A program made the position numbers and the translations under genes. Source: Paenibacillus aceti (GTDB lineage Bacteria > Bacillota > Bacilli > Paenibacillales > Paenibacillaceae). Taken from it: a stretch of DNA of 64,000 nucleotides. Numbering within the stretch: position 1 is the stretch's first letter; the number at the start of each line of letters is the position of its first letter. The notes under the pieces were generated by a model, which was given only the letters and a program-made list of their open reading frames with translations, was not told the DNA's origin and searched no databases. The stretch is taken from the NCBI RefSeq assembly GCF_003614185.1, contig NZ_KZ987724.1, positions 4,284,533-4,348,532 on the forward strand, given 5' to 3'. Shown in pieces: positions 1-64,000 of this stretch.

Positions 1-82
1 AGTTTCGTATCCAGTTTTCAGGTGATCAAACATCTGAATGATTTTGAAGGAAGCTGTGATTCACAGCCAGCACAAAATCCCG

Positions 83-199
83 TTTGGTGGCGATAGCGGA
101 GGGGTTCCACACGTACCCATCCCGAACACGACCGTTAAGCCCTCTAGCGCCGATGGTACTTGGACCGAAGGGTCCTGGGAGAGTAGGAAGCTGCCAAGC
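83..199 (+). rRNA. rrf: 5S ribosomal RNA
   Basis: A 117-nt stretch matches the Bacillota 5S pattern. The ends TTTGGTGGC and GCTGCCAAGC can form helix I, and the conserved internal blocks CCCATCCCGAACACG, GTTAAGCCC and GCGCCGATGGTA are all present. The AT-rich 82 nt upstream look like a 23S-5S spacer, so a 16S-23S pair probably lies just left of the window. A terminator follows directly, so this is the operon's last gene. The ends may be off by one or two bases. Confidence 0.95.
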
Positions 200-204
200 G
201 ACAA

Positions 205-239
205 GAGCCACTGCCGATAATCCGGTGGTGGTTCTTTTT
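205..239 (+). terminator. rRNA operon terminator
   Basis: A 12-bp stem (205-216 with 223-234, including G-T pairs) has a 6-nt loop and is followed by TTTTT, six bases after the 5S gene. Confidence 0.85.
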
Positions 240-911
240 GGTTGTCTCGTAACAGAAACGAGTAACGTTATTCTGGCCCCTATAGTAGCTTGAAGTCCAG
301 ATGTAGCTCAAGTAGCGATAAAGCTGTGACTAGAACCGAATTAGCCTTGTTTTGGAGTAAATAGCGGTCTGTTGTTTCGTTAGAGTCAAATCCCCGGCTG
401 TATCCTCTAAAAGCCTGCAAAAATGCAGGAATTCTGCCCCTAATCGGCTCCAAGACGAACAATTCCTGCAATAATGCAGGTATTTTCTCCGCGCAGGCCT
501 GATTTCACAGAAAAAGAGGGAAAAGCCTGCACTTTTGCAGGTATTTGCTCGTAACAGATGGTTTTGGATGATAAAGCCTGCATATTTGCAGGAATTTCTC
601 AATCTACCATTAATGTAATCAAGTGCCCTTACGGAGAAGGCGGATTTGTCACCCATTAATCGAGAGAATCGAATACAATAGGAATAGGTACTCCATTAAA
701 CTCGATATTTCCTAAAAAAACAGCTTATTTGCTCATTTGAAGAATAGAATAGAGTAAATATAACGATAAGCTTGAAATAACTAATGTAACCTTTTTGTTA
801 CCGACAGCTATAGGACTATCGGTATAATTAACTTGGTGTCTTATTACTCAGGAAATTGAGCCTACTCATGAACTATGTCTGGTGGAGAATGATCATTTCA
901 AATATTACTGG
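240..911. other. Intergenic region after the rRNA operon
   Basis: No coding signal was found in about 670 bases. The left half carries a TTTCGTTAGAG element (about 374-386) and four CCTGCA-N4-TGCAGG palindromes. The right half is AT-rich and contains TATAAT at 823-828, which overlaps a quasi-palindrome (about 800-823, arms ACCGA/TCGGT). This could be the promoter and operator of the lipoprotein gene at 929, but no good -35 box lies at normal spacing. Confidence 0.5.
414..592. repeat. Cluster of four CCTGCA-N4-TGCAGG palindromes
   Basis: Four 16-bp units sit at 414-429, 465-480, 526-541 and 577-592. All have perfect 6-bp arms and a variable 4-nt centre (AAAA, ATAA, CTTT, TATT). They are spaced 51, 61 and 51 bp. 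Most are flanked by AAG or AATT on one side and AATT or TATTT on the other. Related clusters occur at 25408 and 47007. Confidence 0.85.
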
Positions 912-928
912 GTAAGGAGGAATATATA

Positions 929-1363
929 ATGTGGCAAATGAGAGTGAGATATTCCTTCTATGTGTTGGGGATGATCTTGATGATCCTTGTCATTGTGGGC
1001 TGTAGTTCCTCTAATTCCAATTCTTCTTCCTGGACGACCTTCGTAGGGGCATCGGTAGAGAAGAGCTTTCCCGTTCCGAAGGAAGCGGATCGGATAGAAA
1101 CTGCACCTAATAACTCGAAGATGGACTACGTACATTATTCCTTGTCTGGCTTGCAGGAGGATAGCGGCGTACCTCCGGCCTATCGGAAGATCATTAAGGA
1201 ATGGGGCTGGAACGAGAAGGTAGAAGAGGGCAAAGGCACGACGACAGTTTACGAGAAGGATAAATTGACTGTACAGCTTACGATCCATAATAATAGCTTC
1301 ACAGTGCTCGTTCCCAAGAAAGAAAGCAAGGCCGTCGTACAAGGCTTGGATAGCGGTTCATGA
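929..1363 (+). CDS. Small putative lipoprotein of unknown function
   Basis: The 144-aa product begins with a basic start and a hydrophobic stretch ending in a lipobox-like VIVGC at about residues 21-25, followed by a Ser/Asn-rich linker. This is the pattern of an exported protein that is lipid-anchored outside the membrane. AAGGAGG at 914-920, 8 nt upstream, supports ATG 929. The remaining ~110 residues are soluble and rich in Lys and Glu, and I recognise no domain in them. It stands alone between the rRNA operon and an insertion sequence, and synteny gives no hint of function. Confidence 0.75.
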   Translation: MWQMRVRYSFYVLGMILMILVIVGCSSSNSNSSSWTTFVGASVEKSFPVPKEADRIETAPNNSKMDYVHYSLSGLQEDSGVPPAYRKIIKEWGWNEKVEEGKGTTTVYEKDKLTVQLTIHNNSFTVLVPKKESKAVVQGLDSGS

Positions 1364-1543
1364 TCATGCGGATCAATCGGCAGCGATATTCTTACAGTTC
1401 TTACAGCGATGCATAAAGCAGCCTGTCCCCAGGAATCACGGGTGACAGGCTTTTCATTATGGCTTTAGCCAGTTGAGTGCGTGAAACGCGCGAAACAAAA
1501 AACCACCCGCTATGCGGGTGGAGGGATCGAGGGTTTGACCAAT

Positions 1544-1597
1544 AAGACCATCCCGATAGAATTGAGATGTTCAGGCTCAATTGAAAGGAATGGTCTT
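1544..1597 (+). promoter_or_regulatory. Hairpin over the transposase ribosome binding site
   Basis: An outer stem, AAGACCAT (1544-1551) with ATGGTCTT (1590-1597), encloses an inner stem AATTGAG (1560-1566) with CTCAATT (1576-1582). The AAAGGA ribosome binding site lies inside the structure and the ATG begins three bases after it. In IS200 a similar leader structure blocks translation of tnpA. The same role here is inference. Confidence 0.65.
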
Positions 1598-1599
1598 AG

Positions 1600-2073
1600 A
1601 TGGCAAACAAGAGCTATAGTCTAGCTCACACGAAGTGGATGTGCAAATACCACATTGTGTTCACCCCGAAGTATAGACGGAAAGAGATCTATAATCAAGT
1701 GAGGAAAGACTTAATCGAAATTTTCAAACGTTTATGTAAGTATAAGGGAGTGGACATCCTGGAAGGTCATATGATGCCAGATCATGTACACATGCTGGTA
1801 GCGATCCCCCCAAAGATAGCCGTGTCCACATTCATGGGATATCTGAAGGGGAAAAGTTCGCTAATGATCTTTGAAAAGCACGCGCAACTAAAGTATAAAT
1901 ATGGGAATCGAAAATTTTGGGCAGAAGGCTATTATGTAAGTACAGTGGGCCTAAATGAAGCAACCGTAGCAAAATACATTCGTGAACAAGAAGCACATGA
2001 CCAAGCAATAGATAAGTTGAGTGTAAAAGAGTACGAAGATCCGTTTAGCAGTAACAGGAGCAAAAAGAAATAA
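1600..2073 (+). CDS. tnpA: IS200/IS605 family transposase TnpA (Y1, HUH)
   Basis: The 157-aa protein has the size and layout of IS200-type TnpA, a single-strand DNA transposase that cuts and rejoins hairpin ends through a 5'-phosphotyrosine link. The HUH pair is visible at H62/H64 in PDHVHML. The likely catalytic tyrosine is Y126 in VAKYIREQE, matching Y127 of the Helicobacter IS608 enzyme. Other family motifs seen are YHIVFTPKYRR near the start and FWAEGYYVSTVG before the tyrosine helix. The frame is open and complete, so the enzyme may be active. Translation is probably limited by the hairpin over its start. Confidence 0.93.
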   Translation: MANKSYSLAHTKWMCKYHIVFTPKYRRKEIYNQVRKDLIEIFKRLCKYKGVDILEGHMMPDHVHMLVAIPPKIAVSTFMGYLKGKSSLMIFEKHAQLKYKYGNRKFWAEGYYVSTVGLNEATVAKYIREQEAHDQAIDKLSVKEYEDPFSSNRSKKK

Positions 2074-2238
2074 ACCAGTTTAACTGGTTAGTGAAAGTGA
2101 CAAATTACACTGAGCCTGAACAGATTTGTGGTCAGGCTAGCGTCTTTAGGCGCAGTTTGGCAACAGGGGGTTATACCCCAAGTGCAAACCACCCGTTGGA
2201 CGGGTGGTCATGATTTTAGTGAATTTAGATTAATCAAG

Positions 2239-2760
2239 TTAAGGCATATAATAGGAGGCATCTTGCGGGTTCAGCTTAATAATCCCGTCGCGAGGCTGTT
2301 TTCTGAAACGAATCAGCACGATCAGCCTAGGGGCCATAATCCAGAAATGCCAGAAAAATAAGGCCATCGTAAAAGAAACCGGCGACCACGGGATCAGAGC
2401 GAGAATAATGAGGCAACTGATCCAAGTCGTATAGTGCTGGGTGCGGCGGAAGTTAGGATAACTGACGAATTGCTCTGGCAAGTAGCCAATCCAGGGCATT
2501 CGCAGCCTAAAGTGCCAGCGCTTCTTATAGGAATGGCTGATAATAATTAGAACGGAACGGGTAATGACGAACTGAATCCACAATATAATGAAAAGCGCCA
2601 ATATAAAAGTAAAAATACTTGTCCAGGAAATGAATATAATTTCAGCCAACAGCCAAATGAAAGGAAGCGTAAGTAAGCCGCCGATCAGGGCTTTGGGGAT
2701 GGTAACTCTTTTGAGAAGCCTGTAGTTATAAAAGGTTGCGCTTCCGGACTCTGCAGGCAT
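2239..2760 (-). CDS. Membrane protein of unknown function
   Basis: A 173-aa protein is encoded on the minus strand. The start is supported by AAAGGAGGG about 15 nt upstream (read on the minus strand). It has two strong hydrophobic segments near residues 25-70 (with LTLPFIWLLAEIIFIS and ILALFIILWIQFVI) and two more around 113-150 (with ISCLIILALIPW). Basic, aromatic-rich stretches lie between, giving about four transmembrane helices. I recognise no family. It is transcribed toward the IS200 element, whose right end lies within 30 bp of the stop codon, and it appears intact. The location next to an rRNA operon suggests an accessory gene. Confidence 0.7.
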   Translation of the reverse strand: MPAESGSATFYNYRLLKRVTIPKALIGGLLTLPFIWLLAEIIFISWTSIFTFILALFIILWIQFVITRSVLIIISHSYKKRWHFRLRMPWIGYLPEQFVSYPNFRRTQHYTTWISCLIILALIPWSPVSFTMALFFWHFWIMAPRLIVLIRFRKQPRDGIIKLNPQDASYYMP

Positions 2761-2977
2761 GAGTGTGGACGACCCTCCTTTTTGTCATTAGAACTAAAAA
2801 AATGTAAATCCCTGATTAATATATCGGATGAAAGAAGAAAAAATTAAGATTTACTTACGTACAAACACAGTCATCAGGCTTCCGGCATATATATAAAGTA
2901 GGAATCTAACTATGAAAGGGTTTAAATAGTAGAATTTGTATCATACTGGTAGTAAAACGAACAAGGTGGGATCGCAT

Positions 2978-3163
2978 ATGGATGAGCTTACCGGGAACAC
3001 ATGTATCATTTGTGGAGAGACCAAGCAAGACGGCATTCATATCGTATCAGAATTTATATGTGATGCTTGCGAAGCGGAGATGGTCCATACGGATGTTCAG
3101 GAAGAGAAATATCATTTTTTCATCCATCAGATGAAGCAAATCTGGATGCAGAGAAATGCATAG
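2978..3163 (+). CDS. csfB: Sigma-G inhibitor Gin (CsfB)
   Basis: The 61-aa protein has a four-cysteine zinc-binding arrangement, CIIC (C9, C12) and CDAC (C28, C31), with an acidic C-terminal helix. This is the pattern of Gin/CsfB, the anti-sigma factor that binds sigma-G (and sigma-E) to prevent early or misplaced forespore transcription. In B. subtilis csfB also lies just upstream of the yaaO-tmk block, so synteny supports the call. I chose ATG 2978 because AAGGTGGG lies 8 nt upstream; an upstream TTG at 2936 would add 14 residues without a ribosome binding site. I could not identify a convincing sigma-F promoter. Confidence 0.85.
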   Translation: MDELTGNTCIICGETKQDGIHIVSEFICDACEAEMVHTDVQEEKYHFFIHQMKQIWMQRNA

Positions 3164-3227
3164 AAGCAAATTATTATCCCTTCTATTCCTTTATAATAAA
3201 AGATGGATGCTGGACTACTGTGTAGAG

Positions 3228-3260
3228 AGGACCTGATCTTAAGTGATGTCGGGTCCTTTT
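3228..3260 (+). terminator. Terminator after csfB
   Basis: A 9-bp stem, AGGACCTGA (3228-3236) with TCGGGTCCT (3249-3257), is followed by TTTT. Confidence 0.75.
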
Positions 3261-3343
3261 GTATTGCCCTGTCAGGCGATTAAACGGTAAAATGGAGAAA
3301 AAGAGCATCAGGAACTGCATGCGGGAAGGAATCGATATTAGCG

Positions 3344-4858
3344 ATGGCAGAAAATAAGCCACAGGCTCCGTTATATGATGCTCTGGTACATTACAGGGAG
3401 CGGAAGGACGCTTCCTTTCATGTGCCGGGTCATAAGGACGGACAAGCCTATCAGGATATAAATGAACAGATCGCCTTGATCAAGGCGATGGAGATCGATG
3501 CGACGGAGATTACAGGGACGGATGATCTACATCATCCCGAGGGAGTGATATTGGAGGCGCAGCAGCTTGCGGCGGAGTATTTCGGAGCCGCAGAGACGTT
3601 CTTCCTGGTTGGCGGCAGTACGGTCGGCAACCTGGCCTTGATCCTGAGCGTGTGCACCGCTCCAGGCGATGTGTTGCTCGTTCAGCGCAATATACATAAA
3701 TCCGTGATCCACGGATTAATGCTCGCTGGCGCGAACGCCGTGTTCCTCTCGCCGCAGATCGACGCGTCGAGCGGTCTGGCTACCATCCCGTCCGTGGAGA
3801 CAGTGCGTGAGGCCCTGAGCCGGTATCCCGGCGCCAAGGGACTGCTCGTCACGCACCCGAACTACTACGGGATGGGCACGGCCCTGCAGCCGTTAGCGCA
3901 GCTATGCCACGGCAGCAGCGTACCGCTGCTCGTGGATGAGGCGCACGGCGCGCACTTCGGATTGCACCAGCAGCTGCCTCCCAGCGCTCTCGCGCAGGGG
4001 GCGGACGGCGTGGTGCAATCCACGCACAAAATGCTGACCGCCATGACCATGGGCGCGATGCTGCATGTGCAAGGCGGTCTGCTCGACCGCAGCCTGATCC
4101 GGCAGCGGCTCGCCATGGTGCAGAGCTCCAGCCCTTCCTATCCGATCATGGCTTCGCTGGATCTAAGCCGCTGGCTGCTTCAAGCCAGCGGAGAGGAGCG
4201 ATTCGCGCAGGCATTAGACCTAGCCTCGCGACTCCGCCGCGATATCGCAGCCATGGAGCGTTTCGGTCTTGTCGAAATAGGCGCAAGCGGAGGAAGCGCT
4301 GCATATTCTATACAAGACCCGTTCAAGCTGGTGCTGTATGACGCGGCGGGCGCGCTTAGCGGCTACGCGCTGCAAGAAGCGTTGGAGGCGCTGGGCTGTG
4401 TTCCAGAGATGAGCGACGATCGCTATGTCGTGTTGGCTCTTGGACTCGGCACTTCGCAGCAGGATGCCGATCGTCTGCTTGCAGCACTGCGGCAGTTGAA
4501 TACTCAGTTGAATACTAATATTTCCACGTGGAACATCACAGATGAGCCGGACACTGCATCAATGCTTGAAGCTGATCGGGGTCAAATGGCTGCTAGCGTG
4601 TCGGCTCCCACTTTATTCAGTCTCAGGCCAGTAGCTGCGTCAGAAGTGGAGAAGATTCCCGTAGAGGAGAGCGCGGGGCGAAGAGCCGCGGAGATGGTTA
4701 TTCCGTATCCTCCCGGGATTCCTCTATTGTATCCGGGCGAGCGGATCACCGAGGAAGTAACGGCCGGGCTAATCCTGCTCAAGCGTTCCAAGGCGAAATG
4801 CCAAGGGGTGGAGGACCCTTCTCTTCATACCATCCGAGTATATCTAAGTAAAGAATAA
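3344..4858 (+). CDS. Orn/Lys/Arg decarboxylase family protein (YaaO-like)
   Basis: This 504-aa fold-type I PLP enzyme belongs to the SpeA/Cad group, cytosolic amino-acid decarboxylases that feed polyamine synthesis. The PLP-binding lysine is K229 in [11 protein letters not shown]. The cofactor-contacting motif [10 protein letters not shown] spans about 197-206, and the N-terminal FHVPGHKDG is typical of the family. A small C-terminal domain ends in [13 protein letters not shown]. It occupies the yaaO position upstream of tmk, and the two genes are 14 bp apart, suggesting co-transcription. The substrate (arginine, lysine or ornithine) cannot be read from sequence. The middle of the gene (about 3700-4100) is noticeably more GC-rich than its neighbours. 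Confidence 0.88.
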
Positions 4859-4872
4859 AGGCGGGACACATA

Positions 4873-5535
4873 TTGAAATTTGGAAATAGAGGAATGTTCA
4901 TTACGCTGGAAGGCGGTGAAGGATCAGGCAAGACGACGATGATCGGGGAATTGGCGACGATCCTCGAGGAACAGGGAATCCCGTATATTACGACCCGTGA
5001 GCCTGGCGGCATTGAGATCGCGGAGAAAATTCGCGCGGTTATCCTTGATCCGCAGCATACCGCTATGGACCCACGCACCGAAGCGCTGCTCTATGCAGCA
5101 GCAAGACGGCAGCATCTGGCCGAGAAGGTGGAGCCTGCATTAGCTGAAGGTACCTTCGTCATCTGCGACCGATTTATCGACAGCAGCCTTGCTTATCAGG
5201 GGTATGCCAGAGGGCTGGGGATTGAGGAAGTATTGTCGATCAATCTGTTTGCGACCCAGGGGCGGATGCCGGATATTACGTTTTATATGGATATTGAGCC
5301 TAGACTGGGCTTGGCGCGGATATCCGCGACCCAGGGGCGTGAAGTGAATCGCCTCGATTTGGAGAAACTGTCCTTTCACGAGCAGGTTCGTCAGGGATAC
5401 CAGCAGGTAGCCGCCATGTATCCAGAGCGCATTCAAGTGATCGATGCCTCCGGCTCCAAGCGAGAGGTAGCGGATATCATGAAAGCTCAACTTCTGAGGG
5501 GTATAGAGGAATTTGGGCGTTCTTTGTCAAAATAA
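4873..5535 (+). CDS. tmk: Thymidylate kinase
   Basis: The 220-aa enzyme phosphorylates dTMP to dTDP for DNA synthesis. Visible motifs are the P-loop GEGSGKTT (15-22), the nucleoside-binding TTREPGG, the DRF motif in [13 protein letters not shown], and a Lys-free LID segment with Arg residues in QGREVNRLD. The TTG start at 4873 has AAGGCGGG about 7 nt upstream; the next ATG (4894) lacks a spaced ribosome binding site. It begins the conserved tmk-darA-yaaR-holB-ricT-yabA run. Confidence 0.95.
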
Positions 5536-5599
5536 TAGAGTAGTCGGACAGAGATCAGTCATGGCATCTCGTCTGGTGAATCTGGTTCACACAAAATAA

Positions 5600-5941
<342 letters not shown>

Positions 5942-6015
5942 ACATATTTTAACTATAAATCTGCTTAGTATGATAGAATCATAACAATTAAGGTTAGATT
6001 GGCAGGTGATAGCTT

Positions 6016-6459
6016 TTGAAGATAGATCCGGGTTACAGGCCGCTGAATAGCCGTCTGGGCGTTAGCGATAACACGACCAAGCCGACGCAGGCCAAGAGCT
6101 TCGCAGATGTGATGCATAAGCATGGAGAGCAGGCCAGCAAGGAAGAACTGAACCGCAAATTCAAGGAGATCCAGCTACAGGGTGATCGCTTGGCGCGTTC
6201 AATGACGGTGCGGGAGCTAAAGGCCTACCGTCTATTGGTCAAGGGCTTCCTGGAGGACACGGTTCGTCGCGGAGTAGGCATTAAGGATTCCCGAGGCTGG
6301 GATCGCCGTGGCCGGGGTAAGCGTTACAAGCTGCTGGATGAGATCGACGCAACTTTATTGCAGATGGCTGATGAACTGCTGGAATCGGAGCAAGGGAAAA
6401 TTGAGCTTCTGCAGAAAATTGGCGAAATTCGCGGTATGCTCATCAATTTATGTTTCTAG
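6016..6459 (+). CDS. yaaR: YaaR family protein (DUF327)
   Basis: The 147-aa protein starts at TTG 6016 with AGGTGAT upstream. It has a flexible N-terminus followed by a long helical region rich in Lys, Arg, Glu and Leu, including RSMTVRELKAYRLLVKGFLE and the conserved YKLLDEID. This matches the DUF327/YaaR family found between darA and holB in spore formers. Its biochemical role is unknown. The gene ends 27 bp before holB, consistent with one operon. Confidence 0.88.
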   Translation: MKIDPGYRPLNSRLGVSDNTTKPTQAKSFADVMHKHGEQASKEELNRKFKEIQLQGDRLARSMTVRELKAYRLLVKGFLEDTVRRGVGIKDSRGWDRRGRGKRYKLLDEIDATLLQMADELLESEQGKIELLQKIGEIRGMLINLCF

Positions 6460-6486
6460 GAACACGATTAGAGGTAAGGAGACATC

Positions 6487-7467
6487 ATGGCTTTTAAAGA
6501 TATCATCGGGCAGGAGGCTGCTAAACAGCAGCTGCAGAGCAGTCTCCGCCGTCAGCAAATATCGCATGCATATATATTTAGCGGGCCACCGGGAAGCGGA
6601 CAGAAGGAAGTTGCTATGGCGTTTGCCCAGGCCCTGTTCTGTATTCAGGGAGGGGATGAAGCATGCGGGGAATGTCTGGAATGCCGGAAGGTGCAGCATG
6701 GCAACCACCCCGATTTGCACAATATCTCCCCGGATGGAGCGAGTATCAAGATCGAACAAATCCGCGATTTGCAGCGGATCTTTTCATATCGTTCGGAGAC
6801 GGGGAATCCGAAGGTATATATTATCGATGAAGCGGACAAAATGACCGTCCAGGCAGCGAATAGCCTGCTGAAGTTCCTGGAAGAGCCGCCATCTCCGGCT
6901 GTAGCGATCCTGCTATCCGATAATGGACGAGCTCTATTGCCGACGATTCAGTCGCGAGCCCAGTGGGTCTCCTTCATGCCGCTGGACCCGGACAGAATGC
7001 TGCAAATTTTAACCACAGAGGGATATCCTGTGAACCTGTCCAGATGTGCTGTCCAATTGGCAGCAGGACTCCAATCCTGCCGGGATTTACTTGACCAGAA
7101 TTGGTTTGCAGAAATTAGAAACGTAGTGTTACAATTAGGGAAGGAAACCGCTGGCCGTGGCGGATCTCCATTAATTACAGCGCAACAGAGCATATTCAAA
7201 GCCGGATTAGCTGAACATTTAGACGTATTGTTCAATCTTTTCCATTTATGGTTCAAGGACATGATTCAAGCGCTCTATCATAGACATGACCGAATCGTTT
7301 TCATAGATGAGCTGGAATTTATCACAAAGCATGCCTTTTCACGACCGGAAGGTCAGTGGATTCATGCGATGGAACTCGTGGCGGAAAGTAAGAAGAAACT
7401 GCGACAAAATATGAATGCCCAGCTTTGTCTTGAACAATTTCTGATTGGAGTAGACGAGCGTAATTAA
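6487..7467 (+). CDS. holB: DNA polymerase III subunit delta'
   Basis: The 326-aa AAA+ clamp-loader subunit helps load the sliding clamp on primed DNA. It opens with FKDIIGQEAAKQQL, has a zinc module from C52, C60, C63 and C66, the Walker B-like VYIIDEADKM, the sensor region NSLLKFLEEPP, and LLPTIQSRAQ. The P-loop reads GPPGSGQK, so glutamine (Q39) replaces the usual lysine. That fits delta', which acts as a rigid partner and need not bind ATP. TAAGGAGA supports ATG 6487. Confidence 0.93.
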   Translation: MAFKDIIGQEAAKQQLQSSLRRQQISHAYIFSGPPGSGQKEVAMAFAQALFCIQGGDEACGECLECRKVQHGNHPDLHNISPDGASIKIEQIRDLQRIFSYRSETGNPKVYIIDEADKMTVQAANSLLKFLEEPPSPAVAILLSDNGRALLPTIQSRAQWVSFMPLDPDRMLQILTTEGYPVNLSRCAVQLAAGLQSCRDLLDQNWFAEIRNVVLQLGKETAGRGGSPLITAQQSIFKAGLAEHLDVLFNLFHLWFKDMIQALYHRHDRIVFIDELEFITKHAFSRPEGQWIHAMELVAESKKKLRQNMNAQLCLEQFLIGVDERN

Positions 7468-7597
7468 ATCGGTGGCAGTACGTATCGTGTCAGACAGATA
7501 GATAAACTTTTCTCCCGATAAGCAGGGGTTTGATTACAAGTGATGGCCTTTATTCGAGGCCCACCAAGTTTTTATCGCTATACAAGGGGGTAAGTTT

Positions 7598-8398
7598 TTG
7601 TATACTGTAGTGGGTGTCCGCTTCAAGAAAGCGGGTAAAATATACTATTTCGATCCACTTGATTTTCCTGTTGAGAAGGAACATAGCGTTATCGTCGAGA
7701 CGGCGCGCGGGATCGAATACGGCAAGGTTGTGGTGGGCAAGAAGGTGGTTGAGGAATCCGACGTGGTTCTCCCCCTCAAGAAGGTGATCCGGATTGCAGG
7801 CGATGCCGATGCCGATATTGTTGAGGAGAATAAGCTTGCGGCAAAGAACGCGTTTGCCACATGTTTAAATAAAATCAAAGACCATGATTTGAAGATGAAG
7901 CTGGTCGATGTCGAATATACATTTGATCGCAACAAGATCATTTTCTATTTCACGGCAGAAGGACGGGTAGACTTTAGAGAGCTGGTGAAGGACTTGGCCA
8001 GTATCTTCCGTACCCGGATCGAGCTGAGACAGATCGGCGTCAGAGATGAGGCGAAGATGCTCGGCGGGATAGGCCCTTGCGGCCGGATTCTCTGCTGCTC
8101 TTCCTGGCTTGGCGATTTCGAACCTGTCTCCATCAAGATGGCCAAAGATCAGAGCTTGTCGCTCAATCCAACCAAGATCTCCGGTTTATGCGGGAGATTA
8201 ATGTGTTGTCTCAAGTTTGAGCATGATAACTACGAGAGTGTGAAGGAAGAAATGCCAACGGTGGGCAAACAGGTGATTACGTCCCTGGGAGAAGGCAAAG
8301 TCGTTGGAATCAATGCCGGTTCACGGACGGTGCATGTGCAGTTGTTCGAGGTTAATAAGGTCAAGGAGCTTTCATTAGACGACGTAGTTGTTAAATAG
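7598..8398 (+). CDS. ricT: PSP1-domain protein RicT (YaaT)
   Basis: The 266-aa protein is the RicT/YaaT member of the RicA-RicF-RicT complex, which binds [4Fe-4S] clusters and in B. subtilis affects RNase Y-dependent mRNA processing, Spo0A phosphorelay and competence. The PSP1 domain includes the cysteine cluster GGIGPCGRILCCSSW and SGLCGRLMCCLKFEH, the expected iron-sulfur ligands. It starts at TTG 7598 behind AAGGGGG. The gene keeps its usual place between holB and yabA. Its partners ricA and ricF are not in this window. Confidence 0.93.
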   Translation: MYTVVGVRFKKAGKIYYFDPLDFPVEKEHSVIVETARGIEYGKVVVGKKVVEESDVVLPLKKVIRIAGDADADIVEENKLAAKNAFATCLNKIKDHDLKMKLVDVEYTFDRNKIIFYFTAEGRVDFRELVKDLASIFRTRIELRQIGVRDEAKMLGGIGPCGRILCCSSWLGDFEPVSIKMAKDQSLSLNPTKISGLCGRLMCCLKFEHDNYESVKEEMPTVGKQVITSLGEGKVVGINAGSRTVHVQLFEVNKVKELSLDDVVVK

Positions 8399-8451
8399 TT
8401 AATAAATATCATAATTTTCAATATATTTGAGAATGACTCTGGGGTGGGAAC

Positions 8452-8817
8452 TTGGAGAATAAAGATATTTTCACTTATATGCAAGCGCTGGAAAAACAAA
8501 TAGCTAAAGTACACGGCGATTTCGGTACTCTTATGCTTGAGGTGAAGAAGCTGATGGAAGATAATCAGCAGCTCAGGCTCGAGAATGAGAAAATGCGAAA
8601 AGTGCTGAAGCAGGAGCAAGAGAAGGAACCTTCATCTTCCGATGACAAGAAGGATCGAGCGCAGTTGGAGGATAAGGATAATACCGATATCGTGGGAGAA
8701 GGATATGACAACCTGGCGCGTTTGTACCACGAAGGTTTTCATATTTGCAACGTATATTATGGACATTTACGTACAGAGGGCGATTGCCTGTTCTGCCTGT
8801 CTTTTTTGAATAAATAA
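8452..8817 (+). CDS. yabA: Replication initiation control protein YabA
   Basis: The 121-aa protein bridges DnaA and the DnaN clamp and restrains re-initiation. The N-terminal ~60 residues form a leucine-rich coiled coil ([20 protein letters not shown] onward), followed by an acidic linker. The C-terminal zinc module contains FHICNVYYG and DCLFCLSFL. The start is TTG 8452 with GGGGTGGG close upstream; spacing is short, so the exact start is less certain than the gene. A terminator follows directly. Confidence 0.92.
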
Positions 8818-8821
8818 CGAG

Positions 8822-8851
8822 CCGTAGGGAGAGCTTCCTACGGTTTTTTTT
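8822..8851 (+). terminator. Terminator after yabA
   Basis: CCGTAGG (8822-8828) pairs with CCTACGG (8837-8843), followed by eight T residues. Confidence 0.9.
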
Positions 8852-8926
8852 AGATCAGACGATTATTCTATGGATGTATTTGTTCAGCTTCTATATAAAA
8901 TTGAACAGAAATGGACGAAAAAGTTG

Positions 8927-9682
8927 ATGAGAAATGTAGAAATTCATGAGTCTGAGCGAGTGGACGATCTGCTCACCCATGAGCTGCGGATTATCCAGAG
9001 CGAACAAGTATTCAGTTTTTCCATGGATGCGGTTCTGCTGGCGAAATTCGCGAATATTCCGAAATACGGTAAAATATTGGATCTATGCACCGGTAACGGG
9101 GTCATCCCCCTTCTGTTGTCGACTCGGACGCAGGCGCAGATCGACGGTATCGAGATTCAACCCCGGCTGGCTGATATGGCTCAGCGCAGTGTGGACATGA
9201 ACGGGCTGAGCAACCGAATTAACATTATAGAAGGGGATTTGCGCGAACTGGCCAAGACCGGCGGGAACGGCGTATATGACGCGATCACCGTGAATCCGCC
9301 TTATATGCCGCTAACGGGCGGGGATTTGAAGCTGAACGAGCATCAGCGTATCGCCCGGCATGAGATTCATGGCACACTCGAGGATATTGCGGCGGCGGCG
9401 ATGCGGCTGGTCAGGCCCGGAGGCAAAGTATCGATGGTTCATAAGCCGCAGCGTCTAGGAGAGATTATAACCCTGCTTAGAGAATATCGGATGGAGCCTA
9501 AGGTCATCCGGTTTGTCCATCCTAGAGCGGGCTCAGAGGCCAATATGGTGCTGATTGAGGCGCATCGGGACGGCAGGCCGGATGTGAAGATATTACCTCC
9601 ACTTGTCGTATATGAGGAGAACGGGGAATACTGTCAAGAAGTGATGGAAATTTACTATGGATCGGAAGAGGAGAAGGCATGA
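8927..9682 (+). CDS. YabB/TrmN6-like SAM-dependent methyltransferase
   Basis: This Rossmann-fold N6-adenine methyltransferase has the SAM motif ILDLCTGNGVIPLLL and the catalytic NPPYMP, and opens with ERVDDLL...IQSEQVFSFSMDAVLLA. The family modifies A37 of a tRNA (TrmN6); here tRNA is a family-level inference. I chose ATG 8927 (251 aa) because it matches usual family length. An in-frame ATG at 8870 would add 19 residues, and neither start has a strong ribosome binding site. It occupies the yabB slot, and its stop overlaps the rsmI start by 4 bp. The small GIY-YIG gene yazA, usual here in B. subtilis, is absent. Confidence 0.88.
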   Translation: MRNVEIHESERVDDLLTHELRIIQSEQVFSFSMDAVLLAKFANIPKYGKILDLCTGNGVIPLLLSTRTQAQIDGIEIQPRLADMAQRSVDMNGLSNRINIIEGDLRELAKTGGNGVYDAITVNPPYMPLTGGDLKLNEHQRIARHEIHGTLEDIAAAAMRLVRPGGKVSMVHKPQRLGEIITLLREYRMEPKVIRFVHPRAGSEANMVLIEAHRDGRPDVKILPPLVVYEENGEYCQEVMEIYYGSEEEKA

Positions 9683-10569
9683 GTATAAGCGTACAGAGAA
9701 GTTTTGAGGACCATATAGAAGCAGGGAATCCAGGTAAGTTATTCCTCGTCGCTACGCCGATCGGCAATTTGGAGGATATGACGTATCGGGCAGTACGAAC
9801 CCTGCAAGAGGTGGATATTATCGCCGCAGAGGATACACGGCAGACGCGCAAGCTGCTGAGCCATTTTGAGATATCCCCAGGCAAACTGCTAAGTTATCAT
9901 GAACATAATAAAGCGGCAAGTGGACCAGAATTAGTACGTCTTATAATAGAGGGAAAAAATTTGGCCCTGGTCAGCGATGCAGGTCTGCCTGCGATTTCAG
10001 ATCCAGGTAGTGATCTAGTTAAGCTGGCGCTGGAGGCGGGGATATCCGTCATTCCGGTTCCAGGCGCGAATGCCGCTCTATCGGCTTTGATCGTATCAGG
10101 CTTGCCCACCGATAGATTCACCTTCCTTGGCTTCCTGCCAAGGGATCATAAAGATCGGGACAAGCTGCTGAGCTTGCTATTGGATGAACAGGGGACCTTG
10201 TTGCTCTACGAGTCGCCTCATCGCTTAGTGAAGTCACTTGAAGCGCTGCTAAGTGCTTGGGGGGATAGACATATCGTCTTGGCCCGAGAACTGACGAAGC
10301 GTTACGAAGAGATGGTGCGCGGGACATTAAGCGAATGTCTGGAATGGCTTCAGGAGCATCCACCGCTTGGCGAGTATTGTATTGTCGTCTCTGGTGCTCA
10401 TCCGGAGGAAGTGAAGGAACGAAGGGATGCCTGGTGGCAAGAACTTACTGTCGAGGAGCATGTACGTCATTATGAGGAGCAAGAACAGCTGACTAGAAAA
10501 GAAGCGATGAAAAAAGCGGCAGGAGATCGGGGAGTCTCCAAACGGGATATTTATAAGGATTTACTATAA
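9679..10569 (+). CDS. rsmI: 16S rRNA (cytidine-1402 2'-O)-methyltransferase
   Basis: The 296-aa protein is a tetrapyrrole-methylase-fold enzyme that 2'-O-methylates C1402 at the ribosomal P site. Motifs include LFLVATPIGNLEDMTYRA, IIAAEDTRQTRKLLSHF, ALVSDAGLPAISDPG, PVPGANAALSALIVSGLP and FLGFLPR. The C-terminal helical extension (KEAMKKAAGDRGVSKRDIY) is normal for RsmI. ATG overlaps the end of the yabB-like gene (ATGA), so the two are translationally coupled. Confidence 0.95.
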   Translation: MSISVQRSFEDHIEAGNPGKLFLVATPIGNLEDMTYRAVRTLQEVDIIAAEDTRQTRKLLSHFEISPGKLLSYHEHNKAASGPELVRLIIEGKNLALVSDAGLPAISDPGSDLVKLALEAGISVIPVPGANAALSALIVSGLPTDRFTFLGFLPRDHKDRDKLLSLLLDEQGTLLLYESPHRLVKSLEALLSAWGDRHIVLARELTKRYEEMVRGTLSECLEWLQEHPPLGEYCIVVSGAHPEEVKERRDAWWQELTVEEHVRHYEEQEQLTRKEAMKKAAGDRGVSKRDIYKDLL

Positions 10570-10604
10570 ATTAATAAAAAACCCATATTTTGTATTCCGG
10601 GGTC

Positions 10605-10626
10605 AAAAAAGGGGCCTTCGAAGGCC
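10605..10626 (-). terminator. Likely terminator of abrB
   Basis: A GGCCTTCGAAGGCC palindrome (10613-10626) is followed on the minus strand by CCTTTTTT. It lies 80 bp past the abrB stop. The stem is only about 5 bp, so the call is moderate. Confidence 0.5.
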
Positions 10627-10709
10627 GGGTTCAAGCCTGGAAGGCGCCAAGGAGATATGAAAAAGGTTAGAATTAACATATTCAGTAAATCTATTATATA
10701 CTATTTTTA

Positions 10710-10964
10710 TTAATTTGTCACAGGGGTAGGCAATTCACTTAAACATTCATGGCAAACAATTTTTCCCTTGAAGTAAGTTACGTTCTCGGCGTTGCCACAG
10801 AAGATACAAGCTGGCTCGTATTTCTTAAGCATGATCCGTTCTCCGTCAACGTAAATTTCAAGAGCGTCCTTCTCACCGATACCAAGAGTACGGCGTAATT
10901 CGATCGGAATTACAACACGTCCTAATTCGTCTACTTTTCTAACAATACCTGTTGATTTCATCAT
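10710..10964 (-). CDS. abrB: Transition-state regulator AbrB with a cysteine-rich C-terminus
   Basis: The 84-aa protein begins with an almost canonical AbrB swapped-hairpin DNA-binding domain (STGIVRKVDELGRVVIPIEL, then RRTLGIGEKDALEIYVD). It represses stationary-phase genes until Spo0A shuts it off. The C-terminal half differs from B. subtilis AbrB: it carries CIFC (C53, C56) and CHEC (C71, C74), resembling a small zinc ribbon instead of the usual oligomerisation domain. The start may be either of two adjacent ATG codons (10964 or 10961). It is transcribed opposite to its neighbours from a promoter at 11038-11066. Confidence 0.92.
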   Translation of the reverse strand: MMKSTGIVRKVDELGRVVIPIELRRTLGIGEKDALEIYVDGERIMLKKYEPACIFCGNAENVTYFKGKIVCHECLSELPTPVTN

Positions 10965-11007
10965 AACTGATAGTAGCCCCTCTCGCTATAGTTTAAAAGT
11001 GTCATTA

Positions 11008-11066
11008 TTCGACAAACTTCTATCTTTTATGATATTTATGATACCAACCATTGCCAGAATAGTCAA
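11008..11066 (-). promoter_or_regulatory. abrB promoter with downstream Spo0A box
   Basis: Read on the minus strand, TTGACT (11061-11066), a 17-bp spacer and TATCAT (11038-11043) form a sigma-A promoter. A perfect Spo0A box, TGTCGAA (11008-11014), lies about 17-23 bp downstream of the expected start site. B. subtilis Spo0A represses abrB from boxes in the same place. Confidence 0.75.
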
Positions 11067-11180
11067 CCTATTTATGGTAGAGTTCAGTTTTATTTCTATT
11101 TTTTTGGGTTTAAAAGCATAAATCATCCTTTAATTACAGGAGGTTAGGGCCATTTTACCTAGAAAAAACGAATTATATCA

Positions 11181-11244
11181 TTCGACAATTTGGAAGACGT
11201 AGATTCAACACTATTAGACAAAATTCGACAAAACTAGTCGACAA
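11181..11244. promoter_or_regulatory. Cluster of Spo0A-type boxes upstream of the HD-domain gene
   Basis: TTCGACA, the reverse complement of the Spo0A box TGTCGAA, occurs at 11181-11187 and 11224-11230. A near match, GTCGACA, lies at about 11237-11243. They lie between divergent abrB and the HD gene, 70-130 bp before the HD start. This is the densest box cluster in the window. I could not place a clear -10/-35 pair for the HD gene. Confidence 0.5.
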
Positions 11245-11311
11245 CAGCGTCTTTTTCGCCAAAATTTCCTTATTGGATAAGCTAAAAAAATGGATCAAGG
11301 AGGGATTTACC

Positions 11312-12601
11312 ATGTATCGTCAGCTTCGTGAAGAGAAAGTATTCAAGGACCCGGTTCACAATTATGTTCATGTTCAGGATGAAATTATTTGGTCACTTAT
11401 CAATACTTCTGAATTTCAGCGTTTACGCCGGATTCGTCAGCTTGGCACCTCCTATTTAACATTTCATGGCGCCGAGCATAGCCGATTCTCCCACTCTTTA
11501 GGAGTTTATGAGATTACCCGACGAATTATTTCTAAATTTGAGCGGGCAAAGTACGAGGACTGGCCGAAGGAAGAAGGGACGGTAGCCCTATGTGCTGCAT
11601 TATTGCATGATTTGGGACATGGCCCATTCTCTCATTCTGTTGAGCAGGCTTTTCAGATGCATCATGAGGATTGGACCTGCCGGATTCTGCTCGGCGATAC
11701 AGAGGTCAGATCGGTATTGCGCCGGATGGGTGATGATTTTCCGGAGAAAGTAGCAGCGGTTATCCGCAAGGATTATGAGCATCCGATCGTCGTCAACCTC
11801 GTCTCCAGCCCGCTTGATGCGGACCGGATGGATTATCTCTTGCGCGATGCTTATTTTACCGGTGTCAATTATGGTACGATCGACATGGACCGCATCGTGC
11901 GGATGCTTAGACCGTATAAAGGGAGAATTGTCGTCAAGGACTCAGGCATGCATGCCGTAGAGGATTATTTAATGTCAAGGTATCAGATGTACTGGCAGGT
12001 CTATTTCCATCCAGTGACGCGCAGCTCGGAGATTATATTGCGCCAGATCTTTAGAAGGGCGAAGGAGCTATATGAACAGGACTACCCATTTAAGTTCCTG
12101 CCGGAGCCTCTCCCGTCCTTATTTGATCGCAGCCTCACGGTGCAGGAGTATCTGCAATTGGATGAAGCGTTAGTCCAGACAGCCTTTATGCAATGGAGGA
12201 AGGAAACGGACGAGCTGCTGGGTGAGCTATGCTCTCGCTTCATAGATCGTAAGCTGTATAAGTATGTAGAGATGGGTACTCTCGATAAAGAGACTATAGA
12301 AGAGATCCGATTTGCCTTCGCTGAAGTGGGGCTGGATCCAGAATATGATTTGGAAATTGATTTTCCAACCGATCTGCCGTATGATGTGTTTCGTCCGGAC
12401 GGAGAGGGGCGGGAGAAGCAAATTCTGCTTCTGGACCGACAGGAACGCTTGCGCGAAATTTCCGAAGTATCGGATATCGTCAGATCGATCAGCGGTCTAC
12501 AGCGCGGCAAAATTCACTTATACTTTCCAGACAAGAAGGTTCGTTCTATAATCGACAGGCTTCCGCATGAAATTGCAGAAATTTTTGCAGAACAGCATTA
12601 G
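11312..12601 (+). CDS. HD-domain phosphohydrolase (YwfO-type)
   Basis: The 429-aa protein has the HD superfamily metal motif in ALLHDLGHGPFSHS and an earlier conserved AEHSRFSHSLGV. It resembles the dGTPase/SAMHD1-like group (KVFKDPVHNYVHV at the start, LDADRMDYLLRDAYFTG in the middle), which hydrolyses nucleotides. The substrate is not predictable here. ATG 11312 is chosen over an upstream TTG at 11273 because AAGGAGGG lies 7 nt before it. It occupies the site between abrB and tatD where metS (methionyl-tRNA synthetase) lies in B. subtilis, and has Spo0A-like boxes upstream. Confidence 0.85.
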   Translation: MYRQLREEKVFKDPVHNYVHVQDEIIWSLINTSEFQRLRRIRQLGTSYLTFHGAEHSRFSHSLGVYEITRRIISKFERAKYEDWPKEEGTVALCAALLHDLGHGPFSHSVEQAFQMHHEDWTCRILLGDTEVRSVLRRMGDDFPEKVAAVIRKDYEHPIVVNLVSSPLDADRMDYLLRDAYFTGVNYGTIDMDRIVRMLRPYKGRIVVKDSGMHAVEDYLMSRYQMYWQVYFHPVTRSSEIILRQIFRRAKELYEQDYPFKFLPEPLPSLFDRSLTVQEYLQLDEALVQTAFMQWRKETDELLGELCSRFIDRKLYKYVEMGTLDKETIEEIRFAFAEVGLDPEYDLEIDFPTDLPYDVFRPDGEGREKQILLLDRQERLREISEVSDIVRSISGLQRGKIHLYFPDKKVRSIIDRLPHEIAEIFAEQH

Positions 12602-12683
12602 ATTTCAACGGTAAATTTCTACTTTCCTTTCATCCGGCTGCCTTGATCTGGATAATTATTAGTTACAGGAGGCGCAATGAACA

Positions 12684-13454
12684 TTGATGCTTATTGATAC
12701 ACATACCCATTTGGATGCTCCGCAGTTTGACGAAGATCGCGAAGAAGTCATTCAGCGGGCGCTGGAGCAGGGCGTTACACGCATGATCAACATCGGCTTT
12801 AACCGGGAGACGATTCCGACGACGATGGAATTGGCGGAGAAATATGATTTTATCTACGCAGCGGTAGGCTGGCATCCGCAGGATGCGATCACTATGCAGG
12901 ATGGAGACCTCGACTGGATTGCCGAGTTATGCAAGCATGAGAAGGTCGTTGCCATCGGTGAAATCGGACTGGACTACTATTGGGATACCTCACCAAAGGA
13001 CGTGCAGCATAAGGTTCTGCGTGAACAAATTGGACTTGCCAGAAGCCTGGGGATGCCGATTTCCATTCATAATCGCGATGCGCATGAAGATATTGTACGA
13101 ATTCTGCGGGAAGAGAAGGCCAGTGAAGTGGGTGGTGTCATGCATTCCTTCTCAGGTAGCTGGGAAATTGCCAAAATGTGTCTAGATATGGGATTTCATT
13201 TGTCGTTTGGCGGCCCGATTACTTTCAAGAATGCCAAGCAGCCGAAGGAAGTCATTGCCAAGGTCCCGCTGGACCGTTTATTGATCGAGACAGACTCCCC
13301 ATATTTAACTCCACATCCACATCGAGGGAAGAGAAATGAGTCCGGTCATGTTAGGTTGGTTGCCGAGGCAGCAGCGGAATTAAAAGGAATTTCTTTGGAA
13401 GAAATAGCCAGCATAACGACCCGAAATGCAATGGAACGATTTGGCATTCGCTGA
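12684..13454 (+). CDS. tatD: TatD family metal-dependent hydrolase
   Basis: The 256-aa TIM-barrel DNase/hydrolase of the TatD/YabD family has metal-binding motifs that can all be seen: DTHTHLD at the N-terminus, GEIGLDYYWD, MHSFSG, and ETDSPYLTPHPHRGKRN near the C-terminus. AAVGWHPQDA is also conserved. The first in-frame codons are TTG 12684 and ATG 12687; AGGAGG at 12667-12672 is 11 or 14 nt away, so the start is uncertain by one codon. It keeps the yabD position ahead of the yabE-rnmV-rsmA set. Confidence 0.92.
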   Translation: MMLIDTHTHLDAPQFDEDREEVIQRALEQGVTRMINIGFNRETIPTTMELAEKYDFIYAAVGWHPQDAITMQDGDLDWIAELCKHEKVVAIGEIGLDYYWDTSPKDVQHKVLREQIGLARSLGMPISIHNRDAHEDIVRILREEKASEVGGVMHSFSGSWEIAKMCLDMGFHLSFGGPITFKNAKQPKEVIAKVPLDRLLIETDSPYLTPHPHRGKRNESGHVRLVAEAAAELKGISLEEIASITTRNAMERFGIR

Positions 13455-13576
13455 ATTCTTGAGGAAAAGCGATGAAAAAATGAGTAATCGAGAAAGATTA
13501 ATGGATTTTAACAATTAAAAGTCCGTTTATTACATTTTTTTAACCAATTATTAAAATAAACGTTGTTGATTCGTCC

Positions 13577-13606
13577 TTTACAACATGCATCGAAACAAGA
13601 TAGAAT
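13577..13606 (+). promoter_or_regulatory. Candidate sigma-A promoter for the riboswitch transcript
   Basis: TTTACA (13577-13582), an 18-bp spacer and TAGAAT (13601-13606) lie about 65 bp before the riboswitch core. Confidence 0.5.
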
Positions 13607-13671
13607 TTCTTCAGTAATCGATTTGGTGCTATCTTAATTTTTAAGATTCGCCTCGATTGCCGAAGTTCCAT

Positions 13672-13885
13672 AAACCAGTCTCGCTGAATCTCCGAGTATG
13701 GAGAACGGGGGAACCGATTGCGACAAACTACCAAAGTGAACACGGATTTCAATGTCGCGAAGGATTTCTTTGTAAGGGTCTATGGGGTGAATTCGAGGTC
13801 ATTGCGCCATGAGCGAATGAACTGAGAAAGGGCGACTCTCTACGTCCTAACCCGACAGCTAACCTCGTAGGCGTATCCAGAGAGG
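13672..13885 (+). promoter_or_regulatory. Cyclic di-AMP riboswitch (ydaO/yuaA type)
   Basis: The sequence carries the hallmarks of the ydaO class: CGCTGAATC near the 5' end, a hairpin then GGGGGAACC, GGGGTGAATTC in the middle, AAGGGCGAC, and the diagnostic 3' block CCGACAGCTAACCTCGTAGG closing with GCG. An extra stem, CGACA/TGTCG (about 13721-13756), is inserted as in B. subtilis versions. The class is an OFF switch that senses c-di-AMP, and a terminator follows at 13924. The downstream gene is a cell-wall (3D/G5) protein, a common ydaO target. Boundaries are approximate. Confidence 0.9.
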
Positions 13886-13923
13886 CAACAACTCGTGCAT
13901 CTATACATCATCGATTTAGTCCG

Positions 13924-13975
13924 GAAGCCACGAATAGAGTTCCTCTGACTCTTTCTTTAGGCTTCTTTTGTTTTG
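13924..13975 (+). terminator. Riboswitch expression-platform terminator
   Basis: GAAGCC (13924-13929) pairs with GGCTTC (13960-13965), with an inner AGAGT/ACTCT stem, followed by TTTTGTTTTG. It lies about 40 nt past the aptamer, as expected for ligand-induced termination. Confidence 0.8.
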
Positions 13976-14022
13976 AATAAACATACTAGGGTCATCATAC
14001 TGTTGTTTACAGGGGGTGACCA

Positions 14023-14088
14023 ATGCCGAGAGGACTGGGACAGGAATGCGAAATGCGCTTAATGGCATTTCGTAAAAACGATCTGTAG
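14023..14088 (+). CDS. Possible 21-codon leader peptide
   Basis: A short frame, ATG to TAG, lies between the riboswitch terminator and the yabE-like gene. It has a good ribosome binding site (AGGGGGTGA, 3-4 nt before CCA-ATG). The last third overlaps a hairpin, CGAAATGC (14049-14056) with GCATTTCG (14065-14072), that could couple its translation to downstream expression. The peptide has no recognisable motif. It may be a chance frame. Confidence 0.3.
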   Translation: MPRGLGQECEMRLMAFRKNDL

Positions 14089-14149
14089 TCACGTCAATTT
14101 CATGATATCTCGATCTAGACGGCGGGACTATGTAAGGAGGACGGAAGAT

Positions 14150-15286
14150 ATGGGATTTTTCCGTAACCAGGATACCCATGAATCACGCTCATCCAGCATG
14201 TCTTACGCAATGCGGTGGAAGCAAGAACATCTGCGTCAGGTTTTGCTAGTAGGAGTTCTGGCCATCGCGGTAATTACCATCATCCTGATTTGGTTTTACG
14301 CGCAGAATAGTAAAAAAATATATTTGGTTGTGGATGGCAAGACCGAATCCATTACAACCAGACATTCGCAAGTCGACAAGCTGTTGGATGAACAGTCCAT
14401 TGTGCTGCAGCCAGGTGATGAAGTATCCAAATCCCTGTCGAGCGCAATTAAGGACGGGGACCGGATTGAAGTCGTTCGGGCCGTTCCCGTCAGCATCAGC
14501 GCGGATGGCAGCAAGAAGCTGACCTTCACGACAAAGGCGAAGGTTCAAGACGCTATTCAAGAATTAGGCGTGGATGTAAGTCAGGAGGATAAAGTTTCTC
14601 CAGGCCTGAATCAGGCCATTACGGCTAACATGGTTATTAGTATCATTCGTGTCAAAAAACATAATGTACAGCAAAAAGAGACCGTACCATTCCAAGTCGT
14701 CAAGACGAGTGATGATAAATTGCCTAAGGGTGAAACAAAGGTCGTACAGCAAGGTAGCAAAGGCCTGGTCGTACACAATGTCGAAAAGGTGTATGAGGAT
14801 GGCAAATTCGTGTCTAAGCGTTGGCTAGGCAAGGAAGTCGTCAAGAAGGCGACTCCTAAAGTGATTGCCGTCGGCACGAAGCCGAAGACTGCTGTTATGT
14901 CCGCCAGTATTTCACGTTCCTCAAACGAGGTAAGCATTAGCGGATTGACTACGAAGAGCGGAGTCTCGTTCAAATATAAAAAGGTGCTCAAAAACGTAAC
15001 CCTGACTGCCTACTCTGCAGAGGAGGATGGAATTGGCACGAAGACAGCTTCCGGAACCCGCGTGAAAGAGGGGAGAACGATCGCTGTTGACAAGAGTGTA
15101 GTTCCGTTAGGTTGGTGGGTGTACATTGAAGGTGTCGGGTTCCGCAAAGCGGAGGATACCGGAGGTGCCATCAAGGGTAACAAGATGGATGTGTACTTTG
15201 ATTCGCTCAAAACAGCAAATAAATTCGGCCGCAAGAAGGGACGCACGGTTTATGTGATCGGCCCGAACAAGCCGGAGTTGAACTAA
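14150..15286 (+). CDS. yabE: DUF348/G5/3D-domain cell-wall protein (YabE/RpfB-like)
   Basis: The 378-aa protein has one N-terminal membrane anchor (about 33-50, LLVGVLAIAVITIILIWFY), two DUF348 ubiquitin-like repeats (KIYLVVDGKTESITT; KLTFTTKAKVQDAI), a G5-like segment (QKETVPFQVVKTSDDKLPKG), and a C-terminal 3D domain with the three aspartates in AEDTGGAIKGNKMDVYFDS. This layout is that of resuscitation-factor-like lytic transglycosylases such as YabE. I chose ATG 14150 because AAGGAGG is 9 nt upstream; the in-frame ATG 14102 lacks one. Expression is expected to be controlled by the upstream c-di-AMP riboswitch. Confidence 0.9.
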   Translation: MGFFRNQDTHESRSSSMSYAMRWKQEHLRQVLLVGVLAIAVITIILIWFYAQNSKKIYLVVDGKTESITTRHSQVDKLLDEQSIVLQPGDEVSKSLSSAIKDGDRIEVVRAVPVSISADGSKKLTFTTKAKVQDAIQELGVDVSQEDKVSPGLNQAITANMVISIIRVKKHNVQQKETVPFQVVKTSDDKLPKGETKVVQQGSKGLVVHNVEKVYEDGKFVSKRWLGKEVVKKATPKVIAVGTKPKTAVMSASISRSSNEVSISGLTTKSGVSFKYKKVLKNVTLTAYSAEEDGIGTKTASGTRVKEGRTIAVDKSVVPLGWWVYIEGVGFRKAEDTGGAIKGNKMDVYFDSLKTANKFGRKKGRTVYVIGPNKPELN

Positions 15287-15292
15287 GGGGAG

Positions 15293-15314
15293 TTCAAAAA
15301 GTAGACTTTTTGAA
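15293..15314. repeat. Perfect hairpin TTCAAAAAGT-AG-ACTTTTTGAA
   Basis: Two 10-nt arms flank a 2-nt loop, 7 bp after the yabE stop. There is no T-run, so it is not a standard terminator. It could protect the mRNA 3' end. Confidence 0.6.
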
Positions 15315-15350
15315 TAACCTCTATTAGGATGATGAATAAAGACAGTGGAT

Positions 15351-15381
15351 AAGAAGAGGATATATTCCTCTTCTTTTTGTT
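15351..15381 (+). terminator. Terminator before rnmV
   Basis: AAGAAGAGGA (15351-15360) pairs with TCCTCTTCTT (15366-15375), followed by TTTGTTTT. Confidence 0.8.
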
Positions 15382-15454
15382 TTAGCGGTTAGAGCGTATA
15401 ATTTTCAGGGATAAATGAGTGTTCAAAAACCTCTGTATAGAAGGGGAGACGTAT

Positions 15455-16904
<1,450 letters not shown>

Positions 16905-16943
16905 CCAATCCCTCTATTCGCCCATACGATGGGGGTAGAGGTG

Positions 16944-17846
16944 ATGGATTTGACGAAATTGGGAGACTTGGTCGTCCGCAAATCCTATGGAGGGGATGTT
17001 ACCTTCCGGGTCGAGAGGATTGAGCGGAGCGTGGCCATCATAAAGGGAACGGAATTTCGTCTGTTGGCGGATGCACCGCTGACGGATTTGCTTGAGGTAG
17101 ACCCGGGCTCACCTGGGGAGAAGACTGAGCGTGCGCGGATCAAGGCCACCGAATCGCTGCAGCGGCTGCGTCAGGATCGCCAGGAGCTGGCGGAACGCAA
17201 TCAGGTGGCGATACAGCAATGGTCTCCCGCAGCGCAGGAGCCGTCCTACTTCGAGGTGCCAGGCAAGGTGCTGCATCTGGACGGAGATGAGAGATACTTA
17301 CAGAAGAGCCTCGACCTGTATAAGAAGCTCAGAGTGCCGGCGGAGGGCTATTATGTGAACGAGTCAGCTATGGCTAATGTGCTATATCGGTTGCTGCCAA
17401 CCGTTAATCCGGATATTGTGGTGCTGACAGGGCATGATGGGGTATTGAAGAACCCACCTTCCAGAGACCTGTACAACTTGACCAACTACAAAAATTCCAA
17501 GCATTTCGTAGAGGCTGTTCGTATAGCGCGTGATTATGAACGTAATTTCGATACACTGACGGTCGTGGCCGGGGCTTGTCAGTCGCATTTTGAGGCCCTG
17601 CTACAGGCGGGAGCCAATTTTGCGAGTTCCCCTGCCCGGGTATTGATCCATGCCTTAGATCCCGTCTATATTGCGGCTAAGGCCTCGTTAACGTCGATCC
17701 GGGATACGATTCATATTACCGATGTGCTGAACCAGACGATTAGTGGCACCCAGGGAGTCGGAGGAATCGAGACGCGGGGGAGCTATCGAATTGGACTCCC
17801 AACGCTCAAAGATTTGTCTAAATTGAACGTCGTTCCGACCATGTAA
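16944..17846 (+). CDS. yabG: Sporulation-specific cysteine protease YabG
   Basis: The 300-aa product matches the YabG family, a sporulation protease that trims coat proteins so they can be cross-linked. The start region (LGDLVVRKSYGGDVTFRVER) and the conserved block ITGH-like VVLTGHDGVLKN...NYKNSKHFVEAVRIAR, then VVAGACQSHFEALLQAGANF with its cysteine, are typical. ATG 16944 is preferred over ATG 16929: GGGGG at 16931-16935 gives normal spacing, and family homology starts there. It sits between rsmA and veg, as in other spore formers. Confidence 0.93.
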   Translation: MDLTKLGDLVVRKSYGGDVTFRVERIERSVAIIKGTEFRLLADAPLTDLLEVDPGSPGEKTERARIKATESLQRLRQDRQELAERNQVAIQQWSPAAQEPSYFEVPGKVLHLDGDERYLQKSLDLYKKLRVPAEGYYVNESAMANVLYRLLPTVNPDIVVLTGHDGVLKNPPSRDLYNLTNYKNSKHFVEAVRIARDYERNFDTLTVVAGACQSHFEALLQAGANFASSPARVLIHALDPVYIAAKASLTSIRDTIHITDVLNQTISGTQGVGGIETRGSYRIGLPTLKDLSKLNVVPTM

Positions 17847-17864
17847 ATTACTCATTTTAAAAAG

Positions 17865-17952
17865 TGTCGAAAAAAAACCGTTGACAACATTTTTTTCATG
17901 CTGATATAATTATCTGTTTGATTTGACAATCGTGGCCTCCTTCATGTATAAT
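17865..17952 (+). promoter_or_regulatory. Tandem sigma-A promoters of veg, with a Spo0A-type box
   Basis: P1 is TTGACA (17881-17886), an 18-bp spacer and TATAAT (17905-17910). P2 is TTGACA (17923-17928), an 18-bp spacer and TATAAT (17947-17952). Both have full-consensus hexamers. A perfect TGTCGAA lies at 17865-17871, just upstream of P1. B. subtilis veg is also known for a very strong promoter. Confidence 0.88.
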
Positions 17953-17980
17953 GGACAAAGAAGGAAGGTGGTCACAGGCC

Positions 17981-18256
17981 ATGGCTAAAAATGCACTATC
18001 AGAAATTAAGAATAGTCTGGAAGCTCACGTTGGTCAGAAAATCATGCTACGGGCAAACGGAGGTCGCCGAAAGACCGTTGAACGTACTGGAGTGTTAGAG
18101 GAGACTTATCCTTCAGTCTTTATCGTTAAGCTTGACCAGGACCAACAAAGCTTCAAACGTGTGTCCTATAGTTATGCCGATATACTGACCGAATCCGTTG
18201 AAGTTATGATTTACAATGACGACAATGGAATGGGGCTTTCGTATATTAAACCGTGA
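17981..18256 (+). CDS. veg: Veg protein, biofilm-associated
   Basis: The 91-aa protein matches Veg ([20 protein letters not shown] start, [34 protein letters not shown]). In B. subtilis Veg stimulates biofilm formation, apparently by opposing the SinR repressor. ATG 17981 has AAGGAAGGTGG 9 nt upstream. An in-frame ATG at 17951 lies within the -10 box of the second promoter, so it cannot be the start. A terminator follows. Confidence 0.94.
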
Positions 18257-18274
18257 ACATCATGACATGACAGC

Positions 18275-18312
18275 AAGCGATCTATCGCAGTTTCTGCGAA
18301 GGTCGCTTTTTT
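18275..18312 (+). terminator. Terminator after veg
   Basis: AGCGA (18276-18280) pairs with TCGCT (18303-18307) around an inner CGCAG/CTGCG stem, followed by TTTTTT. Confidence 0.8.
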
Positions 18313-18328
18313 CATGGATATAACCGAT

Positions 18329-18354
18329 AACGAAACAAGATATGGAGTTTCGTT
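18329..18354. repeat. AACGAAAC/GTTTCGTT palindromic element
   Basis: Eight-base arms (18329-18336, 18347-18354) surround a 10-nt loop, followed by AGATCGC. The same GTTTCGTTAGA core recurs near 374 and at 47200-47390. Confidence 0.6.
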
Positions 18355-18386
18355 AGATCGCCGTGGCTGTAATTCCTCTGCAAATC

Positions 18387-18416
18387 GTATGAAGTAGCCC
18401 CGAACGTCGCATACTA
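18387..18416 (+). promoter_or_regulatory. Sigma-G promoter of sspF
   Basis: GTATG (18387-18391), 18 bp, and CATACTA (18410-18416) fit the forespore sigma-G consensus (GHATR-N18-CATNMTA). The predicted start is about 35 nt before the sspF gene, a late forespore gene. Confidence 0.75.
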
Positions 18417-18460
18417 CGAATGTTCCTTTTTATTTTATAATCACAAAGGGGGAAGTGGCT

Positions 18461-18643
18461 ATGGCACGCAGACGGCGCAGTGTGATGTCGGAGGAATTGA
18501 AGGTCGAGCTCGCTAAGGAACTGGGTTTCTATAATACCGTTCAGCAGCAGGGCTGGGGTGGTATTCGAGCCAAGGATGCTGGTAATATGGTGAAAAGAGC
18601 CATAGAGTTGGCGGAGCGGGCCGCCGCAAAAAATTCACAATAA
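18461..18643 (+). CDS. sspF: Small acid-soluble spore protein, SspF-like
   Basis: The 60-aa basic protein has the alpha/beta SASP-like pattern ([37 protein letters not shown]). These proteins coat forespore DNA. The MARRRRS start is typical of SspF. ATG 18461 follows AAAGGGGG by about 8 nt; an upstream GTG (18455) lies too close. It has its own sigma-G-type promoter and terminator, and keeps the veg-sspF-ispE order of B. subtilis. Confidence 0.92.
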
Positions 18644-18656
18644 ATCATGCACATGT

Positions 18657-18690
18657 CAAGGCTTCTCCCGGAGGGGGAAGCCTTGTTTTT
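18657..18690 (+). terminator. Terminator after sspF
   Basis: CAAGGCTTC (18657-18665) pairs with GAAGCCTTG (18677-18685), followed by TTTTT. Confidence 0.9.
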
Positions 18691-18777
18691 GTATCAGGAT
18701 AAAGTAATATAGAGAAGGCAGGTTTGTCTACAGCAGATGGACGTGATGCGTGAATTTTTTTAAAATAGATACAGTGA

Positions 18778-18842
18778 ATCAATTTCATAATGGATTACTA
18801 CGGGCGCAGATAGCAACGAATTAGCAGCATTATGAAATTGAT
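18778..18842. repeat. 15-bp perfect inverted repeat upstream of ispE
   Basis: ATCAATTTCATAATG (18778-18792) and its exact reverse complement (18828-18842) are separated by 35 bases, ending 32 bp before the ispE start. There is no T-run. It could form an RNA stem in the ispE leader or be an operator. Confidence 0.75.
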
Positions 18843-18873
18843 CCTTAGTGTATGGATATTTGAGGACAGGTGA

Positions 18874-19734
18874 ATGACCTTGAAAATTTATGAGAAGGCT
18901 CCGGCGAAAATTAATTTAATGCTTGATGTATTATATAAACGGCCTGATGGATATCATGAGGTCGAAATGATCATGACTATGGTTGATCTGGCGGATCGCC
19001 TGGAAATGAGCGAGCTTCCGCGGGATACGATAATTATATCGAGCCAGGCCGGCTATATTCCGCTTGACGAGAAGAATCTGGCCTTTAAGGCGGCCAAGTT
19101 GATTAAGGAGCGGTACAAGGTCCCGAGCGGTGTCTACATTCATCTGGACAAGAAGATTCCTGTAGCCGCAGGACTTGCCGGTGGTAGCAGCGATGCGGCG
19201 GCCACCTTGCGGGGGCTGAATCGCTTATGGAAGCTGGGCATTTCGGACAGAGAGCTGATGGAGCTCGGCGCCGAGTTGGGCTCAGATGTCCCTTTTTGCG
19301 TTACAGGGGGGACGGCACTGGCTACTGGTCGGGGGGAGAAGTTAACTCCAGTCGGCAGTCCGCCGCAGTGCTGGGTCATTCTCGCCAAGCTACCGATCAA
19401 TGTATCGACCGAAGAGGTCTATGGCCGCTTCCGCAGCGACCGGATTACGGAGCATCCATCGGCTAGCAGAATGATCCAGGCGATCGACAGCGGCTCTTTT
19501 CCCGGAGTATGCCGTGAGCTTGGCAATGTTCTGGAGGACGTGACGCTACAGATGCATCCAGAGGTGGCTCATCTCAAAGAGACAATGCTACGTCTGGGAG
19601 CGGATGGTGTGCTGATGTCTGGCAGTGGACCGACTGTTTTTGGTCTGGTATCCAAGGAATCCAAAGTGCCGCGGATCTATAACGGATTAAGAGGCTTCTG
19701 CAAAGAGGTGTATGCCGTTCGCCTGTTAACTTAG
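18874..19734 (+). CDS. ispE: 4-diphosphocytidyl-2-C-methyl-D-erythritol kinase
   Basis: The 286-aa GHMP kinase performs the fourth step of the MEP pathway to isoprenoid precursors. Visible are the N-terminal [21 protein letters not shown], the ATP-binding glycine-rich [17 protein letters not shown], and the C-terminal [17 protein letters not shown] 18874 lies shortly after GAGGACAGGTG. An inverted repeat in the leader may affect expression. Position between sspF and purR is conserved. Confidence 0.95.
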
Positions 19735-19751
19735 GATTTTTACAACAAAGC

Positions 19752-19802
19752 TTGTGTAAACCCGTACAAAAGTGGTATATTTTCATTAAAATATTCGGAT
19801 TT
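19752..19802 (+). promoter_or_regulatory. purR promoter and candidate PurR box
   Basis: TTGTGT (19752-19757), an 18-bp spacer and TATATT (19776-19781) form a plausible promoter. On the minus strand, 19790-19802 reads AAATCCGAATATT, one base off the PurR-box consensus AWWWCCGAACWWT. It lies just downstream of the -10, suggesting autoregulation. Confidence 0.5.
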
Positions 19803-19816
19803 AGCGAGGGGTCTTC

Positions 19817-20644
19817 GTGAAAAAATTAAAAAGAAGCGCTCGATTGGTTGAAATGACCCAATATCTGTTATCCCGTCCGCATCATTTGATACCTTTGACG
19901 ACATTCGCACAGCGGTATGGCGCGGCCAAGTCTTCGATCAGTGAGGATTTAGCCATCATCAAAGAGGTATTCGAGGATGAGGGGATCGGCGAATTGCAGA
20001 CGCTGGCAGGCGCTGCCGGTGGGGTCCAATATATTCCCAAAGTAGGACAAGAGCATGCGCTCACATTTATCCATGAGCTGTGCGAGAAATTATGTCAGCC
20101 GGATCGTATTCTTCCGGGGGGATATTTGTATATGTCGGATTTGTTGGGACAGCCCGCATTAATGAATGAGGCCGGTAAGCTGTTCGCCACCGCCTTTGCC
20201 CATGTGGATATCGATTGTATTATGACGGTGGAGACGAAGGGGATTCCGTTAGCTTACGCGACCGGGGCCGAACTGAACCTGCCCGTTGTGCTCGTCCGCA
20301 GGGATCATCAGGTGACTGAAGGCTCGGCAGTAAGTATTAACTATGTATCGGGTTCTCATAAGAGTCTGCATACGATGACACTATCCCGGCGTGCGCTGAA
20401 GGAGAAGTCCAAAGTGCTGATCGTCGATGACTTTATGAAAGCCGGCGGTACGATTCAAGGAATGGTAGATTTATTGGCTGAGTTCGATGCTACCGTAGCT
20501 GGAGTCGGGGTTCTGGTAGAATCTGGGGAAGTTGAGTCGGAACAGCGTCTGCTGCAGGATTATGTATCCCTGGCAACACTTCGAGCGGTGGATGCTAAAG
20601 AAAAGGAAATATCAGTAACTCCCGGTAATTATTTTAACAAGTGA
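19817..20644 (+). CDS. purR: Purine operon repressor PurR
   Basis: The 275-aa transcription factor has an N-terminal winged-helix domain (KRSARLVEMTQYLLSRPHHL, SSISEDLAIIKE) and a C-terminal phosphoribosyltransferase-like domain with the PRPP motif VLIVDDFMKAGGTIQG. PRPP binding relieves repression. The start is GTG 19817 with GAGGGG upstream. In B. subtilis purR is followed by ridA (yabJ), but here spoVG comes next and ridA is missing. Confidence 0.95.
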   Translation: MKKLKRSARLVEMTQYLLSRPHHLIPLTTFAQRYGAAKSSISEDLAIIKEVFEDEGIGELQTLAGAAGGVQYIPKVGQEHALTFIHELCEKLCQPDRILPGGYLYMSDLLGQPALMNEAGKLFATAFAHVDIDCIMTVETKGIPLAYATGAELNLPVVLVRRDHQVTEGSAVSINYVSGSHKSLHTMTLSRRALKEKSKVLIVDDFMKAGGTIQGMVDLLAEFDATVAGVGVLVESGEVESEQRLLQDYVSLATLRAVDAKEKEISVTPGNYFNK

Positions 20645-20700
20645 GATAACCCAAAAATTAGTCGATTCCCTGTAAAAACTACCGGAATTATGGCGAATTC

Positions 20701-20789
20701 TGTCGAATAACACAATATTCCAAAAAAATTCTTAAATTTAGCCTATTTTATTCTCGAAAAAAAAAGGATTTCCGTTTGCTATGTGGAAT
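20701..20789 (+). promoter_or_regulatory. Sigma-H promoter of spoVG with upstream Spo0A-type box
   Basis: AGGATTT (20765-20771), 11 bp, and GTGGAAT (20783-20789) fit the sigma-H consensus RNAGGAWWW-N11-RNNGAAT, as in B. subtilis spoVG. A perfect TGTCGAA box lies at 20701-20707. The AT-rich stretch between is the kind of DNA AbrB binds at this locus. Confidence 0.8.
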
Positions 20790-20829
20790 ATTACACCAAG
20801 TCTCTGATGGAAAAAGGTGGTGAACACAT

Positions 20830-21114
20830 ATGCAAATTACGGATGTAAGACTCCGCCGAGTCAGCTCTGAGGGCAGAATGAAGGCGATTGCATCCATTAC
20901 CATCGATAACGAATTTGTTGTTCATGACATTCGTGTCATCGATGGTAACAACGGGATGTTCGTAGCTATGCCTAGCAAGCGCACACCGGACGGGGAATTC
21001 CGGGATATCGCGCATCCGATCTCTTCGGGTACTCGCGAGAAGATTCAGAGCGCAGTCCTCGCAGAATACGAGCGCGCTGCTGAACAAGAGGAAGTTATTG
21101 AAGAAGGGGCTTAA
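20830..21114 (+). CDS. spoVG: SpoVG, RNA/DNA-binding regulator
   Basis: The 94-aa protein is clearly SpoVG ([57 protein letters not shown]). It binds nucleic acids and influences septation, sporulation and virulence-type genes. ATG follows AAAGGTGGTGAA. The C-terminal acidic tail ([10 protein letters not shown]) is usual. It is driven by an apparent sigma-H promoter. Confidence 0.96.
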
Positions 21115-21150
21115 GTTTTTATTGTTGTCTTAACTAATTGGGGTTCGAGG

Positions 21151-21186
21151 AAAAGAGAGCCATGTTCATGGCTCTCTTTTCTTTTT
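21151..21186 (+). terminator. Terminator after spoVG
   Basis: A 14-bp perfect stem (21151-21164 with 21167-21180) carries its own A- and T-rich flanks (AAAAGAG/CTCTTTT), and T residues continue to 21186. Confidence 0.9.
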
Positions 21187-21238
21187 CTTCTAAATGAGAT
21201 ATAGTCAGTAATGAGTTCAAATGAAGGAGGCCGGGGCC

Positions 21239-22648
21239 TTGAAAAGATTTGCGATTATTCTTGCTGCAGGACAGGGGAAACGCATGAAGTCGAAGCTCTA
21301 TAAAGTGCTCCACCCCGTTTGCGGTAAACCGATGGTCGGGCATGTCTTGGATACGGTGAATAAGGTCCAATGTGAACGCAGTATCGTGGTCGTTGGTCAC
21401 GGTGCAGAGACCGTTCAGGCTTATCTTGGCGAGTCAGCGGAATATGTACTGCAAGAGAAGCAATTAGGGACCGGTCACGCTGTTAAGCAAGTCAAGCCAT
21501 TGCTTGGCCAAGAGCAAGGGACGACGATTGTGATCTGCGGAGACACTCCGTTAGTAACAGAGGAATCGCTGGAGGCTATGATTCAGCTCCATGATCGAAA
21601 TGGAGCGGCGGCAACGATTCTCACTGCAGAATTAGATCGTCCGGAAGGCTATGGTCGGATTATCCGGGACGAGGGTGGCTCTGTGAAGCGAATTGTCGAG
21701 CAGAAGGATTGTTCTCCTGAAGAAAATGCGGTGAAGGAAATCAATACCGGCACTTACTGTTTTGATAATGCGAAATTATTTTCCGCTCTGGAGAAAGTGA
21801 CAAATAACAATGCTCAGCAGGAGTATTATCTAACAGATGTGATAGGAATCCTGGTTCAAGAAGGAGAAGTTGTTGAAGGTTACAGAACGGACGATTATAC
21901 CGAGTCTATCGGTGTTAATGATCGTATCGCTCTCTCTGAAGCGGAGACACTTATGCGAGTTCGCATTGCCCGTAAGCATATGTTGAATGGTGTAACGATT
22001 GTAGATCCAGGTTCTACTTATATTGGAGCGGATGTTGTGATCGGCGCAGACACTGTCATTTTGCCGGGGTGCTCCATATACGGACAGACGGTAATCGGAG
22101 AAGATTGTATGATCGGCCCTTCCTCTGATATCGAGAACTGTCACATTCTTGACGGTGCAAAGGTCAAACATTCGGTGCTAAGCCAAGCAGAAGTTGGCAA
22201 GGACACGACCGTAGGGCCGTTTGCTTATTTGCGTCCAGGGACGAAGTTGGGTAATCATGTGAAGGTGGGCGATTTTGTAGAGATCAAGAACGCCTCGATG
22301 GATGATGGCGCAAAGGTGTCTCACCTGAGCTATATCGGAGATGCCAAGGTAGGCAAGAACGTTAACTTTGGCTGCGGTGCGATTACTGTCAACTATGATG
22401 GATATAATAAGTCTATTACTGAGATCGAGGACGATGCCTTCATCGGCAGCAATGTCAATCTCATTGCGCCGGTTAAGATCGGCAAGGGAGCGTATGTCGT
22501 AGCAGGCTCGACGATTACGAATGCAGTGCCGGAGAATGATCTGGCTATCGCGCGGAATCGCCAAGAGAATAAGCCGGGCTACGCTGAGAAGATTCGCGCT
22601 CGCGCCAAAGCTAAGAAGTTAAGACAACAGGAAGAAGCTAAAGAGTAG
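21239..22648 (+). CDS. glmU: Bifunctional GlmU (GlcN-1-P acetyltransferase / GlcNAc-1-P uridyltransferase)
   Basis: The 469-aa enzyme makes UDP-GlcNAc for peptidoglycan and teichoic acid. The N-terminal uridyltransferase motif is [20 protein letters not shown], with [12 protein letters not shown] and GYGRIIR further on. The C-terminal left-handed beta-helix shows repeated hexads ([20 protein letters not shown]) and the acetyltransferase [10 protein letters not shown] and VNYDG. The start is TTG 21239 with AAGGAGG at 21224-21230. An ATG at 21221 overlaps that ribosome binding site and is rejected. Confidence 0.96.
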
Positions 22649-22781
22649 AAGCAAGATGCCAGGCACGGAAGAAGTAGTATGAATCGAAGTTCAGGATTCA
22701 GGATGCAGTGATCATATTAATGACGGGGATAGTTCGAGACATCTCTAATCTATCTACACAGCACGGAGGGTATTAAATTTT

Positions 22782-23735
22782 ATGACTTATTGTGATTCTA
22801 AACTGAAGATATTCACTTGTAACTCCAATCCGAAATTAGCGCATCAAATCGCCGATTATATTGGAATCCCGATGGGGGAATCGGAGACGACTAGCTTCAG
22901 TGACGGTGAGATTCAAGTCAAATTGTCGGAAAGCGTACGTGGCTGCCATGTATATATTGTGCAGTCTACTTGTGCGCCTGTTAATGACAATCTGATGGAG
23001 CTTCTCGTAATGGTGGATGCTTTGAAGCGTGCTTCAGCTAAGAGCATTAATGTAGTTATTCCGTATTATGGATATGCGCGTCAGGACCGTAAAGCGCGTT
23101 CACGCGATCCGATTACGGCCAAGCTGGTAGCTAATTTGATTGAGAAGGCAGGCGCACACCGCGTCATTACGATGGACCTGCATGCTATGCAGATTCAAGG
23201 CTTCTTCGATATTCCAGTGGACCATATGTTGGGCGTTCCGATCCTGGCCCAATATTTCCGCTCGAAGAATATTCAGAACCCGGTTGTCGTATCTCCTGAC
23301 CACGGTGGTGTTGTTCGTGCCCGCAAGCTGGCCGACTTCCTGAACGCTCCGCTTGCGATTATCGACAAGCGTCGTCCGGAACCTAACGTAAGTGAAGTTA
23401 TGAACATTATTGGGAATATTGAAGGAAAAACGGCGATCCTGGTCGATGATATTATCGATACGGCGGGTACGATCGTGCTTGGCGCTAATGCGCTTAAGGA
23501 AGGCGGCGTAGAGGAAGTGTATGCTTGTTGTACGCATCCGGTATTGTCCGGCCCAGCGATGGAGCGGTTGGAGAATTCTCCGCTCAAGGAAGTTATCGTG
23601 ACGGATACGATTCCGATTACCCACCCGAATCCAACCAGCAAGCTGAAGGTATTGTCTGTTGCTCCTCTCATGGGCGAAGCTATTATTCGCGTGCATGAGG
23701 AGTTGTCGATTAGTAAGTTGTTTGAGATAGAATAG
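22782..23735 (+). CDS. prs: Ribose-phosphate pyrophosphokinase
   Basis: The 317-aa enzyme makes PRPP from ribose-5-phosphate and ATP for purine, pyrimidine, NAD, histidine and tryptophan synthesis. Motifs are the ATP-binding [46 protein letters not shown], and the PRPP loop [20 protein letters not shown] precedes ATG 22782. The adjacent purR (PRPP-sensing) and hpt fit nucleotide metabolism. ctc (rplY), normally next in B. subtilis, is absent. Confidence 0.96.
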
Positions 23736-24107
23736 AGTCTCAACCCTCCCAAACCCTCCCTTACCATAAGGGAGGGCTCCAAAGGGCTTGCTGCCCTCTG
23801 GACTCCTGCAAAATGGACTAACGTTGGAGGTAAAGAGGTGCTCCTGCGACTGTCCCCCTTCCAGGGGGAGGCGCTAGGGGCTTTTGTTGCATGGATCGCT
23901 TTTCCCCCTTCGGGTACGTCTTACTTTGGGAGCGCCCGGGTTACCTGGAAACATGCTGGGGAGGTCTGCTGCTTTCGGCTCGCCTGGGTGTACGGAGGCG
24001 TAGGAGCCGCTTTCCACCCCTATGGGGTACGCTCTACTTTTGGCGGTTGTGAGGGGAGCGGAGAGTGGACTGTCGTGCTTTTTAACTGCAACTTAGCATG
24101 TAGGTGG
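23736..24107. other. Intergenic region after prs with a strong hairpin
   Basis: No gene seen. CCCTCCCTT (23754-23762) pairs with AAGGGAGGG (23768-23776), followed by a second partial stem (CCAAAGGGC with GCCCTCTGG). There is no T-run, but it may end the prs transcript. The rest is G/C-rich, with odd frames that lack a ribosome binding site. Confidence 0.5.
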
Positions 24108-24650
24108 CGCTGTTCCTGCGGAATGCGCTCAGGTTGGAGCGAGAAGAAAGAGGAGCATGTGGCACGTTTTAAGTTAGGTTGAGCAAGGAGGACGCTGTTC
24201 CTACGGAATGCGCTTAGGTTGGAGCAAGAAGAAAGAGGGCATGAGACACGTTTAAGTTTAGGTTGAGCAAGGAGTCGCTGTCCCTGCGGGATGCGCTATG
24301 GTCTGAGCAAAGATTAGAGTGTGAACTGGAAGAAGTTCAGCGGAGCAGGGTGAATGAGGAGTGTTAGGCGGGGAATTGTGCTACTTAGCGTGAAGGAGGG
24401 CGCTGTTCCTACGGAATGCGCTTAGGTTGGAGCAAGAAGAAAGAGGGCATGAGACACGTTTTAGTTAGGTTGAGCAAGGAGGACGCTGTTCCTACGGAAT
24501 GCGCTCAGGGTGGAGCGAGAAGAAGGAGAGCATGCGACGTGCATTAGCTAGAATGAATAAGGAGTCGCTGTTCCTACGGAATACGCTTAGGCTAGGGCAA
24601 GGAAGGAAAGTCCGCTGTCCCTGCGGGATGCGCTAAGTGGAATCGAAGAA
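24108..24650. repeat. REP-like tandem repeat array
   Basis: Seven starts of CGCTGTTCC/CGCTGTCCC occur at 24108, 24193, 24276, 24401, 24484, 24566 and 24613. Steps of 85, 83, 125, 83, 82 and 47 bp suggest an original unit of about 83 bp. Each opens with an imperfect hairpin (GCGC-T-GTTCC-TAC-GGAAT-GCGC), then a purine-rich stretch with TTAGGTTGGAGC(A/G)AGAAGAA and a tail GTTGAGCAAGGAG. Copies 2 and 4 are nearly identical. A decayed copy occurs near 25770. The region has no open reading frame of note. Confidence 0.85.
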
Positions 24651-24697
24651 GGTAGCTGGGGATACCAGTGAAGAGAGTAAATGGAGGATTTACGAAG

Positions 24698-25258
24698 ATG
24701 AAGTGGATTGTCGGCCTCGGTAATCCGGGGAGTGAATATGCGAAGACCCGACATAATATCGGGTTTATGGCGCTGGATGAGTTGGCGCGCAGGCACAATA
24801 TCGCGATTAAGCAGAGTAAGTGTAAGGCGCTAGTTGGCGAAGGATTTATGCTGGGTAGCAAGGTTGCGCTGATTAAGCCGATGACGTATATGAATTTGTC
24901 GGGTGAGGCGGTTCGCGCTTTTATGGATTATTATAAGGTGTCGCTGGAGGATATGATCGTCGTGTATGACGATCTGGATACGGAGCTGGGGAGGAATCGG
25001 CTGCGCTATCAAGGTAGTGCCGGTGGGCATAATGGGATTAAGTCGATTATCCAGCATACGGGGACGCAGACGTTCAACCGGATTCGTATGGGGATTTCGA
25101 GGCCGGAGCCGGGGTATGCGGTAGTAGATTATGTTTTGTCCAAGTTCGCCAAGAAGGAGCAACCCCTGCTGCAGCAATCGATTGAGGCAGCTTGTGATGC
25201 GGTAGAGTTCAGTATGGATCATACTTTCGAGCAGACGATGGCCAAGTTTAATCAATAG
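24698..25258 (+). CDS. pth: Peptidyl-tRNA hydrolase
   Basis: The 186-aa enzyme releases peptidyl-tRNAs that drop off the ribosome. Motifs are WIVGLGNPGSEYAKTRHNIGF with the catalytic histidine, KPMTYMNLSGEAV, VVYDDLDTELGRNRLRYQGS, and AGGHNGIKSIIQ. ATG 24698 has GGAGG at 24684-24688; a GTG at 24668 in frame lacks a ribosome binding site. The upstream repeat array ends about 50 bp before it. In B. subtilis the gene (spoVC) is also followed by fin and mfd. Confidence 0.96.
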   Translation: MKWIVGLGNPGSEYAKTRHNIGFMALDELARRHNIAIKQSKCKALVGEGFMLGSKVALIKPMTYMNLSGEAVRAFMDYYKVSLEDMIVVYDDLDTELGRNRLRYQGSAGGHNGIKSIIQHTGTQTFNRIRMGISRPEPGYAVVDYVLSKFAKKEQPLLQQSIEAACDAVEFSMDHTFEQTMAKFNQ

Positions 25259-25407
25259 TTTCAATCGTGGCATGGTTTTTGGATATGTTACTGTTTGAAG
25301 GATTTTTTGTGAGGTTGCAGGGATTTCGAGGGAAGTCGCTAATATGTTCTCTAGTGCAGCATCATGAATGTTGGATCGTCGTGCAAAACGAGCTTATCCG
25401 TAAAAAG

Positions 25408-25586
25408 CCTGCAATTATGCAGGTGTTTTGCGAATATTACGGCCTTAAATGGTAAATTCCTGCGATAATGCAGGTATTTTCCTCGCACTAGCTCGATTTC
25501 AGTGCAAAAAGGGAAAAAGCCTGCACTTTTGCAGGAATTTAGGTAAATCGGGTGACTTTGGGCCAAAAAGCCTGCATATTTGCATC
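25408..25586. repeat. Second cluster of CCTGCA-N4-TGCAGG palindromes
   Basis: Units are at 25408-25423 (perfect, ATTA), 25459-25474 (one mismatch, ATAA), 25520-25535 (perfect, CTTT) and 25571-25586 (right arm decayed to TGCATC, TATT). Spacing is 51, 61 and 51 bp, the same as in the cluster at 414-592. Surrounding sequence is also alike, so the two clusters are copies of one block. Confidence 0.88.
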
Positions 25587-25604
25587 TTTGAAGGCTCGGA
25601 TAAC

Positions 25605-25678
25605 TTGCATAGCTGGCATAACACGCATAACACGCATACGCATAATACGCATAACCTGCATAATATGCCATGCATAAG
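25605..25678. repeat. GCATAAYRC microrepeat tract
   Basis: About eight imperfect tandem copies of a 9-bp unit (GCATAACAC, GCATAATAC, GCATAACCT) run without a coding frame of note. It adjoins the CCTGCA palindromes. Confidence 0.7.
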
Positions 25679-25950
25679 AGGTTACGGCGGCAGAGGAAAC
25701 TCTCCTGGGAAAATATCCCCAAAGGATGTACTCGCCGCTCGCGAGTAACATGGAGTTCTATGGCGGGGAATGAGGCGCTGTTCCTTCAGAATGCACTTAG
25801 GTTAGGCAGGAGAAGGCAAGTGGCGGTGGATGTGGTTCCCCCGCATCGTTATACAAATGTGGTTGCTGGTGAACGGCTTGGAGGGATAGGGCTAAGCTGC
25901 AGCAATTCCGGGCATACTGAAGACATAATGATTCTTCAGGAGGCATATAG

Positions 25951-26181
25951 ATGGCAATAAACTATGTATGTCGGCATTGCCGAACGTTTATTGGTAGAAT
26001 AGAGGCACCCTATATATCCGAGACGCAGCTAGGTTTCCATTCCTTGACCCCCGATGAGCGGAGAGATATAATAGCGTATGATTCGAACGGTGAGACGACG
26101 GTTCGGGTGACCTGCGACTATTGCAGGGAAGCGCTTGAGAACAATCCGGAGCTAACCTTGCTCTCGAATCCGCTGCAATGA
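25951..26181 (+). CDS. fin: Anti-sigma-F factor Fin (YabK)
   Basis: The 76-aa protein has a zinc-binding pair, CRHC (C7, C10) and CDYC (C55, C58), and the motif IGRIEAPYISETQLGFHSLT. It matches Fin, the forespore protein that helps switch off sigma-F so sigma-G can act. CAGGAGG is 7-8 nt upstream of ATG. Position between pth and mfd is conserved. Together with Gin (2978) this window encodes two zinc-finger regulators of the sigma-F to sigma-G handover. Confidence 0.93.
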   Translation: MAINYVCRHCRTFIGRIEAPYISETQLGFHSLTPDERRDIIAYDSNGETTVRVTCDYCREALENNPELTLLSNPLQ

Positions 26182-26221
26182 TCATGGAGAATGAAGGATC
26201 CACTTTGAAAAGACGGGTATA

Positions 26222-26253
26222 GGGCCTTGGCAAGCGTGCTGAGGCTCCTTTTT
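26222..26253 (+). terminator. Terminator after fin
   Basis: GGGCCT (26222-26227) pairs with AGGCTC (26242-26247), with one G-T pair, followed by C and TTTTT. Confidence 0.55.
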
Positions 26254-26411
26254 GGTTCGATTTTCGGGCGCAGGGACTTAAGGCAGAACAGCTATAAGGA
26301 CAGCCTGGCGGGAATGGCAACCAGATCGCAACGATCGTAACGATTACAACGGTTAAGTCATACGATTTTTATTAGAATAGTATCAATTAAGCAATAAGAG
26401 AGGTGCCTCAT

Positions 26412-29400
26412 TTGTTAAAAGCACTCATACAGGCTTTTTCACAGGATTCTGACTTTGCTTCCATGGTAGCGGGAGTAGAATCAGGAATGAGAGAACAGCT
26501 TATTTCGGGTTTATCCGGCTCGGCCAGACAGGTCATGCTGGCGGCGCTATATAAGAAGGTTGACCGTCCGATGCTGGTGATCACCCATAACATGTTCTCG
26601 GCTCAGAAAATATATGAAGATTTACAGGAAGCGCTATCATCAGAAGAGGTGCTGTTGTATCCGGCCAATGAACTGGTCGCTGCAGAGTCAGCCATCTCCA
26701 GTCCAGAGACGCTGGCACAGCGAATCGAGGTACTGCTGCAATGCTCGCAACATTTCCGCGGCATTGTGGTGGTGCCTTATTCGGGCGTGCGCCGCTACCT
26801 GCCTACATCAGAGGTTATGGCGAATGCCAGCTTGTCTATCGAGTTAGGCGGGACGATCGAATTGGATTCTTTTCTGACCCAGATGGTCGAGCTAGGATAC
26901 GAAAGAGTGGAGCGCGTCGAATCACGCGGGGAAATGAGCGTACGTGGCGGGATTTTGGATTTCTATCCATTGACCTCGGAGCTGGCTTACCGTGTGGAGT
27001 TGTTCGATGACGAGATCGATTCAATCCGTACCTTTGACCCGATGGACCAGCGCTCGGTAGATAAGATCAAGCAGGTGACGATTACTCCTTGCAAAGAGTT
27101 GATCGCTTCTGGCGAACGTATGACCCGAGCGGCCCAGGCGGCGGGGGAGCAGCTGGAGCACCAGCTTGAGAAGATGACCGATCGTCAGGCCAAGCATAAA
27201 TTACAAGAGGAAGTATCGCGGGAAATCGAAATGCTGCGCGAGCAAGTGTATTTTCCGGAAATGTATAAGTACGTCTCGCTCCTCTACCCGGAGCATCAGA
27301 CATTATATCAATACATGCCGGAGGATACGCTGCTTATTCTGGAGGAACCCGCACGTTTACTTGAGACGGCTAAGCAACTGGAGCGGGATGAGGCAGAATG
27401 GAACATGCATTTATTGCAAAATGGGAAGAGCCTGCCGGAGCTGCCGCTTGCAGTGGAATCCGACCATGTTCTGTATCACCGTCCGTTCCAGACGCTGCTA
27501 TTGTCGCTATTCTTAAGACAGGTACCGCATACGCAGCCGCAGAATATTATTAACTTCGTGACCCGTTCCATGCAGGATTTCCATGGGCAAATGAATGTGT
27601 TGAAGTCCGAGATGGAACGCTGGAGGAAGAGCGGCGCCAACATCATGATGCTGGCCAGCAATGAAGAGCGCATCGAGAGAATGCGCAGAGTGCTGCTCGA
27701 TTATGGCATCGATGAGCCGATGCTGCTTAAGGGAAACCTGCAAACTGGATTTGAACTCCCTTCGGTTCGTCTGGTTATCATCACAGAGGGAGAGATGTTC
27801 TCCAAAAAACAGCGCAAAGCTCGCAAATTCGGCAAGAGCATGGACAATGCGCAGCGGATCAAGAGCTATACCGAGCTGAAGGTCGGCGATTACGTCGTCC
27901 ATCAGAATCACGGGATCGGGAAATATGTAGGCATCGGTACGCTTGAAGTTGGCGGCATCCATAAGGATTATATCCATATCCTGTATGCCGGTGGTGACAA
28001 GCTGTCGGTCCCGATTGAACAGATCGATCTCATTCAGAAATATGTGGCTTCCGAGGATAAGGAGCCTAAGATCTATAAGCTCGGCGGGAATGAATGGACC
28101 CGGGTCAAGAATAAGGTTCGTTCCTCGGTGCAAGATATCGCTGATGACCTTATCAAGCTGTATGCAGAGCGTCAGGCTTCACCGGGCTATGCTTTTGAGA
28201 AGGATACGCCGGAGCAGCAGGAATTCGAAGCGATGTTCCCGTACGACGAGACCCCGGACCAGCTTCGCGCGATCGAGGAAATCAAGAAGGATATGGAAAT
28301 TTCACGGCCGATGGACCGTTTGCTATGCGGAGACGTAGGCTACGGGAAGACCGAGGTGGCTATTCGTGCTGCATTTAAATCGGCGATTGAAGGCAAGCAG
28401 GTAGCTGTTCTTGTCCCGACCACCATTCTGGCCCAGCAGCACTATGAGACCTTCCGTGAACGTTTTGCTGGCTATCCGATTAACATTCAGACCTTGAGCC
28501 GTTTTCGCAGCCGTAAGGAGCAGAATGAGACCATCAAGGGCGTTCGTCAGGGAACCGTGGATATTGTCATCGGTACCCATCGCTTGCTGTCGCAGGATCT
28601 TATTTTCAAGGATCTGGGCCTGTTGATTGTGGATGAAGAGCAGCGGTTTGGGGTTACCCATAAAGAGAAGCTGAAGAAGCTGAAGACCAATGTGGATGTA
28701 TTGACGCTGACAGCGACGCCAATTCCGCGTACGCTGCATATGTCGATGCTCGGTGTCCGCGACTTGTCCGTCATCGAGACGCCGCCGGAGAATCGTTTTC
28801 CGGTGCAGACCTATGTGGTAGAGTACAGCCCTTCGCTCGTTCGGGAAGCCGTGGAGCGCGAAATTGCCCGCGGTGGACAGATTTATTACTTGTACAATCG
28901 GGTACAGGGCATTCAAGAGATGGCCGCGCAGATCTCCATGCTCGTACCGGAGGCGCGAGTGGCTATCGGCCATGGACAAATGTCTGAGCAGGAGCTGGAG
29001 AAGACGATCCTGGACTTCCTGGATGGAGAGTATGACGTTCTGGTCAGCACGAGCATTATTGAGACTGGGGTCGATATTCCGAATGTGAATACACTGATCG
29101 TACATGATGCCGATAAAATGGGGCTGTCCCAGCTGTATCAGCTGCGGGGCCGGGTGGGGCGTTCCAACCGGATCGCTTACGCTTATTTTACTTATCAACG
29201 GGATAAATCATTGACTGAGGTGGCGGAGAAACGCCTGCAATCCATTAAAGAGTTTACTGAACTCGGTTCAGGGTTTAAAATTGCTATGCGGGACCTTGCT
29301 ATCCGTGGCGCGGGCAACCTGCTAGGCGCTGAGCAGCATGGCTTCATCGCGTCGGTCGGTTTTGATCTATATTCGCAAATGCTCGCTGAAGAGATCCAGA

Positions 29401-29936
29401 AGCGGAAGGTAACGATGCTTGGTGAGACCGATCCGATAGAGGCTTCCTGGAGCACGACGATCGATCTTGGCATCGATGCCTATTTACCGCCGGAATATAT
29501 TTATGATAGTATGCAGAAGATTGAGATTTACAAAAAAACAGCTTCAGCGGCCTCGTTCGACGATGTGGCCGACCTAGAGGACGAGCTGCTCGATCGGTTC
29601 GGCGATTTGCCGGAGGCCGTTCAGAACTTGCTGTCTGTAGCCAGAGTGAAGCTGTATGGCAAGAAATATGGCATTGAATCCATCTCACTGCGTGGAGACG
29701 AAGTTACTCTTAAGTTCTATGAAGGCGTTGAGAAGGATCTGATCCCTGCGAAATTCGCGGAGGTTGGAAATCTGTTCGGAAGACGTGTACAATTTAACCA
29801 AGGATCTGGCGTACTGATCCGGATCAAAACCAAGGGAATGGACGACCAAGAATTGATGGGCTTGTTGGAGCAATTCCTGGGAGCCTTAAAGGACTCGTTC
29901 AAGACGAAAGGGGAACTACAAGATGTTTCGAAGTAA
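26412..29936 (+). CDS. mfd: Transcription-repair coupling factor Mfd
   Basis: The 1174-aa translocase releases stalled RNA polymerase and recruits UvrA. The N-terminal UvrB-like module (SGSARQVMLAALYKK) leads to the RNA-polymerase-interacting Tudor-like segment (VGDYVVHQNHGIGKYVGIGT), then the SF2 motor with Walker A GDVGYGKTEVAIRAA, VPTTILAQQHYETF, motif II DEEQRFGV, TATPIPRTLHMSM, QLRGRVGRS, and a C-terminal TRCF domain. TTG 26412 fits AGAGAGG 8 nt upstream; a GTG at 26403 lies inside that site. It overlaps the downstream foldase gene by 14 bp. Confidence 0.97.
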   Translation: MLKALIQAFSQDSDFASMVAGVESGMREQLISGLSGSARQVMLAALYKKVDRPMLVITHNMFSAQKIYEDLQEALSSEEVLLYPANELVAAESAISSPETLAQRIEVLLQCSQHFRGIVVVPYSGVRRYLPTSEVMANASLSIELGGTIELDSFLTQMVELGYERVERVESRGEMSVRGGILDFYPLTSELAYRVELFDDEIDSIRTFDPMDQRSVDKIKQVTITPCKELIASGERMTRAAQAAGEQLEHQLEKMTDRQAKHKLQEEVSREIEMLREQVYFPEMYKYVSLLYPEHQTLYQYMPEDTLLILEEPARLLETAKQLERDEAEWNMHLLQNGKSLPELPLAVESDHVLYHRPFQTLLLSLFLRQVPHTQPQNIINFVTRSMQDFHGQMNVLKSEMERWRKSGANIMMLASNEERIERMRRVLLDYGIDEPMLLKGNLQTGFELPSVRLVIITEGEMFSKKQRKARKFGKSMDNAQRIKSYTELKVGDYVVHQNHGIGKYVGIGTLEVGGIHKDYIHILYAGGDKLSVPIEQIDLIQKYVASEDKEPKIYKLGGNEWTRVKNKVRSSVQDIADDLIKLYAERQASPGYAFEKDTPEQQEFEAMFPYDETPDQLRAIEEIKKDMEISRPMDRLLCGDVGYGKTEVAIRAAFKSAIEGKQVAVLVPTTILAQQHYETFRERFAGYPINIQTLSRFRSRKEQNETIKGVRQGTVDIVIGTHRLLSQDLIFKDLGLLIVDEEQRFGVTHKEKLKKLKTNVDVLTLTATPIPRTLHMSMLGVRDLSVIETPPENRFPVQTYVVEYSPSLVREAVEREIARGGQIYYLYNRVQGIQEMAAQISMLVPEARVAIGHGQMSEQELEKTILDFLDGEYDVLVSTSIIETGVDIPNVNTLIVHDADKMGLSQLYQLRGRVGRSNRIAYAYFTYQRDKSLTEVAEKRLQSIKEFTELGSGFKIAMRDLAIRGAGNLLGAEQHGFIASVGFDLYSQMLAEEIQKRKVTMLGETDPIEASWSTTIDLGIDAYLPPEYIYDSMQKIEIYKKTASAASFDDVADLEDELLDRFGDLPEAVQNLLSVARVKLYGKKYGIESISLRGDEVTLKFYEGVEKDLIPAKFAEVGNLFGRRVQFNQGSGVLIRIKTKGMDDQELMGLLEQFLGALKDSFKTKGELQDVSK

Positions 29937-31041
29937 AGGGCGTTCTTGGAAGACGCTGCTGATTACCCTCGTGGTCGTGCTGGCTTTGTCCGTCATGGCG
30001 GGATGCGGTAAGAAAACGGATAACAATGTCGTTGCAACCTATGCCGGCGGAGAAATTACGCAAAAAGAGTTCGACGACGAACAGCGCATGGTTCTTGCAC
30101 TGCAGCCGATGATGGCGCAATTCGCAGAAATGGATGACTTCCGGGAATACTTGGTTAAGCAAGCGATCACTTATGAATATCTGGAGAGCAAAGCTGACGA
30201 CAAGATGAAGGAAGAAGGCAAGAAGAAGGCTGATGCTCAGTATACGGCTATGAAGGAAGCCAACGGTGAAGATGCTGTCAAGCAGATGCTGGATGCTCAG
30301 AAAATTACCGAAAAAGAATTCCAGAGCTACATGACCCGTATTTATACGGTAATGGAGACGCAATTAAAGGGAATTACGGAAGATGATGTGAAGAAGGAAT
30401 TCGAAGCATCTAAGGAAGATTATATTATCGCTTCCGTTCGTCATATTCTGATTGGCTTCAAGGATAAGGAAGGTAAGGAAGTAAGCAAGGAAGACGCGCT
30501 GAAAACAGCCAAAGAGGTCAAGGCTAAGTTGGACAAGGGTGAGGATTTTGCTGCGTTAGTGAAGCAATATTCTACGGATGGTCAACAGAACATTGATAAT
30601 GGCGGCTTGTATGCAGACGCCCATGTCAATCAGTGGGTTCCTCAGTTTAAAGAGGCAGCGATGACGCTTCCTTTAAATAAAATCAGCGATCCGGTGGAGA
30701 CGGATTACGGATATCATATTATCCGCGTAGAATCCAGAACCGAGAAGACCTTAGATAAACTGACGGATGAAGAGAAGGACGCACTGAAGATGTCCATTGC
30801 TTCTCAAAAGTTGGACGAGTTCATGTCCGGCGACTTGGAGAAGAACATCATCAAGAATATTACTTTACCTAAGATAGAGAAGAAAAAATTAGAGACCGAT
30901 CCAGGGTCTGAAAATTCAGAAAAAGCCGGTAATGATGGAGCTGCTAATCAATCAGGGAATTCTGGTAATTCCAGCAACTCGGATCAGAAGGGAAGCAACG
31001 ATACCTCTGGCGCTGAAGGTGGAAGCAATAGCAGTAAATAA
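29923..31041 (+). CDS. PrsA-like peptidyl-prolyl isomerase lipoprotein
   Basis: The 372-aa protein has a signal peptide with lipobox LSVMAGC (cysteine near residue 27), a SurA-type N-terminal helical chaperone region and a parvulin (PpiC) domain (SVRHILIGFKDKEG, FAALVKQYSTDGQQ, NGGLYADAHVNQWVPQFKEA, DPVETDYGYHIIRV). The C-terminal ~55 residues are a low-complexity Ser/Asn/Gly tail. It should act outside the membrane to fold secreted proteins. It starts inside the last codons of mfd, so translation is coupled. B. subtilis has no prsA in this position, so the neighbour is lineage-specific. Confidence 0.9.
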   Translation: MFRSKGRSWKTLLITLVVVLALSVMAGCGKKTDNNVVATYAGGEITQKEFDDEQRMVLALQPMMAQFAEMDDFREYLVKQAITYEYLESKADDKMKEEGKKKADAQYTAMKEANGEDAVKQMLDAQKITEKEFQSYMTRIYTVMETQLKGITEDDVKKEFEASKEDYIIASVRHILIGFKDKEGKEVSKEDALKTAKEVKAKLDKGEDFAALVKQYSTDGQQNIDNGGLYADAHVNQWVPQFKEAAMTLPLNKISDPVETDYGYHIIRVESRTEKTLDKLTDEEKDALKMSIASQKLDEFMSGDLEKNIIKNITLPKIEKKKLETDPGSENSEKAGNDGAANQSGNSGNSSNSDQKGSNDTSGAEGGSNSSK

Positions 31042-31323
31042 TCGCTACCCGTAAACGGGTCAAGGGATTATCTGCTATTTTGGGGACTTGACTTTAGCGG
31101 CGTGAATTTATTTTTGCGCTGCTTTCTTGTCTCTGGTAACGGTCTGCAGGTACTTACCGACAAGGTAAAATACGATGCATAAGGATTTGGGAAGGGATGA
31201 ATACTATGGTCAGAATCACAAGGAGCCGTTCAATCCCTCTAATCCCGTACAAATACATCCGAAGATTAAACAGATATTCAACAGTAGTTCAAAACTTCTT
31301 AAGAAAGCGGGGCAACATGTGAT

Positions 31324-31866
31324 ATGAAAGCTACTGGAATTGTACGTCGTATTGATGATTTAGGTCGGGTGGTAATCCCTAAGGAGATCCGCCGCACTTT
31401 ACGGATTCGTGAAGGAGATCCGTTGGAAATTTTTGTGGACCGTGATGGTGAGGTAATTCTGAAGAAATATTCGCCGATCGGCGAGTTGGGCGATTTCGCT
31501 AGGGAATATGCGGAATCATTGTATGAGAGCACAGGTCATATTACACTGATCTCGGATCGGGATACGCTGATCGCTGTAGCTGGGGCTTCCAAGAAGGAAT
31601 ATTTGGACAAACAGATCAGTGCTATGTTGGAGAGCAGCATGGAGGGACGCAAGGCAATGATCGAGACGACTACGGGGACTTATGAGATCAATAAGGATCA
31701 TCCAGAGACGATTTCTTCCTTCGTTATTGCACCGATTATTTCTAGCGGTGACCCAATCGGTACTGTGATTTTGATGAATAAGGACGATTCCGTGAAGATG
31801 TCTGAGATGGAATCGAAGATGGCAGAGACAGCAGCGGGTTTCCTTGGCAAACAGATGGAACAATAA
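31324..31866 (+). CDS. spoVT: Stage V sporulation protein T (SpoVT)
   Basis: The 180-aa regulator has an AbrB-like N-terminal DNA-binding domain (KATGIVRRIDDLGRVVIPKE) and a C-terminal GAF-like domain (DRDTLIAVAGASKKEYLDKQ). It tunes sigma-G-dependent forespore transcription. ATG 31324 has a weak ribosome binding site (AAAGCGGGG). It keeps the mfd-spoVT-spoVB order of B. subtilis. A terminator follows. Confidence 0.96.
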   Translation: MKATGIVRRIDDLGRVVIPKEIRRTLRIREGDPLEIFVDRDGEVILKKYSPIGELGDFAREYAESLYESTGHITLISDRDTLIAVAGASKKEYLDKQISAMLESSMEGRKAMIETTTGTYEINKDHPETISSFVIAPIISSGDPIGTVILMNKDDSVKMSEMESKMAETAAGFLGKQMEQ

Positions 31867-31888
31867 TTGACGAATGAAGCTTCACGCG

Positions 31889-31944
31889 TACACTCCAGGT
31901 CTGAAGGGCGGCTTTGACTGCCCGGTCTCGGAGTGTATTTTTTT
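31889..31944 (+). terminator. Terminator after spoVT
   Basis: TACACTCC (31889-31896) pairs with GGAGTGTA (31930-31937), with an inner GGGC/GCCC stem, followed by TTTTTTT. Confidence 0.85.
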
Positions 31945-32055
31945 GCGTTTTTCTTGGCTTGACTTGGCTATATTCCCTTGAAAAGTGGTAGCAGCCGCCG
32001 GTTTCGTTTTATAATGGACGTGATTTGCGAAATATTGGCGAAAAGTAGGTTAATT

Positions 32056-33756
32056 ATGAAATCAGGAGACAACCATGTATCGTCTCAATTGCTTAAGGGG
32101 GCGGCGGTACTAAGCCTGGCAGCGATTATAACCAAGCTGTTGGGGACGCTTCAGAAGATTCCATTGCAAAATATAGGTGGAGACGGCGTATTCGGCATTT
32201 ACAATACCGTCTATCCCTTCTATACGATCCTGTTGACACTGGCTACCGCCGGATTTCCGACGGCCGTCTCAAAATTTGTCGCCGAGCGCCATGCGAGGGG
32301 CGATGAGCGCGGCAAACGAGCGGTGCTGTGGCTGGCGACCTTCATGATGATTGCGCTGGGGTTGGTCGGCAGTGCTCTGATGTATTTTGGCGCTCCTCAA
32401 CTGGCGGCGATGATCGGCAGCAGCCAACTGGTACCGGCCTTGCGTAGTTCGGCTCCGGCCCTGCTATTCATCCCACTTAGCGCCGCGCTGCGCGGCTATT
32501 TCCAGGGGCTGCAGAATATGATCCCGACGGCGGTGTCACAGGTAACGGAGCAAGCGATCAGAGTAGCGGTCATGATTGTATTTCTGCTGTACTTAAGCAG
32601 TGCAGGAGCGACCGAGTCTGTGATCGCTGGCGGCGCGCTCTCCGGCTCGGCCTTCGGCGGAGCTGCCGGCCTGTTGGTGATGCTGCTCTATTGGGCGGGA
32701 TATCGAAGACAGCGGAGGACTAGTGCTGAACAGAGCATTGATGTTAATCAAGTTCGAAGTATCGCTGTCGGTAGTGGCAGCAATGAAGCTCATCCTGGGC
32801 TGTCCTCAGGATCAGCATCCGTTGCAGGGGAGCGGGGCAGAGCGCTGCTCTCCTCCTTGCTTCGTTACGCGATACCGATTTGTCTGGCTTCCCTGGCTGT
32901 ACCGCTGATCAGTCTGGTCGATACATTTACCCTGCCCAGACTGTTATCCAGCCATGGAGATGAGCTTGCCATTATGTCGGCTGTCGGTGTTTACAATCGC
33001 GGTATCCCTCTTGTACAATTGGTGACTATGCTGGCGTCATCATTGTCCGTGCTATTCATTCCTGTGCTGGCCGAGATGAACATCCGTGGGGATACAGCAG
33101 GAATTCAAAGGCAGCTGACCTTGGCCCTGCGCTGGTTCTGGCTGATCGGGCTGGCTTCCTCGGCCGGGCTGGCTCTGCTGGCCGAGCCGATTAACGTGAT
33201 GCTGTATCAGGATGCGGCAGGCAGCGGCACCATGGCCTGGATCGCCTGGACGGCAGCGCCGAGCGCGCTCGTAACCGTGACAGCAGCATTGCTGCAGGGG
33301 CTCGGCTACGTCCGTGCCCCGGCGTTCCACCTGCTGCTGGCCGCAGCGCTCAAGACGGCGCTGAACGCGGCCCTTGTGCCGCAGCTGGGCATTACCGGCG
33401 CTGCCATCGCCGGTATCATCGCCTACGCTGTCGCTGCGGCTCTCAACCTCGCGCTGCTGCTCAGGCGCACGGGGCTACGCCCCGATGCACAAGCAGCGCT
33501 GCTGCGGCCGGCCGGCGCCATCCTAGCGCTGGCGGCGGCCGTGCTCTTGCTGCGCCTCGCTGCCGCCCCGCTGCCGCAGAGCCGCCTTATAGCGGCTCTG
33601 GTCAGCCTGCTGGGCGTGCTGCTCGGCGCAGCCGTGTTCGCCGTCGCGGTCCTGCGAACACGCCTCTTGACCGCGGCGGAGGTGGCCGCCCTGCCGCGTC
33701 TCGGCCCGAAGCTGCTGAAGCTGCTTCGGAAGCTGCGGCTGATCCGCCCGGAGTAA
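32056..33756 (+). CDS. SpoVB/YabM-like polysaccharide or lipid flippase (MATE superfamily)
   Basis: The 566-aa integral membrane protein has about 14 predicted helices and the family opening QLLKGAAVLSLAAIITKLLG, GVFGIYNTVYPFYTILLTL and FPTAVSKFVAERHARG. It belongs to the oligosaccharidyl-lipid flippase group used in cell wall or spore cortex assembly. ATG 32056 has AGTAGGT 5-6 nt before it; a TTG at 31978 would add 26 residues. The last ~300 bp are clearly more GC-rich. It corresponds to yabM in B. subtilis. Confidence 0.9.
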   Translation: MKSGDNHVSSQLLKGAAVLSLAAIITKLLGTLQKIPLQNIGGDGVFGIYNTVYPFYTILLTLATAGFPTAVSKFVAERHARGDERGKRAVLWLATFMMIALGLVGSALMYFGAPQLAAMIGSSQLVPALRSSAPALLFIPLSAALRGYFQGLQNMIPTAVSQVTEQAIRVAVMIVFLLYLSSAGATESVIAGGALSGSAFGGAAGLLVMLLYWAGYRRQRRTSAEQSIDVNQVRSIAVGSGSNEAHPGLSSGSASVAGERGRALLSSLLRYAIPICLASLAVPLISLVDTFTLPRLLSSHGDELAIMSAVGVYNRGIPLVQLVTMLASSLSVLFIPVLAEMNIRGDTAGIQRQLTLALRWFWLIGLASSAGLALLAEPINVMLYQDAAGSGTMAWIAWTAAPSALVTVTAALLQGLGYVRAPAFHLLLAAALKTALNAALVPQLGITGAAIAGIIAYAVAAALNLALLLRRTGLRPDAQAALLRPAGAILALAAAVLLLRLAAAPLPQSRLIAALVSLLGVLLGAAVFAVAVLRTRLLTAAEVAALPRLGPKLLKLLRKLRLIRPE

Positions 33757-33803
33757 GCGGCGGATTATTCACAAATAATTCGGCGATGTTCTCAATTTCG
33801 TAA

Positions 33804-33831
33804 TTGGACAAAACTAGTGGTATAGTATTAT
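33804..33831 (+). promoter_or_regulatory. Candidate promoter for mazG
   Basis: TTGGAC (33804-33809), a 16-bp spacer and TATTAT (33826-33831) lie in the 200-bp gap before mazG. Moderate match only. Confidence 0.35.
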
Positions 33832-33956
33832 CATGCGATTTGGACTTTCTTTTTTTGACAACCGTGTTGAGTGCAGGCGGCAGGGCGCTTGGCTCAAGCA
33901 AAGAGGTTAGATCGTAGCGATCGTAATTATGAATCGGACAGGAGAGTGACTCATAC

Positions 33957-35447
33957 ATGAGCGCAAGCATAACGGTAATCGGACTTGGGTCCGGCGATCC
34001 CGAGCAGCTGACCTTGGGCAGCTTCAGAAGGCTTAAGGAAGCGCAGCAGCGGTATGTTCGTACGAAGGACCATCCCGTTGTGGGATGGCTGGAGGAGACG
34101 GGGATTCCGTTCACATCCTTCGATGCTGTGTATGAGGCGAAGGAGGACTTCCCCTCCGTTTACGCGGAGATTGCAGACCGTCTGATCGCCGAAGCTAAGT
34201 CGATGTCAGCGGGGCAGATCATATATGCTGTTCCCGGTCATCCGATGGTGGCGGAATTAACGGTCAAGCTGCTGCGGGAGCGCTGTCCTGCTGAACAGAT
34301 TACGATCGAAGTCATCGGCGGAGAGAGCTTCCTGGATGAGGCATTCGTGCGTCTCGGTTTTGACCCGATTGAAGGGTTTCAACTGCTCGATGCTTCGGAT
34401 GTGAATGCAGAGTTGATCCATCCGCAGTTGCATACGCTGATCGGACAAGTATATGATGAATTCACGGCTTCTGATGTCAAGCTCAGCCTGATGGAGATCT
34501 ATCCAGATGATTATGAGATTACCGTCGGACATGCCTTGGGAGTAGAAGGCCGTGAGCAAATCGTTACCGTACCGCTCTACGAGCTGGATCGGATCAGCGG
34601 GTTTGGCAATTTATCTCTGGTCTATGTTCCGGCTAATTCGGATGAATCCCTGCGGATTCGTACCTTTGGCCGATTGCATGAGATCGTGGAGATCCTTCGC
34701 AGTCCGGGAGGCTGTCCTTGGGATCGCGAGCAGACGCATCAATCCATTCGAAAGAATCTGATCGAGGAAACCTATGAAGTGCTTGAGACCATCGATGACG
34801 ATGACCCGGATCATATGCGTGAGGAGCTAGGTGATTTGCTGCTGCAGATCATGCTGCACTCACAGATGGAGGAAGAACTGGGAACTTTCTCGGTTTACGA
34901 TGTGATTCAAGAGCTGAATGAGAAGCTGATCTACCGCCATCCGCATGTATTCGGAGAATTAAGCGCCGAGGATGCCGAAGCTGCGCTGCAGAATTGGGAT
35001 GCGATGAAAGCGGAGGAGAAGCGGCGTAAAGGCATCGAACCGGAGAGACTATCCGCATTAAGCGGTGTTCCACGGGACTTGCCAGCGTTAATGAAGGCGT
35101 ATAAGCTGCAGAAGAAGGCGGCCAAGGTCGGCTTCGACTGGGAGCATATCGACTCCGTCTGGGACAAGCTCGAAGAGGAGATCACCGAGCTGCGCGAGGC
35201 CGTCAAGACAGGACAGCCGGCAGAGCAGACGCAGGAACTGGGCGATGTATTGTTCTCTGTCGTCAATGCAGCCCGTTTTATCAAGGCGGACCCGGAGGAA
35301 GCATTATCACAGACGATCTCCAAATTTATCCGTCGCTTCGGCTATGTAGAGGAACGGCTTCATGAAGCCGGGAAAACTCCAGGCACCAGCTCCCTCACCG
35401 AAATGGACCGATTATGGGAGGAAGCCAAGAAGAAGGAACGGAGATAA
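33957..35447 (+). CDS. mazG: MazG family nucleotide pyrophosphohydrolase with N-terminal methylase domain (YabN)
   Basis: The 496-aa fusion protein starts with a tetrapyrrole-methylase-like domain (ITVIGLGSGDPEQLTLGSFR, YAVPGHPMVAELTV), followed by two MazG NTP-PPase repeats (LRSPGGCPWDREQTHQSIRK, EETYEV, EELGDLLLQIMLHSQM; then AEQTQELGDVLFSVVNAARF). It probably cleans house of aberrant NTPs. The methylase half has no known substrate. AGGAGAG lies about 10 nt before ATG. This fused form is normal in Bacillota. Confidence 0.94.
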   Translation: MSASITVIGLGSGDPEQLTLGSFRRLKEAQQRYVRTKDHPVVGWLEETGIPFTSFDAVYEAKEDFPSVYAEIADRLIAEAKSMSAGQIIYAVPGHPMVAELTVKLLRERCPAEQITIEVIGGESFLDEAFVRLGFDPIEGFQLLDASDVNAELIHPQLHTLIGQVYDEFTASDVKLSLMEIYPDDYEITVGHALGVEGREQIVTVPLYELDRISGFGNLSLVYVPANSDESLRIRTFGRLHEIVEILRSPGGCPWDREQTHQSIRKNLIEETYEVLETIDDDDPDHMREELGDLLLQIMLHSQMEEELGTFSVYDVIQELNEKLIYRHPHVFGELSAEDAEAALQNWDAMKAEEKRRKGIEPERLSALSGVPRDLPALMKAYKLQKKAAKVGFDWEHIDSVWDKLEEEITELREAVKTGQPAEQTQELGDVLFSVVNAARFIKADPEEALSQTISKFIRRFGYVEERLHEAGKTPGTSSLTEMDRLWEEAKKKERR

Positions 35448-35628
35448 TTAGGGGAATTGCCTAAAATGCGGGTAATTTTGCGAATTAAACAAAAAAATTC
35501 TAAGTTCCGGGCAGGATTTTTTAATTAAAGAAAGAATACTCATACAAAGATATCCTTGCTGTAAGCCGGAGCCTACTCCGAATTGCCGCAATATCATTTA
35601 TTTCTTTATCTATTGGGAGGCATTATTA

Positions 35629-35901
35629 ATGAACAAAACTGACTTGATCAACAACATTTCCAGCAAGAGTGGCTTGACTAAAAAAGACGTTGAATCCGTA
35701 TTGAACGGATTTCTTGGTGAAATCACCGAGGCTCTTGCAAGTGGAGACAAGGTGCAATTGATTGGCTTCGGTACCTTCGAAACTCGCAAACGTTCCGGTC
35801 GTACTGGCCGCAACCCGCAAACGGGTAAGACGATCGAGATTCCTGCATCTACAGTACCTGCATTTAAAGCCGGCAACAAACTTAAAGAAGCTGTAAAATA
35901 A
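35629..35901 (+). CDS. hup: HU family DNA-binding protein
   Basis: The 90-aa histone-like protein starts MNKTDLINNISSKSGLTKKD and has the beta-arm signature GFGTFETRKRSGRTGRNPQTG. It bends and packs DNA. GGGAGGC precedes ATG. The stop overlaps the rqcP start by one base (TAATG), so the two are translated together. Confidence 0.96.
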   Translation: MNKTDLINNISSKSGLTKKDVESVLNGFLGEITEALASGDKVQLIGFGTFETRKRSGRTGRNPQTGKTIEIPASTVPAFKAGNKLKEAVK

Positions 35902-36176
35902 TGCGTCTCGACAAATTCCTTAAGGTGTCACGGTTGATTAAACGGCGTACCGTTGCGAAGGATGTCTCCGATCAAGGAAGAGTTCTGATCAACGGCCGTG
36001 AATCGAAGCCAAGCACTGCGGTGAAGGTAGGCGACGAAATTACGGTGCAATTCGGCCAGAAGCTGGTCACCGTAAGAGTCGAACGATTGGCCGAGACCAC
36101 CCGCAAAGAAGAAGCGGCTACCATGTATACCTTGGTGAAGGAAGAACCGATCGCAAAAGAAAATTTATTTGAATAA
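35901..36176 (+). CDS. rqcP: S4-domain RNA-binding protein RqcP (YabO)
   Basis: The 91-aa protein is an S4 domain (MRLDKFLKVSRLIKRRTVAK, GRVLINGRESKPSTAVKVGD) with a short tail. YabO/RqcP binds stalled 50S subunits with RqcH and helps add C-terminal alanine tails in ribosome quality control; Hsp15 is a relative. It follows hup with a 1-bp overlap and ends at a strong terminator. Confidence 0.93.
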   Translation: MRLDKFLKVSRLIKRRTVAKDVSDQGRVLINGRESKPSTAVKVGDEITVQFGQKLVTVRVERLAETTRKEEAATMYTLVKEEPIAKENLFE

Positions 36177-36200
36177 TCAATAGTGAATACTGTTGATTCG

Positions 36201-36225
36201 GCGGTGCCCTTGGGCACCGCTTTTT
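36201..36225 (+). terminator. Terminator after rqcP
   Basis: GCGGTGCCC (36201-36209) pairs with GGGCACCGC (36212-36220), followed by TTTTT. Confidence 0.92.
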
Positions 36226-36293
36226 ATTTCTCCCCAAGTTCTAAACCGTATACTTCCTCCATAAGCTATCTGTAAGAAGGAGGGGTACATGCC

Positions 36294-36575
36294 ATGGTAG
36301 AACAAGGAAAAGGGAAGCGTCAGGAGTTGCATCTATTTCACAGAAAGCTGCTTGAAATATCAGGGGTGCAGAATGTAGAGAGCTTTGATAGTGAGGAATT
36401 TCTACTGCAGACCGAACTGGGGCATTTGACGATCCGCGGTCAGAATTTACATATCAAAAATCTGAATCTCGAACAGGGGCTTGTCAGTATCGAGGGCCTG
36501 GTAAATTCCCTGTCTTATTTGGAGCCCGGCTCCCACTCATCCAACAAAGGATTTATTGGTAAGCTGTTCCGATGA
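36294..36575 (+). CDS. yabP: Sporulation protein YabP
   Basis: The 93-aa protein matches YabP (RQELHLFHRKLLEISGVQNV, LQTELGHLTIRGQNLHIKNL). It is needed for spore formation in B. subtilis, probably as a mother-cell membrane partner. AAGGAGG is 9 nt upstream of ATG. It overlaps yabQ by 4 bp (ATGA), so the two are coupled. Confidence 0.93.
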   Translation: MVEQGKGKRQELHLFHRKLLEISGVQNVESFDSEEFLLQTELGHLTIRGQNLHIKNLNLEQGLVSIEGLVNSLSYLEPGSHSSNKGFIGKLFR

Positions 36576-37141
36576 ATCTGCATACACAGTGGATTACCCT
36601 TCTATGGATGCTGGCCTGCGGAATGATTATGGGAATTGTCTTCGACAGCTATCGCGTGGTCTCCAGGCAATTCCGCTTTCCGCGCTGGATTGTACATGCC
36701 CTTGACCTGCTCTATTGGTGTGCCTCAGCACTGTTCGTCTTCCGAACTTTATATCATACCAATCAGGGAGAAATCAGATTCTATGTTTTTCTAGGACTTT
36801 TTATAGGCGTTTGGATTCATTTTTTGTTTCTGAGTGTTATAACCGAACGTTTTGTGGTAATGTTAATAATAGTAATAAAGCGATTTTATAGGATATTAGT
36901 CTGGATTGTCCAGGTCATGATAGTGGCCCCATTAAGGTGGCTGTTCAAGGGAATCTGGATATTACTGGGCTTCATATGGGTTGTACTGCTGTTCCTGGGT
37001 CGAATCACCTTGCTGCCTTTCTGGAAGCTATTCTTATGGGCGACCAGGCCGCTGCGCAGGCGACTTCGCATTTCGGACAGGCTGACCGCTGTACGGAACT
37101 GGATGGTGTCTTTATGGAGACGCTGGTTTCATAGAGAATGA
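36572..37141 (+). CDS. yabQ: Sporulation membrane protein YabQ
   Basis: The 189-aa protein has an N-terminal cluster of about four hydrophobic helices (LLWMLACGMIMGIVFDSYRV, LLYWCASALFVFRTLY, FYVFLGLFIGVWIHFLFLS) and a long amphipathic, basic C-terminus. It matches YabQ, needed for spore cortex formation. It overlaps yabP, and divIC follows within 30 bp. Confidence 0.92.
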   Translation: MNLHTQWITLLWMLACGMIMGIVFDSYRVVSRQFRFPRWIVHALDLLYWCASALFVFRTLYHTNQGEIRFYVFLGLFIGVWIHFLFLSVITERFVVMLIIVIKRFYRILVWIVQVMIVAPLRWLFKGIWILLGFIWVVLLFLGRITLLPFWKLFLWATRPLRRRLRISDRLTAVRNWMVSLWRRWFHRE

Positions 37142-37168
37142 GAGAATAAGAGATTGGAGGGCGCTCGG

Positions 37169-37513
37169 TTGAATAAAGTATCCAAAGGTAGACAAACTCA
37201 GAGTAAGACTTCCGGAACGGTCGGAGCGCGCCGCCGGTTAAGGCTCTGGATGATGTTCATGGTCGTCTTCATGATTTGGGCCGGCCACACTTTTATTTCT
37301 CAATCCGGTGAGATCGGGCGTAAATCCGAGCAGCTCGCGGAGCGTGAGGCTACCAAGGAGGCTGCGGAGAAGAGCTTGAATCAATTGAATTATGAATTAG
37401 ATCGTCTGAAGGATCCTGAATATATCGGTCAGATCGCAATGAAGAAGTATGGACTGTATAAACCTGGTGAGATTCCGGTGCGGATTTCGGATTCCGGCTC
37501 GGAGAATGATTGA
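37169..37513 (+). CDS. divIC: Cell division protein DivIC
   Basis: The 114-aa protein is a single-pass bitopic FtsB-family member: basic N-terminus, transmembrane segment (LWMMFMVVFMIWAGHTF), then a coiled coil (about residues 50-80) and YIGQIAMKKYGLYKPGEIP. With FtsL and DivIB it activates septal wall synthesis. TTG 37169 is preferred over TTG 37154 because GGAGGG (37157-37161) lies 7 nt before it; the earlier TTG overlaps that site. Confidence 0.9.
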   Translation: MNKVSKGRQTQSKTSGTVGARRRLRLWMMFMVVFMIWAGHTFISQSGEIGRKSEQLAEREATKEAAEKSLNQLNYELDRLKDPEYIGQIAMKKYGLYKPGEIPVRISDSGSEND

Positions 37514-37533
37514 GATCTAGAGACATCCGTCTG

Positions 37534-37562
37534 TTGACCTTGTTTCACTCATTCGGTATAAT
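37534..37562 (+). promoter_or_regulatory. Sigma-A promoter of yabR
   Basis: TTGACC (37534-37539), a 17-bp spacer and TATAAT (37557-37562) lie about 60 bp before yabR. Confidence 0.75.
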
Positions 37563-37627
37563 CAAATCACCGCAGTCATGATTTCGAGGCCTGGCTGTAT
37601 ATTTTTAAGGGAGGATCATTTTATTTT

Positions 37628-38116
37628 ATGGCAATAGAAGTGGGCACCAAGTTAGAGGGTAAAGTGACAGGCATCACGCATTTCGGAGCATTTGTGGATC
37701 TGTCAGGAGGTGTCACGGGTCTCGTTCACATCTCGGAGATCGCCGACAATTATGTGAAGGACGTCAACGATCACCTGAAGATTGGCGATATGGTTACTGT
37801 GAAGGTAATTAATGTCGATAAGGACGGTAAGATCGGACTTTCCATTAAGCAAGCCGTCGATAAGCCGGTGGAGTCTAGCAGACCGCCTCGTGCACCAAGA
37901 AACGATCGCCCAAGTGGCGGCAGAGACGGAGACCGACCAGGTGGCGGATTTAATCGGGATCGAGGGGGACGCTCTTTTCCTAACAAGTCTTTTCCTAGCA
38001 AGACTTCTTTTGAAGATAAGATGTCGCGTTTCCTCAAGGATAGTGAAGAGCGAATATCTTCGTTGAAGAAGAATACGGAAGGCAAACGCGGAGGACGCGG
38101 AGCCAAGCGAATGTAA
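37628..38116 (+). CDS. yabR: S1-domain RNA-binding protein YabR
   Basis: The 162-aa protein has one S1 domain (VGTKLEGKVTGITHFGAFVD, GLVHISEIADNYVKDV, KIGLSIKQA) and a low-complexity tail rich in Arg, Gly, Asp and Pro (RDGDRPGGGFNRDRGGRSFP), which looks disordered and RNA-contacting. YabR resembles GSP13-type proteins, but its target is unknown. GGGAGG precedes ATG. It lies between divIC and spoIIE as in B. subtilis; the tRNA genes found there in B. subtilis are missing. Confidence 0.92.
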   Translation: MAIEVGTKLEGKVTGITHFGAFVDLSGGVTGLVHISEIADNYVKDVNDHLKIGDMVTVKVINVDKDGKIGLSIKQAVDKPVESSRPPRAPRNDRPSGGRDGDRPGGGFNRDRGGRSFPNKSFPSKTSFEDKMSRFLKDSEERISSLKKNTEGKRGGRGAKRM

Positions 38117-38136
38117 CTTCACAAATATGAAATCCA

Positions 38137-38167
38137 CCGTAGGCATGAATTATGCCTACGGTTTTTT
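38137..38167 (+). terminator. Terminator after yabR
   Basis: CCGTAGGCAT (38137-38146) pairs with ATGCCTACGG (38152-38161), followed by TTTTTT. Confidence 0.92.
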
Positions 38168-38363
38168 GTGTTTCGCGGATTCTATTTTTGTCGTCTGTCC
38201 TCTTTAGCCGACAGGTTATTACGCAATAAAACGATATGCAGCAGATAAATCAGTGATGCAGCGCGTTAAAATATGGACGAGCGATGCGAACATAGGCACG
38301 TATCAGGGGGACGCAGGCTTAGGTGGGCTTGTATTCGTGATGATTCGTGTAGCCCTCTCAATT

Positions 38364-38429
38364 TGTCGGAAATTTCTTTGGGTCATGCTCCGGCATATGA
38401 CAAACTTTCCAGATTATCCTACTTATAAT
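38364..38429 (+). promoter_or_regulatory. Spo0A-type promoter of spoIIE with 21-bp spacer
   Basis: ATGACA (38397-38402), a 21-bp spacer and TATAAT (38424-38429) precede spoIIE by 40 bp. A near-consensus Spo0A box, TGTCGGA, lies at 38364-38370, and TTTGTCA (read on the minus strand) overlaps the -35. B. subtilis spoIIE and spoIIG also use over-long spacers that need Spo0A~P. Confidence 0.65.
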
Positions 38430-38468
38430 GGGACATACCTAACAAATTGGATAAGGTGGTGCCAGTTA

Positions 38469-40967
38469 ATGGAGAAGTGGAATGTCATTACGTTTCCCGG
38501 TTTGAAGAGAATGAGAGGACGGGCCAAGGCGAAGGAGAGAGGCATATGGATGAATGCCCCGTTTCTGGAGCGGGCAGCTCAGAGCTTTACGGTGAATAAA
38601 TGGAATTTTCTTTTTCTGGTGATGGCATTTTTACTAGGGAGAGCTACAATTTTGGACGAGCTATCCCCATTCGCTGTCGCTTTCTTCGCGGTGATGATGT
38701 TCATGCGTCGCGAGAGTGCGATGTCCGCCGGATTTCTGATGGTGCTCGGAGCCCTTTTATCGCCTGTCCAGCATGGCGTATGGATCGCTGCGGAGTTGCT
38801 TATTTTTTACCTGATTCATAAAGGATTGGAAGCCTTCGAGCGAGCGGACATCTCCTACGCTCCGTTAATTGTATTCTTCAGTACCTTCTTCGTAGGCTTG
38901 TTCCAGGCGGTCGTCGGGCCCTCATTGACCTGGTACGCGATGATGATGATTGTGGCGGACTCCGTCCTCAGCTTCGTGTTGACGCTGGTCTTCATTCAGT
39001 CCGTGCCGATCTTCTCGCTTCGGAGAAAAGGAAAGCATCTGAAGAATGAGGAGATCTTGTGCTTGGTCATTCTGCTGGCCTCGATGATGACGGGAGCAGT
39101 CGGGTGGGAGATTTCCGGTCTGTCGATTGAGCATATCATGTCCAGATATTTGATCCTGTTATTCGCTCTGGTTGGCGGTGCCTCCTTAGGGGCTTCGGTG
39201 GGCGTAATTACGGGCCTGATCCTAAGCCTGGCCAATATGACAGCGCTCTATCAGATGAGTCTGTTAGCCTTCGCGGGCATGCTGGCAGGCATGCTGCGGG
39301 AGGGGCGCAAATGGGCTGTAGCTCTGGGCATGCTGCTGGGCTCATCCATCCTATCGATATATTTAACAGGACCAGCCGAGGTTATGTCCTCGACATGGGA
39401 GAGCTGTGTAGCGATCTTCTTCTTCTTGATTACCCCCAAGAGCGTAGTCAGCGTGATCGCCAAATACGTGCCTGGTACCCAGGATCATATTAAATCACAG
39501 CATGAGTATGCCAAGCGGGTCAGGGAGGTTACTGCCGGACGAGTGGCCCAGTTCTCCCAAGTGTTCAAGCAGCTATCGCGTAGCTTCGGGCAGATGGCTA
39601 GCAGTGGCGAGATGTCCAAGCAGAGTGAAGAGGTCGGCCATTTCATGAATGCGATCACGGAAGAGGCTTGTTCGAATTGCTCGCGCCGCAAGCTATGCTG
39701 GGATGGTAACTTCTATCAGACCTATAAATTGATGACAGAGATGATGACGGCCGTAGAGGAGAACCCGGAGGTAACGAAGCGGGATCTACCTCCGAAATGG
39801 AATAAACTCTGCCTCAAGAGTGATCAGGTCCTCGAACTGATGAAGCAGGAGTACAACCTCTATCAGAATGATATGCACTGGAAGCGGCAAATATACGACA
39901 GCAGACAACTTGTCGCGGAACAACTCTCGGGCGTCTCGCAGGTGATGGAGGATCTGGCCCGGGAAATCCAGCGCGAGGGACAAGCTATGTATAAGCAAGA
40001 GGAGCAAATCAGGGATGCGCTCGACAAGATGGGTTTGTCCATTCAGAACATCGATATTATCAGTCTGGATCATGGCAATGTGGAGATTGAAATTGTCCAT
40101 GCTTATACCCGCGGCTTTGACGAGTGCCGAAAGATTATAGCCCCCTTGTTATCGGATATTGTGGACGAGCATATTACGGTCGTCAGGGAGAATATGCCGA
40201 CAGGCAAGGATGGATTGGCCACGGTGACCTTCGGCTCGGCCAAGACTTTTGAGGTCACAACGGGAGTCGCCGCAGCGGCTAAGGGCGGTGATTTACTGTC
40301 AGGCGACAGCTTCAGTGCGATGGAGCTGGGAAATGGCACGTATGCCGTGGCGATCAGTGACGGAATGGGCAATGGAGAGCGGGCGCGGCTGGAGAGCGAC
40401 ACGGCGCTTGGGATTCTTGAGCAATTGCTGCAATCGGGGATGGATGAGAAGCTGGCGGTGAAATCGGTCAATTCGATTCTGATGCTTCGTTCTCCGGATG
40501 AAGTTTACGCCACGGTCGATATGGCTCTGATCGATGAGTTCTCGGCCCAGACCACCTTTCTGAAGATCGGCTCTTCACCGAGCTTTATCAAGCGGGGGGG
40601 TGAGGTTATCCCGATTACGGCCAGCAATCTGCCGATCGGCATTATTCAGGACATCGAGATCGACCTTGTGACCGTGCAGCTGCATCCTGGGGACATTCTG
40701 ATTATGATGACGGATGGAGTGTATGATGCTCCGGGCTATGCGGTTAATAAGGAGCTATGGATTAAACGGGTGATCTCGGAGGTTTATTCGGATGAGCCCC
40801 AGGAAATTGCAGATTGTCTGCTCGAATCGGTGATCCGCTATCAGAAGAATGTGATTCATGATGATATGACCGTAGTAGTAGCCAGAATTGATCATCTGCT
40901 GCCTCAGTGGTCAACGCTGCATATACCGGGAATATCCCGGCTGGAGCGGCCGCGTACGGTGAGCTGA
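38469..40967 (+). CDS. spoIIE: Stage II sporulation protein E, PP2C phosphatase
   Basis: The 832-aa protein matches SpoIIE in length (B. subtilis 827). It has about ten N-terminal transmembrane helices (FLFLVMAFLLGRATI, LLIFYLIHKGLEAF), a central region that binds FtsZ, and a C-terminal PP2C domain with the metal motif SDGMGNG and MTDGVYDAPG. It dephosphorylates SpoIIAA to free sigma-F in the forespore. ATG 38469 has AAGGTGG 9 nt upstream; frames extending to ATG 38253 would run through its promoter. Confidence 0.95.
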   Translation: MEKWNVITFPGLKRMRGRAKAKERGIWMNAPFLERAAQSFTVNKWNFLFLVMAFLLGRATILDELSPFAVAFFAVMMFMRRESAMSAGFLMVLGALLSPVQHGVWIAAELLIFYLIHKGLEAFERADISYAPLIVFFSTFFVGLFQAVVGPSLTWYAMMMIVADSVLSFVLTLVFIQSVPIFSLRRKGKHLKNEEILCLVILLASMMTGAVGWEISGLSIEHIMSRYLILLFALVGGASLGASVGVITGLILSLANMTALYQMSLLAFAGMLAGMLREGRKWAVALGMLLGSSILSIYLTGPAEVMSSTWESCVAIFFFLITPKSVVSVIAKYVPGTQDHIKSQHEYAKRVREVTAGRVAQFSQVFKQLSRSFGQMASSGEMSKQSEEVGHFMNAITEEACSNCSRRKLCWDGNFYQTYKLMTEMMTAVEENPEVTKRDLPPKWNKLCLKSDQVLELMKQEYNLYQNDMHWKRQIYDSRQLVAEQLSGVSQVMEDLAREIQREGQAMYKQEEQIRDALDKMGLSIQNIDIISLDHGNVEIEIVHAYTRGFDECRKIIAPLLSDIVDEHITVVRENMPTGKDGLATVTFGSAKTFEVTTGVAAAAKGGDLLSGDSFSAMELGNGTYAVAISDGMGNGERARLESDTALGILEQLLQSGMDEKLAVKSVNSILMLRSPDEVYATVDMALIDEFSAQTTFLKIGSSPSFIKRGGEVIPITASNLPIGIIQDIEIDLVTVQLHPGDILIMMTDGVYDAPGYAVNKELWIKRVISEVYSDEPQEIADCLLESVIRYQKNVIHDDMTVVVARIDHLLPQWSTLHIPGISRLERPRTVS

Positions 40968-41155
40968 AAATGTACAAAGCAGATTATATAAAGAGAAAAT
41001 AGGTCTTAAGTAGCGAATCTCTAGGTGGTATTATTCAAATAATGTACACAATTCTGGAATTAAATATCATGGAAATGTTTTGAAATTCATAGTAAGATTA
41101 TGATTGTCGTTTTGTCGAAATTTAGCAGGTGGGTCCACTAAACCTAATTAAATAA
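40968..41155. other. Leader region before the c-di-GMP riboswitch
   Basis: AT-rich, no gene seen. A perfect Spo0A box within TTTTGTCGAAA (TGTCGAA at 41113-41119) lies about 45 bp before the riboswitch. TATGAT at 41099-41104 is a possible -10 without a clear -35. If used, the box would sit over the start site, as at abrB. Confidence 0.4.
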
Positions 41156-41240
41156 TTTTTTGGCAAAGCTATCGAAAGGTAGTGACGCAAAGCTATAGGG
41201 ACTAATTCTTCTTTTGGGGGATATGTCAGCCAGTTGCTCT
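41156..41240 (+). promoter_or_regulatory. Cyclic di-GMP-I (GEMM) riboswitch
   Basis: The conserved GEMM-I core is clear: GGCAAAGC, a GAAA-capped hairpin (CTATC-GAAA-GGTAG), GACGCAAAGC, TAGGGACTAA, then after an extended P2 stem ATGTCAGCCAGTTGC, which closes with GCAA near 41164. A terminator follows at 41246, so it is a transcriptional switch. It lies 150 bp before a chemoreceptor gene. Confidence 0.93.
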
Positions 41241-41245
41241 TAAAT

Positions 41246-41285
41246 AAGGTAACCTATAGTTTGCTATGCGGTTATCTTTTTTTTT
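41246..41285 (+). terminator. Riboswitch expression-platform terminator
   Basis: AAGGTAACC (41246-41254) pairs with GGTTATCTT (41270-41278), with one G-T pair and an inner TATAG/CTATG stem, followed by a run of T to 41285. Confidence 0.85.
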
Positions 41286-41395
41286 GCCCAATTTTTAGTG
41301 GATGGCCATCGTGAAGGGAGATTACGGAAAAATAGATTACTGATCGGAAGTACAAACGATTCCAACTCACTATTGGGATGAAAAGGAGACTGAAA

Positions 41396-43147
41396 ATGAA
41401 GATTTCTGGTTTTATGAACCGTTTAAGTATTGTCACTAAGAATATGATGTTAACGAGTCTATCTGTTCTAATGACAGGTGTAATCTTGATTACAGCCAGC
41501 TACTATATTCAAGGCGCTGTTCTGACGAATCAATTGGAAGAGAACTCCCAGCGGGTTATGGAAGCCTGGAAGGATAAAATTAGTCCAGAGGATGCCAAGG
41601 CAGCGATGACGGATACCGATCGAAACTCGGAGCTACAGAAGAAACTGACGAAGTTGTTCGATGAATTATCGTCAACTCATCCTGAGGTGGCCCAGGGCTA
41701 TATTTTTGGCGCGAAGGTAGAGAATAACAGTACACAGATGATCGCTTTCTCGACGGATATCCTGGATATGTTCGAGGGGGAGAACCTGTTCCTGGGTGAT
41801 ATGCTGGGGCAGCCCGCTTACCATGTGAAGGGCGTCGAAGAAATGCTGAAGACGAAGCAGATTACGTTCACGAAGCCTTATAAAGATGATTATGGAATTT
41901 GGTTGACAGTGCTTTATCCTGTTCAGGATAAGAGCGGCCAGGTTTTCTCATACATAGGCATGGATTTCGATGCTAGCCTGATATTGACCGGCCAGAGGGA
42001 TTTGCTGAGATACACGGTACTCTCGCTTATCGTGATTCTGATCGTTATTTTGTCGTTCCAATTTTTCACGACCCGGAGAACCTTTGCACCGGTGAAGGAT
42101 CTAATGGAGGGTTTGGATAAGTTATCCAAGAACGATTTCAGCGTACGGCTTAAGACGGATGAGAGTGAGCTTGGTCAGGTCAATGCGATCTTTAATAAGA
42201 TGGCTCAGAATATGAATGATCTGGTGTCGACGATTAAGACAGTTTCAATCCAATCGGCGGATCAATCGAAGATATTATTCGATACGCTGGAGGAGAATCA
42301 TCAGACATCAGCGGCTATCGGCGCCAATATCGAGGAGATCTCGGAGAAGGCATCCCGTCAGAGCAAGGCGATCGCTGAGAGTGTTACTTCATTGGAGGAG
42401 ATTAATTCAGGCGTGGGCACGATTGCTAACAGCACCGCGGCTTTGTCGGATGTCTCCATGCAAATGAAGGATCGGTCGGAGGTCGGGCGAGATAATATCG
42501 GAGGCGTTATTGAACAAATGGACGCGATCCAACAGTCGGTGCAGCAATCCGTGGTATCGATTGAACAATTGCAGAAGCGCTCTGGACAAATCGAAGAGAT
42601 CGTTCGGGTGATTACACAGATTGCAGAGCAGACCCATCTGTTGTCATTGAACGCCAGCATTGAGGCAGCCCGGGCCGGTGAAGAGGGCCGTGGATTCGCT
42701 GTTGTAGCAAATCAAGTGAAGAAGCTGGCTGAAGAATCCGCCAAGTCAGCGGATCAAATCGCCGATCTTGTCCATTTCATACAGAAGGAAACCCTGACAG
42801 CTGTTGCTGCTATCAGTGAAGGGGATCGCAATGTTACGGAAGGTATCCAAATTGTGCAGAAGACAGGAGAACTCTTCGGTACAATTCTGGACGCGAACGA
42901 CGCGTTCACGAGCCAGATCCAGGAAGTATCTGCTGCGACTGAGGAAATGGTGGCAGAGACTGAACAGATCACCGTGACGATTAAGCAAATTGCCGAATAT
43001 GCCGAACGAAATGCAGTTATTTCTGGGCAAATCCGCGAGAGTGCCTCGGAACAGCGTGCTTCTGCAGATAACATTATGAATACCGCTGAGCATTTGAATG
43101 AAATCTCCGGGAGCTTGGAGAAATTGGTTAAGGGCCTGACCCTGTAA
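41396..43147 (+). CDS. Methyl-accepting chemotaxis protein
   Basis: The 583-aa receptor has an N-terminal transmembrane helix (MMLTSLSVLMTGVILITASY), a ~180-residue extracellular sensor resembling a Cache-type fold (FSTDILDMFEGENLFLGDML, YPVQDKSGQVFSYIGMDFD), a second helix (YTVLSLIVILIVILSFQFF), a HAMP region, and the signalling domain with the conserved hairpin tip NASIEAARAGEEGRGFAVVA. ATG 41396 has AAAGGAGA 6-7 nt upstream; the ATG 41378 overlaps it. Expression appears gated by the c-di-GMP riboswitch. The ligand is unknown. The gene is absent at this point in B. subtilis. Confidence 0.93.
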   Translation: MKISGFMNRLSIVTKNMMLTSLSVLMTGVILITASYYIQGAVLTNQLEENSQRVMEAWKDKISPEDAKAAMTDTDRNSELQKKLTKLFDELSSTHPEVAQGYIFGAKVENNSTQMIAFSTDILDMFEGENLFLGDMLGQPAYHVKGVEEMLKTKQITFTKPYKDDYGIWLTVLYPVQDKSGQVFSYIGMDFDASLILTGQRDLLRYTVLSLIVILIVILSFQFFTTRRTFAPVKDLMEGLDKLSKNDFSVRLKTDESELGQVNAIFNKMAQNMNDLVSTIKTVSIQSADQSKILFDTLEENHQTSAAIGANIEEISEKASRQSKAIAESVTSLEEINSGVGTIANSTAALSDVSMQMKDRSEVGRDNIGGVIEQMDAIQQSVQQSVVSIEQLQKRSGQIEEIVRVITQIAEQTHLLSLNASIEAARAGEEGRGFAVVANQVKKLAEESAKSADQIADLVHFIQKETLTAVAAISEGDRNVTEGIQIVQKTGELFGTILDANDAFTSQIQEVSAATEEMVAETEQITVTIKQIAEYAERNAVISGQIRESASEQRASADNIMNTAEHLNEISGSLEKLVKGLTL

Positions 43148-43197
43148 TATGGTGTTTTATTTAGATAAATAGAGAGAGAATTAAGGAGTGATCAGTT

Positions 43198-46100
43198 GTG
43201 AGCACCATACTGATGGATCAGAAAACCCGGGAATATTGGCTTAGAGAGCTACAGCCGCCATTATCCGGTTTTCATATTCATACGGACTACCCTAATCTGA
43301 CGATAGCTAGTGAGCTTAGAAGAATAACCTGTGCGCTGGACATGGACCCATCACAACTGGAACGAATCGCCGGGAGTGGCGACATTCAGACCTGGCTGCT
43401 AGCCTGTTACTACGTATTCCTGTATCGAATGAGTGGAGAGCAGGATCAAATCGTCGGGGTGAAGGGACCGGGCGGCAGATTGCTGCCCTTGCGCCTACAT
43501 CTTGAAGCGGAGATGTCCTTCAGCCATCTGCTATCGACTATAGCGGAGCGGCTCAATCCGTTATATGCAGCTAGTCTGCCTATCAAGGAGATAGAGGAGC
43601 TTATCTCGCAGTCCCCTGTGGTGCAGACGATATATGGCCAGGATGATACTTATGAATCAAGCCGTCTTAATTGGTATGTGCATAGTGAGAAGCAGCAGTG
43701 GGTGGTGGAGATCGCCTACGCGGGCCAGCTATTCAAGGAGAGCACGATTCGTAAGTTCGTCAGCCATTTTCAATGTATTGGAACGGCAGTATTGGCGGAT
43801 CCGGATATGGCTGTGGGTGACATCTCTATCATGACGGATGAGGATCGATCAGCCTATGAGACGCTTAATAATACGAGCAGACAGTGGGGCGTAGACTTAA
43901 CGATTACGTCCATGCTCAAGGGAGCGGTTGAGAGATTTTCTGACCGGATGGCGCTATCGTCGGCAGAGTGGAGCCTGACGTATGAGCAGCTAGACCGTCT
44001 GTCCAATCAGGTTGCCCACGCCTTGACCGACCAGGGGCTGGATAAGGGCAACTTCGTAGCGATATATATGGAGCGCAGCATGGAGGCTGTCGTCAGCATG
44101 CTTGGTGTCTTGAAGGCCGGTGGAACTTACATTCCGCTTGATCCAGAGCATCCGGATGACCGGAATCAGTACATCATCGAGGATACCCGCTCGCGGATCG
44201 TCCTGACCAAGGGAGCTTATATCACCAAGCTGCAGCCGCTTGTGGCTGATAGAGCAGAAGAGGTAAAGCTGCTTTGCTTCGATCTGGAGCAATTTTCTGC
44301 CTATTCGGCCCAGCCTTGCCAGGTGTCCATCGAGCCGGATGATGTGGCCTATACGATCTATACTTCCGGGACGACGGGAAGACCGAAGGGCGTGCTGATT
44401 CGCCATGTCGGTGTTGTGAATCTGTCGATGTCGACGATAGATCAACTGCAATTTTCAGAGAAAGATGTCATTCTCCAGTATTCTACCTTTAGCTTCGATG
44501 CATCGGTATTCGATATATTCAGCGCACTATGCTGCGGGGCGAGACTGCATTTATTGTCCAATGATCAGCGTTATTCGGTCGATAGCTTCACAGCAGCTAT
44601 ACAGGACACCGGAGCGACCCGGATCGGAATTCTGCCGACCGTCTTCTTCAATCAATTGTCCACTTATCTTACCGAGGAAGAGGCCCTGAAGTATCAAGTG
44701 ATCAAGAGCTTCGTTATAGGTGGAGAGGCGCTTCCTGGAGAGTCGGTGCGTAATCTACAGAGGAAGCTGCGGCATCAGCCGTTCATCGTCAATGCATATG
44801 GGCCGACAGAGGTAACAGTTGTTACAACGACCCATATGATCAAGGAGCCGATCCCTGAAGATCTGACCACGGTCAGCATCGGTCGGCCGATTGCCAATTA
44901 TGAGGTGCTGATCGTCAATGAGCAGGACCAGCTCTGTCCACTAAATGTGATGGGTGAGCTGTTGATCCATTCCGTCGGACTGGCTAAGGGTTATTTAAAT
45001 CTGCCTGACAAGACGGAGGAGGCCTTTATTGTTGATCCGTTGAATCCGGCTTCCGGCAAGAGATTCTATCGCTCTGGCGATCTGGTCCGGCTGCTGCAAG
45101 ACGGCGGTATTGAGTATATGGGCAGAAAGGATCTGCAGGTGAAGATCCGGGGATACCGGATTGAGATCGGAGAGATTGAGGAGAATCTGGCCAAGCATGA
45201 ACTGGTCAAGGACGTCGCGGTTATCGCCAAAGAGGATGAGAGCGGGGAGAAGGTACTGCTCGGCTTCTATACTTCGAAATCTGGCATAGAGATCAGCAAG
45301 CAGGAGCTGGCATCTTTCCTGAAGACTAAGGTTCCGGCATATATGGTTCCGGGACATTTCATCATGCTGAATTCGATGCCTTTATCGCCGACAGGGAAGA
45401 TCGACCGTAAACGGTTAGGAACCTATGATATTCCTGCGATAGTGGAGGAAGATTCCGAATATGTGGCGCCAAATACAGAGCTGGAGCGGGAAATCGCTGC
45501 GGCCTGGGAGAGATCGCTTCACCGCAGTCGTGTCGGTCTGCATGATAATTTCTTCGAAATTGGCGGGCATTCCTTGAAGATATTAGAGACGCTGGTGCTG
45601 CTGAAGCCGAGCTTTCCAAAGCTGAAAATCAATGATTTCTTCCTCTATCCAACGGTTCATTCTATGGCTGGACGTGTAGTAGAACTGGAGAATGAAACTG
45701 TAGAGGAGGATGCCTTTGCAGGTGTGGAAGAGATCCGGGATTTGGCAGAATATCCTCGTATGTTCGGCGGGGCGAATCTAAGGACTGCGGCTGCCCAGCA
45801 TCATATTCTATTGACCGGGGCTACCGGATATTTGGGTTCCTCACTGCTCTATCAATTGCTTCAGACCTCGGAGGCGACGATATATTGTCTAGTACGGGCA
45901 AAAGAGGGCGAAGACCCCTATCATCGTCTCGCGGAAGTTATGCAGGGCTACTACGGGCCGGAGATTGTCCGTGAAATGGAGGCACGGGTTGTTGTCGTCT
46001 GCGGCGATTTGCAGCAGCCCGACCTGGGCTTGAGTGCGCAGGATGCAACACTGCTTAGACAGCAGCTTGACTCCATTATCCATTGTGGAGCCGAGGTGAA

Positions 46101-46914
46101 GCACTTTGGCGCGGCGGATTATTTTGCTAAGGTGAACGTTGAGAGCACGGACCGTCTGCTTGATCTGGCGCGCGGGAAGCAGGTGCGTTTCCATTACGTA
46201 TCCACGCTGGGGATTCCTGAGGATCTGGCCTTCCTGGGACGGTGGGAGCCGTTTATCGAAGGATGTGGCTATGATGCGGTTGCTACCGAGAATGTATATA
46301 CGAACAGTAAGCTCGAAGCGGAGAAGCTGGTGATTCAGGCCTGTGAGGAAGAGGGAGTGGCTGTCTCGGTATATCGGGTAGGTAATCTGTCCTGTTACTC
46401 CACTACGGGCGTATTCCAGAAGAACATCGACAATAATGCGTTCTATCGGATGCTGAAGGCGATGCTGCTGCTTGGCAAGGCGCCGAGCGTGCACTGGGAG
46501 GTAGACTTCACCCCTGTGGACTATGCAGGCGCGTCTATATCGGCCTTGGCTCTGCAGGAGAAGAGTGTCGGCAGACTGTTCCATATCTGCAATCCGGCGC
46601 AAATCGCTTATACCGCGATGGTCGATATTCTCCGTGAGTACGGCTACTCTATCGATCTGCTGGAATGGCCTGCCTATGAGGCGTGGCTGCTCGATCCGAA
46701 CGAGCCGAAGGATCAGGCTGGCATGGAGCTGGCGATGGCGCAGCTGGAGGGAGATGGAGCGAAGAACTCGATCTACCGCTTCGCCTGCCCTCAGACGAAT
46801 GAATTCCTGGCGGATACGAATGTCACCTGTCATGTTCCCGACGGCGAATTTTTCAGACGCATGATAGATTATGCGGTGCGCATCGGCTATTTCCCTGCTC
46901 CTCAAGCACAGTAA
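43198..46914 (+). CDS. One-module NRPS-like protein (truncated C, A, T, terminal reductase)
   Basis: The 1238-aa protein has four parts. Residues 1 to ~215 resemble only the C-terminal lobe of a condensation domain and lack the catalytic HHxxxDG. An adenylation domain follows (~225-740) with YTSGTTGRPKGV, FDASVF, NAYGPTE and YRSGDLVR. A carrier domain (GGHSLKI) has its phosphopantetheine serine at S792. A thioester-reductase domain (~865-1238) has LLTGATGYLGSS and YTNSK (Y1034, K1038). It should load an amino acid, or similar acid, and release it as an aldehyde or alcohol. By eye the specificity positions read D-A-F-G-V-G-A-V-V, giving no sure substrate. GTG follows AAGGAG by 9 nt. It lies 50 bp after the chemoreceptor with no terminator between. 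Confidence 0.9.
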   Translation: MSTILMDQKTREYWLRELQPPLSGFHIHTDYPNLTIASELRRITCALDMDPSQLERIAGSGDIQTWLLACYYVFLYRMSGEQDQIVGVKGPGGRLLPLRLHLEAEMSFSHLLSTIAERLNPLYAASLPIKEIEELISQSPVVQTIYGQDDTYESSRLNWYVHSEKQQWVVEIAYAGQLFKESTIRKFVSHFQCIGTAVLADPDMAVGDISIMTDEDRSAYETLNNTSRQWGVDLTITSMLKGAVERFSDRMALSSAEWSLTYEQLDRLSNQVAHALTDQGLDKGNFVAIYMERSMEAVVSMLGVLKAGGTYIPLDPEHPDDRNQYIIEDTRSRIVLTKGAYITKLQPLVADRAEEVKLLCFDLEQFSAYSAQPCQVSIEPDDVAYTIYTSGTTGRPKGVLIRHVGVVNLSMSTIDQLQFSEKDVILQYSTFSFDASVFDIFSALCCGARLHLLSNDQRYSVDSFTAAIQDTGATRIGILPTVFFNQLSTYLTEEEALKYQVIKSFVIGGEALPGESVRNLQRKLRHQPFIVNAYGPTEVTVVTTTHMIKEPIPEDLTTVSIGRPIANYEVLIVNEQDQLCPLNVMGELLIHSVGLAKGYLNLPDKTEEAFIVDPLNPASGKRFYRSGDLVRLLQDGGIEYMGRKDLQVKIRGYRIEIGEIEENLAKHELVKDVAVIAKEDESGEKVLLGFYTSKSGIEISKQELASFLKTKVPAYMVPGHFIMLNSMPLSPTGKIDRKRLGTYDIPAIVEEDSEYVAPNTELEREIAAAWERSLHRSRVGLHDNFFEIGGHSLKILETLVLLKPSFPKLKINDFFLYPTVHSMAGRVVELENETVEEDAFAGVEEIRDLAEYPRMFGGANLRTAAAQHHILLTGATGYLGSSLLYQLLQTSEATIYCLVRAKEGEDPYHRLAEVMQGYYGPEIVREMEARVVVVCGDLQQPDLGLSAQDATLLRQQLDSIIHCGAEVKHFGAADYFAKVNVESTDRLLDLARGKQVRFHYVSTLGIPEDLAFLGRWEPFIEGCGYDAVATENVYTNSKLEAEKLVIQACEEEGVAVSVYRVGNLSCYSTTGVFQKNIDNNAFYRMLKAMLLLGKAPSVHWEVDFTPVDYAGASISALALQEKSVGRLFHICNPAQIAYTAMVDILREYGYSIDLLEWPAYEAWLLDPNEPKDQAGMELAMAQLEGDGAKNSIYRFACPQTNEFLADTNVTCHVPDGEFFRRMIDYAVRIGYFPAPQAQ

Positions 46915-46930
46915 TTCAGTTTCAATTAAA

Positions 46931-46979
46931 AAAGGGCGTGCCCCGAAGTCACCCAGACTTTGTGGGCAACCCCTTTTTG
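46931..46979 (+). terminator. Terminator after the NRPS-like gene
   Basis: An A-rich start, AAAGGG with GTGCCC, pairs with GGGCA and CCCCTTT, followed by TTTTT. The loop is large. Confidence 0.7.
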
Positions 46980-47006
46980 TTATTTAGCGGCTGCACGAAT
47001 TCCAAA

Positions 47007-47185
47007 ACTGCAAATCTGCAGGCTTTATCGCCCGAACTCACCTGTTCTTGGTAAATTCCTGTAAATCTGCAGGCTTTTCTGCTGTTTTCTGCGAAATCAG
47101 GTCCGAGTTGGGGAAATACCTGCATTATCGCAGGAATTTGCCATTATGGGTCGCTGTAGTTGCGAAATTCCTGCAAAAATGCAGG
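47007..47185. repeat. Third cluster of CCTGCA-N4-TGCAGG palindromes
   Basis: Units are at 47007-47022 (first base differs, AATC), 47058-47073 (CCTGTA-AATC-TGCAGG), 47119-47134 (CCTGCA-TTAT-CGCAGG) and 47170-47185 (perfect, AAAA). Spacing is again 51, 61 and 51 bp. The order of flanks is reversed relative to the other two clusters, so this is an inverted copy of the block. Confidence 0.88.
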
Positions 47186-47194
47186 TTTGAAGAG

Positions 47195-47392
47195 TCGGAC
47201 TTTTAACGAAACAAGGTATCGCTATTTGCGCCCCAAAGGGGCTTTGCAATTTCTAACGAAACTGGGGGAGTGCTATCTGTGCAAATCAGGGGTCTAAATT
47301 GCGATTTTCCCTCGAATAACGATATGGTGTTTCCTTAGATTTTATTTATTACTGTTTTTGGGCAAATAGCGCTCTGGAGTTTCGTTAGAGGA
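47195..47392. repeat. TTTCGTTAGA/AACGAAAC repeat family
   Basis: Several imperfect copies occur in both orientations: AACGAAACAAGGTATCGCTA near 47203, TCTAACGAAACT near 47252, GGTGTTTCCTTAGA near 47324, and AAATAGCGCTCTGGAGTTTC then GTTAGAG near 47363. The same core is seen near 356-386 and at 18329-18354. No gene is seen here. Confidence 0.6.
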
Positions 47393-47526
47393 TGAATTGC
47401 AATCCGGAAGTGTCTATGTACTGTCTTTGAACGGCCAATAGTTCTACTTGACTAGTTTGAATCCTATCAATCATGGAAATGATAGAGATAAGAGAGTTGC
47501 AGTAACTATTGGAGGCGAGAATAGCG

Positions 47527-48273
47527 ATGAAGCAAATTATGTTGATTACGGATGGTTGTTCCAATGTTGGCGAGAGTCCGGTGATGGCGGCTGCATTGGC
47601 TCGGCAGGAAGGAATCACTGTTAATGTGGTAGGTATTGTCGATTACGGAGCGATCGGTGAGCTCGGCAGCATTGAAATCGAGGAGATCGCCAGAGCAGGT
47701 GGGGGGATGAGCCGACTGACAGGCACGGAGAAGCTGGCGCAGACGATGCAGATGCTGACCCGCAAGACTGTGGTCCAGACGATCCAGCAGGCGGTCAACA
47801 AGGAGCTGAAGCATATTCTAGGAGAATCCTCGGTCGAGGTGCTGCCGCCGGAACAGCGTGCTGAGGTCGTCGAGGTCATTGACGAGCTTAGCGAGAATAG
47901 TCCGCTGCAGGTCGCTCTGCTCATCGACGCCAGCGCCAGTATGAAGCCGAAGCTGGCTGCGGTGGAGGAGGCGATCCGCGATATGATGCTGAGCCTGGGG
48001 GCGAGGCAGGGCAGCAGTCAATTAGCGGTCTTCCATTTCCCGGGTGCGCATAGCGGGGAGGAAGCGGTACTCGATCTCGGTTGGACCAGTAATCTGGACT
48101 CTGCCCGCTCTATTTTCCAACGTCTTACGATGAGAGGGGCGACTCCGACCGGCCCCGCGCTCTTGAAGGTGATTGAATTCTTCCGTTATGGTAAACTGAA
48201 TGGACATAGAGGAATTCATGGTACGGATGAGAAAGGTGAAGGAGAAGCGATGCTTGGTGACTACGTCGTCTAA
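47527..48273 (+). CDS. yabS: VWA-domain protein YabS
   Basis: The 248-aa protein resembles YabS. It begins KQIMLITDGCSNVGESP and has a second half with the metal-ion-dependent adhesion (MIDAS) motif DASASM and a later GATPTGPALL. VWA proteins bind partners through a metal ion; here the partner may be the adjacent kinase. ATG 47527 follows GGAGG by 11 nt; a TTG at 47509 overlaps the ribosome binding site. Its end overlaps the kinase gene by 20 bp. Confidence 0.88.
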   Translation: MKQIMLITDGCSNVGESPVMAAALARQEGITVNVVGIVDYGAIGELGSIEIEEIARAGGGMSRLTGTEKLAQTMQMLTRKTVVQTIQQAVNKELKHILGESSVEVLPPEQRAEVVEVIDELSENSPLQVALLIDASASMKPKLAAVEEAIRDMMLSLGARQGSSQLAVFHFPGAHSGEEAVLDLGWTSNLDSARSIFQRLTMRGATPTGPALLKVIEFFRYGKLNGHRGIHGTDEKGEGEAMLGDYVV

Positions 48274-49198
48274 TTTGACCCTGCCGCCAGGGACGATTGT
48301 AACCGGCCGTTGGAAGGGTGAACGCTATTTGATACAGCGTCTGCTTGGACAGGGGGCTAACGGGGTTGTCTATTTGGTGAAGCAGATGAAGAGCGCAAGG
48401 CTATATGCTCTCAAGATGGGGTTTGATACCCTCGATCTGCAATCTGAAATCAACGTCCTCAAGGCGTTACAGCGAAAAAGGCGAAAGAACGGTTCTACAG
48501 GCAAAAGGGATCTCTCATATCTGGTAGAGGTGGATGATTACTCTCATCAGGGCAAGGAGATTCCTTTCTATGTTATGCGCTATGTGAAGGGTGAGCCGTT
48601 ACGCTCCTTCTTGACACAGCAGGGCAGCAGATGGCTGAATGTCGCCGGGTATTCGCTGCTGCAGCAGCTGGAAGGGCTGCATGATCTGGGGTTTACCTTC
48701 GGGGATTTGAAGCCGGAGAACGTCCTGGTCTCGCCCTATGGCGAGGTGGAATTGATCGATTACGGCGGAGTCAGCGAGAATGGCCGGAGCGTGCGGCAAT
48801 TTACAGAGTGGTATGATCGCGGCTACTGGGGCGCAGGAGGACGGACAGCGGAGCCGTCCTATGATTTATTCTCGTTCGCCGTTGTATGCATCCATTTACT
48901 GGCGGAGCCTTTGCTTAAGGAGGCTGCTATCAATCTGCCGCAGACCCGCAGCAAGAGCGATCTGCTGACGATCGTACGGAGAGAGTCCGCCCTGCAGCCT
49001 TATCGCAAATGGCTCGAACGGGCGCTGGAGGGGAAATTCCGTAGTACAGCGGAAGCGCGCCAGTTATGGAGGGAACAGGTCCAGAAGCAAGTTCTACAGC
49101 GTAAGTCCAAATCACCGACTCCGACGTGGATGATGGGGGCTTTTACGCTATCTGTGCTTTTACTTCTCTGCGCCTTATTTTTCACATTCTGGAATTAG
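48254..49198 (+). CDS. yabT: Ser/Thr protein kinase YabT (membrane-anchored)
   Basis: The 314-aa Hanks-type kinase has Gly-loop GQGANGVVYLV (32-42), the ATP-binding lysine K54 in YALKM, the catalytic loop FGDLKPENVLV (the usual HRD reads FGD), and DYG instead of DFG. A C-terminal transmembrane helix (GAFTLSVLLLLCALFFTFW) ends the protein, without extracellular sensor domains. This matches YabT, a DNA-stimulated kinase acting in spore development. I prefer TTG 48254 (AAGGAG 9 nt upstream, family length); ATG 48218 is possible and would add 12 residues. It overlaps yabS by 20 bp. Confidence 0.88.
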   Translation: MVTTSSNLTLPPGTIVTGRWKGERYLIQRLLGQGANGVVYLVKQMKSARLYALKMGFDTLDLQSEINVLKALQRKRRKNGSTGKRDLSYLVEVDDYSHQGKEIPFYVMRYVKGEPLRSFLTQQGSRWLNVAGYSLLQQLEGLHDLGFTFGDLKPENVLVSPYGEVELIDYGGVSENGRSVRQFTEWYDRGYWGAGGRTAEPSYDLFSFAVVCIHLLAEPLLKEAAINLPQTRSKSDLLTIVRRESALQPYRKWLERALEGKFRSTAEARQLWREQVQKQVLQRKSKSPTPTWMMGAFTLSVLLLLCALFFTFWN

Positions 49199-49235
49199 CA
49201 TTATAATGGGGAGACAACGAAGGAGGGATAGGCGC

Positions 49236-50684
49236 ATGAACAGTAGAATAATGCACCGATTAGTTGAGCAAGTGCGCCGAATCGGTCATGAGGAGATGCT
49301 GTGGTCTCCAGGAGATTGTATCGTTGTGGCCGTATCCGGAGGCCCTGATTCTGTTGCGCTTCTACATATATTGCATCATCTGGCCGCTGATCCTGAGCTG
49401 AAGCTTCGTCTGGTCTGCGCTCATGTAAATCACGGGTTCCGTGGCAAGGAATCGGATGATGAGGCGGAGGTCGTGCGTGAGATGGCACGCGGGCTTGGTA
49501 TTCCGTTTGAGCTAGGGGTGTTTGACGTACCTGCTTATATGAAGGAGACAGGACAGGGAACCCAGCTAGCTGCACGCGAGGTGCGATATGAGTTCCTGCA
49601 TCAGGTGGCAACGAAGTATCAAGCGGCATCCATCGCCTTGGCCCACCATGCGGATGATCAGGCGGAGACGGTACTGATGCGGATACTGCGGGGAAGTGGC
49701 CCATCCGGTCTAGCTGGCATGAGAATGAAGCGACATGAAAAAAATGTGGAACTTATCCGCCCACTGCTTCGTATATACAAGAATGACCTAATTCAAATGT
49801 GTGAAAAGTCTGACATACCATATGTTATAGATAGCACTAATTTATTGCCTAAGTATGCAAGAAATGCAGTCCGTCTGGATGTGCTGCCCTTTTTGGGGCA
49901 ATATAATAGCGGACTGACAGATTCTTTGAATCGTCTGGCTGAGGTGATCGGCGTTGAAGATGATTTTATGCAGCTGCAGGCAGAACAGGCATATCAGGAA
50001 TTGGTCTTGGTTGAAGGCGGAGTTTTCACTTTCAAGCTTGAGCCTTTTATTGCTCTACATGCTGCTTTACAACGGAGGTTGATTAAACTAATATTAAATT
50101 ATCTGCCTTTAGGCAGTGAAGAGAATGATTTTATCAAGATTGAAGCGATTCGCAAGGGTGCAATTCAGGATCGGCCTACAACATGGAGTCTTGATCTTGG
50201 TAGTGGACTGCGCTGTATACGTGAATATGATACGATTCGGTTTGTGGCTGATGCTGCGGGAAGTTCAGGTTTACCTTATACATATCTCGTGGAGCATTTT
50301 CCGGCTGAAGTATTAGTTCCGGGTACGGAGCATTGTTTGCGTTTCACCCGGAACGGAGCTGATATGAAGCCAGTATCCCTGGATGAATTAGGGGATAAGG
50401 AAGCGGCATTTGATGCGGATAAGCTCCTTTATCCGCTTACTGTTCGTTCCCGGTTGCCAGGCGATTTTATGAAAGTCATAGGATTAAATGGAAGCAAAAA
50501 AGTAAAGGATATTTTCATCGATGCGAAAATACCTCCTTCTTCTCGCCTCCAAATTCCTATGGTGACGGATGCAGAAGGTCGTATTATATGGATTCCCGGT
50601 GTTCGTCGTTCTGCAATCGCTGTAGTAAGCGAGCATACGTCTTCCGTTTTGCGAATAGTTTTGGATACGAGAAGGTTTGACTGA
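49236..50684 (+). CDS. tilS: tRNA(Ile)-lysidine synthase
   Basis: The 482-aa enzyme converts C34 of tRNA-Ile(CAU) to lysidine so it reads AUA. The PP-loop motif is VAVSGGPDSVALLHIL (31-46), followed by AHVNHGFRG, ALAHHADDQAETVLMRILRG, and a C-terminal substrate-binding domain. AAGGAGGG lies 8 nt before ATG 49236; ATG 49206 overlaps a TATAAT-like sequence and has no ribosome binding site. It precedes hpt and ftsH, as in B. subtilis. The second half of the gene is more AT-rich than its first half. Confidence 0.94.
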   Translation: MNSRIMHRLVEQVRRIGHEEMLWSPGDCIVVAVSGGPDSVALLHILHHLAADPELKLRLVCAHVNHGFRGKESDDEAEVVREMARGLGIPFELGVFDVPAYMKETGQGTQLAAREVRYEFLHQVATKYQAASIALAHHADDQAETVLMRILRGSGPSGLAGMRMKRHEKNVELIRPLLRIYKNDLIQMCEKSDIPYVIDSTNLLPKYARNAVRLDVLPFLGQYNSGLTDSLNRLAEVIGVEDDFMQLQAEQAYQELVLVEGGVFTFKLEPFIALHAALQRRLIKLILNYLPLGSEENDFIKIEAIRKGAIQDRPTTWSLDLGSGLRCIREYDTIRFVADAAGSSGLPYTYLVEHFPAEVLVPGTEHCLRFTRNGADMKPVSLDELGDKEAAFDADKLLYPLTVRSRLPGDFMKVIGLNGSKKVKDIFIDAKIPPSSRLQIPMVTDAEGRIIWIPGVRRSAIAVVSEHTSSVLRIVLDTRRFD

Positions 50685-50739
50685 AGCAGGAACTGCAGAT
50701 TTAAGGCATTCATAGTTTAACGTAGGAGGTTTACTTACT

Positions 50740-51279
50740 TTGCACAGTGACATTCAGGAAATTCTGTTCACAGAGGAGCAGATTCAAGCGAAGGTAGCAG
50801 AAATCGGCAAACAATTAAGCGAAGAGTATGAGGGGCGTAATCCGCTAATCATTTGTATTCTTAAGGGTGCTTTTATATTTATGGCGGATTTGGTGAAGCA
50901 GATTACAGTTCCCGTTGAGATGGACTTCATGGCTGTCTCAAGCTATGGATCTTCTACCCGGTCTTCGGGTGAAGTGAAGATTATCAAGGATCTGGATTCT
51001 TCCGTTGAAGGACGTGATATCCTGATTGTGGAAGATATTATCGATAGCGGACTGACGCTAAGCTATCTGGTAGATGTGCTCCAGCGTCGAAATGTAAAAT
51101 CAGTGAAGATCGCTACTCTGTTCGATAAACCGGCTCGTCGGACGGTTGAATTAAAGGCGGATATTTCCGGATTTATTCTGCCGGATGCGTTCGTGGTCGG
51201 ATATGGACTGGATTATGCTGAGAAATACCGCAACCTCCCTTATATTGGGGTGCTTAAGCCGGAGGTTTACTCCAGCTAA
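50740..51279 (+). CDS. hpt: Hypoxanthine phosphoribosyltransferase
   Basis: The 179-aa salvage enzyme makes IMP/GMP from hypoxanthine or guanine and PRPP. It shows the PRPP motif [30 protein letters not shown] and [19 protein letters not shown]. The start is TTG 50740 with AGGAGG 10 nt upstream. It lies between tilS and ftsH, the conserved order in Bacillota. Confidence 0.95.
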
Positions 51280-51379
51280 TTTCAGCCGCTGAAGCGGTCT
51301 GATGAGCATCATGCCCAATTTTTGAAAAGGCGTGTGCGGCTATGGTAAAATATCTTAAGGTTCTGAGAGGAGGTAGGGG

Positions 51380-53506
51380 ATGAATCGGTTCATCCGGAAT
51401 TCTGGTTTTTATTTGATACTTTTCTTAGTCGTGGTGGGCATCGCTCAATTTCTTATTGGCGGACAAGAGGAAACCGTCACCCCTAGTTATACAGAGTTGC
51501 GCCAGCAATTGAAGGCGGACAACGTGAAGGAATTAACCGGTAAATTTGACGGTTATGCCTATCTGGTAACCGGTGAGTATAAACAAAAAGTCAAGGATGA
51601 CAGAACGACGAAATTCTCTGCTTACATCCCGTTCGATGAGAATGTACTCAAGGAAATTACCGATCTTAGCGAGCAGAATGGATTTGAAGTTAAGTGGAAG
51701 AAAATGCAGGAGCAAAGCATCTGGCTTACTTTCTTGACTTCCATTGTTCCGCTGGCAATTATGTTTATCCTGTTCTTCTTCCTGTTCAATCAAGCGCAGG
51801 GCGGCGGCGGCAAGGTGATGAATTTCGGCAAGAGCCGGGCCCGTCTCTATAATGAGGAGAAGAAGAAGGTTACCTTTGAAGATGTGGCGGGGGCCGATGA
51901 AGAGAAGCAAGAGCTCGTAGAAGTTGTTGATTTCCTGAAAGACCCGCGCAAGTTCTCTGCAGTAGGCGCAAGAATTCCGAAGGGTGTCCTGTTGGTGGGC
52001 CCTCCGGGTACAGGTAAGACATTGCTCGCACGAGCAGTAGCTGGAGAAGCAGGCGTTCCGTTCTTCAGTATTTCCGGTTCTGACTTCGTTGAGATGTTCG
52101 TCGGTGTCGGTGCATCCCGGGTACGGGATCTGTTCGAGAATGCGAAGAAGAATGCTCCATGTATTATCTTCATTGACGAAATTGATGCGGTGGGACGTCA
52201 GCGTGGTGCCGGTTTTGGTGGCGGGCATGATGAACGCGAACAGACGCTCAACCAATTGCTTGTTGAAATGGACGGTTTCGGCGGTAATGAAGGAATTATC
52301 ATTATTGCGGCAACGAACCGTGCCGATATTCTTGACCCGGCCTTGCTTCGTCCGGGACGCTTCGACCGTCAGATTACGGTAGACCGTCCGGATGTGAAGG
52401 GCCGTGAGGCAGTGCTTAAGGTACATGCCCGCAACAAACCGCTGACGAATGATGTTCGTCTTGATGTCATTGCGAAGCGGACGACTGGATTTACCGGCGC
52501 AGATTTGGAGAACCTGCTTAACGAAGCTGCCTTGCTGGCAGCGCGCCGTAATCGTAAGGATATTTCCATGACTGAGGTTGATGAGGCGATCGACCGCGTC
52601 ATCGTAGGTACTGAGAAACGCAGCCGCGTGATCAGCGACCGTGAGAAGCGCATCGTCGCTTTCCACGAAGCGGGACACACGATTGTTGGATATTTCCTGG
52701 CGAATGCCGATATGGTTCACAAGGTAACGATTATTCCGCGCGGACGCGCTGGTGGTTATGTCATCATGCTGCCGAAGGAAGATCGGATGCTGGTGACGAA
52801 GCAGGAGCTGCTTGAGAAGGTTACTGGCCTTCTGGGCGGGCGTGTATCCGAGGAACTGTTCATCGGTGAGATCGGTACTGGAGCTTATAGTGACTTCCAG
52901 CAAGCGACCAGCATCGTACGCAGTATGATTGTTGAGTATGGCATGAGCGAGAAGCTGGGCCCAATGCAATTTGGAACGTCGCAAGGGCAAGTATTCCTCG
53001 GCCGTGATTTCGGCCATGAGCAGAACTATAGCGATCAAATCGCTTATGAGATTGATCAGGAGATGCAGCGCTTCATTAGCCAGTGCTACGAGCATTGTAA
53101 GCAAATTCTGACGGAGCATTCCAAGGAGGTTCATCTGATTGCAGAAACCTTGCTTGAAGTGGAAACCCTGGAATACGATCAGATCGATCAATTGATCAAG
53201 CATGGCCGATTGCTGGAGGCTGGCGAGAAAGTTGACGGTAATGACGAGGGCTCCTCTGAATCTGGGGAACCGATCGTTGATTCGATCGGTGACGTGAAGG
53301 TTCGCATTCAAGGCAAGCCTGATGAAGCGAACGCTGGTATCCCTAGAGGGGACATTCCTAACGATGTGCCAGGTGGCTCGGCTAACGATGTCACACAGGA
53401 CCCTGTCGTGGATGCTCCACAAGGAACTGTCGGCGATACTCCGGTTAAGCCGGAAGATGGCGACAATAATGGATCAAATAACGGCGGCGGTACGCCTACC
53501 GTATAA
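51380..53506 (+). CDS. ftsH: ATP-dependent zinc metalloprotease FtsH
   Basis: The 708-aa membrane protease has two N-terminal transmembrane helices ([36 protein letters not shown]), an AAA domain with Walker A GPPGTGKT (~207-214), the second region of homology [19 protein letters not shown], and the zinc motif HEAGH (429-433). It degrades membrane and regulatory proteins. The C-terminal ~75 residues form an unusually long, low-complexity tail (Asp/Val/Gly/Asn-rich). AGGAGG precedes ATG. Confidence 0.96.
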
Positions 53507-53517
53507 GATTGGGATAA

Positions 53518-53560
53518 CACAACAGGAGGGCCAGAGATGGTCCTCCTGTTGTGCTTTATG
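53518..53560 (+). terminator. Hairpin/terminator after ftsH
   Basis: A 12-bp perfect stem, CACAACAGGAGG (53518-53529) with CCTCCTGTTGTG (53542-53553), follows the ftsH stop. Only a short CTTTA follows, so the T-run is weak. Confidence 0.65.
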
Positions 53561-53756
53561 TGGAAAATGAGATGGGTAACGGATGTTTTGCCGAAGGCGA
53601 AAACGTATATTTTTATCAGGAGTACAATTGGTGTATGTGTTCACTATATCTTTGAGGGAGAGGATCACGCGTTCATGTGCTCCATTCCACTGGCGCAGGC
53701 TAGTTTATAAGTGCAAATATGCAGCTATATGGGTGCGTAGCGCGCTCTACCTGAGA

Positions 53757-53892
53757 AATAACTGCTATTATACAATTATTCGGACGGATTTTTCTACAAA
53801 CGGGGCTTTGGTCAGGGAATAGTTGTATTTACGCAGTTATTTTCCGATTCCAGGGCTGTTTTCTGTAGGATAGGTGTATTTTAGCAGTTATT
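53757..53892. repeat. Three copies of a 24-bp AATAACTGC repeat
   Basis: Copies at 53757-53780 (plus), 53818-53841 (minus) and 53869-53892 (minus) share AATAACTGC, four variable bases, then ATACA and YTATT. Flanking DNA is AT-rich and non-coding. It differs from the CCTGCA family. Confidence 0.7.
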
Positions 53893-53920
53893 AGCGGCCT
53901 AAGCTGTTGAACTAAAGAAA

Positions 53921-54095
53921 GGGCAGTCCCCTTGGTAGCGGGGTTTGGTAAGGTGCGAGCTATCCGGACAGGTGGTCGACCGACCCAACGTCATGCAGCG
54001 AACACCCCGCGCTAAGGACTGGGCGATAGCTGCGAATAGGGTTACTGTGGTAACTACTTAACCCATTGCTGCTACTATCCGGTTCGTTGTAGAGC
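53921..54095 (+). ncRNA. Candidate structured RNA with a pseudoknot
   Basis: Stem A pairs CAGTCC (53924-53929) with GGACTG (54016-54021) and continues TAGC-GGGGT (53936-53944) with ACCCC-gc-GCTA (54004-54014). Stem B pairs AGCTATC (53958-53964), inside the loop of A, with GATAGCT (54025-54031), outside it, making an H-type pseudoknot. Downstream are a hairpin GGGTTA/TAACCC (54039-54044/54059-54064) and CTAC/GTAG (54072-54075/54089-54092). There is no coding frame. The strand is assumed plus. The family is not recognised with confidence; pattern and size suggest testing HEARO/IscB omega RNA and other Rfam classes. Confidence 0.55.
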
Positions 54096-54120
54096 GTGTG
54101 AATGATGTCACTCAGATTGA

Positions 54121-54161
54121 TTGACAGTACCACCCACCTTGTGTAAATTAATTGTTAACAC
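54121..54161 (+). promoter_or_regulatory. Promoter of the nad operon with candidate operator
   Basis: TTGACA (54121-54126), 17 bp, TAAATT (54144-54149). An imperfect palindrome, GTGTAAA (54141-54147) with TTAACAC (54155-54161), overlaps the -10. In Bacillota nad genes are often repressed by NiaR; linking this palindrome to NiaR is speculation. Confidence 0.6.
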
Positions 54162-54280
54162 CGTGTGAATCACGGCACGCATAGGGATACGCGGAAATAG
54201 CGTTGAAACCGGCGGGCTGTTTGTTATAGAGAGAAGCCGCGGCATAGAATCGTGAGCGCATGTAGGGGAGGAAGGTTCAA

Positions 54281-55219
54281 GTGGAGGCTCAGGCACTGGA
54301 GCGGAAGGCAGAAATGAACCGCGAATTGCGGGAGAGGCTCATGCAGCTTAAGAAGGAACGCAATGCAATTATTCTAGCTCATTATTATCAGCGAGATGAG
54401 ATTCAAGAGGTGGCCGATTTTCGTGGCGACTCATTCTTATTAGCCCAGAAGGCGGCTTCGACGGATGCGGAGACGATCGTCTTCTGTGGAGTTCATTTCA
54501 TGGGTGAGAGCGCCAAGATTCTGGCGCCGAATAAGACGGTACTTATACCGGATGAACGGGCCGGCTGCCCGATGGCGGATATGGTCAGTGTCGATGGTCT
54601 GCGCAAGCTGAAGGCGCAGCACCCGAATGCCAAGGTCGTAACTTATATTAATTCATCGGCGGATGTCAAAGCGGAGACTGATATTTGCTGCACTTCCTCA
54701 AATGCGGTCAAGGTGATTAATTCTGTGGATGCTGATGAAATTATCTGGGTTCCAGACAAGAACCTCGGGTCTTATGTCCAGCAACATACGGACAAGAAGC
54801 TGATCATCTGGGAAGGTTATTGTAACACCCATGATATGCTGACGGTGAAGGATGTTATGGAGATGAAGGCGAAGTATCCGAACGCTGAATTCGTCGTCCA
54901 TCCGGAATGCCGCCCTGAAGTGGTGGCTATGGGTGATTTTGTGGGCAGTACGACCGCAATTCTAGATTATTGCAAGAAATCCAGCACTCGTGAATTTATC
55001 GTAGGCACGGAAGATGGGACGGGCTATCAGCTCAGGAAGGACAGTCCGGATAAGACCTTCCATTTTGCGAGCAAGTTTCTCGTTTGTCCGAATATGAAGG
55101 TTAACAATCTGAAGAAGCTTGTGAAGTGTCTTGAGACGATGCAGCCACAGATTTATGTGCCGCCTGCTATCGCCGACAAAGCCAGAATTTCTCTAGAGCG
55201 CATGTTACAGGTTCAGTAG
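54281..55219 (+). CDS. nadA: Quinolinate synthase NadA
   Basis: The 312-aa [4Fe-4S] enzyme condenses iminoaspartate and DHAP to quinolinate in NAD synthesis. The three cluster cysteines are visible: C69 in VFCGVHFMGESAK, one in IIWEGYCNTHD, and one in LVCPNMKVNNL. ILAHYYQRDEIQEVADF is the family signature. GTG 54281 has GGGGAGGAAGG upstream. It is shorter than the ~368-aa B. subtilis form. The nadA-nadB-nadC set is placed between ftsH and coaX, where B. subtilis has none. Confidence 0.95.
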   Translation: MEAQALERKAEMNRELRERLMQLKKERNAIILAHYYQRDEIQEVADFRGDSFLLAQKAASTDAETIVFCGVHFMGESAKILAPNKTVLIPDERAGCPMADMVSVDGLRKLKAQHPNAKVVTYINSSADVKAETDICCTSSNAVKVINSVDADEIIWVPDKNLGSYVQQHTDKKLIIWEGYCNTHDMLTVKDVMEMKAKYPNAEFVVHPECRPEVVAMGDFVGSTTAILDYCKKSSTREFIVGTEDGTGYQLRKDSPDKTFHFASKFLVCPNMKVNNLKKLVKCLETMQPQIYVPPAIADKARISLERMLQVQ

Positions 55220-55254
55220 CATGCGCTACTCCCATGTCAAGACAGGTGACTATC

Positions 55255-56871
55255 GTGATTCCACAATATTTGGTTGATTTTGATCTTGGGCGGCTGCCTG
55301 TGATCACTACGGATGTGATTATCATTGGCTCCGGCGTTGCCGGGCTGTTCACCGCTATCAAGGCAAGTGAAGATCGGCACGTAACCATGATAACGAAGAA
55401 GGGGCTCATGGAGAGCAATACGAGATATGCACAAGGCGGCATTGCAGCCGTTATTTCTGGTGAGGATTCCGCTGAATCGCATCGGAAAGATACGCTGTTG
55501 GCAGGGGCCGGGTTATGTTCTCTGGAGTCGGTTAATATTCTGGTCAATGAGGGGCCGAGAAGGGTACAAGATTTGATTGACCTCGGCACGGACTTTGATG
55601 AAGAGAATGGAAAGCTCGCGCTAACCAAGGAAGGGGCGCATAGCCATCGGCGTATTCTGCATGCCAATGGAGATGCTACCGGTTATGAAATTGTCCGCGC
55701 ATTGTCAGAGAAAGTGGCTGCGCATGAGCGCATTGATATATGGAGTGATCACTATGTGATCGATCTGATTACAGAAGATAATGAATGTCTGGGAGCACTG
55801 GTGCAGCGGCCAGACGGGCAGCGGGTATTCCTTCGTGGACAAGCTACGATCCTTTGTACCGGGGGAGCCGGACAATTGTATCGGTATACGACAAATCCGG
55901 AAGTAGCTACCGGAGACGGTATAGCGATTGCTTACCGGGCGGGAGCCTATTTAAGAGATCTGGAATTTGTGCAATTCCATCCTACCTCACTCTGCTATCC
56001 GGGAGCACCGCGCTTCTTGATCTCGGAAGCGGTACGCGGCGAAGGCGCTGTCCTGCGCAATATTAAAGGAGAGCGATTCATGGAGAGATATCATGAGTTA
56101 TTGGAGTTGGCTCCTCGGGATATTGTCGCTAGAGCCATAGTCAGTGAGATGGTAGCCACCGATTCCACTCATGTATATCTGGATATTACACATGAAGCTC
56201 CGGAGAAGATCAAGCGTCGCTTTCCTACGATATATCAGACTTGCCTCGGGTATGGACTGGATATGACGACGGATTGGATTCCAGTAGCTCCGGCTGCGCA
56301 TTATATGATGGGGGGCGTTCGCACGGGGCATCATGGCGAGACTAATGTGGAACGCTTATTCGCCTGCGGCGAGGTCTCGTCTACCGGTGTACATGGTGCC
56401 AATCGTTTGGCGAGCAACTCTCTGTCCGAAGCGATTGTATTCGGTAACCGGATTGTTGAGCGGGTTCGCCAGATCGAGCCGCTCAAGAGGACTGGCTCGA
56501 ATATTATGAGTACAGAGAAGCGGGATCAGCTGATTAATCAGCCGATTATGGAACGAAGGTTGAAGCTGCAGAAGGTGATGGTTCGCCAGGTAGGCGTCCG
56601 ACGGACAAGAGAGGGTCTGCTCAAGGGATTGGAAGAGCTGCAGCGGCTGCAGCCGATTTTTGCGGAAGAACTACGGACTTGTGAGCAATTGGAGTTCGCG
56701 AATATGCTCACCTGCTCGCTCCTGTTGACGGAATCGGCGCTTACCAGAGAAGAGAGCCGCGGCGGCCATTATCGCGAGGATTATCCGCAGCGGGATGATC
56801 AATGCTGGCGCAAGCATATTTTACGGCATAGAGAACAAGGGATGCTGGAGGAATTCAGTGATGATATTTAA
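55255..56871 (+). CDS. nadB: L-aspartate oxidase NadB
   Basis: The 538-aa FAD enzyme oxidises L-aspartate to iminoaspartate, the NadA substrate. It has the FAD motif VIIIGSGVAGLFTAIKA, RYAQGGIAAVISGEDS, EGAHSHRRILHANGDATG, and ASNSLSEAIVFGNRIVE. I prefer GTG 55255 (MIPQYLVDF start) with AGGTGA 5 nt upstream; ATG 55234 lacks a ribosome binding site. It overlaps nadC by 11 bp. Confidence 0.93.
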   Translation: MIPQYLVDFDLGRLPVITTDVIIIGSGVAGLFTAIKASEDRHVTMITKKGLMESNTRYAQGGIAAVISGEDSAESHRKDTLLAGAGLCSLESVNILVNEGPRRVQDLIDLGTDFDEENGKLALTKEGAHSHRRILHANGDATGYEIVRALSEKVAAHERIDIWSDHYVIDLITEDNECLGALVQRPDGQRVFLRGQATILCTGGAGQLYRYTTNPEVATGDGIAIAYRAGAYLRDLEFVQFHPTSLCYPGAPRFLISEAVRGEGAVLRNIKGERFMERYHELLELAPRDIVARAIVSEMVATDSTHVYLDITHEAPEKIKRRFPTIYQTCLGYGLDMTTDWIPVAPAAHYMMGGVRTGHHGETNVERLFACGEVSSTGVHGANRLASNSLSEAIVFGNRIVERVRQIEPLKRTGSNIMSTEKRDQLINQPIMERRLKLQKVMVRQVGVRRTREGLLKGLEELQRLQPIFAEELRTCEQLEFANMLTCSLLLTESALTREESRGGHYREDYPQRDDQCWRKHILRHREQGMLEEFSDDI

Positions 56872-57727
56872 TGGATATAATGAAGGGCTAGTAGAGTCGA
56901 TTCGCTTGTGGCTGCGGGAGGATGTCGGTTCAGGAGATGTGACGACGAATGTGACGGTTCCGACCGGACATGAATCCAAAGGGATCATTCACGCAAAAGA
57001 AGCGGGTATAGCGGCCGGTATGCCTGTTGCACAGCTGGTGTTCGAGGTTGTAGATCCTACATTGAAATTTACTCCCCTTGTAACAGATGGGGATACTATA
57101 GCTAAGGGGACAGTCCTTGCTGAGGTAGAGGGTAGCACGCATAGTATTCTCACCGGGGAACGGCTCGCATTGAATCTGCTGCAGCGCTTGTCAGGCATAG
57201 CGACGCGCACCCGTAGCTTCGTCGATGCTCTGGAGGGGCTGCCTGTGCGTCTTGTTGATACACGTAAGACAACTCCGGGGCATCGTATGCTGGAGAAATA
57301 TGCCGTACGCATGGGCGGCGGAGCGAATCACCGCTTCGGGTTATATGATGCCGTGATGATCAAGGATAATCATATTAAAGGCGCGGGTGGGATCGCTCAG
57401 GCGGTTAGCCGGGCCCGGGCGAATATTCCGCATACGATGACGATCGAGGTAGAGACGGAGAGCTTGGAGCAGGTGAAGGAGGCGCTGGCTGCCGGAGCAG
57501 ATATTATTATGCTCGATAATATGGCACCGAAGCTGATGAAGGAAGCGGTCAGCCTGATCAAGTCCAAGGCGCTGCATGTCACGGTGGAGGCATCGGGAAA
57601 TGTCTCACTGCAGACCATTCACGGCATTGCAGAGAGCGGCGTCGATGTCATCTCTGTCGGCCGGTTGACCTATTCCTTTGAGAGCCTGGACATCAGTCTG
57701 GATCTGGGCGAGAAGAAAGTGAGGTAA
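56861..57727 (+). CDS. nadC: Nicotinate-nucleotide pyrophosphorylase NadC
   Basis: The 288-aa enzyme converts quinolinate and PRPP to nicotinate mononucleotide. Visible motifs are EDVGSGDVTTN, NLLQRLSGIATRTR, RLVDTRKTTPGHRMLEKYA, GGGANHRFGLYDAVMIKDNH, and SGNVSLQTIHGIAESGVDVI. ATG 56861 has GGAGG 9 nt upstream, inside the end of nadB. It completes the de novo NAD route in one operon. Confidence 0.95.
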   Translation: MIFNGYNEGLVESIRLWLREDVGSGDVTTNVTVPTGHESKGIIHAKEAGIAAGMPVAQLVFEVVDPTLKFTPLVTDGDTIAKGTVLAEVEGSTHSILTGERLALNLLQRLSGIATRTRSFVDALEGLPVRLVDTRKTTPGHRMLEKYAVRMGGGANHRFGLYDAVMIKDNHIKGAGGIAQAVSRARANIPHTMTIEVETESLEQVKEALAAGADIIMLDNMAPKLMKEAVSLIKSKALHVTVEASGNVSLQTIHGIAESGVDVISVGRLTYSFESLDISLDLGEKKVR

Positions 57728-57733
57728 GTATCG

Positions 57734-58498
57734 ATGTTCCTTGTAGTGGATGTCGGCAATACAAATATCGTCCTGGGTATTTATCAGGAGCGGGAGCTGC
57801 TGCATCATTTCCGGATTGGAACGAATCGGCAAGCTACAGTTGATGAATACGGGGTGCTGATATACAATCTGTTTCAAATGTCTAACATAAGTATTGGGCA
57901 AATCGAAGGGGTCATTGTTTCCTCTGTAGTTCCTCCATTGATGCATGTTCTGGAGGAGCTATGTGTGAAATATTTGAAAAGAAAGGCGATCATCGTCGGC
58001 CCTGGCATCAAGACAGGTCTCAATTTAAGATATGAGAATCCCCGTGAGGTGGGCGCTGACCGGATCGTGAATGCTGTGGCAGCCATCGAGCAATATGGGG
58101 GTCCGCTGGTCGTTGTGGACTTCGGGACAGCGACGACATTCGATTGTGTGGATGCAGGCGGCAATTATCTGGGCGGTGCAATCGTGCCTGGTATCGGCAT
58201 TTCGACGGAGGCGCTGTATCAGCGGGCCTCGAAATTGCCGCGGATTGAGCTGGAGAAGCCCAAGAAGGTGATCGGTCGCAATACGATCCATGCGATGCAG
58301 GCCGGTATTATATTTGGATATGCCGGACAGGTCGACGGGATTGTTGAGAGAATCGGTCGGGAAATGGAAGGGGATATTAAGGTAATCGCTACCGGCGGTC
58401 TTGCCGAGCTGATTGCCAGCGAATCGAAGTCGATTCAGAAGGTAGATCCACTCTTAACCCTTGAGGGTCTGCGTATTATATACGAGCGCAATCAATAA
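57734..58498 (+). CDS. coaX: Type III pantothenate kinase
   Basis: The 254-aa acetate-kinase-superfamily enzyme phosphorylates pantothenate in CoA synthesis. Motifs are the P-loop-like [26 protein letters not shown], and [15 protein letters not shown]. It begins 6 bp after nadC, so it probably belongs to the nad operon. In B. subtilis coaX also lies ahead of hslO and cysK. Confidence 0.95.
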
Positions 58499-58528
58499 AA
58501 TATTTTGCTAGCCAAGGAGGATACACGA

Positions 58529-59440
58529 GTGGATAATGCAGCTAAGATGACTACAAAGGACCGACTCATTCGCGGGATAGCGATGGACGGGAAGGTCCGT
58601 GCCTTCGCCGTACGTACAACCCAATTGGTTGAAGAACTGCGGCGCAGACATGATACATTTCCAACGACAACAGCAGCTCTGGGTCGTACGGTTACGGCAG
58701 CGGCTATGATGGGCGCTATGTTGAAGGGTGAAGAGAAATTAACAGTGCAGGTGAAGGGCGATGGCCCGATCGGTCAGATCATTGCCGATGCGAACGCTAA
58801 GGGCGAGGTGCGCGGTTCGGTCAAGAATCCGCATGTACAGACACCGAGCAAGCGTCCGGGCAAGATGGACGTAGCGGCGGCAGTCGGAACTACCGGATAT
58901 ATTCACGTTACGAAGGACTTGGGAATGAAGGAGCCTTATAGTGGAAGTGCTCCGCTTATTTCTGGGGAGATTGCCGAGGACTTTACGTATTATTTTGCAG
59001 TATCAGAGCAAACTCCATCCGCAGTAGGCCTGGGAGTGCTGGTAGATGAGGATAATTCGGTAATTGTCGCGGGTGGATTTATTATTCAGCTGATGCCTGG
59101 ATTGAGCGAGGAAGAGATCAGCGCTATCGAGCAATCGATCGGGAGATTCCCACCGGTAACTTCTCTGCTGGATCAAGGGATGGAGCTTGATGAAATGCTG
59201 CGTTGGATCGTGCCTGATGTGAAGGTGCTGGATGAGATGGATATCATGTTCGCCTGCCATTGCTCCCGGGAGCGTGTGGAACGGACATTAATCAGTCTCG
59301 GCAGAGAAGAGCTGGAAGAGATGCGCGATTCTGGCGATGACGAAGAAGAGGTTATCTGTGAATTCTGTAATGAGGTTTATAAATTTAGCCGCGAAGATAT
59401 CGATGAACTAATCAAGCGGTTAGACAAGACAGATGAATGA
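58529..59440 (+). CDS. hslO: Redox-regulated chaperone Hsp33
   Basis: The 303-aa chaperone is activated by oxidation. The C-terminal zinc redox switch is visible as CHC in FACHCSRERV and CEFC in VICEFCNEVY. The body includes AFAVRTTQLVEELRRRHDTF, VQVKGDGPIGQI and VAAAVGTTGYIHVTKDLGM. GTG 58529 has AAGGAGG 8 nt upstream; a TTG at 58505 would add 8 residues. It sits between coaX and cysK as in B. subtilis. Confidence 0.95.
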   Translation: MDNAAKMTTKDRLIRGIAMDGKVRAFAVRTTQLVEELRRRHDTFPTTTAALGRTVTAAAMMGAMLKGEEKLTVQVKGDGPIGQIIADANAKGEVRGSVKNPHVQTPSKRPGKMDVAAAVGTTGYIHVTKDLGMKEPYSGSAPLISGEIAEDFTYYFAVSEQTPSAVGLGVLVDEDNSVIVAGGFIIQLMPGLSEEEISAIEQSIGRFPPVTSLLDQGMELDEMLRWIVPDVKVLDEMDIMFACHCSRERVERTLISLGREELEEMRDSGDDEEEVICEFCNEVYKFSREDIDELIKRLDKTDE

Positions 59441-59487
59441 CGAGAAGAGCTGTTAGTACAGCCTTCTCATGCAGGCTTGAACAAGAG

Positions 59488-59533
59488 ATACTTTGCTGAA
59501 ACAGGGGAAATCCGAAGGGGCAAAGTATTTTTT
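59488..59533 (+). terminator. Terminator after hslO
   Basis: ATACTTTGC (59488-59496) pairs with GCAAAGTAT (59520-59528), followed by TTTTT. The loop is 23 nt. Confidence 0.8.
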
Positions 59534-59543
59534 GTGTCCATTC

Positions 59544-59609
59544 TTGACAACTCCTATCGGGGTTGTTAAGATAATAGATATTAAAACCAACTTATTCACT
59601 CGGAAATAA
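59544..59609 (+). promoter_or_regulatory. cysK promoter with candidate CymR-type site
   Basis: TTGACA (59544-59549), a 17-bp spacer and TAAGAT (59567-59572) form a good sigma-A promoter. About 20 bp downstream, TTATTC (59592-59597) and GAAATAA (59603-59609) form an imperfect palindrome, similar in style to sites of the cysteine regulator CymR. The operator call is inference. Confidence 0.6.
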
Positions 59610-59718
59610 ATGAAGACAGGAGAAATTGATCATTTTCTTCGGAGAATCTTTCATTTTACATCAAGAATAAATGTGAATGTTCAAGGGCTGCATGCTTAAA
59701 TCCTAAGGAGGGCTTTAT

Positions 59719-60657
59719 ATGGCAAAGGTCGTTAATAATGTAACAGAGTTGATTGGTGGCACACCTCTAGTGCGCTTGAATCGGATTGTTCCTGAAGATA
59801 GCGCAGAAATCTATGTGAAGCTGGAATACCAGAATCCAGGCTCTAGTGTAAAAGACCGGATCGCAATCAGCATTGTTGAGGAAGCTGAGAAGGCCGGCAA
59901 ATTGAAGCCAGGCGGGACCATCATTGAAGCCACTAGTGGGAACACGGGTATCGGGCTGGCCTTGGTAGCTGCAGCCAAGGGCTATAAGGCAGTCATTGTT
60001 ATGCCTGAGACGATGAGTATTGAACGTCGCAATCTGCTGCGTGCTTACGGTGCAGAGCTTGTTCTGACGCCGGGGTCGGAAGGAATGAACGGTGCTGTTA
60101 AGAAGGCAGAAGAGATTCTGGCTGAGCATCCGGACCATTTCCTGGCTGATCAATTCAGAAATCTGGCTAATGTGAAGATTCACCGTGAGACGACAGGCCC
60201 TGAAATCGTAGAAGCTATCGAGTCCCTCGACGGTAAATTAGATGCCTTCGTAGCAGGTATTGGTACAGGCGGAACGATCACTGGCGCAGGTGAAGTCCTG
60301 AAGAATCGTTTCCCTGATCTGAAGATCTATGCGGTTGAACCTGCATCTTCGCCTATTTTGTCGGGCGGCAAACCGGGTCCTCATAAGATTCAAGGTCTTG
60401 GGGCCAACTTTATTCCTGAGATTCTGAACCGAGATATCTATGATGAAATTATCCATGTTGAGAACGATGAGGCCTTCGAGCAAGCGCGTCATGTCGCCAG
60501 AGAAGAGGGGATTTTGTCCGGGATTTCCTCCGGTGCGGCCGTATTTGCAGCGCTCAAAGTAGCTAAGGAGCTTGGCAAAGGCAAACGTGTTGTAGCTATT
60601 ATTCCTAGTAATGGCGAACGCTATCTCAGCACGCCGCTATACAATTTCGAAGCCTAA
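59719..60657 (+). CDS. cysK: Cysteine synthase A
   Basis: The 312-aa PLP enzyme makes cysteine from O-acetylserine and sulfide. The PLP lysine is K45 in [11 protein letters not shown], followed by the substrate loop [10 protein letters not shown] and the C-terminal [25 protein letters not shown] precedes ATG 59719. It has its own promoter with a possible sulfur-status operator, and a strong terminator. Confidence 0.96.
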
Positions 60658-60682
60658 TCATACTATAAGTGAGTGTAAATAT

Positions 60683-60721
60683 CCCCCCGGGTAGCTCGGT
60701 CCGAGCTCCTGGGGGTTTTTG
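60683..60721 (+). terminator. Terminator after cysK
   Basis: A long GC-rich stem with AGCTCGG/CCGAGCT inner and CCCCC/GGGGG outer arms (about 60683-60715) is followed by TTTTT. Confidence 0.92.
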
Positions 60722-60726
60722 CGTGC

Positions 60727-60755
60727 TTTCAAAAGCAAGGAAAGCTTAGTATACT
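60727..60755 (+). promoter_or_regulatory. Candidate promoter of the pab-folP operon
   Basis: TTTCAA (60727-60732), a 17-bp spacer and TATACT (60750-60755) lie about 40 bp before pabB. The -35 box is weak. Confidence 0.5.
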
Positions 60756-60793
60756 AGCAGGCACAAGCAAATAATGGAGGATACGACGCTTAA

Positions 60794-62371
60794 ATGAAGA
60801 CAACGACAGCATTGACAGCATTTGAAGATTGGGTACGCCTTGCGCAGGAAGGCAACTGGACGATGCTCCCTTATGTAGTGAAATTTCGCACGGATGAGCC
60901 CCTGCCTATTCGTTGGTCCAGCGCTTGGGAGGAGGCCCACCCTTATTCCTGTGTTCTGGAGAGCGGCAAAGGGGGACGGTATACTTTTCTCGGTTTGACA
61001 CCTGTGTCTGTAATAAGGGGAAAAGGAAATACCGCCCATATTCATGATTTCCACGAGCAGGAACCTACTGTACAGACAGCAGAGGGCAAGCCGCTTGAAC
61101 TGCTCAGCCAATGGCTTGCCCCTTATCAAGCACCGGCAATTCCTTCGCTTCCTTTCTTCAGTGGCGGGGCTATCGGATTCCTGGGCTATGATGTAGCAAG
61201 ATCGTTAGAGGATTTACCCCAAACGGCCAAAGATGATCTGCAACTGGATGATTATATCTGGATGAGGTTCGAAGAGCTTTGGGTGGTCGATGCAGAGCTG
61301 GGAGACGTTTACGCAGTGATCCATTGCCCGTCCCCGAAGCGGGGGGAAGATCAAGCCACTCTAAGAGAGACCTATGAGAAGGCTGGCCGAAGAGCGGTTC
61401 AGATGCTGGAGCAATGGCAGAGGTTCTGTGCAGCGAAGCATGACGCTTCTGTGCAGGAAGAGAGGCCCGCAATGGCGACGGGGTCAGACTCTATAAAAAT
61501 ACCTGAATCCCAGTCAACCTCCCTCTCTCAAGAGGCCTTTGAGCGAGCGGTAGAGCGAGTACGACGATATATCGCCGCTGGGGACGTATTTCAGGTGAAC
61601 TTGTCGCTTAGACAGGCTTTCGCTCTAGAGGTTGAACCTGAACGCATTTATGAGGAGTTAAGAAGGATTAATCCTTCACCCTATATGGGGCTGATGCGCT
61701 TCCCTGACTTTCAACTGGTATCTGCTTCGCCTGAGCTGCTGATCAAGCTGGATCAGGGTGTGATGCGAACCCGTCCGATTGCCGGGACCCGTCGCCGTGG
61801 CTTAACGGTAGCAGAGGATCGGCAGATGGAGGAAGAGTTGCTGACGAATGAGAAGGAGCGAGCAGAGCATATTATGCTCGTGGATCTGCTGCGCAATGAT
61901 CTGGGACGGGTCGCTGAATTCGGCTCTGTGCGAGTGAGCGAGCTGTTCACGGTAGAGCGGTATTCGCATGTGATGCATCTAGTATCGGAAGTGCAGGGAC
62001 GACTTCCAGCAGGTAAGACGGCAACGGATGCGATTGCGGCGGTCTTCCCGGGCGGGACGATTACAGGGGCTCCGAAGATCCGTACGATGGAGATTATCGA
62101 AGAGCTGGAGCCTGTGACCCGCGGGCCTTATACAGGAGCGATGGGATGGATTGACTATAACGGAAATATGGAATTAAATATTATTATACGTACGCTGGTC
62201 GCAAAAGACGGATTCGGATATATTCAGACGGGAGCCGGAATCGTGATCGATTCTATACCTTACCGGGAGTATAAGGAATGTCATAATAAGGCCAAGGCTA
62301 TAGCCATGGCGCTGGGGAGAAGCTATCAAGACAGTCGCCAAGACGTTGAGAAGGGGGATGAAGGACAATGA
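60794..62371 (+). CDS. pabB: Aminodeoxychorismate synthase component I
   Basis: The 525-aa chorismate-utilising enzyme forms aminodeoxychorismate, with ammonia supplied by PabA, for folate. Motifs in the second half include [86 protein letters not shown] and [12 protein letters not shown]. It could be confused with TrpE, but the pabB-pabA-pabC-folP order decides. GGAGG lies 13 nt before ATG, slightly far. It overlaps pabA by 4 bp. Confidence 0.95.
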
Positions 62372-62949
62372 TACTGGTCATCGATAATTATGATTCTTTT
62401 ACGTACAATCTGGTTCAATATTTGGGCGAGCTTGGAGAGGAAGTGGTCGTCAGACGCAACGATGAGATCGATCTGGACGGAATATCGTCGCTGAAGCCGG
62501 ACCATATTCTGCTCTCGCCGGGCCCTTGCACACCGAATGAGGCAGGGATTACGCTGGATGTGATTGAACGGTTCAAAGGGGTTATCCCTATTTTTGGAGT
62601 CTGTCTGGGCCATCAGGCGATTGGCCAGGTCTTCGGCGGGAAAGTGATACGCGCAGAGCGTCTCATGCACGGGAAGACTTCGCCGATCCATCATAAGGGC
62701 GAATCGGTATTCGACGGATTGCCCTCTCCATTCACGGCAACGCGCTACCACTCTCTGATTGTTGAGCGGGAGACCTTGCCGGATTGTCTTGAGATCACTG
62801 CGGAAACGGCAGAAGGGGAAATCATGGGTCTCCGTCATAAGCAGTATGCTGTCGAGGGAGTCCAATTCCATCCAGAGTCGATTATTACCGACCATGGACA
62901 TCAGATTCTCCGTAATTTCCTGAGCCGGAAGGCAGAGGCATTGATATGA
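62368..62949 (+). CDS. pabA: Aminodeoxychorismate/anthranilate synthase glutamine amidotransferase
   Basis: The 193-aa class I glutamine amidotransferase has [20 protein letters not shown], the nucleophile cysteine in [10 protein letters not shown], and the catalytic His/Glu in VQFHPESI. In B. subtilis the same subunit serves both PabB and TrpE. It overlaps pabB and pabC by 4 bp each (ATGA), so the three are translationally coupled. Confidence 0.95.
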
Positions 62950-63827
62950 ACTATATCGGGGTGAACGGAGTTCCCACCCCATCTACAGAAGCCGTGCTGT
63001 CCGTAATGGATCACGGCTTTATGTACGGGATGGGCTTATTTGAAACTTTTCGGACCTATGGTGGACAACCATTTTTGTTAGAAAGACATTTGGATCGGCT
63101 TAGGAATGGCTGTAGAAGCTTGGGAATTCGCTATCCGCAGCAGCTGGATCAACTTGGTCTTGAGATTAAAGAACTGCTCCACTTGAATCATCTGCAGGAC
63201 GGTTATATCCGTCTGACCGTGTCGGCTGGGGAAGGCCCGCTTGGACTGCCCTCGGAGGATTACGAGACCCCCACTATCATTATCTATGTGAAGGCCCTGC
63301 CATCTATGGATCCGCAATTGTATCAAAAGGGCAAAGCGCTGTGGCGGCTCAAGACGCCGCGTAACACGCCAGAGGGTGAGATTCGCTTGAAATCACTGCA
63401 TTATATGAATAATATGCTGGCGAAGCGTGAATTAAGAGAATATACGCAGCAGACAGCGGGGGATTTTGAGGGATTGCAGCTGACGGCAGAGGGCTTTTTG
63501 GCGGAGGGAATTGTAAGTAATCTATGCTTCGTCCAGGATGGAAGGCTATATACACCAGCAGTGGGGACAGGTATTCTCCCGGGGATTACCCGAGCTTTTA
63601 TACTCGAATTGGCAGGTCAGTTGGGCATAGCCATAGAAGAAGGATATTATGAGTGGGATCGATTGAAGCAGGCAGATGAATTATTCGTAACGAATTCCAT
63701 CCAGGAGGCAGTTCCAGTGACTCGTTTGTACGAGCCCGGAGGCAGTAGTTACATGGTCGGAAGCGGACGGATCGGACCAATTACAGGCATGTTATTGGAA
63801 CAGTATAGACAGAAGGCGGGAAAATAA
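62946..63827 (+). CDS. pabC: Aminodeoxychorismate lyase
   Basis: The 293-aa fold-type IV PLP enzyme cleaves aminodeoxychorismate to p-aminobenzoate and pyruvate. It has [29 protein letters not shown], the lysine region [17 protein letters not shown] and [14 protein letters not shown]. It resembles branched-chain and D-amino-acid aminotransferases, but operon context supports PabC. It overlaps pabA by 4 bp, and folP follows 2 bp after it. Confidence 0.94.
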
Positions 63828-63829
63828 GA

Positions 63830-64000
63830 ATGAAACAGAAGCTGTATACACGTAGTTATCGTTGTGGAGATACCGTACTGGAGTTGGGCAGCCGGACATT
63901 GGTTATGGGCATTCTGAATGTTACGCCGGACTCCTTCTCCGATGGCGGTCGTTACAATGGAATTGATCGGGCGCTGCGGCATGCGGAGGAGATGGTAGCG
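63830..64000 (+). CDS. folP: Dihydropteroate synthase (start only)
   Basis: Only the first 57 codons lie in the window. They contain the diagnostic LVMGILNVTPDSFSDGGRYN. The enzyme joins p-aminobenzoate to a pterin pyrophosphate in folate synthesis and is the sulfonamide target. ATG 63830 has AAGGCGGG upstream. The gene runs off the right edge; the rest cannot be judged. Confidence 0.93.
   Translation, partial: MKQKLYTRSYRCGDTVLELGSRTLVMGILNVTPDSFSDGGRYNGIDRALRHAEEMVA

Follow-up and report, generated by a model that had tools for sequence, protein, structure and literature searches.

A conserved chemoreceptor and aminoacyl reductase gene pair behind a c-di-GMP-I riboswitch in Paenibacillus aceti

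Layout of the locus and predicted co-transcription

The sequence analysed here (hereafter the window) is a 64,000-nt stretch of the 5.6-Mb genome of Paenibacillus aceti, in which a c-di-GMP-I riboswitch, a chemoreceptor gene and a gene for a free-standing aminoacyl reductase with adenylation, thiolation and reductase domains (A-T-R) follow each other on the same strand. The features of the locus, in window coordinates, are the following:

38253-40967: spoIIE, directly before the riboswitch-receptor-enzyme locus
41111-41119, + strand: perfect 0A-box-like site TTTGTCGAA, upstream of the aptamer (pattern scan)
41152-41241, + strand: c-di-GMP-I (GEMM-I) riboswitch aptamer (Rfam RF01051, 66.4 bits)
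41246-41278, + strand: intrinsic terminator of the expression platform (-12.9 kcal/mol, nine-T run)
41378-43147, + strand: chemoreceptor (MCP), 589 aa (Pfam HAMP and MCPsignal; likelier start at 41396)
41483-42001, + strand: predicted extracellular sensor (Cache/PDC-like) domain of the receptor (weak Pfam matches; model topology)
43198-46914, + strand: A-T-R aminoacyl reductase, 1238 aa, GTG start (ORF, Pfam, NCBIfam)
43219-43848, + strand: condensation-domain remnant, C-terminal half, no HHxxxDG (Pfam and motif scan)
43924-45399, + strand: adenylation domain, pocket code DAFGVGAVVK (TIGR01733, 411 bits against a cut-off of 317)
45490-45675, + strand: thiolation (carrier) domain, FFEIGGHSLK (PF00550)
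45802-46890, + strand: thioester reductase domain, TGATGYLG and YTNSK (TIGR01746, 222 bits against a cut-off of 213)
46929-46978, + strand: terminator closing the operon (-28.7 kcal/mol, z -5.7)

In addition to spoIIE, the neighbours in the window are a VWA gene and a kinase gene (Pfam), and the next ORF was labelled tilS by eye. The aptamer aligns with positions 1-87 of the 87 in RF01051 (E 8.4e-11), its 66.4 bits comparing with a gathering score of 35, and it scores 94.5 bits against our own covariance model R1, which was built in part from this same aptamer. The terminator that follows it was equalled by 1 of 200 dinucleotide shuffles. A first, sequence-only reading of the window had placed a GEMM-I riboswitch with a terminator ahead of a chemoreceptor gene, and these matches bear it out.

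The receptor matches MCPsignal (142.3 bits against a cut-off of 34.6) and HAMP (33 bits against 25). Since an AAGGAG motif sits at 41383-41388, the ATG at 41396 is the likelier start codon. A CheA domain (PF02895) was found in the window's own genome, and a CheA domain was present in 7/7 genomes checked. As for the enzyme, the earlier description as a one-module NRPS with a terminal reductase holds for the adenylation, thiolation and reductase parts, which match over their cut-offs, but not for the condensation domain, of which a remnant is left: the match covers profile positions 192-452 of 456, and HHxxxDG is absent from the first 400 aa of all 29 aligned proteins. The condensation domain with HHxxxDG that characterizes a canonical NRPS elongation module is thus missing. 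TIGR01733 and TIGR01746 are matched over their cut-offs, with the GGHSLK and YTNSK motifs in place, and because the condensation domain is half-matched and without its motif we describe the protein as an A-T-R aminoacyl reductase.

The two genes are separated by 50 nt (43148-43197), in which sequence scans found neither promoter-like nor terminator-like sites and which fold no better than shuffled sequences (44/200 as good). An AAGGAG motif at 43183-43188 lies ahead of the enzyme start. The nearest plus-strand terminator-like match is a 5-pair hairpin at 43253, within the enzyme gene, and such matches occurred near chance level in the scan (12 found against 8.7 expected). The next terminator had been placed at 46931, where we find a strong one at 46929-46978 that no shuffle out of 200 equalled in folding energy. 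Over 88 pairs from related genomes, with start codons chosen by script, the gap has a median of 75 nt and is at most 100 nt in 63. A terminator-like hairpin lies between the genes in 5 of these 88 pairs, none of them with a riboswitch. The absence of a terminator between the genes, as first read from the window, therefore extends to the 32 riboswitch pairs scanned, and the operon layout (riboswitch, receptor, and enzyme 50 bp further on) stands on both the domain matches and the scans. These observations make it very probable that a riboswitch governs a single transcript carrying both receptor and enzyme.

Conservation of the pair and cases of partner loss

A search of 99 relatives returned receptor and enzyme matches side by side. 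Across the order, the enzyme was matched at E <= 1e-200 in 131 of 393 genomes, and 127 of these carry the receptor immediately upstream. In at least 103 genomes adjacency is evident from the matches listed (including four receptor rows from the search of 99 relatives), and in all 24 loci fetched from the other 28 genomes the receptor lies upstream on the same strand. The receptor is missing in the remaining four, namely G024 and the congeneric G067, G074 and G078. In the other direction, a receptor match at E <= 1e-75 was present in 140 of the 393 genomes (among the matches listed), 13 of which gave no enzyme match: G030 and 12 others at 1e-82 to 1e-93. These 12 may be paralogs, although G051, a true pair, also scores in this range. 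A draw from the whole phylum placed the enzyme in 6 of 398 genomes, one of them outside the order, and within the family of that genome the enzyme was found in 3 of 101, all three with the receptor, the enzyme and a gene resembling a phosphopantetheinyl transferase gene (PPTase-like).

These counts exclude chance neighbours as an explanation. They also answer the suggestion that homologs of the pair be sought together after spoIIE: the genes do occur together, and part of the loci lie after spoIIE, the rest being elsewhere. The pair is also maintained where there is no riboswitch. On this comparison of genomes, the receptor-enzyme pair is an old, real and conserved cassette, shared by many soil-dwelling relatives.

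Two genomes, one for each partner, lack one of the two genes. In G024 the receptor was not found in the search of 99 relatives and the riboswitch directly precedes the enzyme gene. The enzyme of this genome departs at 10 columns that are invariant in the other 28 rows of the alignment, including the adenylation-domain Asp and the reductase Tyr; the departures of the other rows range from 0 to 9, the higher values belonging to distant sequences or long branches. Relaxed selection was not seen in its dN/dS of 0.089, which is not raised (the enzyme gave 0.09-0.14 in five genome pairs), and was therefore rejected by this measure; the value would fit a recent loss. Conversely, the enzyme is absent from G030 by the same search and by inspection of the locus. 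The G030 receptor has a mean identity to 16 clade members of 42% in the sensor and 59% in the signalling domain, compared with 54-59% and 59-61%, respectively, for the paired receptors of G002, G090 and G064. Against the window alone the values are 40/59 for G030 and 47/59 for the paired G002 (sensor/signalling), so that the contrast between G030 and the paired receptors is one of degree. A broken copy in G031 (Paenibacillus sp. D2_2) was not used as a further case of loss: a sequencing error is likely there, since the adjacent tilS likewise gave a partial match.

Conserved adjacency together with these changes in the remaining partner argues that receptor and enzyme are, in all likelihood, functionally coupled. 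The same adjacency (127/131) and the small gaps would also fit an intracellular target of the enzyme or its aldehyde, either the receptor or its signalling state, with no diffusible signal involved. We know of no such modification site, however, and in eight of nine distant pairs conservation of the predicted outer sensor equals or exceeds that of the inner signalling domain (see below); we consider intracellular action very improbable.

Distribution of the riboswitch, its sign and a possible role of Spo0A

In a first batch of 18 loci, Rfam detected GEMM-I before the receptor in 17, the exception being the distant pair L056; a second batch had it in 2 of 15, namely in G031 and, ahead of the enzyme, in G024. 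Our own aptamer model, made from 24 aptamers of which 18 come from the window's clade, matched 32 aptamers across 91 loci, of which 26 belong to the window's clade and the other 6 to genus g42, and the two g42 aptamers submitted to Rfam were both confirmed as GEMM-I. The three enzyme-bearing genomes of the other family, a third lineage, match our own model at 84-88 bits. Altogether, GEMM-I precedes 34 of the 90 pair loci examined, in three lineages; these 90 were chosen rather than drawn, are weighted to the kin of the window and leave out many other pairs. The riboswitch is also present in G024 with the enzyme only and in G030 with the receptor only. It was not found with six pairs near the window's clade (G230, G356, G318, G277, G332 and G234). 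On a tree of 89 A-T-R sequences, made by a quick method, with some long branches and without the third riboswitch lineage, sequences with the riboswitch group in two clades apart from each other, and four changes are needed to explain their distribution.

All 19 aligned leaders carry a hairpin and a run of T's 3′ of the aptamer (-12.9 to -23.4 kcal/mol). In the window, the aptamer segment AGCUAUAGGGACUA is complementary to the 5′ arm of the terminator at 41246-41278, and the segment AGCUAUAGGGACU of the aptamer can pair with this arm at -14.2 kcal/mol, which 4 of 200 shuffles equalled. Because the aptamer can pair with the 5′ arm, ligand binding is predicted to free the terminator, and both genes would be switched off at high c-di-GMP. 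Such antiterminator pairing stood out in 9 of the 19 leaders (equalled by no more than 14 of 200 shuffles); in the remaining ten, 34 to 126 of 200 shuffles paired as well. In the third lineage both pairing sides differ and yet pair strongly (-15.4 to -18.1), but over all leaders the own pairing beat a swapped one in only 20 of 36, with little sign in g42. The pairing is therefore too weak across all leaders to serve as proof of an OFF switch and was set aside as such; for the same reason we keep the OFF sign as a probability, and consider it the likelier one. A close known arrangement is Bc1 of the B. cereus group, a c-di-GMP-I riboswitch with a terminator before the chemoreceptor gene mcpE. 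It differs in having two terminators and in being reported as ON in a B. subtilis reporter, and the part of that report available to us mentions no biosynthetic enzyme (PMC11218506).

A perfect Spo0A box had also been proposed upstream of the aptamer. The site is indeed there, at 41111-41119, but the proposal does not hold for a conserved part of the operon leader. Taking TGTCGAA to be the 0A box, as we do here, the sequence occurs outside the aptamer at the window's position in 4 of 19 aligned leaders, those of the window and its three nearest relatives, and conservation in the leader was rejected on this count. The window holds three copies of the 0A-box-like site against 0.59 expected, and 3 of 100 shuffles held as many. 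When 450 nt were considered without dereplication, 16 of 36 riboswitch leaders had TGTCGAA, and in at least two leaders it falls within the aptamer; in g42 it was present in 5 of 6 leaders, located after the terminator. With the aptamer masked and the leaders dereplicated, it remained in 2 of 16, and 18 of 400 shuffles had as many. The corresponding figure for dereplicated upstream regions lacking a riboswitch is 9 of 31, reached by none of 400 shuffles, and upstream of these riboswitch-free pairs TGTCGAA ranks first of 2914 7-mers with at least 3 G/C. The 300 nt downstream of the enzyme contained it in 2 of 44 cases. Control of the riboswitch-free pairs by Spo0A is therefore plausible.

A riboswitch or 0A-like boxes in front of the two genes could by themselves explain joint expression. 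Receptor and enzyme might then have no more in common than the conditions of their expression (motility at low c-di-GMP, or control by Spo0A) and work independently of each other: the aldehyde or pyrazine would be a volatile or a defence compound, and the receptor would sense something unrelated. Pyrazines need not be chemotactic signals, as may be seen in P. polymyxa, which makes many of them when fed valine, according to the part of the work available to us (PMC6955855). The two genes nonetheless stay adjacent whether or not a riboswitch is present and whether or not spoIIE precedes them, and in both cases of partner loss studied the loss goes with a change in the other gene; we regard separate action as improbable.

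Sensor, enzyme product and candidate ligand

The sensor domain of the receptor has an alpha-beta topology in an AlphaFold2 model (27 sequences). Its Pfam matches are weak (E up to 1), with PDC_1 matching in 28 of 83 sequences and dCache_1 in 13 of 83; the match of the window's own sensor (E 0.015) stays under the cut-off. Compared with the window's receptor, those of nine distant pairs show 35-41% identity in the sensor and 28-38% in the signalling domain, the sensor being equal or higher in eight of the nine, whereas receptors usually conserve the signalling domain above the sensor. Within the window's clade this holds, against the window, for only 6 of 16 paired receptors. As a control, 12 of the 13 other receptors of the window's genome were compared with all 18 others of G015, which gave nine reciprocal best pairs, five with a scorable outer part: L182 (30/67 percent, sensor/signalling), L185 (26/34, a match too weak for an ortholog), L186 (71/60), L187 (54/64) and L191 (59/89). 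The cassette receptor scored 73/73 in the same control. One other receptor, L186, is thus equally sensor-conserved, and both this and the 6 of 16 within the clade led us to reject the idea that sensor conservation is unique to the cassette receptor.

Pocket residues of the adenylation domain were assigned by motif mapping. The code DAYGVGAV[VA]K is found in 13 of 24 riboswitch rows of the window's clade and DALG[TI]GAV[VI]K in 6 g42 rows, whereas 32 rows that lack a riboswitch have DAWTTAVV[AC]K. The last resembles the Phe code of GrsA/TycA, and the riboswitch-row codes (DAYGVGAVVK/DALGTGAVVK) resemble a Tyr code; for one DAWTTAVV[AC]K domain, TycA was the best solved match after two-module LgrA entries. 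An aromatic amino acid is thus a reasonably likely substrate, and our guess for the product is an aromatic amino aldehyde. A valine-derived pyrazine of the P. polymyxa kind is not favoured, as the codes look aromatic. A PPTase-like gene lies directly downstream in 7 loci, three identified by Pfam and four by similarity to those.

Taken together, these elements outline a unit in which a c-di-GMP-I riboswitch is followed by two genes, one for a chemoreceptor whose sensor is Cache-like and one for a free-standing A-T-R enzyme, with a third gene where a PPTase has been added. The adenylation domain would charge the carrier with an alpha-amino acid, most likely an aromatic one, and the reductase domain would release it from there as an amino aldehyde (or alcohol) that may dimerise to a pyrazine. 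The product or a derivative would leave the cell and act as the ligand of the receptor, so that cells would orient themselves by a signal that their own lineage produces. Both genes would be set together by c-di-GMP through transcription termination, probably being turned off when it is high, in the sessile state. That an enzyme-made diffusible signal is sensed by the receptor was first offered as an idea without supporting data, and it is strengthened here to something we infer, because the pair is retained at loci that lack the riboswitch or lie elsewhere in the genome and because the remaining partner changes after a loss (one genome each). The odds that the product, or a derivative of it, is the ligand seem about even, a self-made signal being the likeliest of the functions considered, and the same balance applies to the whole reading, in which c-di-GMP gates an aromatic amino-aldehyde maker jointly with the receptor for its product. 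Since the pocket codes differ by lineage while the pair persists, the ligand may differ as well, or may not be the product.

Alternatively, the receptor could sense the substrate of the enzyme or an environmental relative of it, e.g. an aromatic amino acid from roots, which the enzyme would convert once the cell arrives; the coupling would then run through a shared substrate and not through a self-made signal. Many Cache receptors bind amino acids, the adenylation pocket keeps the Asp that binds the amine and looks aromatic, and conservation of the pair (127/131) fits equally. On the other hand, sensing proteinogenic amino acids requires no dedicated co-encoded enzyme, the adenylation code varies by lineage while the sensor stays similar, and an A-T-R enzyme beside a PPTase-like gene in 7 loci looks like a production line rather than catabolism. 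We therefore hold a shared substrate to be unlikely.

If the product is the ligand, signal maker and receptor would form one genetic unit under c-di-GMP, and signal production would be tied to the choice between swimming and settling. To our knowledge, no ligand has been assigned to the majority of chemoreceptors, nor a product to many NRPS-like enzymes with reductase release; with the pairing in 127 of 131 genomes, receptor and enzyme are each likely to answer the question posed by the other, from a short list of compounds. Our tentative and somewhat doubtful proposal is that of a dedicated autochemotaxis cassette, which would be riboswitch-gated in three lineages and regulated by other means elsewhere, perhaps through Spo0A. 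Aromatic amino aldehydes, or dimers formed from them, would then be a new family of chemotactic signals in bacteria.

Among known systems, E. coli chemotaxis to autoinducer 2 involves a receptor and a synthase that are not known to form one cassette or to be under a c-di-GMP riboswitch. The best family match of the enzyme is the aureusimine synthetase AusA (NF047350, residues 139-837), at 641 bits against an equivalog cut-off of 2500; AusA is a reductase-released NRPS of two modules, and the window's enzyme has one. With the E. coli system, as far as the accessible part of the source goes, the present reading shares steering by a self-made signal (PMC5056481). The Pvf and Ham systems of Pseudomonas and Burkholderia are alike in that a small signal is made by an NRPS (PvfC and HamD, respectively), in Ham via an aldehyde and with a reductase domain in HamD; they differ in that the available parts of these reports mention no co-encoded chemoreceptor (PMC10194917, PMC11659414). 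Furthermore, the pvf cluster encodes the N-oxygenase PvfB, according to the same partial sources, whereas no N-oxygenase lies beside the pair in the window (Pfam, ORFs). No description of a receptor-reductase pairing was found in titles and abstract openings among the matches listed, subscription journals being mostly outside this scope.

The window's genome holds seven GEMM-I copies, including the one at 41152-41241, and because of the genes beside them the receptor-enzyme pair looks like part of an apparent motility-and-attachment regulon. One further copy precedes a receptor gene that is followed by a CheW-like gene. The remaining copies, two tandem pairs and one more, lie near genes that resemble surface-protein genes (labels assigned by eye).

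Flanks of the cassette

A promoter-like block (ATGG.AA ... TAGTAA.AT) lies at about 41070-41105 of the window, some 60 nt 5′ of the aptamer, and many of the other leaders share it in the alignment of 19, which includes the window. Past the operon, recurring CTGCA-type motifs were noted by eye in the intergenic stretch at 46990-47400. Overlapping ORFs, one for a VWA-domain protein and one for a protein kinase, occupy 47509-49198, between the cassette and an ORF labelled by eye as tilS; the gene order cassette, VWA ORF, kinase ORF and tilS was found again at many loci of the genus.

Enzyme and receptor genes elsewhere

In three genomes of genus g27 (G074, G078 and G067; loci L071, L072 and L073), the chemoreceptor is missing beside the A-T-R enzyme, the pocket code of which is DAYPSGLAVK. 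At another receptor locus of the P. aceti genome (L186), comparison with the relative G015 showed the outer part of the receptor to be more conserved (71%) than the signalling part (60%).

Further RNA elements

The window also carries a 5S rRNA at 83-199 and, at 13672-13889, a riboswitch of the c-di-AMP (ydaO/yuaA) class that scores 76.4 bits.

Elsewhere in the P. aceti genome, at L083 (6291-8322), a GEMM-I riboswitch also stands upstream of another chemoreceptor gene, after which comes a CheW-like gene. At L081 and L082, GEMM-I copies form two tandem pairs, with one more on its own, in the neighbourhood of large genes that resemble those for surface proteins (all gene labels by eye).

What the first reader, a model, noticed from the sequence alone, without database searches (positions are those of the whole stretch)
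41080..46979. c-di-GMP riboswitch controlling a chemoreceptor plus NRPS-reductase operon
A GEMM-I riboswitch with a terminator sits ahead of a chemoreceptor gene. A one-module NRPS with terminal reductase starts 50 bp later with no terminator between; the next terminator is at 46931. So c-di-GMP could set levels of both a sensor and an enzyme that releases a small aldehyde or alcohol. A perfect Spo0A box upstream (41113) would tie it to the sporulation choice too. One idea is that the enzyme makes a diffusible signal and the chemoreceptor senses it, but no data support that link.
Basis: partly seen in the sequence, partly recalled or inferred. Interest (0 to 1): 0.85.

Follow-up and report, generated by a model that had tools for sequence, protein, structure and literature searches.

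The report
c-di-GMP-gated chemoreceptor and small-molecule synthase pair
A soil bacterium keeps a chemotaxis receptor and a small enzyme that should turn an amino acid into a diffusible aldehyde side by side behind an RNA switch for the messenger c-di-GMP, and because this pairing recurs in distant relatives and unrelated genome positions, the cell may steer by a molecule it makes itself.

Summary
A c-di-GMP-I riboswitch (66.4 bits) with its own terminator precedes a chemoreceptor gene; a one-module reductase NRPS (partial C, A, T, R) starts 50 bp later with no terminator between. Of 393 genomes of the order, 131 hold this enzyme; 126 have a receptor with the same outer domain directly upstream, one more (G404) a truncated one. 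The receptor is also there in 80 of 80 named loci, in 28 flanking contexts, and in 16 of 20 single-module loci outside the order. None of 20 hand-picked other NRPS genes has one upstream on its strand. The riboswitch heads 29 of 60 pairs examined in the order and 9 of 16 outside. Best reading: an operon switched off by high c-di-GMP, encoding an amino-aldehyde (probably pyrazine) synthase and a receptor that likely senses the product. The operon is well supported; the OFF direction is inferred from base pairing, and product sensing from linkage alone. The Spo0A-like box is missing from most relatives yet commoner in these leaders than chance (8 of 31); sporulation control stays open.

The parts
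41068..41098 (+). promoter-like block (ATGG ... TAGTAAnAT) upstream of the aptamer; candidate transcription start region
   Evidence: pattern found in the window and in 12 of the 18 other GEMM-I loci tested; not in L041, L042, L050, L051, L052, L054; identity as a promoter is inference
41113..41119 (+). TGTCGAA, Spo0A-box-like 7-mer (consensus recalled); role open
   Evidence: in 8 of 31 leaders of the order, shuffle mean 0.43, 0 of 200 shuffle sets reach 8; absent from 23
41152..41241 (+). c-di-GMP-I (GEMM-I) riboswitch aptamer
   Evidence: RF01051 66.4 bits, gathering 35
41191..41199 (+). aptamer segment AGCUAUAGG, antiterminator partner of 41253-41261
   Evidence: duplex of aptamer with terminator arm -12.9 kcal/mol, 1 of 200 shuffled arms as good; MFE of 41186-41270 forms it
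41246..41285 (+). intrinsic terminator of the riboswitch (expression platform)
   Evidence: hairpin of -12 kcal/mol or better in 30 of 31 leaders vs 2 of 93 shuffles
41378..43147 (+). chemoreceptor (MCP) gene, 589 aa
   Evidence: PF00672, PF00015
41507..41992 (+). extracytoplasmic PAS/Cache-like ligand-binding domain (about aa 44-205)
43183..43188 (+). ribosome-binding site AAGGAG of the NRPS gene
   Evidence: read from the sequence
43198..46914 (+). one-module NRPS with terminal reductase, 1238 aa
43219..43848 (+). C-terminal lobe of a condensation domain only (N-terminal part of the profile not matched)
   Evidence: PF00668 profile 192-452 of 456
43924..45399 (+). adenylation domain; pocket code DAFGVGAVVK (hand alignment to recalled GrsA positions)
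   Evidence: PF00501, PF13193; code
45490..45675 (+). thiolation (carrier) domain, GGHSL motif intact
   Evidence: PF00550
45802..46890 (+). terminal thioester reductase domain, GATGYLG and YxxxK intact
   Evidence: TIGR01746 222.1 bits, cut-off 213.35; PF07993
46929..46978 (+). intrinsic terminator ending the operon
   Evidence: -28.7 kcal/mol, z -6.2

Best explanation
A tightly conserved three-part cassette found in many genome positions. (1) A c-di-GMP-I riboswitch lets RNA polymerase through when c-di-GMP is low, the motile state, and terminates transcription when it is high. (2) The one transcript encodes a chemoreceptor with a PAS/Cache-like outer domain and an A-T-R enzyme. (3) The enzyme loads one hydrophobic alpha-amino acid onto its carrier domain and its reductase releases the amino aldehyde, which should dimerise and oxidise to a 2,5-disubstituted pyrazine or be reduced to the alcohol. 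(4) The receptor senses this self-made product (or its direct precursor or derivative) and feeds it to CheA, so cells move relative to their own kin's chemical. Shown by computation: parts, order, conservation of linkage, terminator. Inferred: ligand binding and OFF direction, product, and step 4.
For: Pairing: 126 of 131 enzyme loci in 393 genomes of the order by coordinates, plus G404 with an MCP frame matching only residues 118-584. 80 of 80 named loci (78, L133 and L141), including Bacillus badius, Metabacillus fastidiosus, Lysinibacillus and Clostridium thermopalmarium. 16 of 20 single-module loci outside the order. 28 distinct flanking contexts in the 80, by crude ORF calls. Control: 0 of 20 hand-picked other NRPS genes has a same-strand upstream receptor in the 9-16.5 kb fetched; the own genome has 14 MCPs. 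Of the 150 listed receptor-domain matches, 149 are in genomes that hold the enzyme; the exception is G030. Riboswitch: directly ahead of the receptor in 29 of 60 pairs in the order and 9 of 16 outside, plus M. fastidiosus; a hairpin plus T run follows in 41 of 41 GEMM-I leaders tested. Enzyme: motifs intact; the nearest characterised kind, ATRed of Xenorhabdus indica, makes a pyrazine from phenylalanine (PMC7586950, part 1 of 3 read). A PPTase-like gene directly follows the enzyme in 8 of 80 named loci (4 of the 8 checked in Pfam). G024/L047: no receptor-domain match in the genome, and the enzyme shows a changed amino-binding Asp and reductase Tyr. CheA and GGDEF genes are present.
Against: No experiment. 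Linkage shows a shared role, not that the ligand is the product. The riboswitch is absent from 31 of 60 pairs in the order, so c-di-GMP control is common but not essential. G030 keeps riboswitch and receptor without the enzyme. More distant relatives of the receptor domain (E 1e-6 to about 1e-29) occur in at least 50 further genomes without the enzyme (181 genomes against 131). In 11 of 152 aligned receptors the outer domain is under 28% identical to the window's although the pair is kept. Four enzyme genomes in the order and 4 of 20 loci outside lack the receptor. A distance-matrix test of receptor-enzyme co-evolution did not discriminate: the signalling domain correlated with the pocket at least as well as the ligand domain. 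The window's pocket code is not assigned to an amino acid. Antiterminator pairing beats shuffled arms at 5% in only 12 of 41 leaders.
Confidence: 0.5

Rival explanations
1. Same operon and same c-di-GMP OFF switch, but the receptor senses an outside cue (a nutrient, host or competitor molecule) and the enzyme's product is an effector used in the same motile phase, for example a volatile antimicrobial pyrazine. They share timing and niche, not a ligand.
For: Riboswitch and co-transcription evidence applies equally. A Paenibacillus isolate makes an antimicrobial 2,5-bis(1-methylethyl)-pyrazine, increased when it meets a competitor (PMC5481530, passages; its gene was not named there). G030 keeps the receptor without the enzyme.
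Against: Keeping a receptor with the same outer domain next to the enzyme in 28 contexts and several families, also in the 31 of 60 order-level pairs without the riboswitch, is more than shared timing usually needs.
Confidence: 0.3
2. The receptor guards the enzyme: it senses the substrate amino acid or the reactive aldehyde so that cells move to precursor or away from self-made toxicity. The product is a metabolic or redox by-product rather than a signal.
For: Cache-type domains often bind small metabolites (general knowledge); structural matches include CitA-like domains.
Against: The pocket codes vary widely (45 codes in 157 sequences), so receptors would have to be tuned to several ordinary amino acids; why such receptors would need linkage to an enzyme is unclear (inference).
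Confidence: 0.12
3. Historical hitchhiking: the two genes were joined once, moved together by transfer, and have no functional tie.
For: Common descent explains part of the counts (32 of 80 named loci share one context).
Against: 127 of 131, 80 of 80 and 16 of 20 against 0 of 20 controls, across 28 contexts and enzyme identity down to about 40%.
Confidence: 0.04
4. The riboswitch controls only the receptor, and the enzyme has its own promoter inside the receptor gene or the 50 bp gap.
For: Promoter position cannot be settled by sequence, and the consensus scan is no better than chance (15 hits found in 12 kb, 13.1 expected).
Against: No + strand sigma-70-like hit between 41071 and 44315. Gap of 50 bp without terminator; short gaps in relatives (-1 to 345 nt); riboswitch directly before the enzyme where the receptor is lost (L047).
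Confidence: 0.1

Closest known systems
ATRed minimal NRPS of Xenorhabdus indica (PMC7586950, part 1 of 3 read)
   Same: One module A-T-R; release of an amino aldehyde by a terminal reductase; product there is a phenylalanine-derived pyrazine
   Different: Here a C-terminal C-domain lobe precedes A, the pocket code is unassigned, and the gene sits in an operon with a chemoreceptor under a c-di-GMP riboswitch. The neighbours of ATRed were not examined
Pvf signalling (PvfC, Pseudomonas entomophila; PMC10194917, passages)
   Same: An NRPS gene cluster makes diffusible signals (that PvfC is A-T-R and its product amino-acid-derived is recalled)
   Different: Pvf adds an N-oxygenase (PvfB) and two more genes and controls transcription; the paper leaves receptor and signal path to future studies. 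Here a candidate receptor is encoded next door and no N-oxygenase is in the operon
c-di-GMP-I (GEMM-I) riboswitch, RF01051
   Same: Aptamer well above the gathering score with a terminator as expression platform
   Different: The target pair, receptor plus A-T-R enzyme, was not found described in the ten searches made
Autoinducer-2 chemoreceptors PctA and TlpQ (PMC7584622, abstract)
   Same: Chemoreceptor with a Cache-type domain that senses a bacterial signal; the abstract also names KinD, whose sensor domain is among the structural matches here
   Different: dCache; that its synthase LuxS is not linked to the receptor is recalled. Here a shorter PAS/Cache-like domain and a linked synthase
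Aureusimine synthetase AusA (NF047350)
   Same: Best-scoring NCBIfam hit for the enzyme, 641 bits (cut-off 2500); terminal reductase NRPS
   Different: AusA is two-module and makes dipeptide pyrazinones (recalled; model length 2373); this enzyme has one module and is far under the cut-off

Membership tests
c-di-GMP-I riboswitch (RF01051) | covariance-model score above the gathering threshold | tested here: met
   66.4 vs 35 bits
c-di-GMP-I riboswitch (RF01051) | expression platform (terminator or start-site masking) directly downstream | tested here: met
   terminator 41246-41285; hairpin plus T run in 41 of 41 leaders tested
c-di-GMP-I riboswitch (RF01051) | binds c-di-GMP and changes expression | not testable with these tools
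   needs in-line probing and reporters
Minimal A-T-R reductase NRPS (ATRed kind) | A, T and R domains in one chain, no complete C domain | tested here: met
   PF00501, PF00550, TIGR01746 over its cut-off; only profile positions 192-452 of 456 of the C domain matched
Minimal A-T-R reductase NRPS (ATRed kind) | intact carrier serine and YxxxK / GxxGxxG reductase motifs | tested here: met
   GGHSL, YTNSK, GATGYLG
Minimal A-T-R reductase NRPS (ATRed kind) | releases amino aldehyde that forms a pyrazine | not testable with these tools
   needs enzyme assay or metabolomics
Methyl-accepting chemotaxis protein | HAMP and MCP signalling domain | tested here: met
   PF00672 33 bits (cut-off 25), PF00015 142.3 bits (cut-off 34.6)
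PAS/Cache-like extracytoplasmic sensor (KinD, CitA, WalK kind) | fold of the outer domain | tested here: inconclusive
Pvf-type signalling operon | N-oxygenase PvfB and PvfA/PvfD beside the NRPS | tested here: not met
   ORFs around the enzyme here are spoIIE, the receptor, then a terminator and VWA (yabS-like) and kinase (yabT-like) genes
Spo0A-controlled gene | Spo0A box in the control region, conserved | tested here: inconclusive
   7-mer in 8 of 31 leaders (shuffle mean 0.43, 0 of 200 reach 8) but absent from 23 of 31

The most novel reading that the evidence does not exclude
A widespread family of private chemical dialects in motile Bacilli: each lineage's A-T-R synthase makes its own amino-acid-derived aldehyde or pyrazine (pocket codes differ between lineages: 45 codes in 157 sequences) and the adjacent chemoreceptor reads it, giving genetically linked self-recognition chemotaxis, in many lineages switched on only when c-di-GMP is low. 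This would be a chemotaxis counterpart of quorum-sensing synthase-receptor pairs.
Probability: 0.4. Interest if true: 0.9.

Novelty: new variant of a known kind. Interest (0 to 1): 0.76.

Why it matters
Bacteria are known to swim towards nutrients and a few shared signals. Here a signal-like synthase and a chemoreceptor are hard-wired together in many Bacilli and often gated by c-di-GMP, the motility/biofilm switch. If the receptor reads the product, it defines a new kind of kin-directed movement and gives a ligand-receptor pair that can be tested in one or two knockouts. It also offers candidate genes for pyrazines reported from Paenibacillus (valine feeding of P. polymyxa, PMC6955855; Paenibacillus sp. 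AD87, PMC5481530); the passages I read did not name their genes, and supplements were not read.

Tried and rejected
Spo0A control: my first view, that the box is incidental, did not survive a recount. The 7-mer is in 8 of 31 leaders of the order (0 of 200 shuffle sets reach that) and 2 of 10 outside (2 of 200), but absent from 23 of 31, so it is left open. A chance pattern or misannotation of the riboswitch: rejected. Receptor-enzyme co-evolution by partial Mantel test on 86 non-redundant pairs of 151: not discriminating, because after controls the signalling domain correlated with the pocket at r 0.19 and the ligand domain at 0.15. Assigning the window's pocket code to an amino acid: not possible; the code positions come from a hand alignment to GrsA recalled from memory, and the resemblance of DAWTTAVVCK/AK to the GrsA phenylalanine code is recalled too. 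Whole-receptor model: the outer domain is good, the cytoplasmic helices poor (pLDDT about 56-77, pTM 0.40), so only aa 44-205 was interpreted; many long-helix rows of the fold search are unrelated coiled coils and were ignored.

Literature: the ten searches (open-licence PMC only) gave no listing that I recognised as describing this operon or pair. Subscription papers are not covered. Passages of PMC6878767 and PMC11999294 were also looked at and gave nothing on it.

Known limits of counts: the receptor-domain list was cut after 150 matches (weakest listed E 1.3e-34). The named loci and the G genomes overlap in species, so the counts are not independent; so do the 157 enzymes, and 45 codes are not 45 substrates. 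One search kept the best 80 of 186. Loci at contig ends can look like unique contexts. Of 23 class-level genomes outside the order with the enzyme, 20 with single-module frames were fetched; the other three (two-module frames) are L242, L243 and L249 of the control set. The 20-gene control was hand-picked from other NRPS genes. One search dropped L126 and L145 (short enzyme frames) and the receptor of L089 (short frame). The shuffle control for terminators covers the 31 leaders of the order, not the ten others.
Full report
What is there. The window holds, after spoIIE, a c-di-GMP-I aptamer at 41152-41241 (66.4 bits), a terminator at 41246-41285, a 589-aa chemoreceptor (41378-43147), a 50-bp gap with a ribosome-binding site, a 1238-aa NRPS with partial C, A, T and R domains (43198-46914), and a strong terminator at about 46929-46978. 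Then come VWA and kinase genes (yabS/yabT-like), tilS and ftsH (the last names by eye).

How the switch should work. The aptamer segment AGCUAUAGG (41191-41199) can pair with CCUAUAGUU (41253-41261) in the 5' arm of the terminator. The duplex is -12.9 kcal/mol, matched by 1 of 200 shuffled arms, and the minimum-energy fold of 41186-41270 contains it. Forming the ligand-bound aptamer would free the terminator, so c-di-GMP should turn the operon off. This direction is inferred. In 31 GEMM-I leaders of the order, 30 have a hairpin of -12 kcal/mol or better followed by a T run, against 2 of 93 dinucleotide shuffles. Over 41 leaders including ten from outside the order, all 41 have one of -8 kcal/mol or better; at that looser cut 10 of 93 shuffles of the 31 also do. 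The antiterminator pairing beats shuffled arms at the 5% level in 12 of 41, so that detail is well supported only near the window's clade and in a few others.

Is it one operon. No terminator was found in the gap. In 17 riboswitch-bearing pairs including the window, a hairpin-plus-T scan from 60 nt before to 60 nt after the gap found one hit, in L065, which lies inside the enzyme gene. In genome G024 the receptor gene is gone and the riboswitch sits directly before the enzyme (L047). A promoter inside the receptor gene cannot be excluded.

The pair is conserved. I searched 393 genomes of the order with the enzyme (131 hits at 1e-200) and with the receptor's outer part. By coordinates 126 of 131 enzymes have the receptor domain directly upstream on the same strand; G404 has an MCP there whose frame matches only residues 118-584, giving 127. 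The four without are G024, G067, G074 and G078. Of the 150 receptor-domain matches listed, 126 are adjacent to an enzyme, 23 are second copies in genomes that also hold the enzyme, and one (G030) is in a genome without it. That G030 locus still has the riboswitch and receptor, followed directly by yabS. Weaker relatives of the domain occur in at least 50 further genomes without the enzyme (181 genomes at 1e-6).

Named relatives. A scan of GTDB contigs with an alignment of reductase domains (A1) gave 80 loci, the best of 186. A receptor is directly upstream in all 80: 78, L133 and L141. Most are Paenibacillus, Fontibacillus or Cohnella; also Gorillibacterium, Bacillus badius (L132), Metabacillus fastidiosus (L136, with GEMM-I at 5406-5493), Clostridium thermopalmarium (L141) and Lysinibacillus (L169, L186, outer domain only weakly similar). 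L126 is a broken pair. With PPTase links left out, the 80 fall into 28 groups of shared flanking genes. My own riboswitch model finds GEMM-I just ahead of the receptor in 21 of the 80. In 8 of the 80 a PPTase-like gene follows the enzyme directly; the eight form one blastp cluster and four of them were checked against Pfam.

Outside the order. In 398 genomes of the class, 46 had the enzyme. Of 23 outside the order, 20 with one-module frames were fetched; 16 have a receptor directly upstream, and the exceptions are L217 and L229-L231. Nine of the 16 also have a c-di-GMP-I-class riboswitch directly ahead of the receptor (L221 scores best as RF03167).

Controls. Twenty hand-picked other NRPS genes (other one-module genes, AusA-like and two-module ones) have no same-strand upstream receptor in the stretch fetched. 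Three two-module ones (L242, L243, L249), 42-45% identical to this enzyme, have a receptor on the other strand beyond their start, which may be a rearranged form of the same partnership. The own genome has 14 MCP hits, one CheA hit, seven GGDEF hits, one other NRPS cluster and a Sfp-sized PPTase elsewhere.

How common is the riboswitch. Pairs examined in the order: 60 (window, 26, one of them broken, 20, 13). It is directly ahead of the receptor in 1 + 17 + 7 + 4 = 29. It was not found at the P. pabuli/P. polymyxa-type pairs examined. Five unlinked second receptor copies (L090-L094) have none.

The Spo0A-like box. TGTCGAA lies 39 nt before the aptamer here. It is in 8 of 31 leaders of the order, five of them at about this distance, against a shuffle mean of 0.43 (0 of 200 reach 8), and in 2 of 10 leaders outside (2 of 200); 23 of 31 lack it. 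Sporulation control in some lineages is therefore possible but not a general feature.

The enzyme. The carrier serine, the NAD(P) motif and YxxxK are present in the 29 enzymes except that L047 has lost the Tyr of YxxxK. The pocket code is DAFGVGAVVK here, DA[YF]-type in close kin, and varied elsewhere: 45 codes among 157 sequences, the first Asp kept in all but L047. A DAWTTAVV[CA]K group resembles the recalled phenylalanine code. The nearest studied enzyme kind, ATRed, gives a pyrazine. Pyrazines are reported for P. polymyxa on valine feeding (PMC6955855, passages) and for Paenibacillus sp. AD87 (PMC5481530, passages). That this family makes them is a proposal.

The receptor. The outer domain (aa 44-205) is predicted with good confidence as a PAS/Cache-like domain; tied structural matches include KinD, CitA and WalK sensor domains. 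In 141 of 152 aligned receptors its identity to the window is 28% or more, with Y108, T119, Q145, Y168, D170, G173, W175, P181 and D196 nearly invariant among those 141; these are candidates for the pocket or core.

Judgement. Observation certain. Common regulation by c-di-GMP likely. Amino aldehyde synthesis likely. Sensing of the product is the simplest reason for such persistent pairing, but it rests on linkage only; I put it near one half. I found no description of this pair in ten open-licence full-text searches.

Noticed in passing
13672-13889: A c-di-AMP (ydaO) riboswitch, 76.4 bits; its target was not examined.
   Followed up: no
46990-47200: Several short palindromes with TGCAGG/CCTGCA-like arms repeat behind the NRPS terminator (read by eye).
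   Followed up: no
own genome loci L001, L005, L002, L004, L003, L007: Six further c-di-GMP-I riboswitches: a tandem pair before a transglutaminase-like gene with a PAS-MCP-like gene upstream, a tandem pair before a masked (N) stretch, one before another MCP and one before a VWA adhesin-like gene (gene names by eye, the MCP of L003 also).
   Followed up: partly
L242, L243, L249: Two-module NRPS genes 42-45% identical to this enzyme have an MCP on the opposite strand beyond their start.
   Followed up: partly
L090-L094 and 18 other places listed: Second, unlinked copies of the receptor occur, among the 150 listed matches, only in genomes that also hold the enzyme; the five fetched have no c-di-GMP-I riboswitch.
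   Followed up: partly
L047 (G024): Receptor lost; enzyme frame open but with the amino-binding Asp read as Gly and the Tyr of the reductase YxxxK as Cys: possible decay of the enzyme after loss of its partner.
   Followed up: partly
41113-41119 and leaders L038, L039, L050, L068, L069, L079, L080: Spo0A-box-like 7-mers are commoner in these riboswitch leaders than in shuffles, at varying distances.
   Followed up: partly
L212 6619-6709 (+) and 5978-6064 (-); L131 20777-20862: Additional c-di-GMP-I riboswitches near the pair, one divergent from the receptor's own.
   Followed up: no
L141 14256-14315: Fluoride riboswitch in the Clostridium thermopalmarium locus.
   Followed up: no
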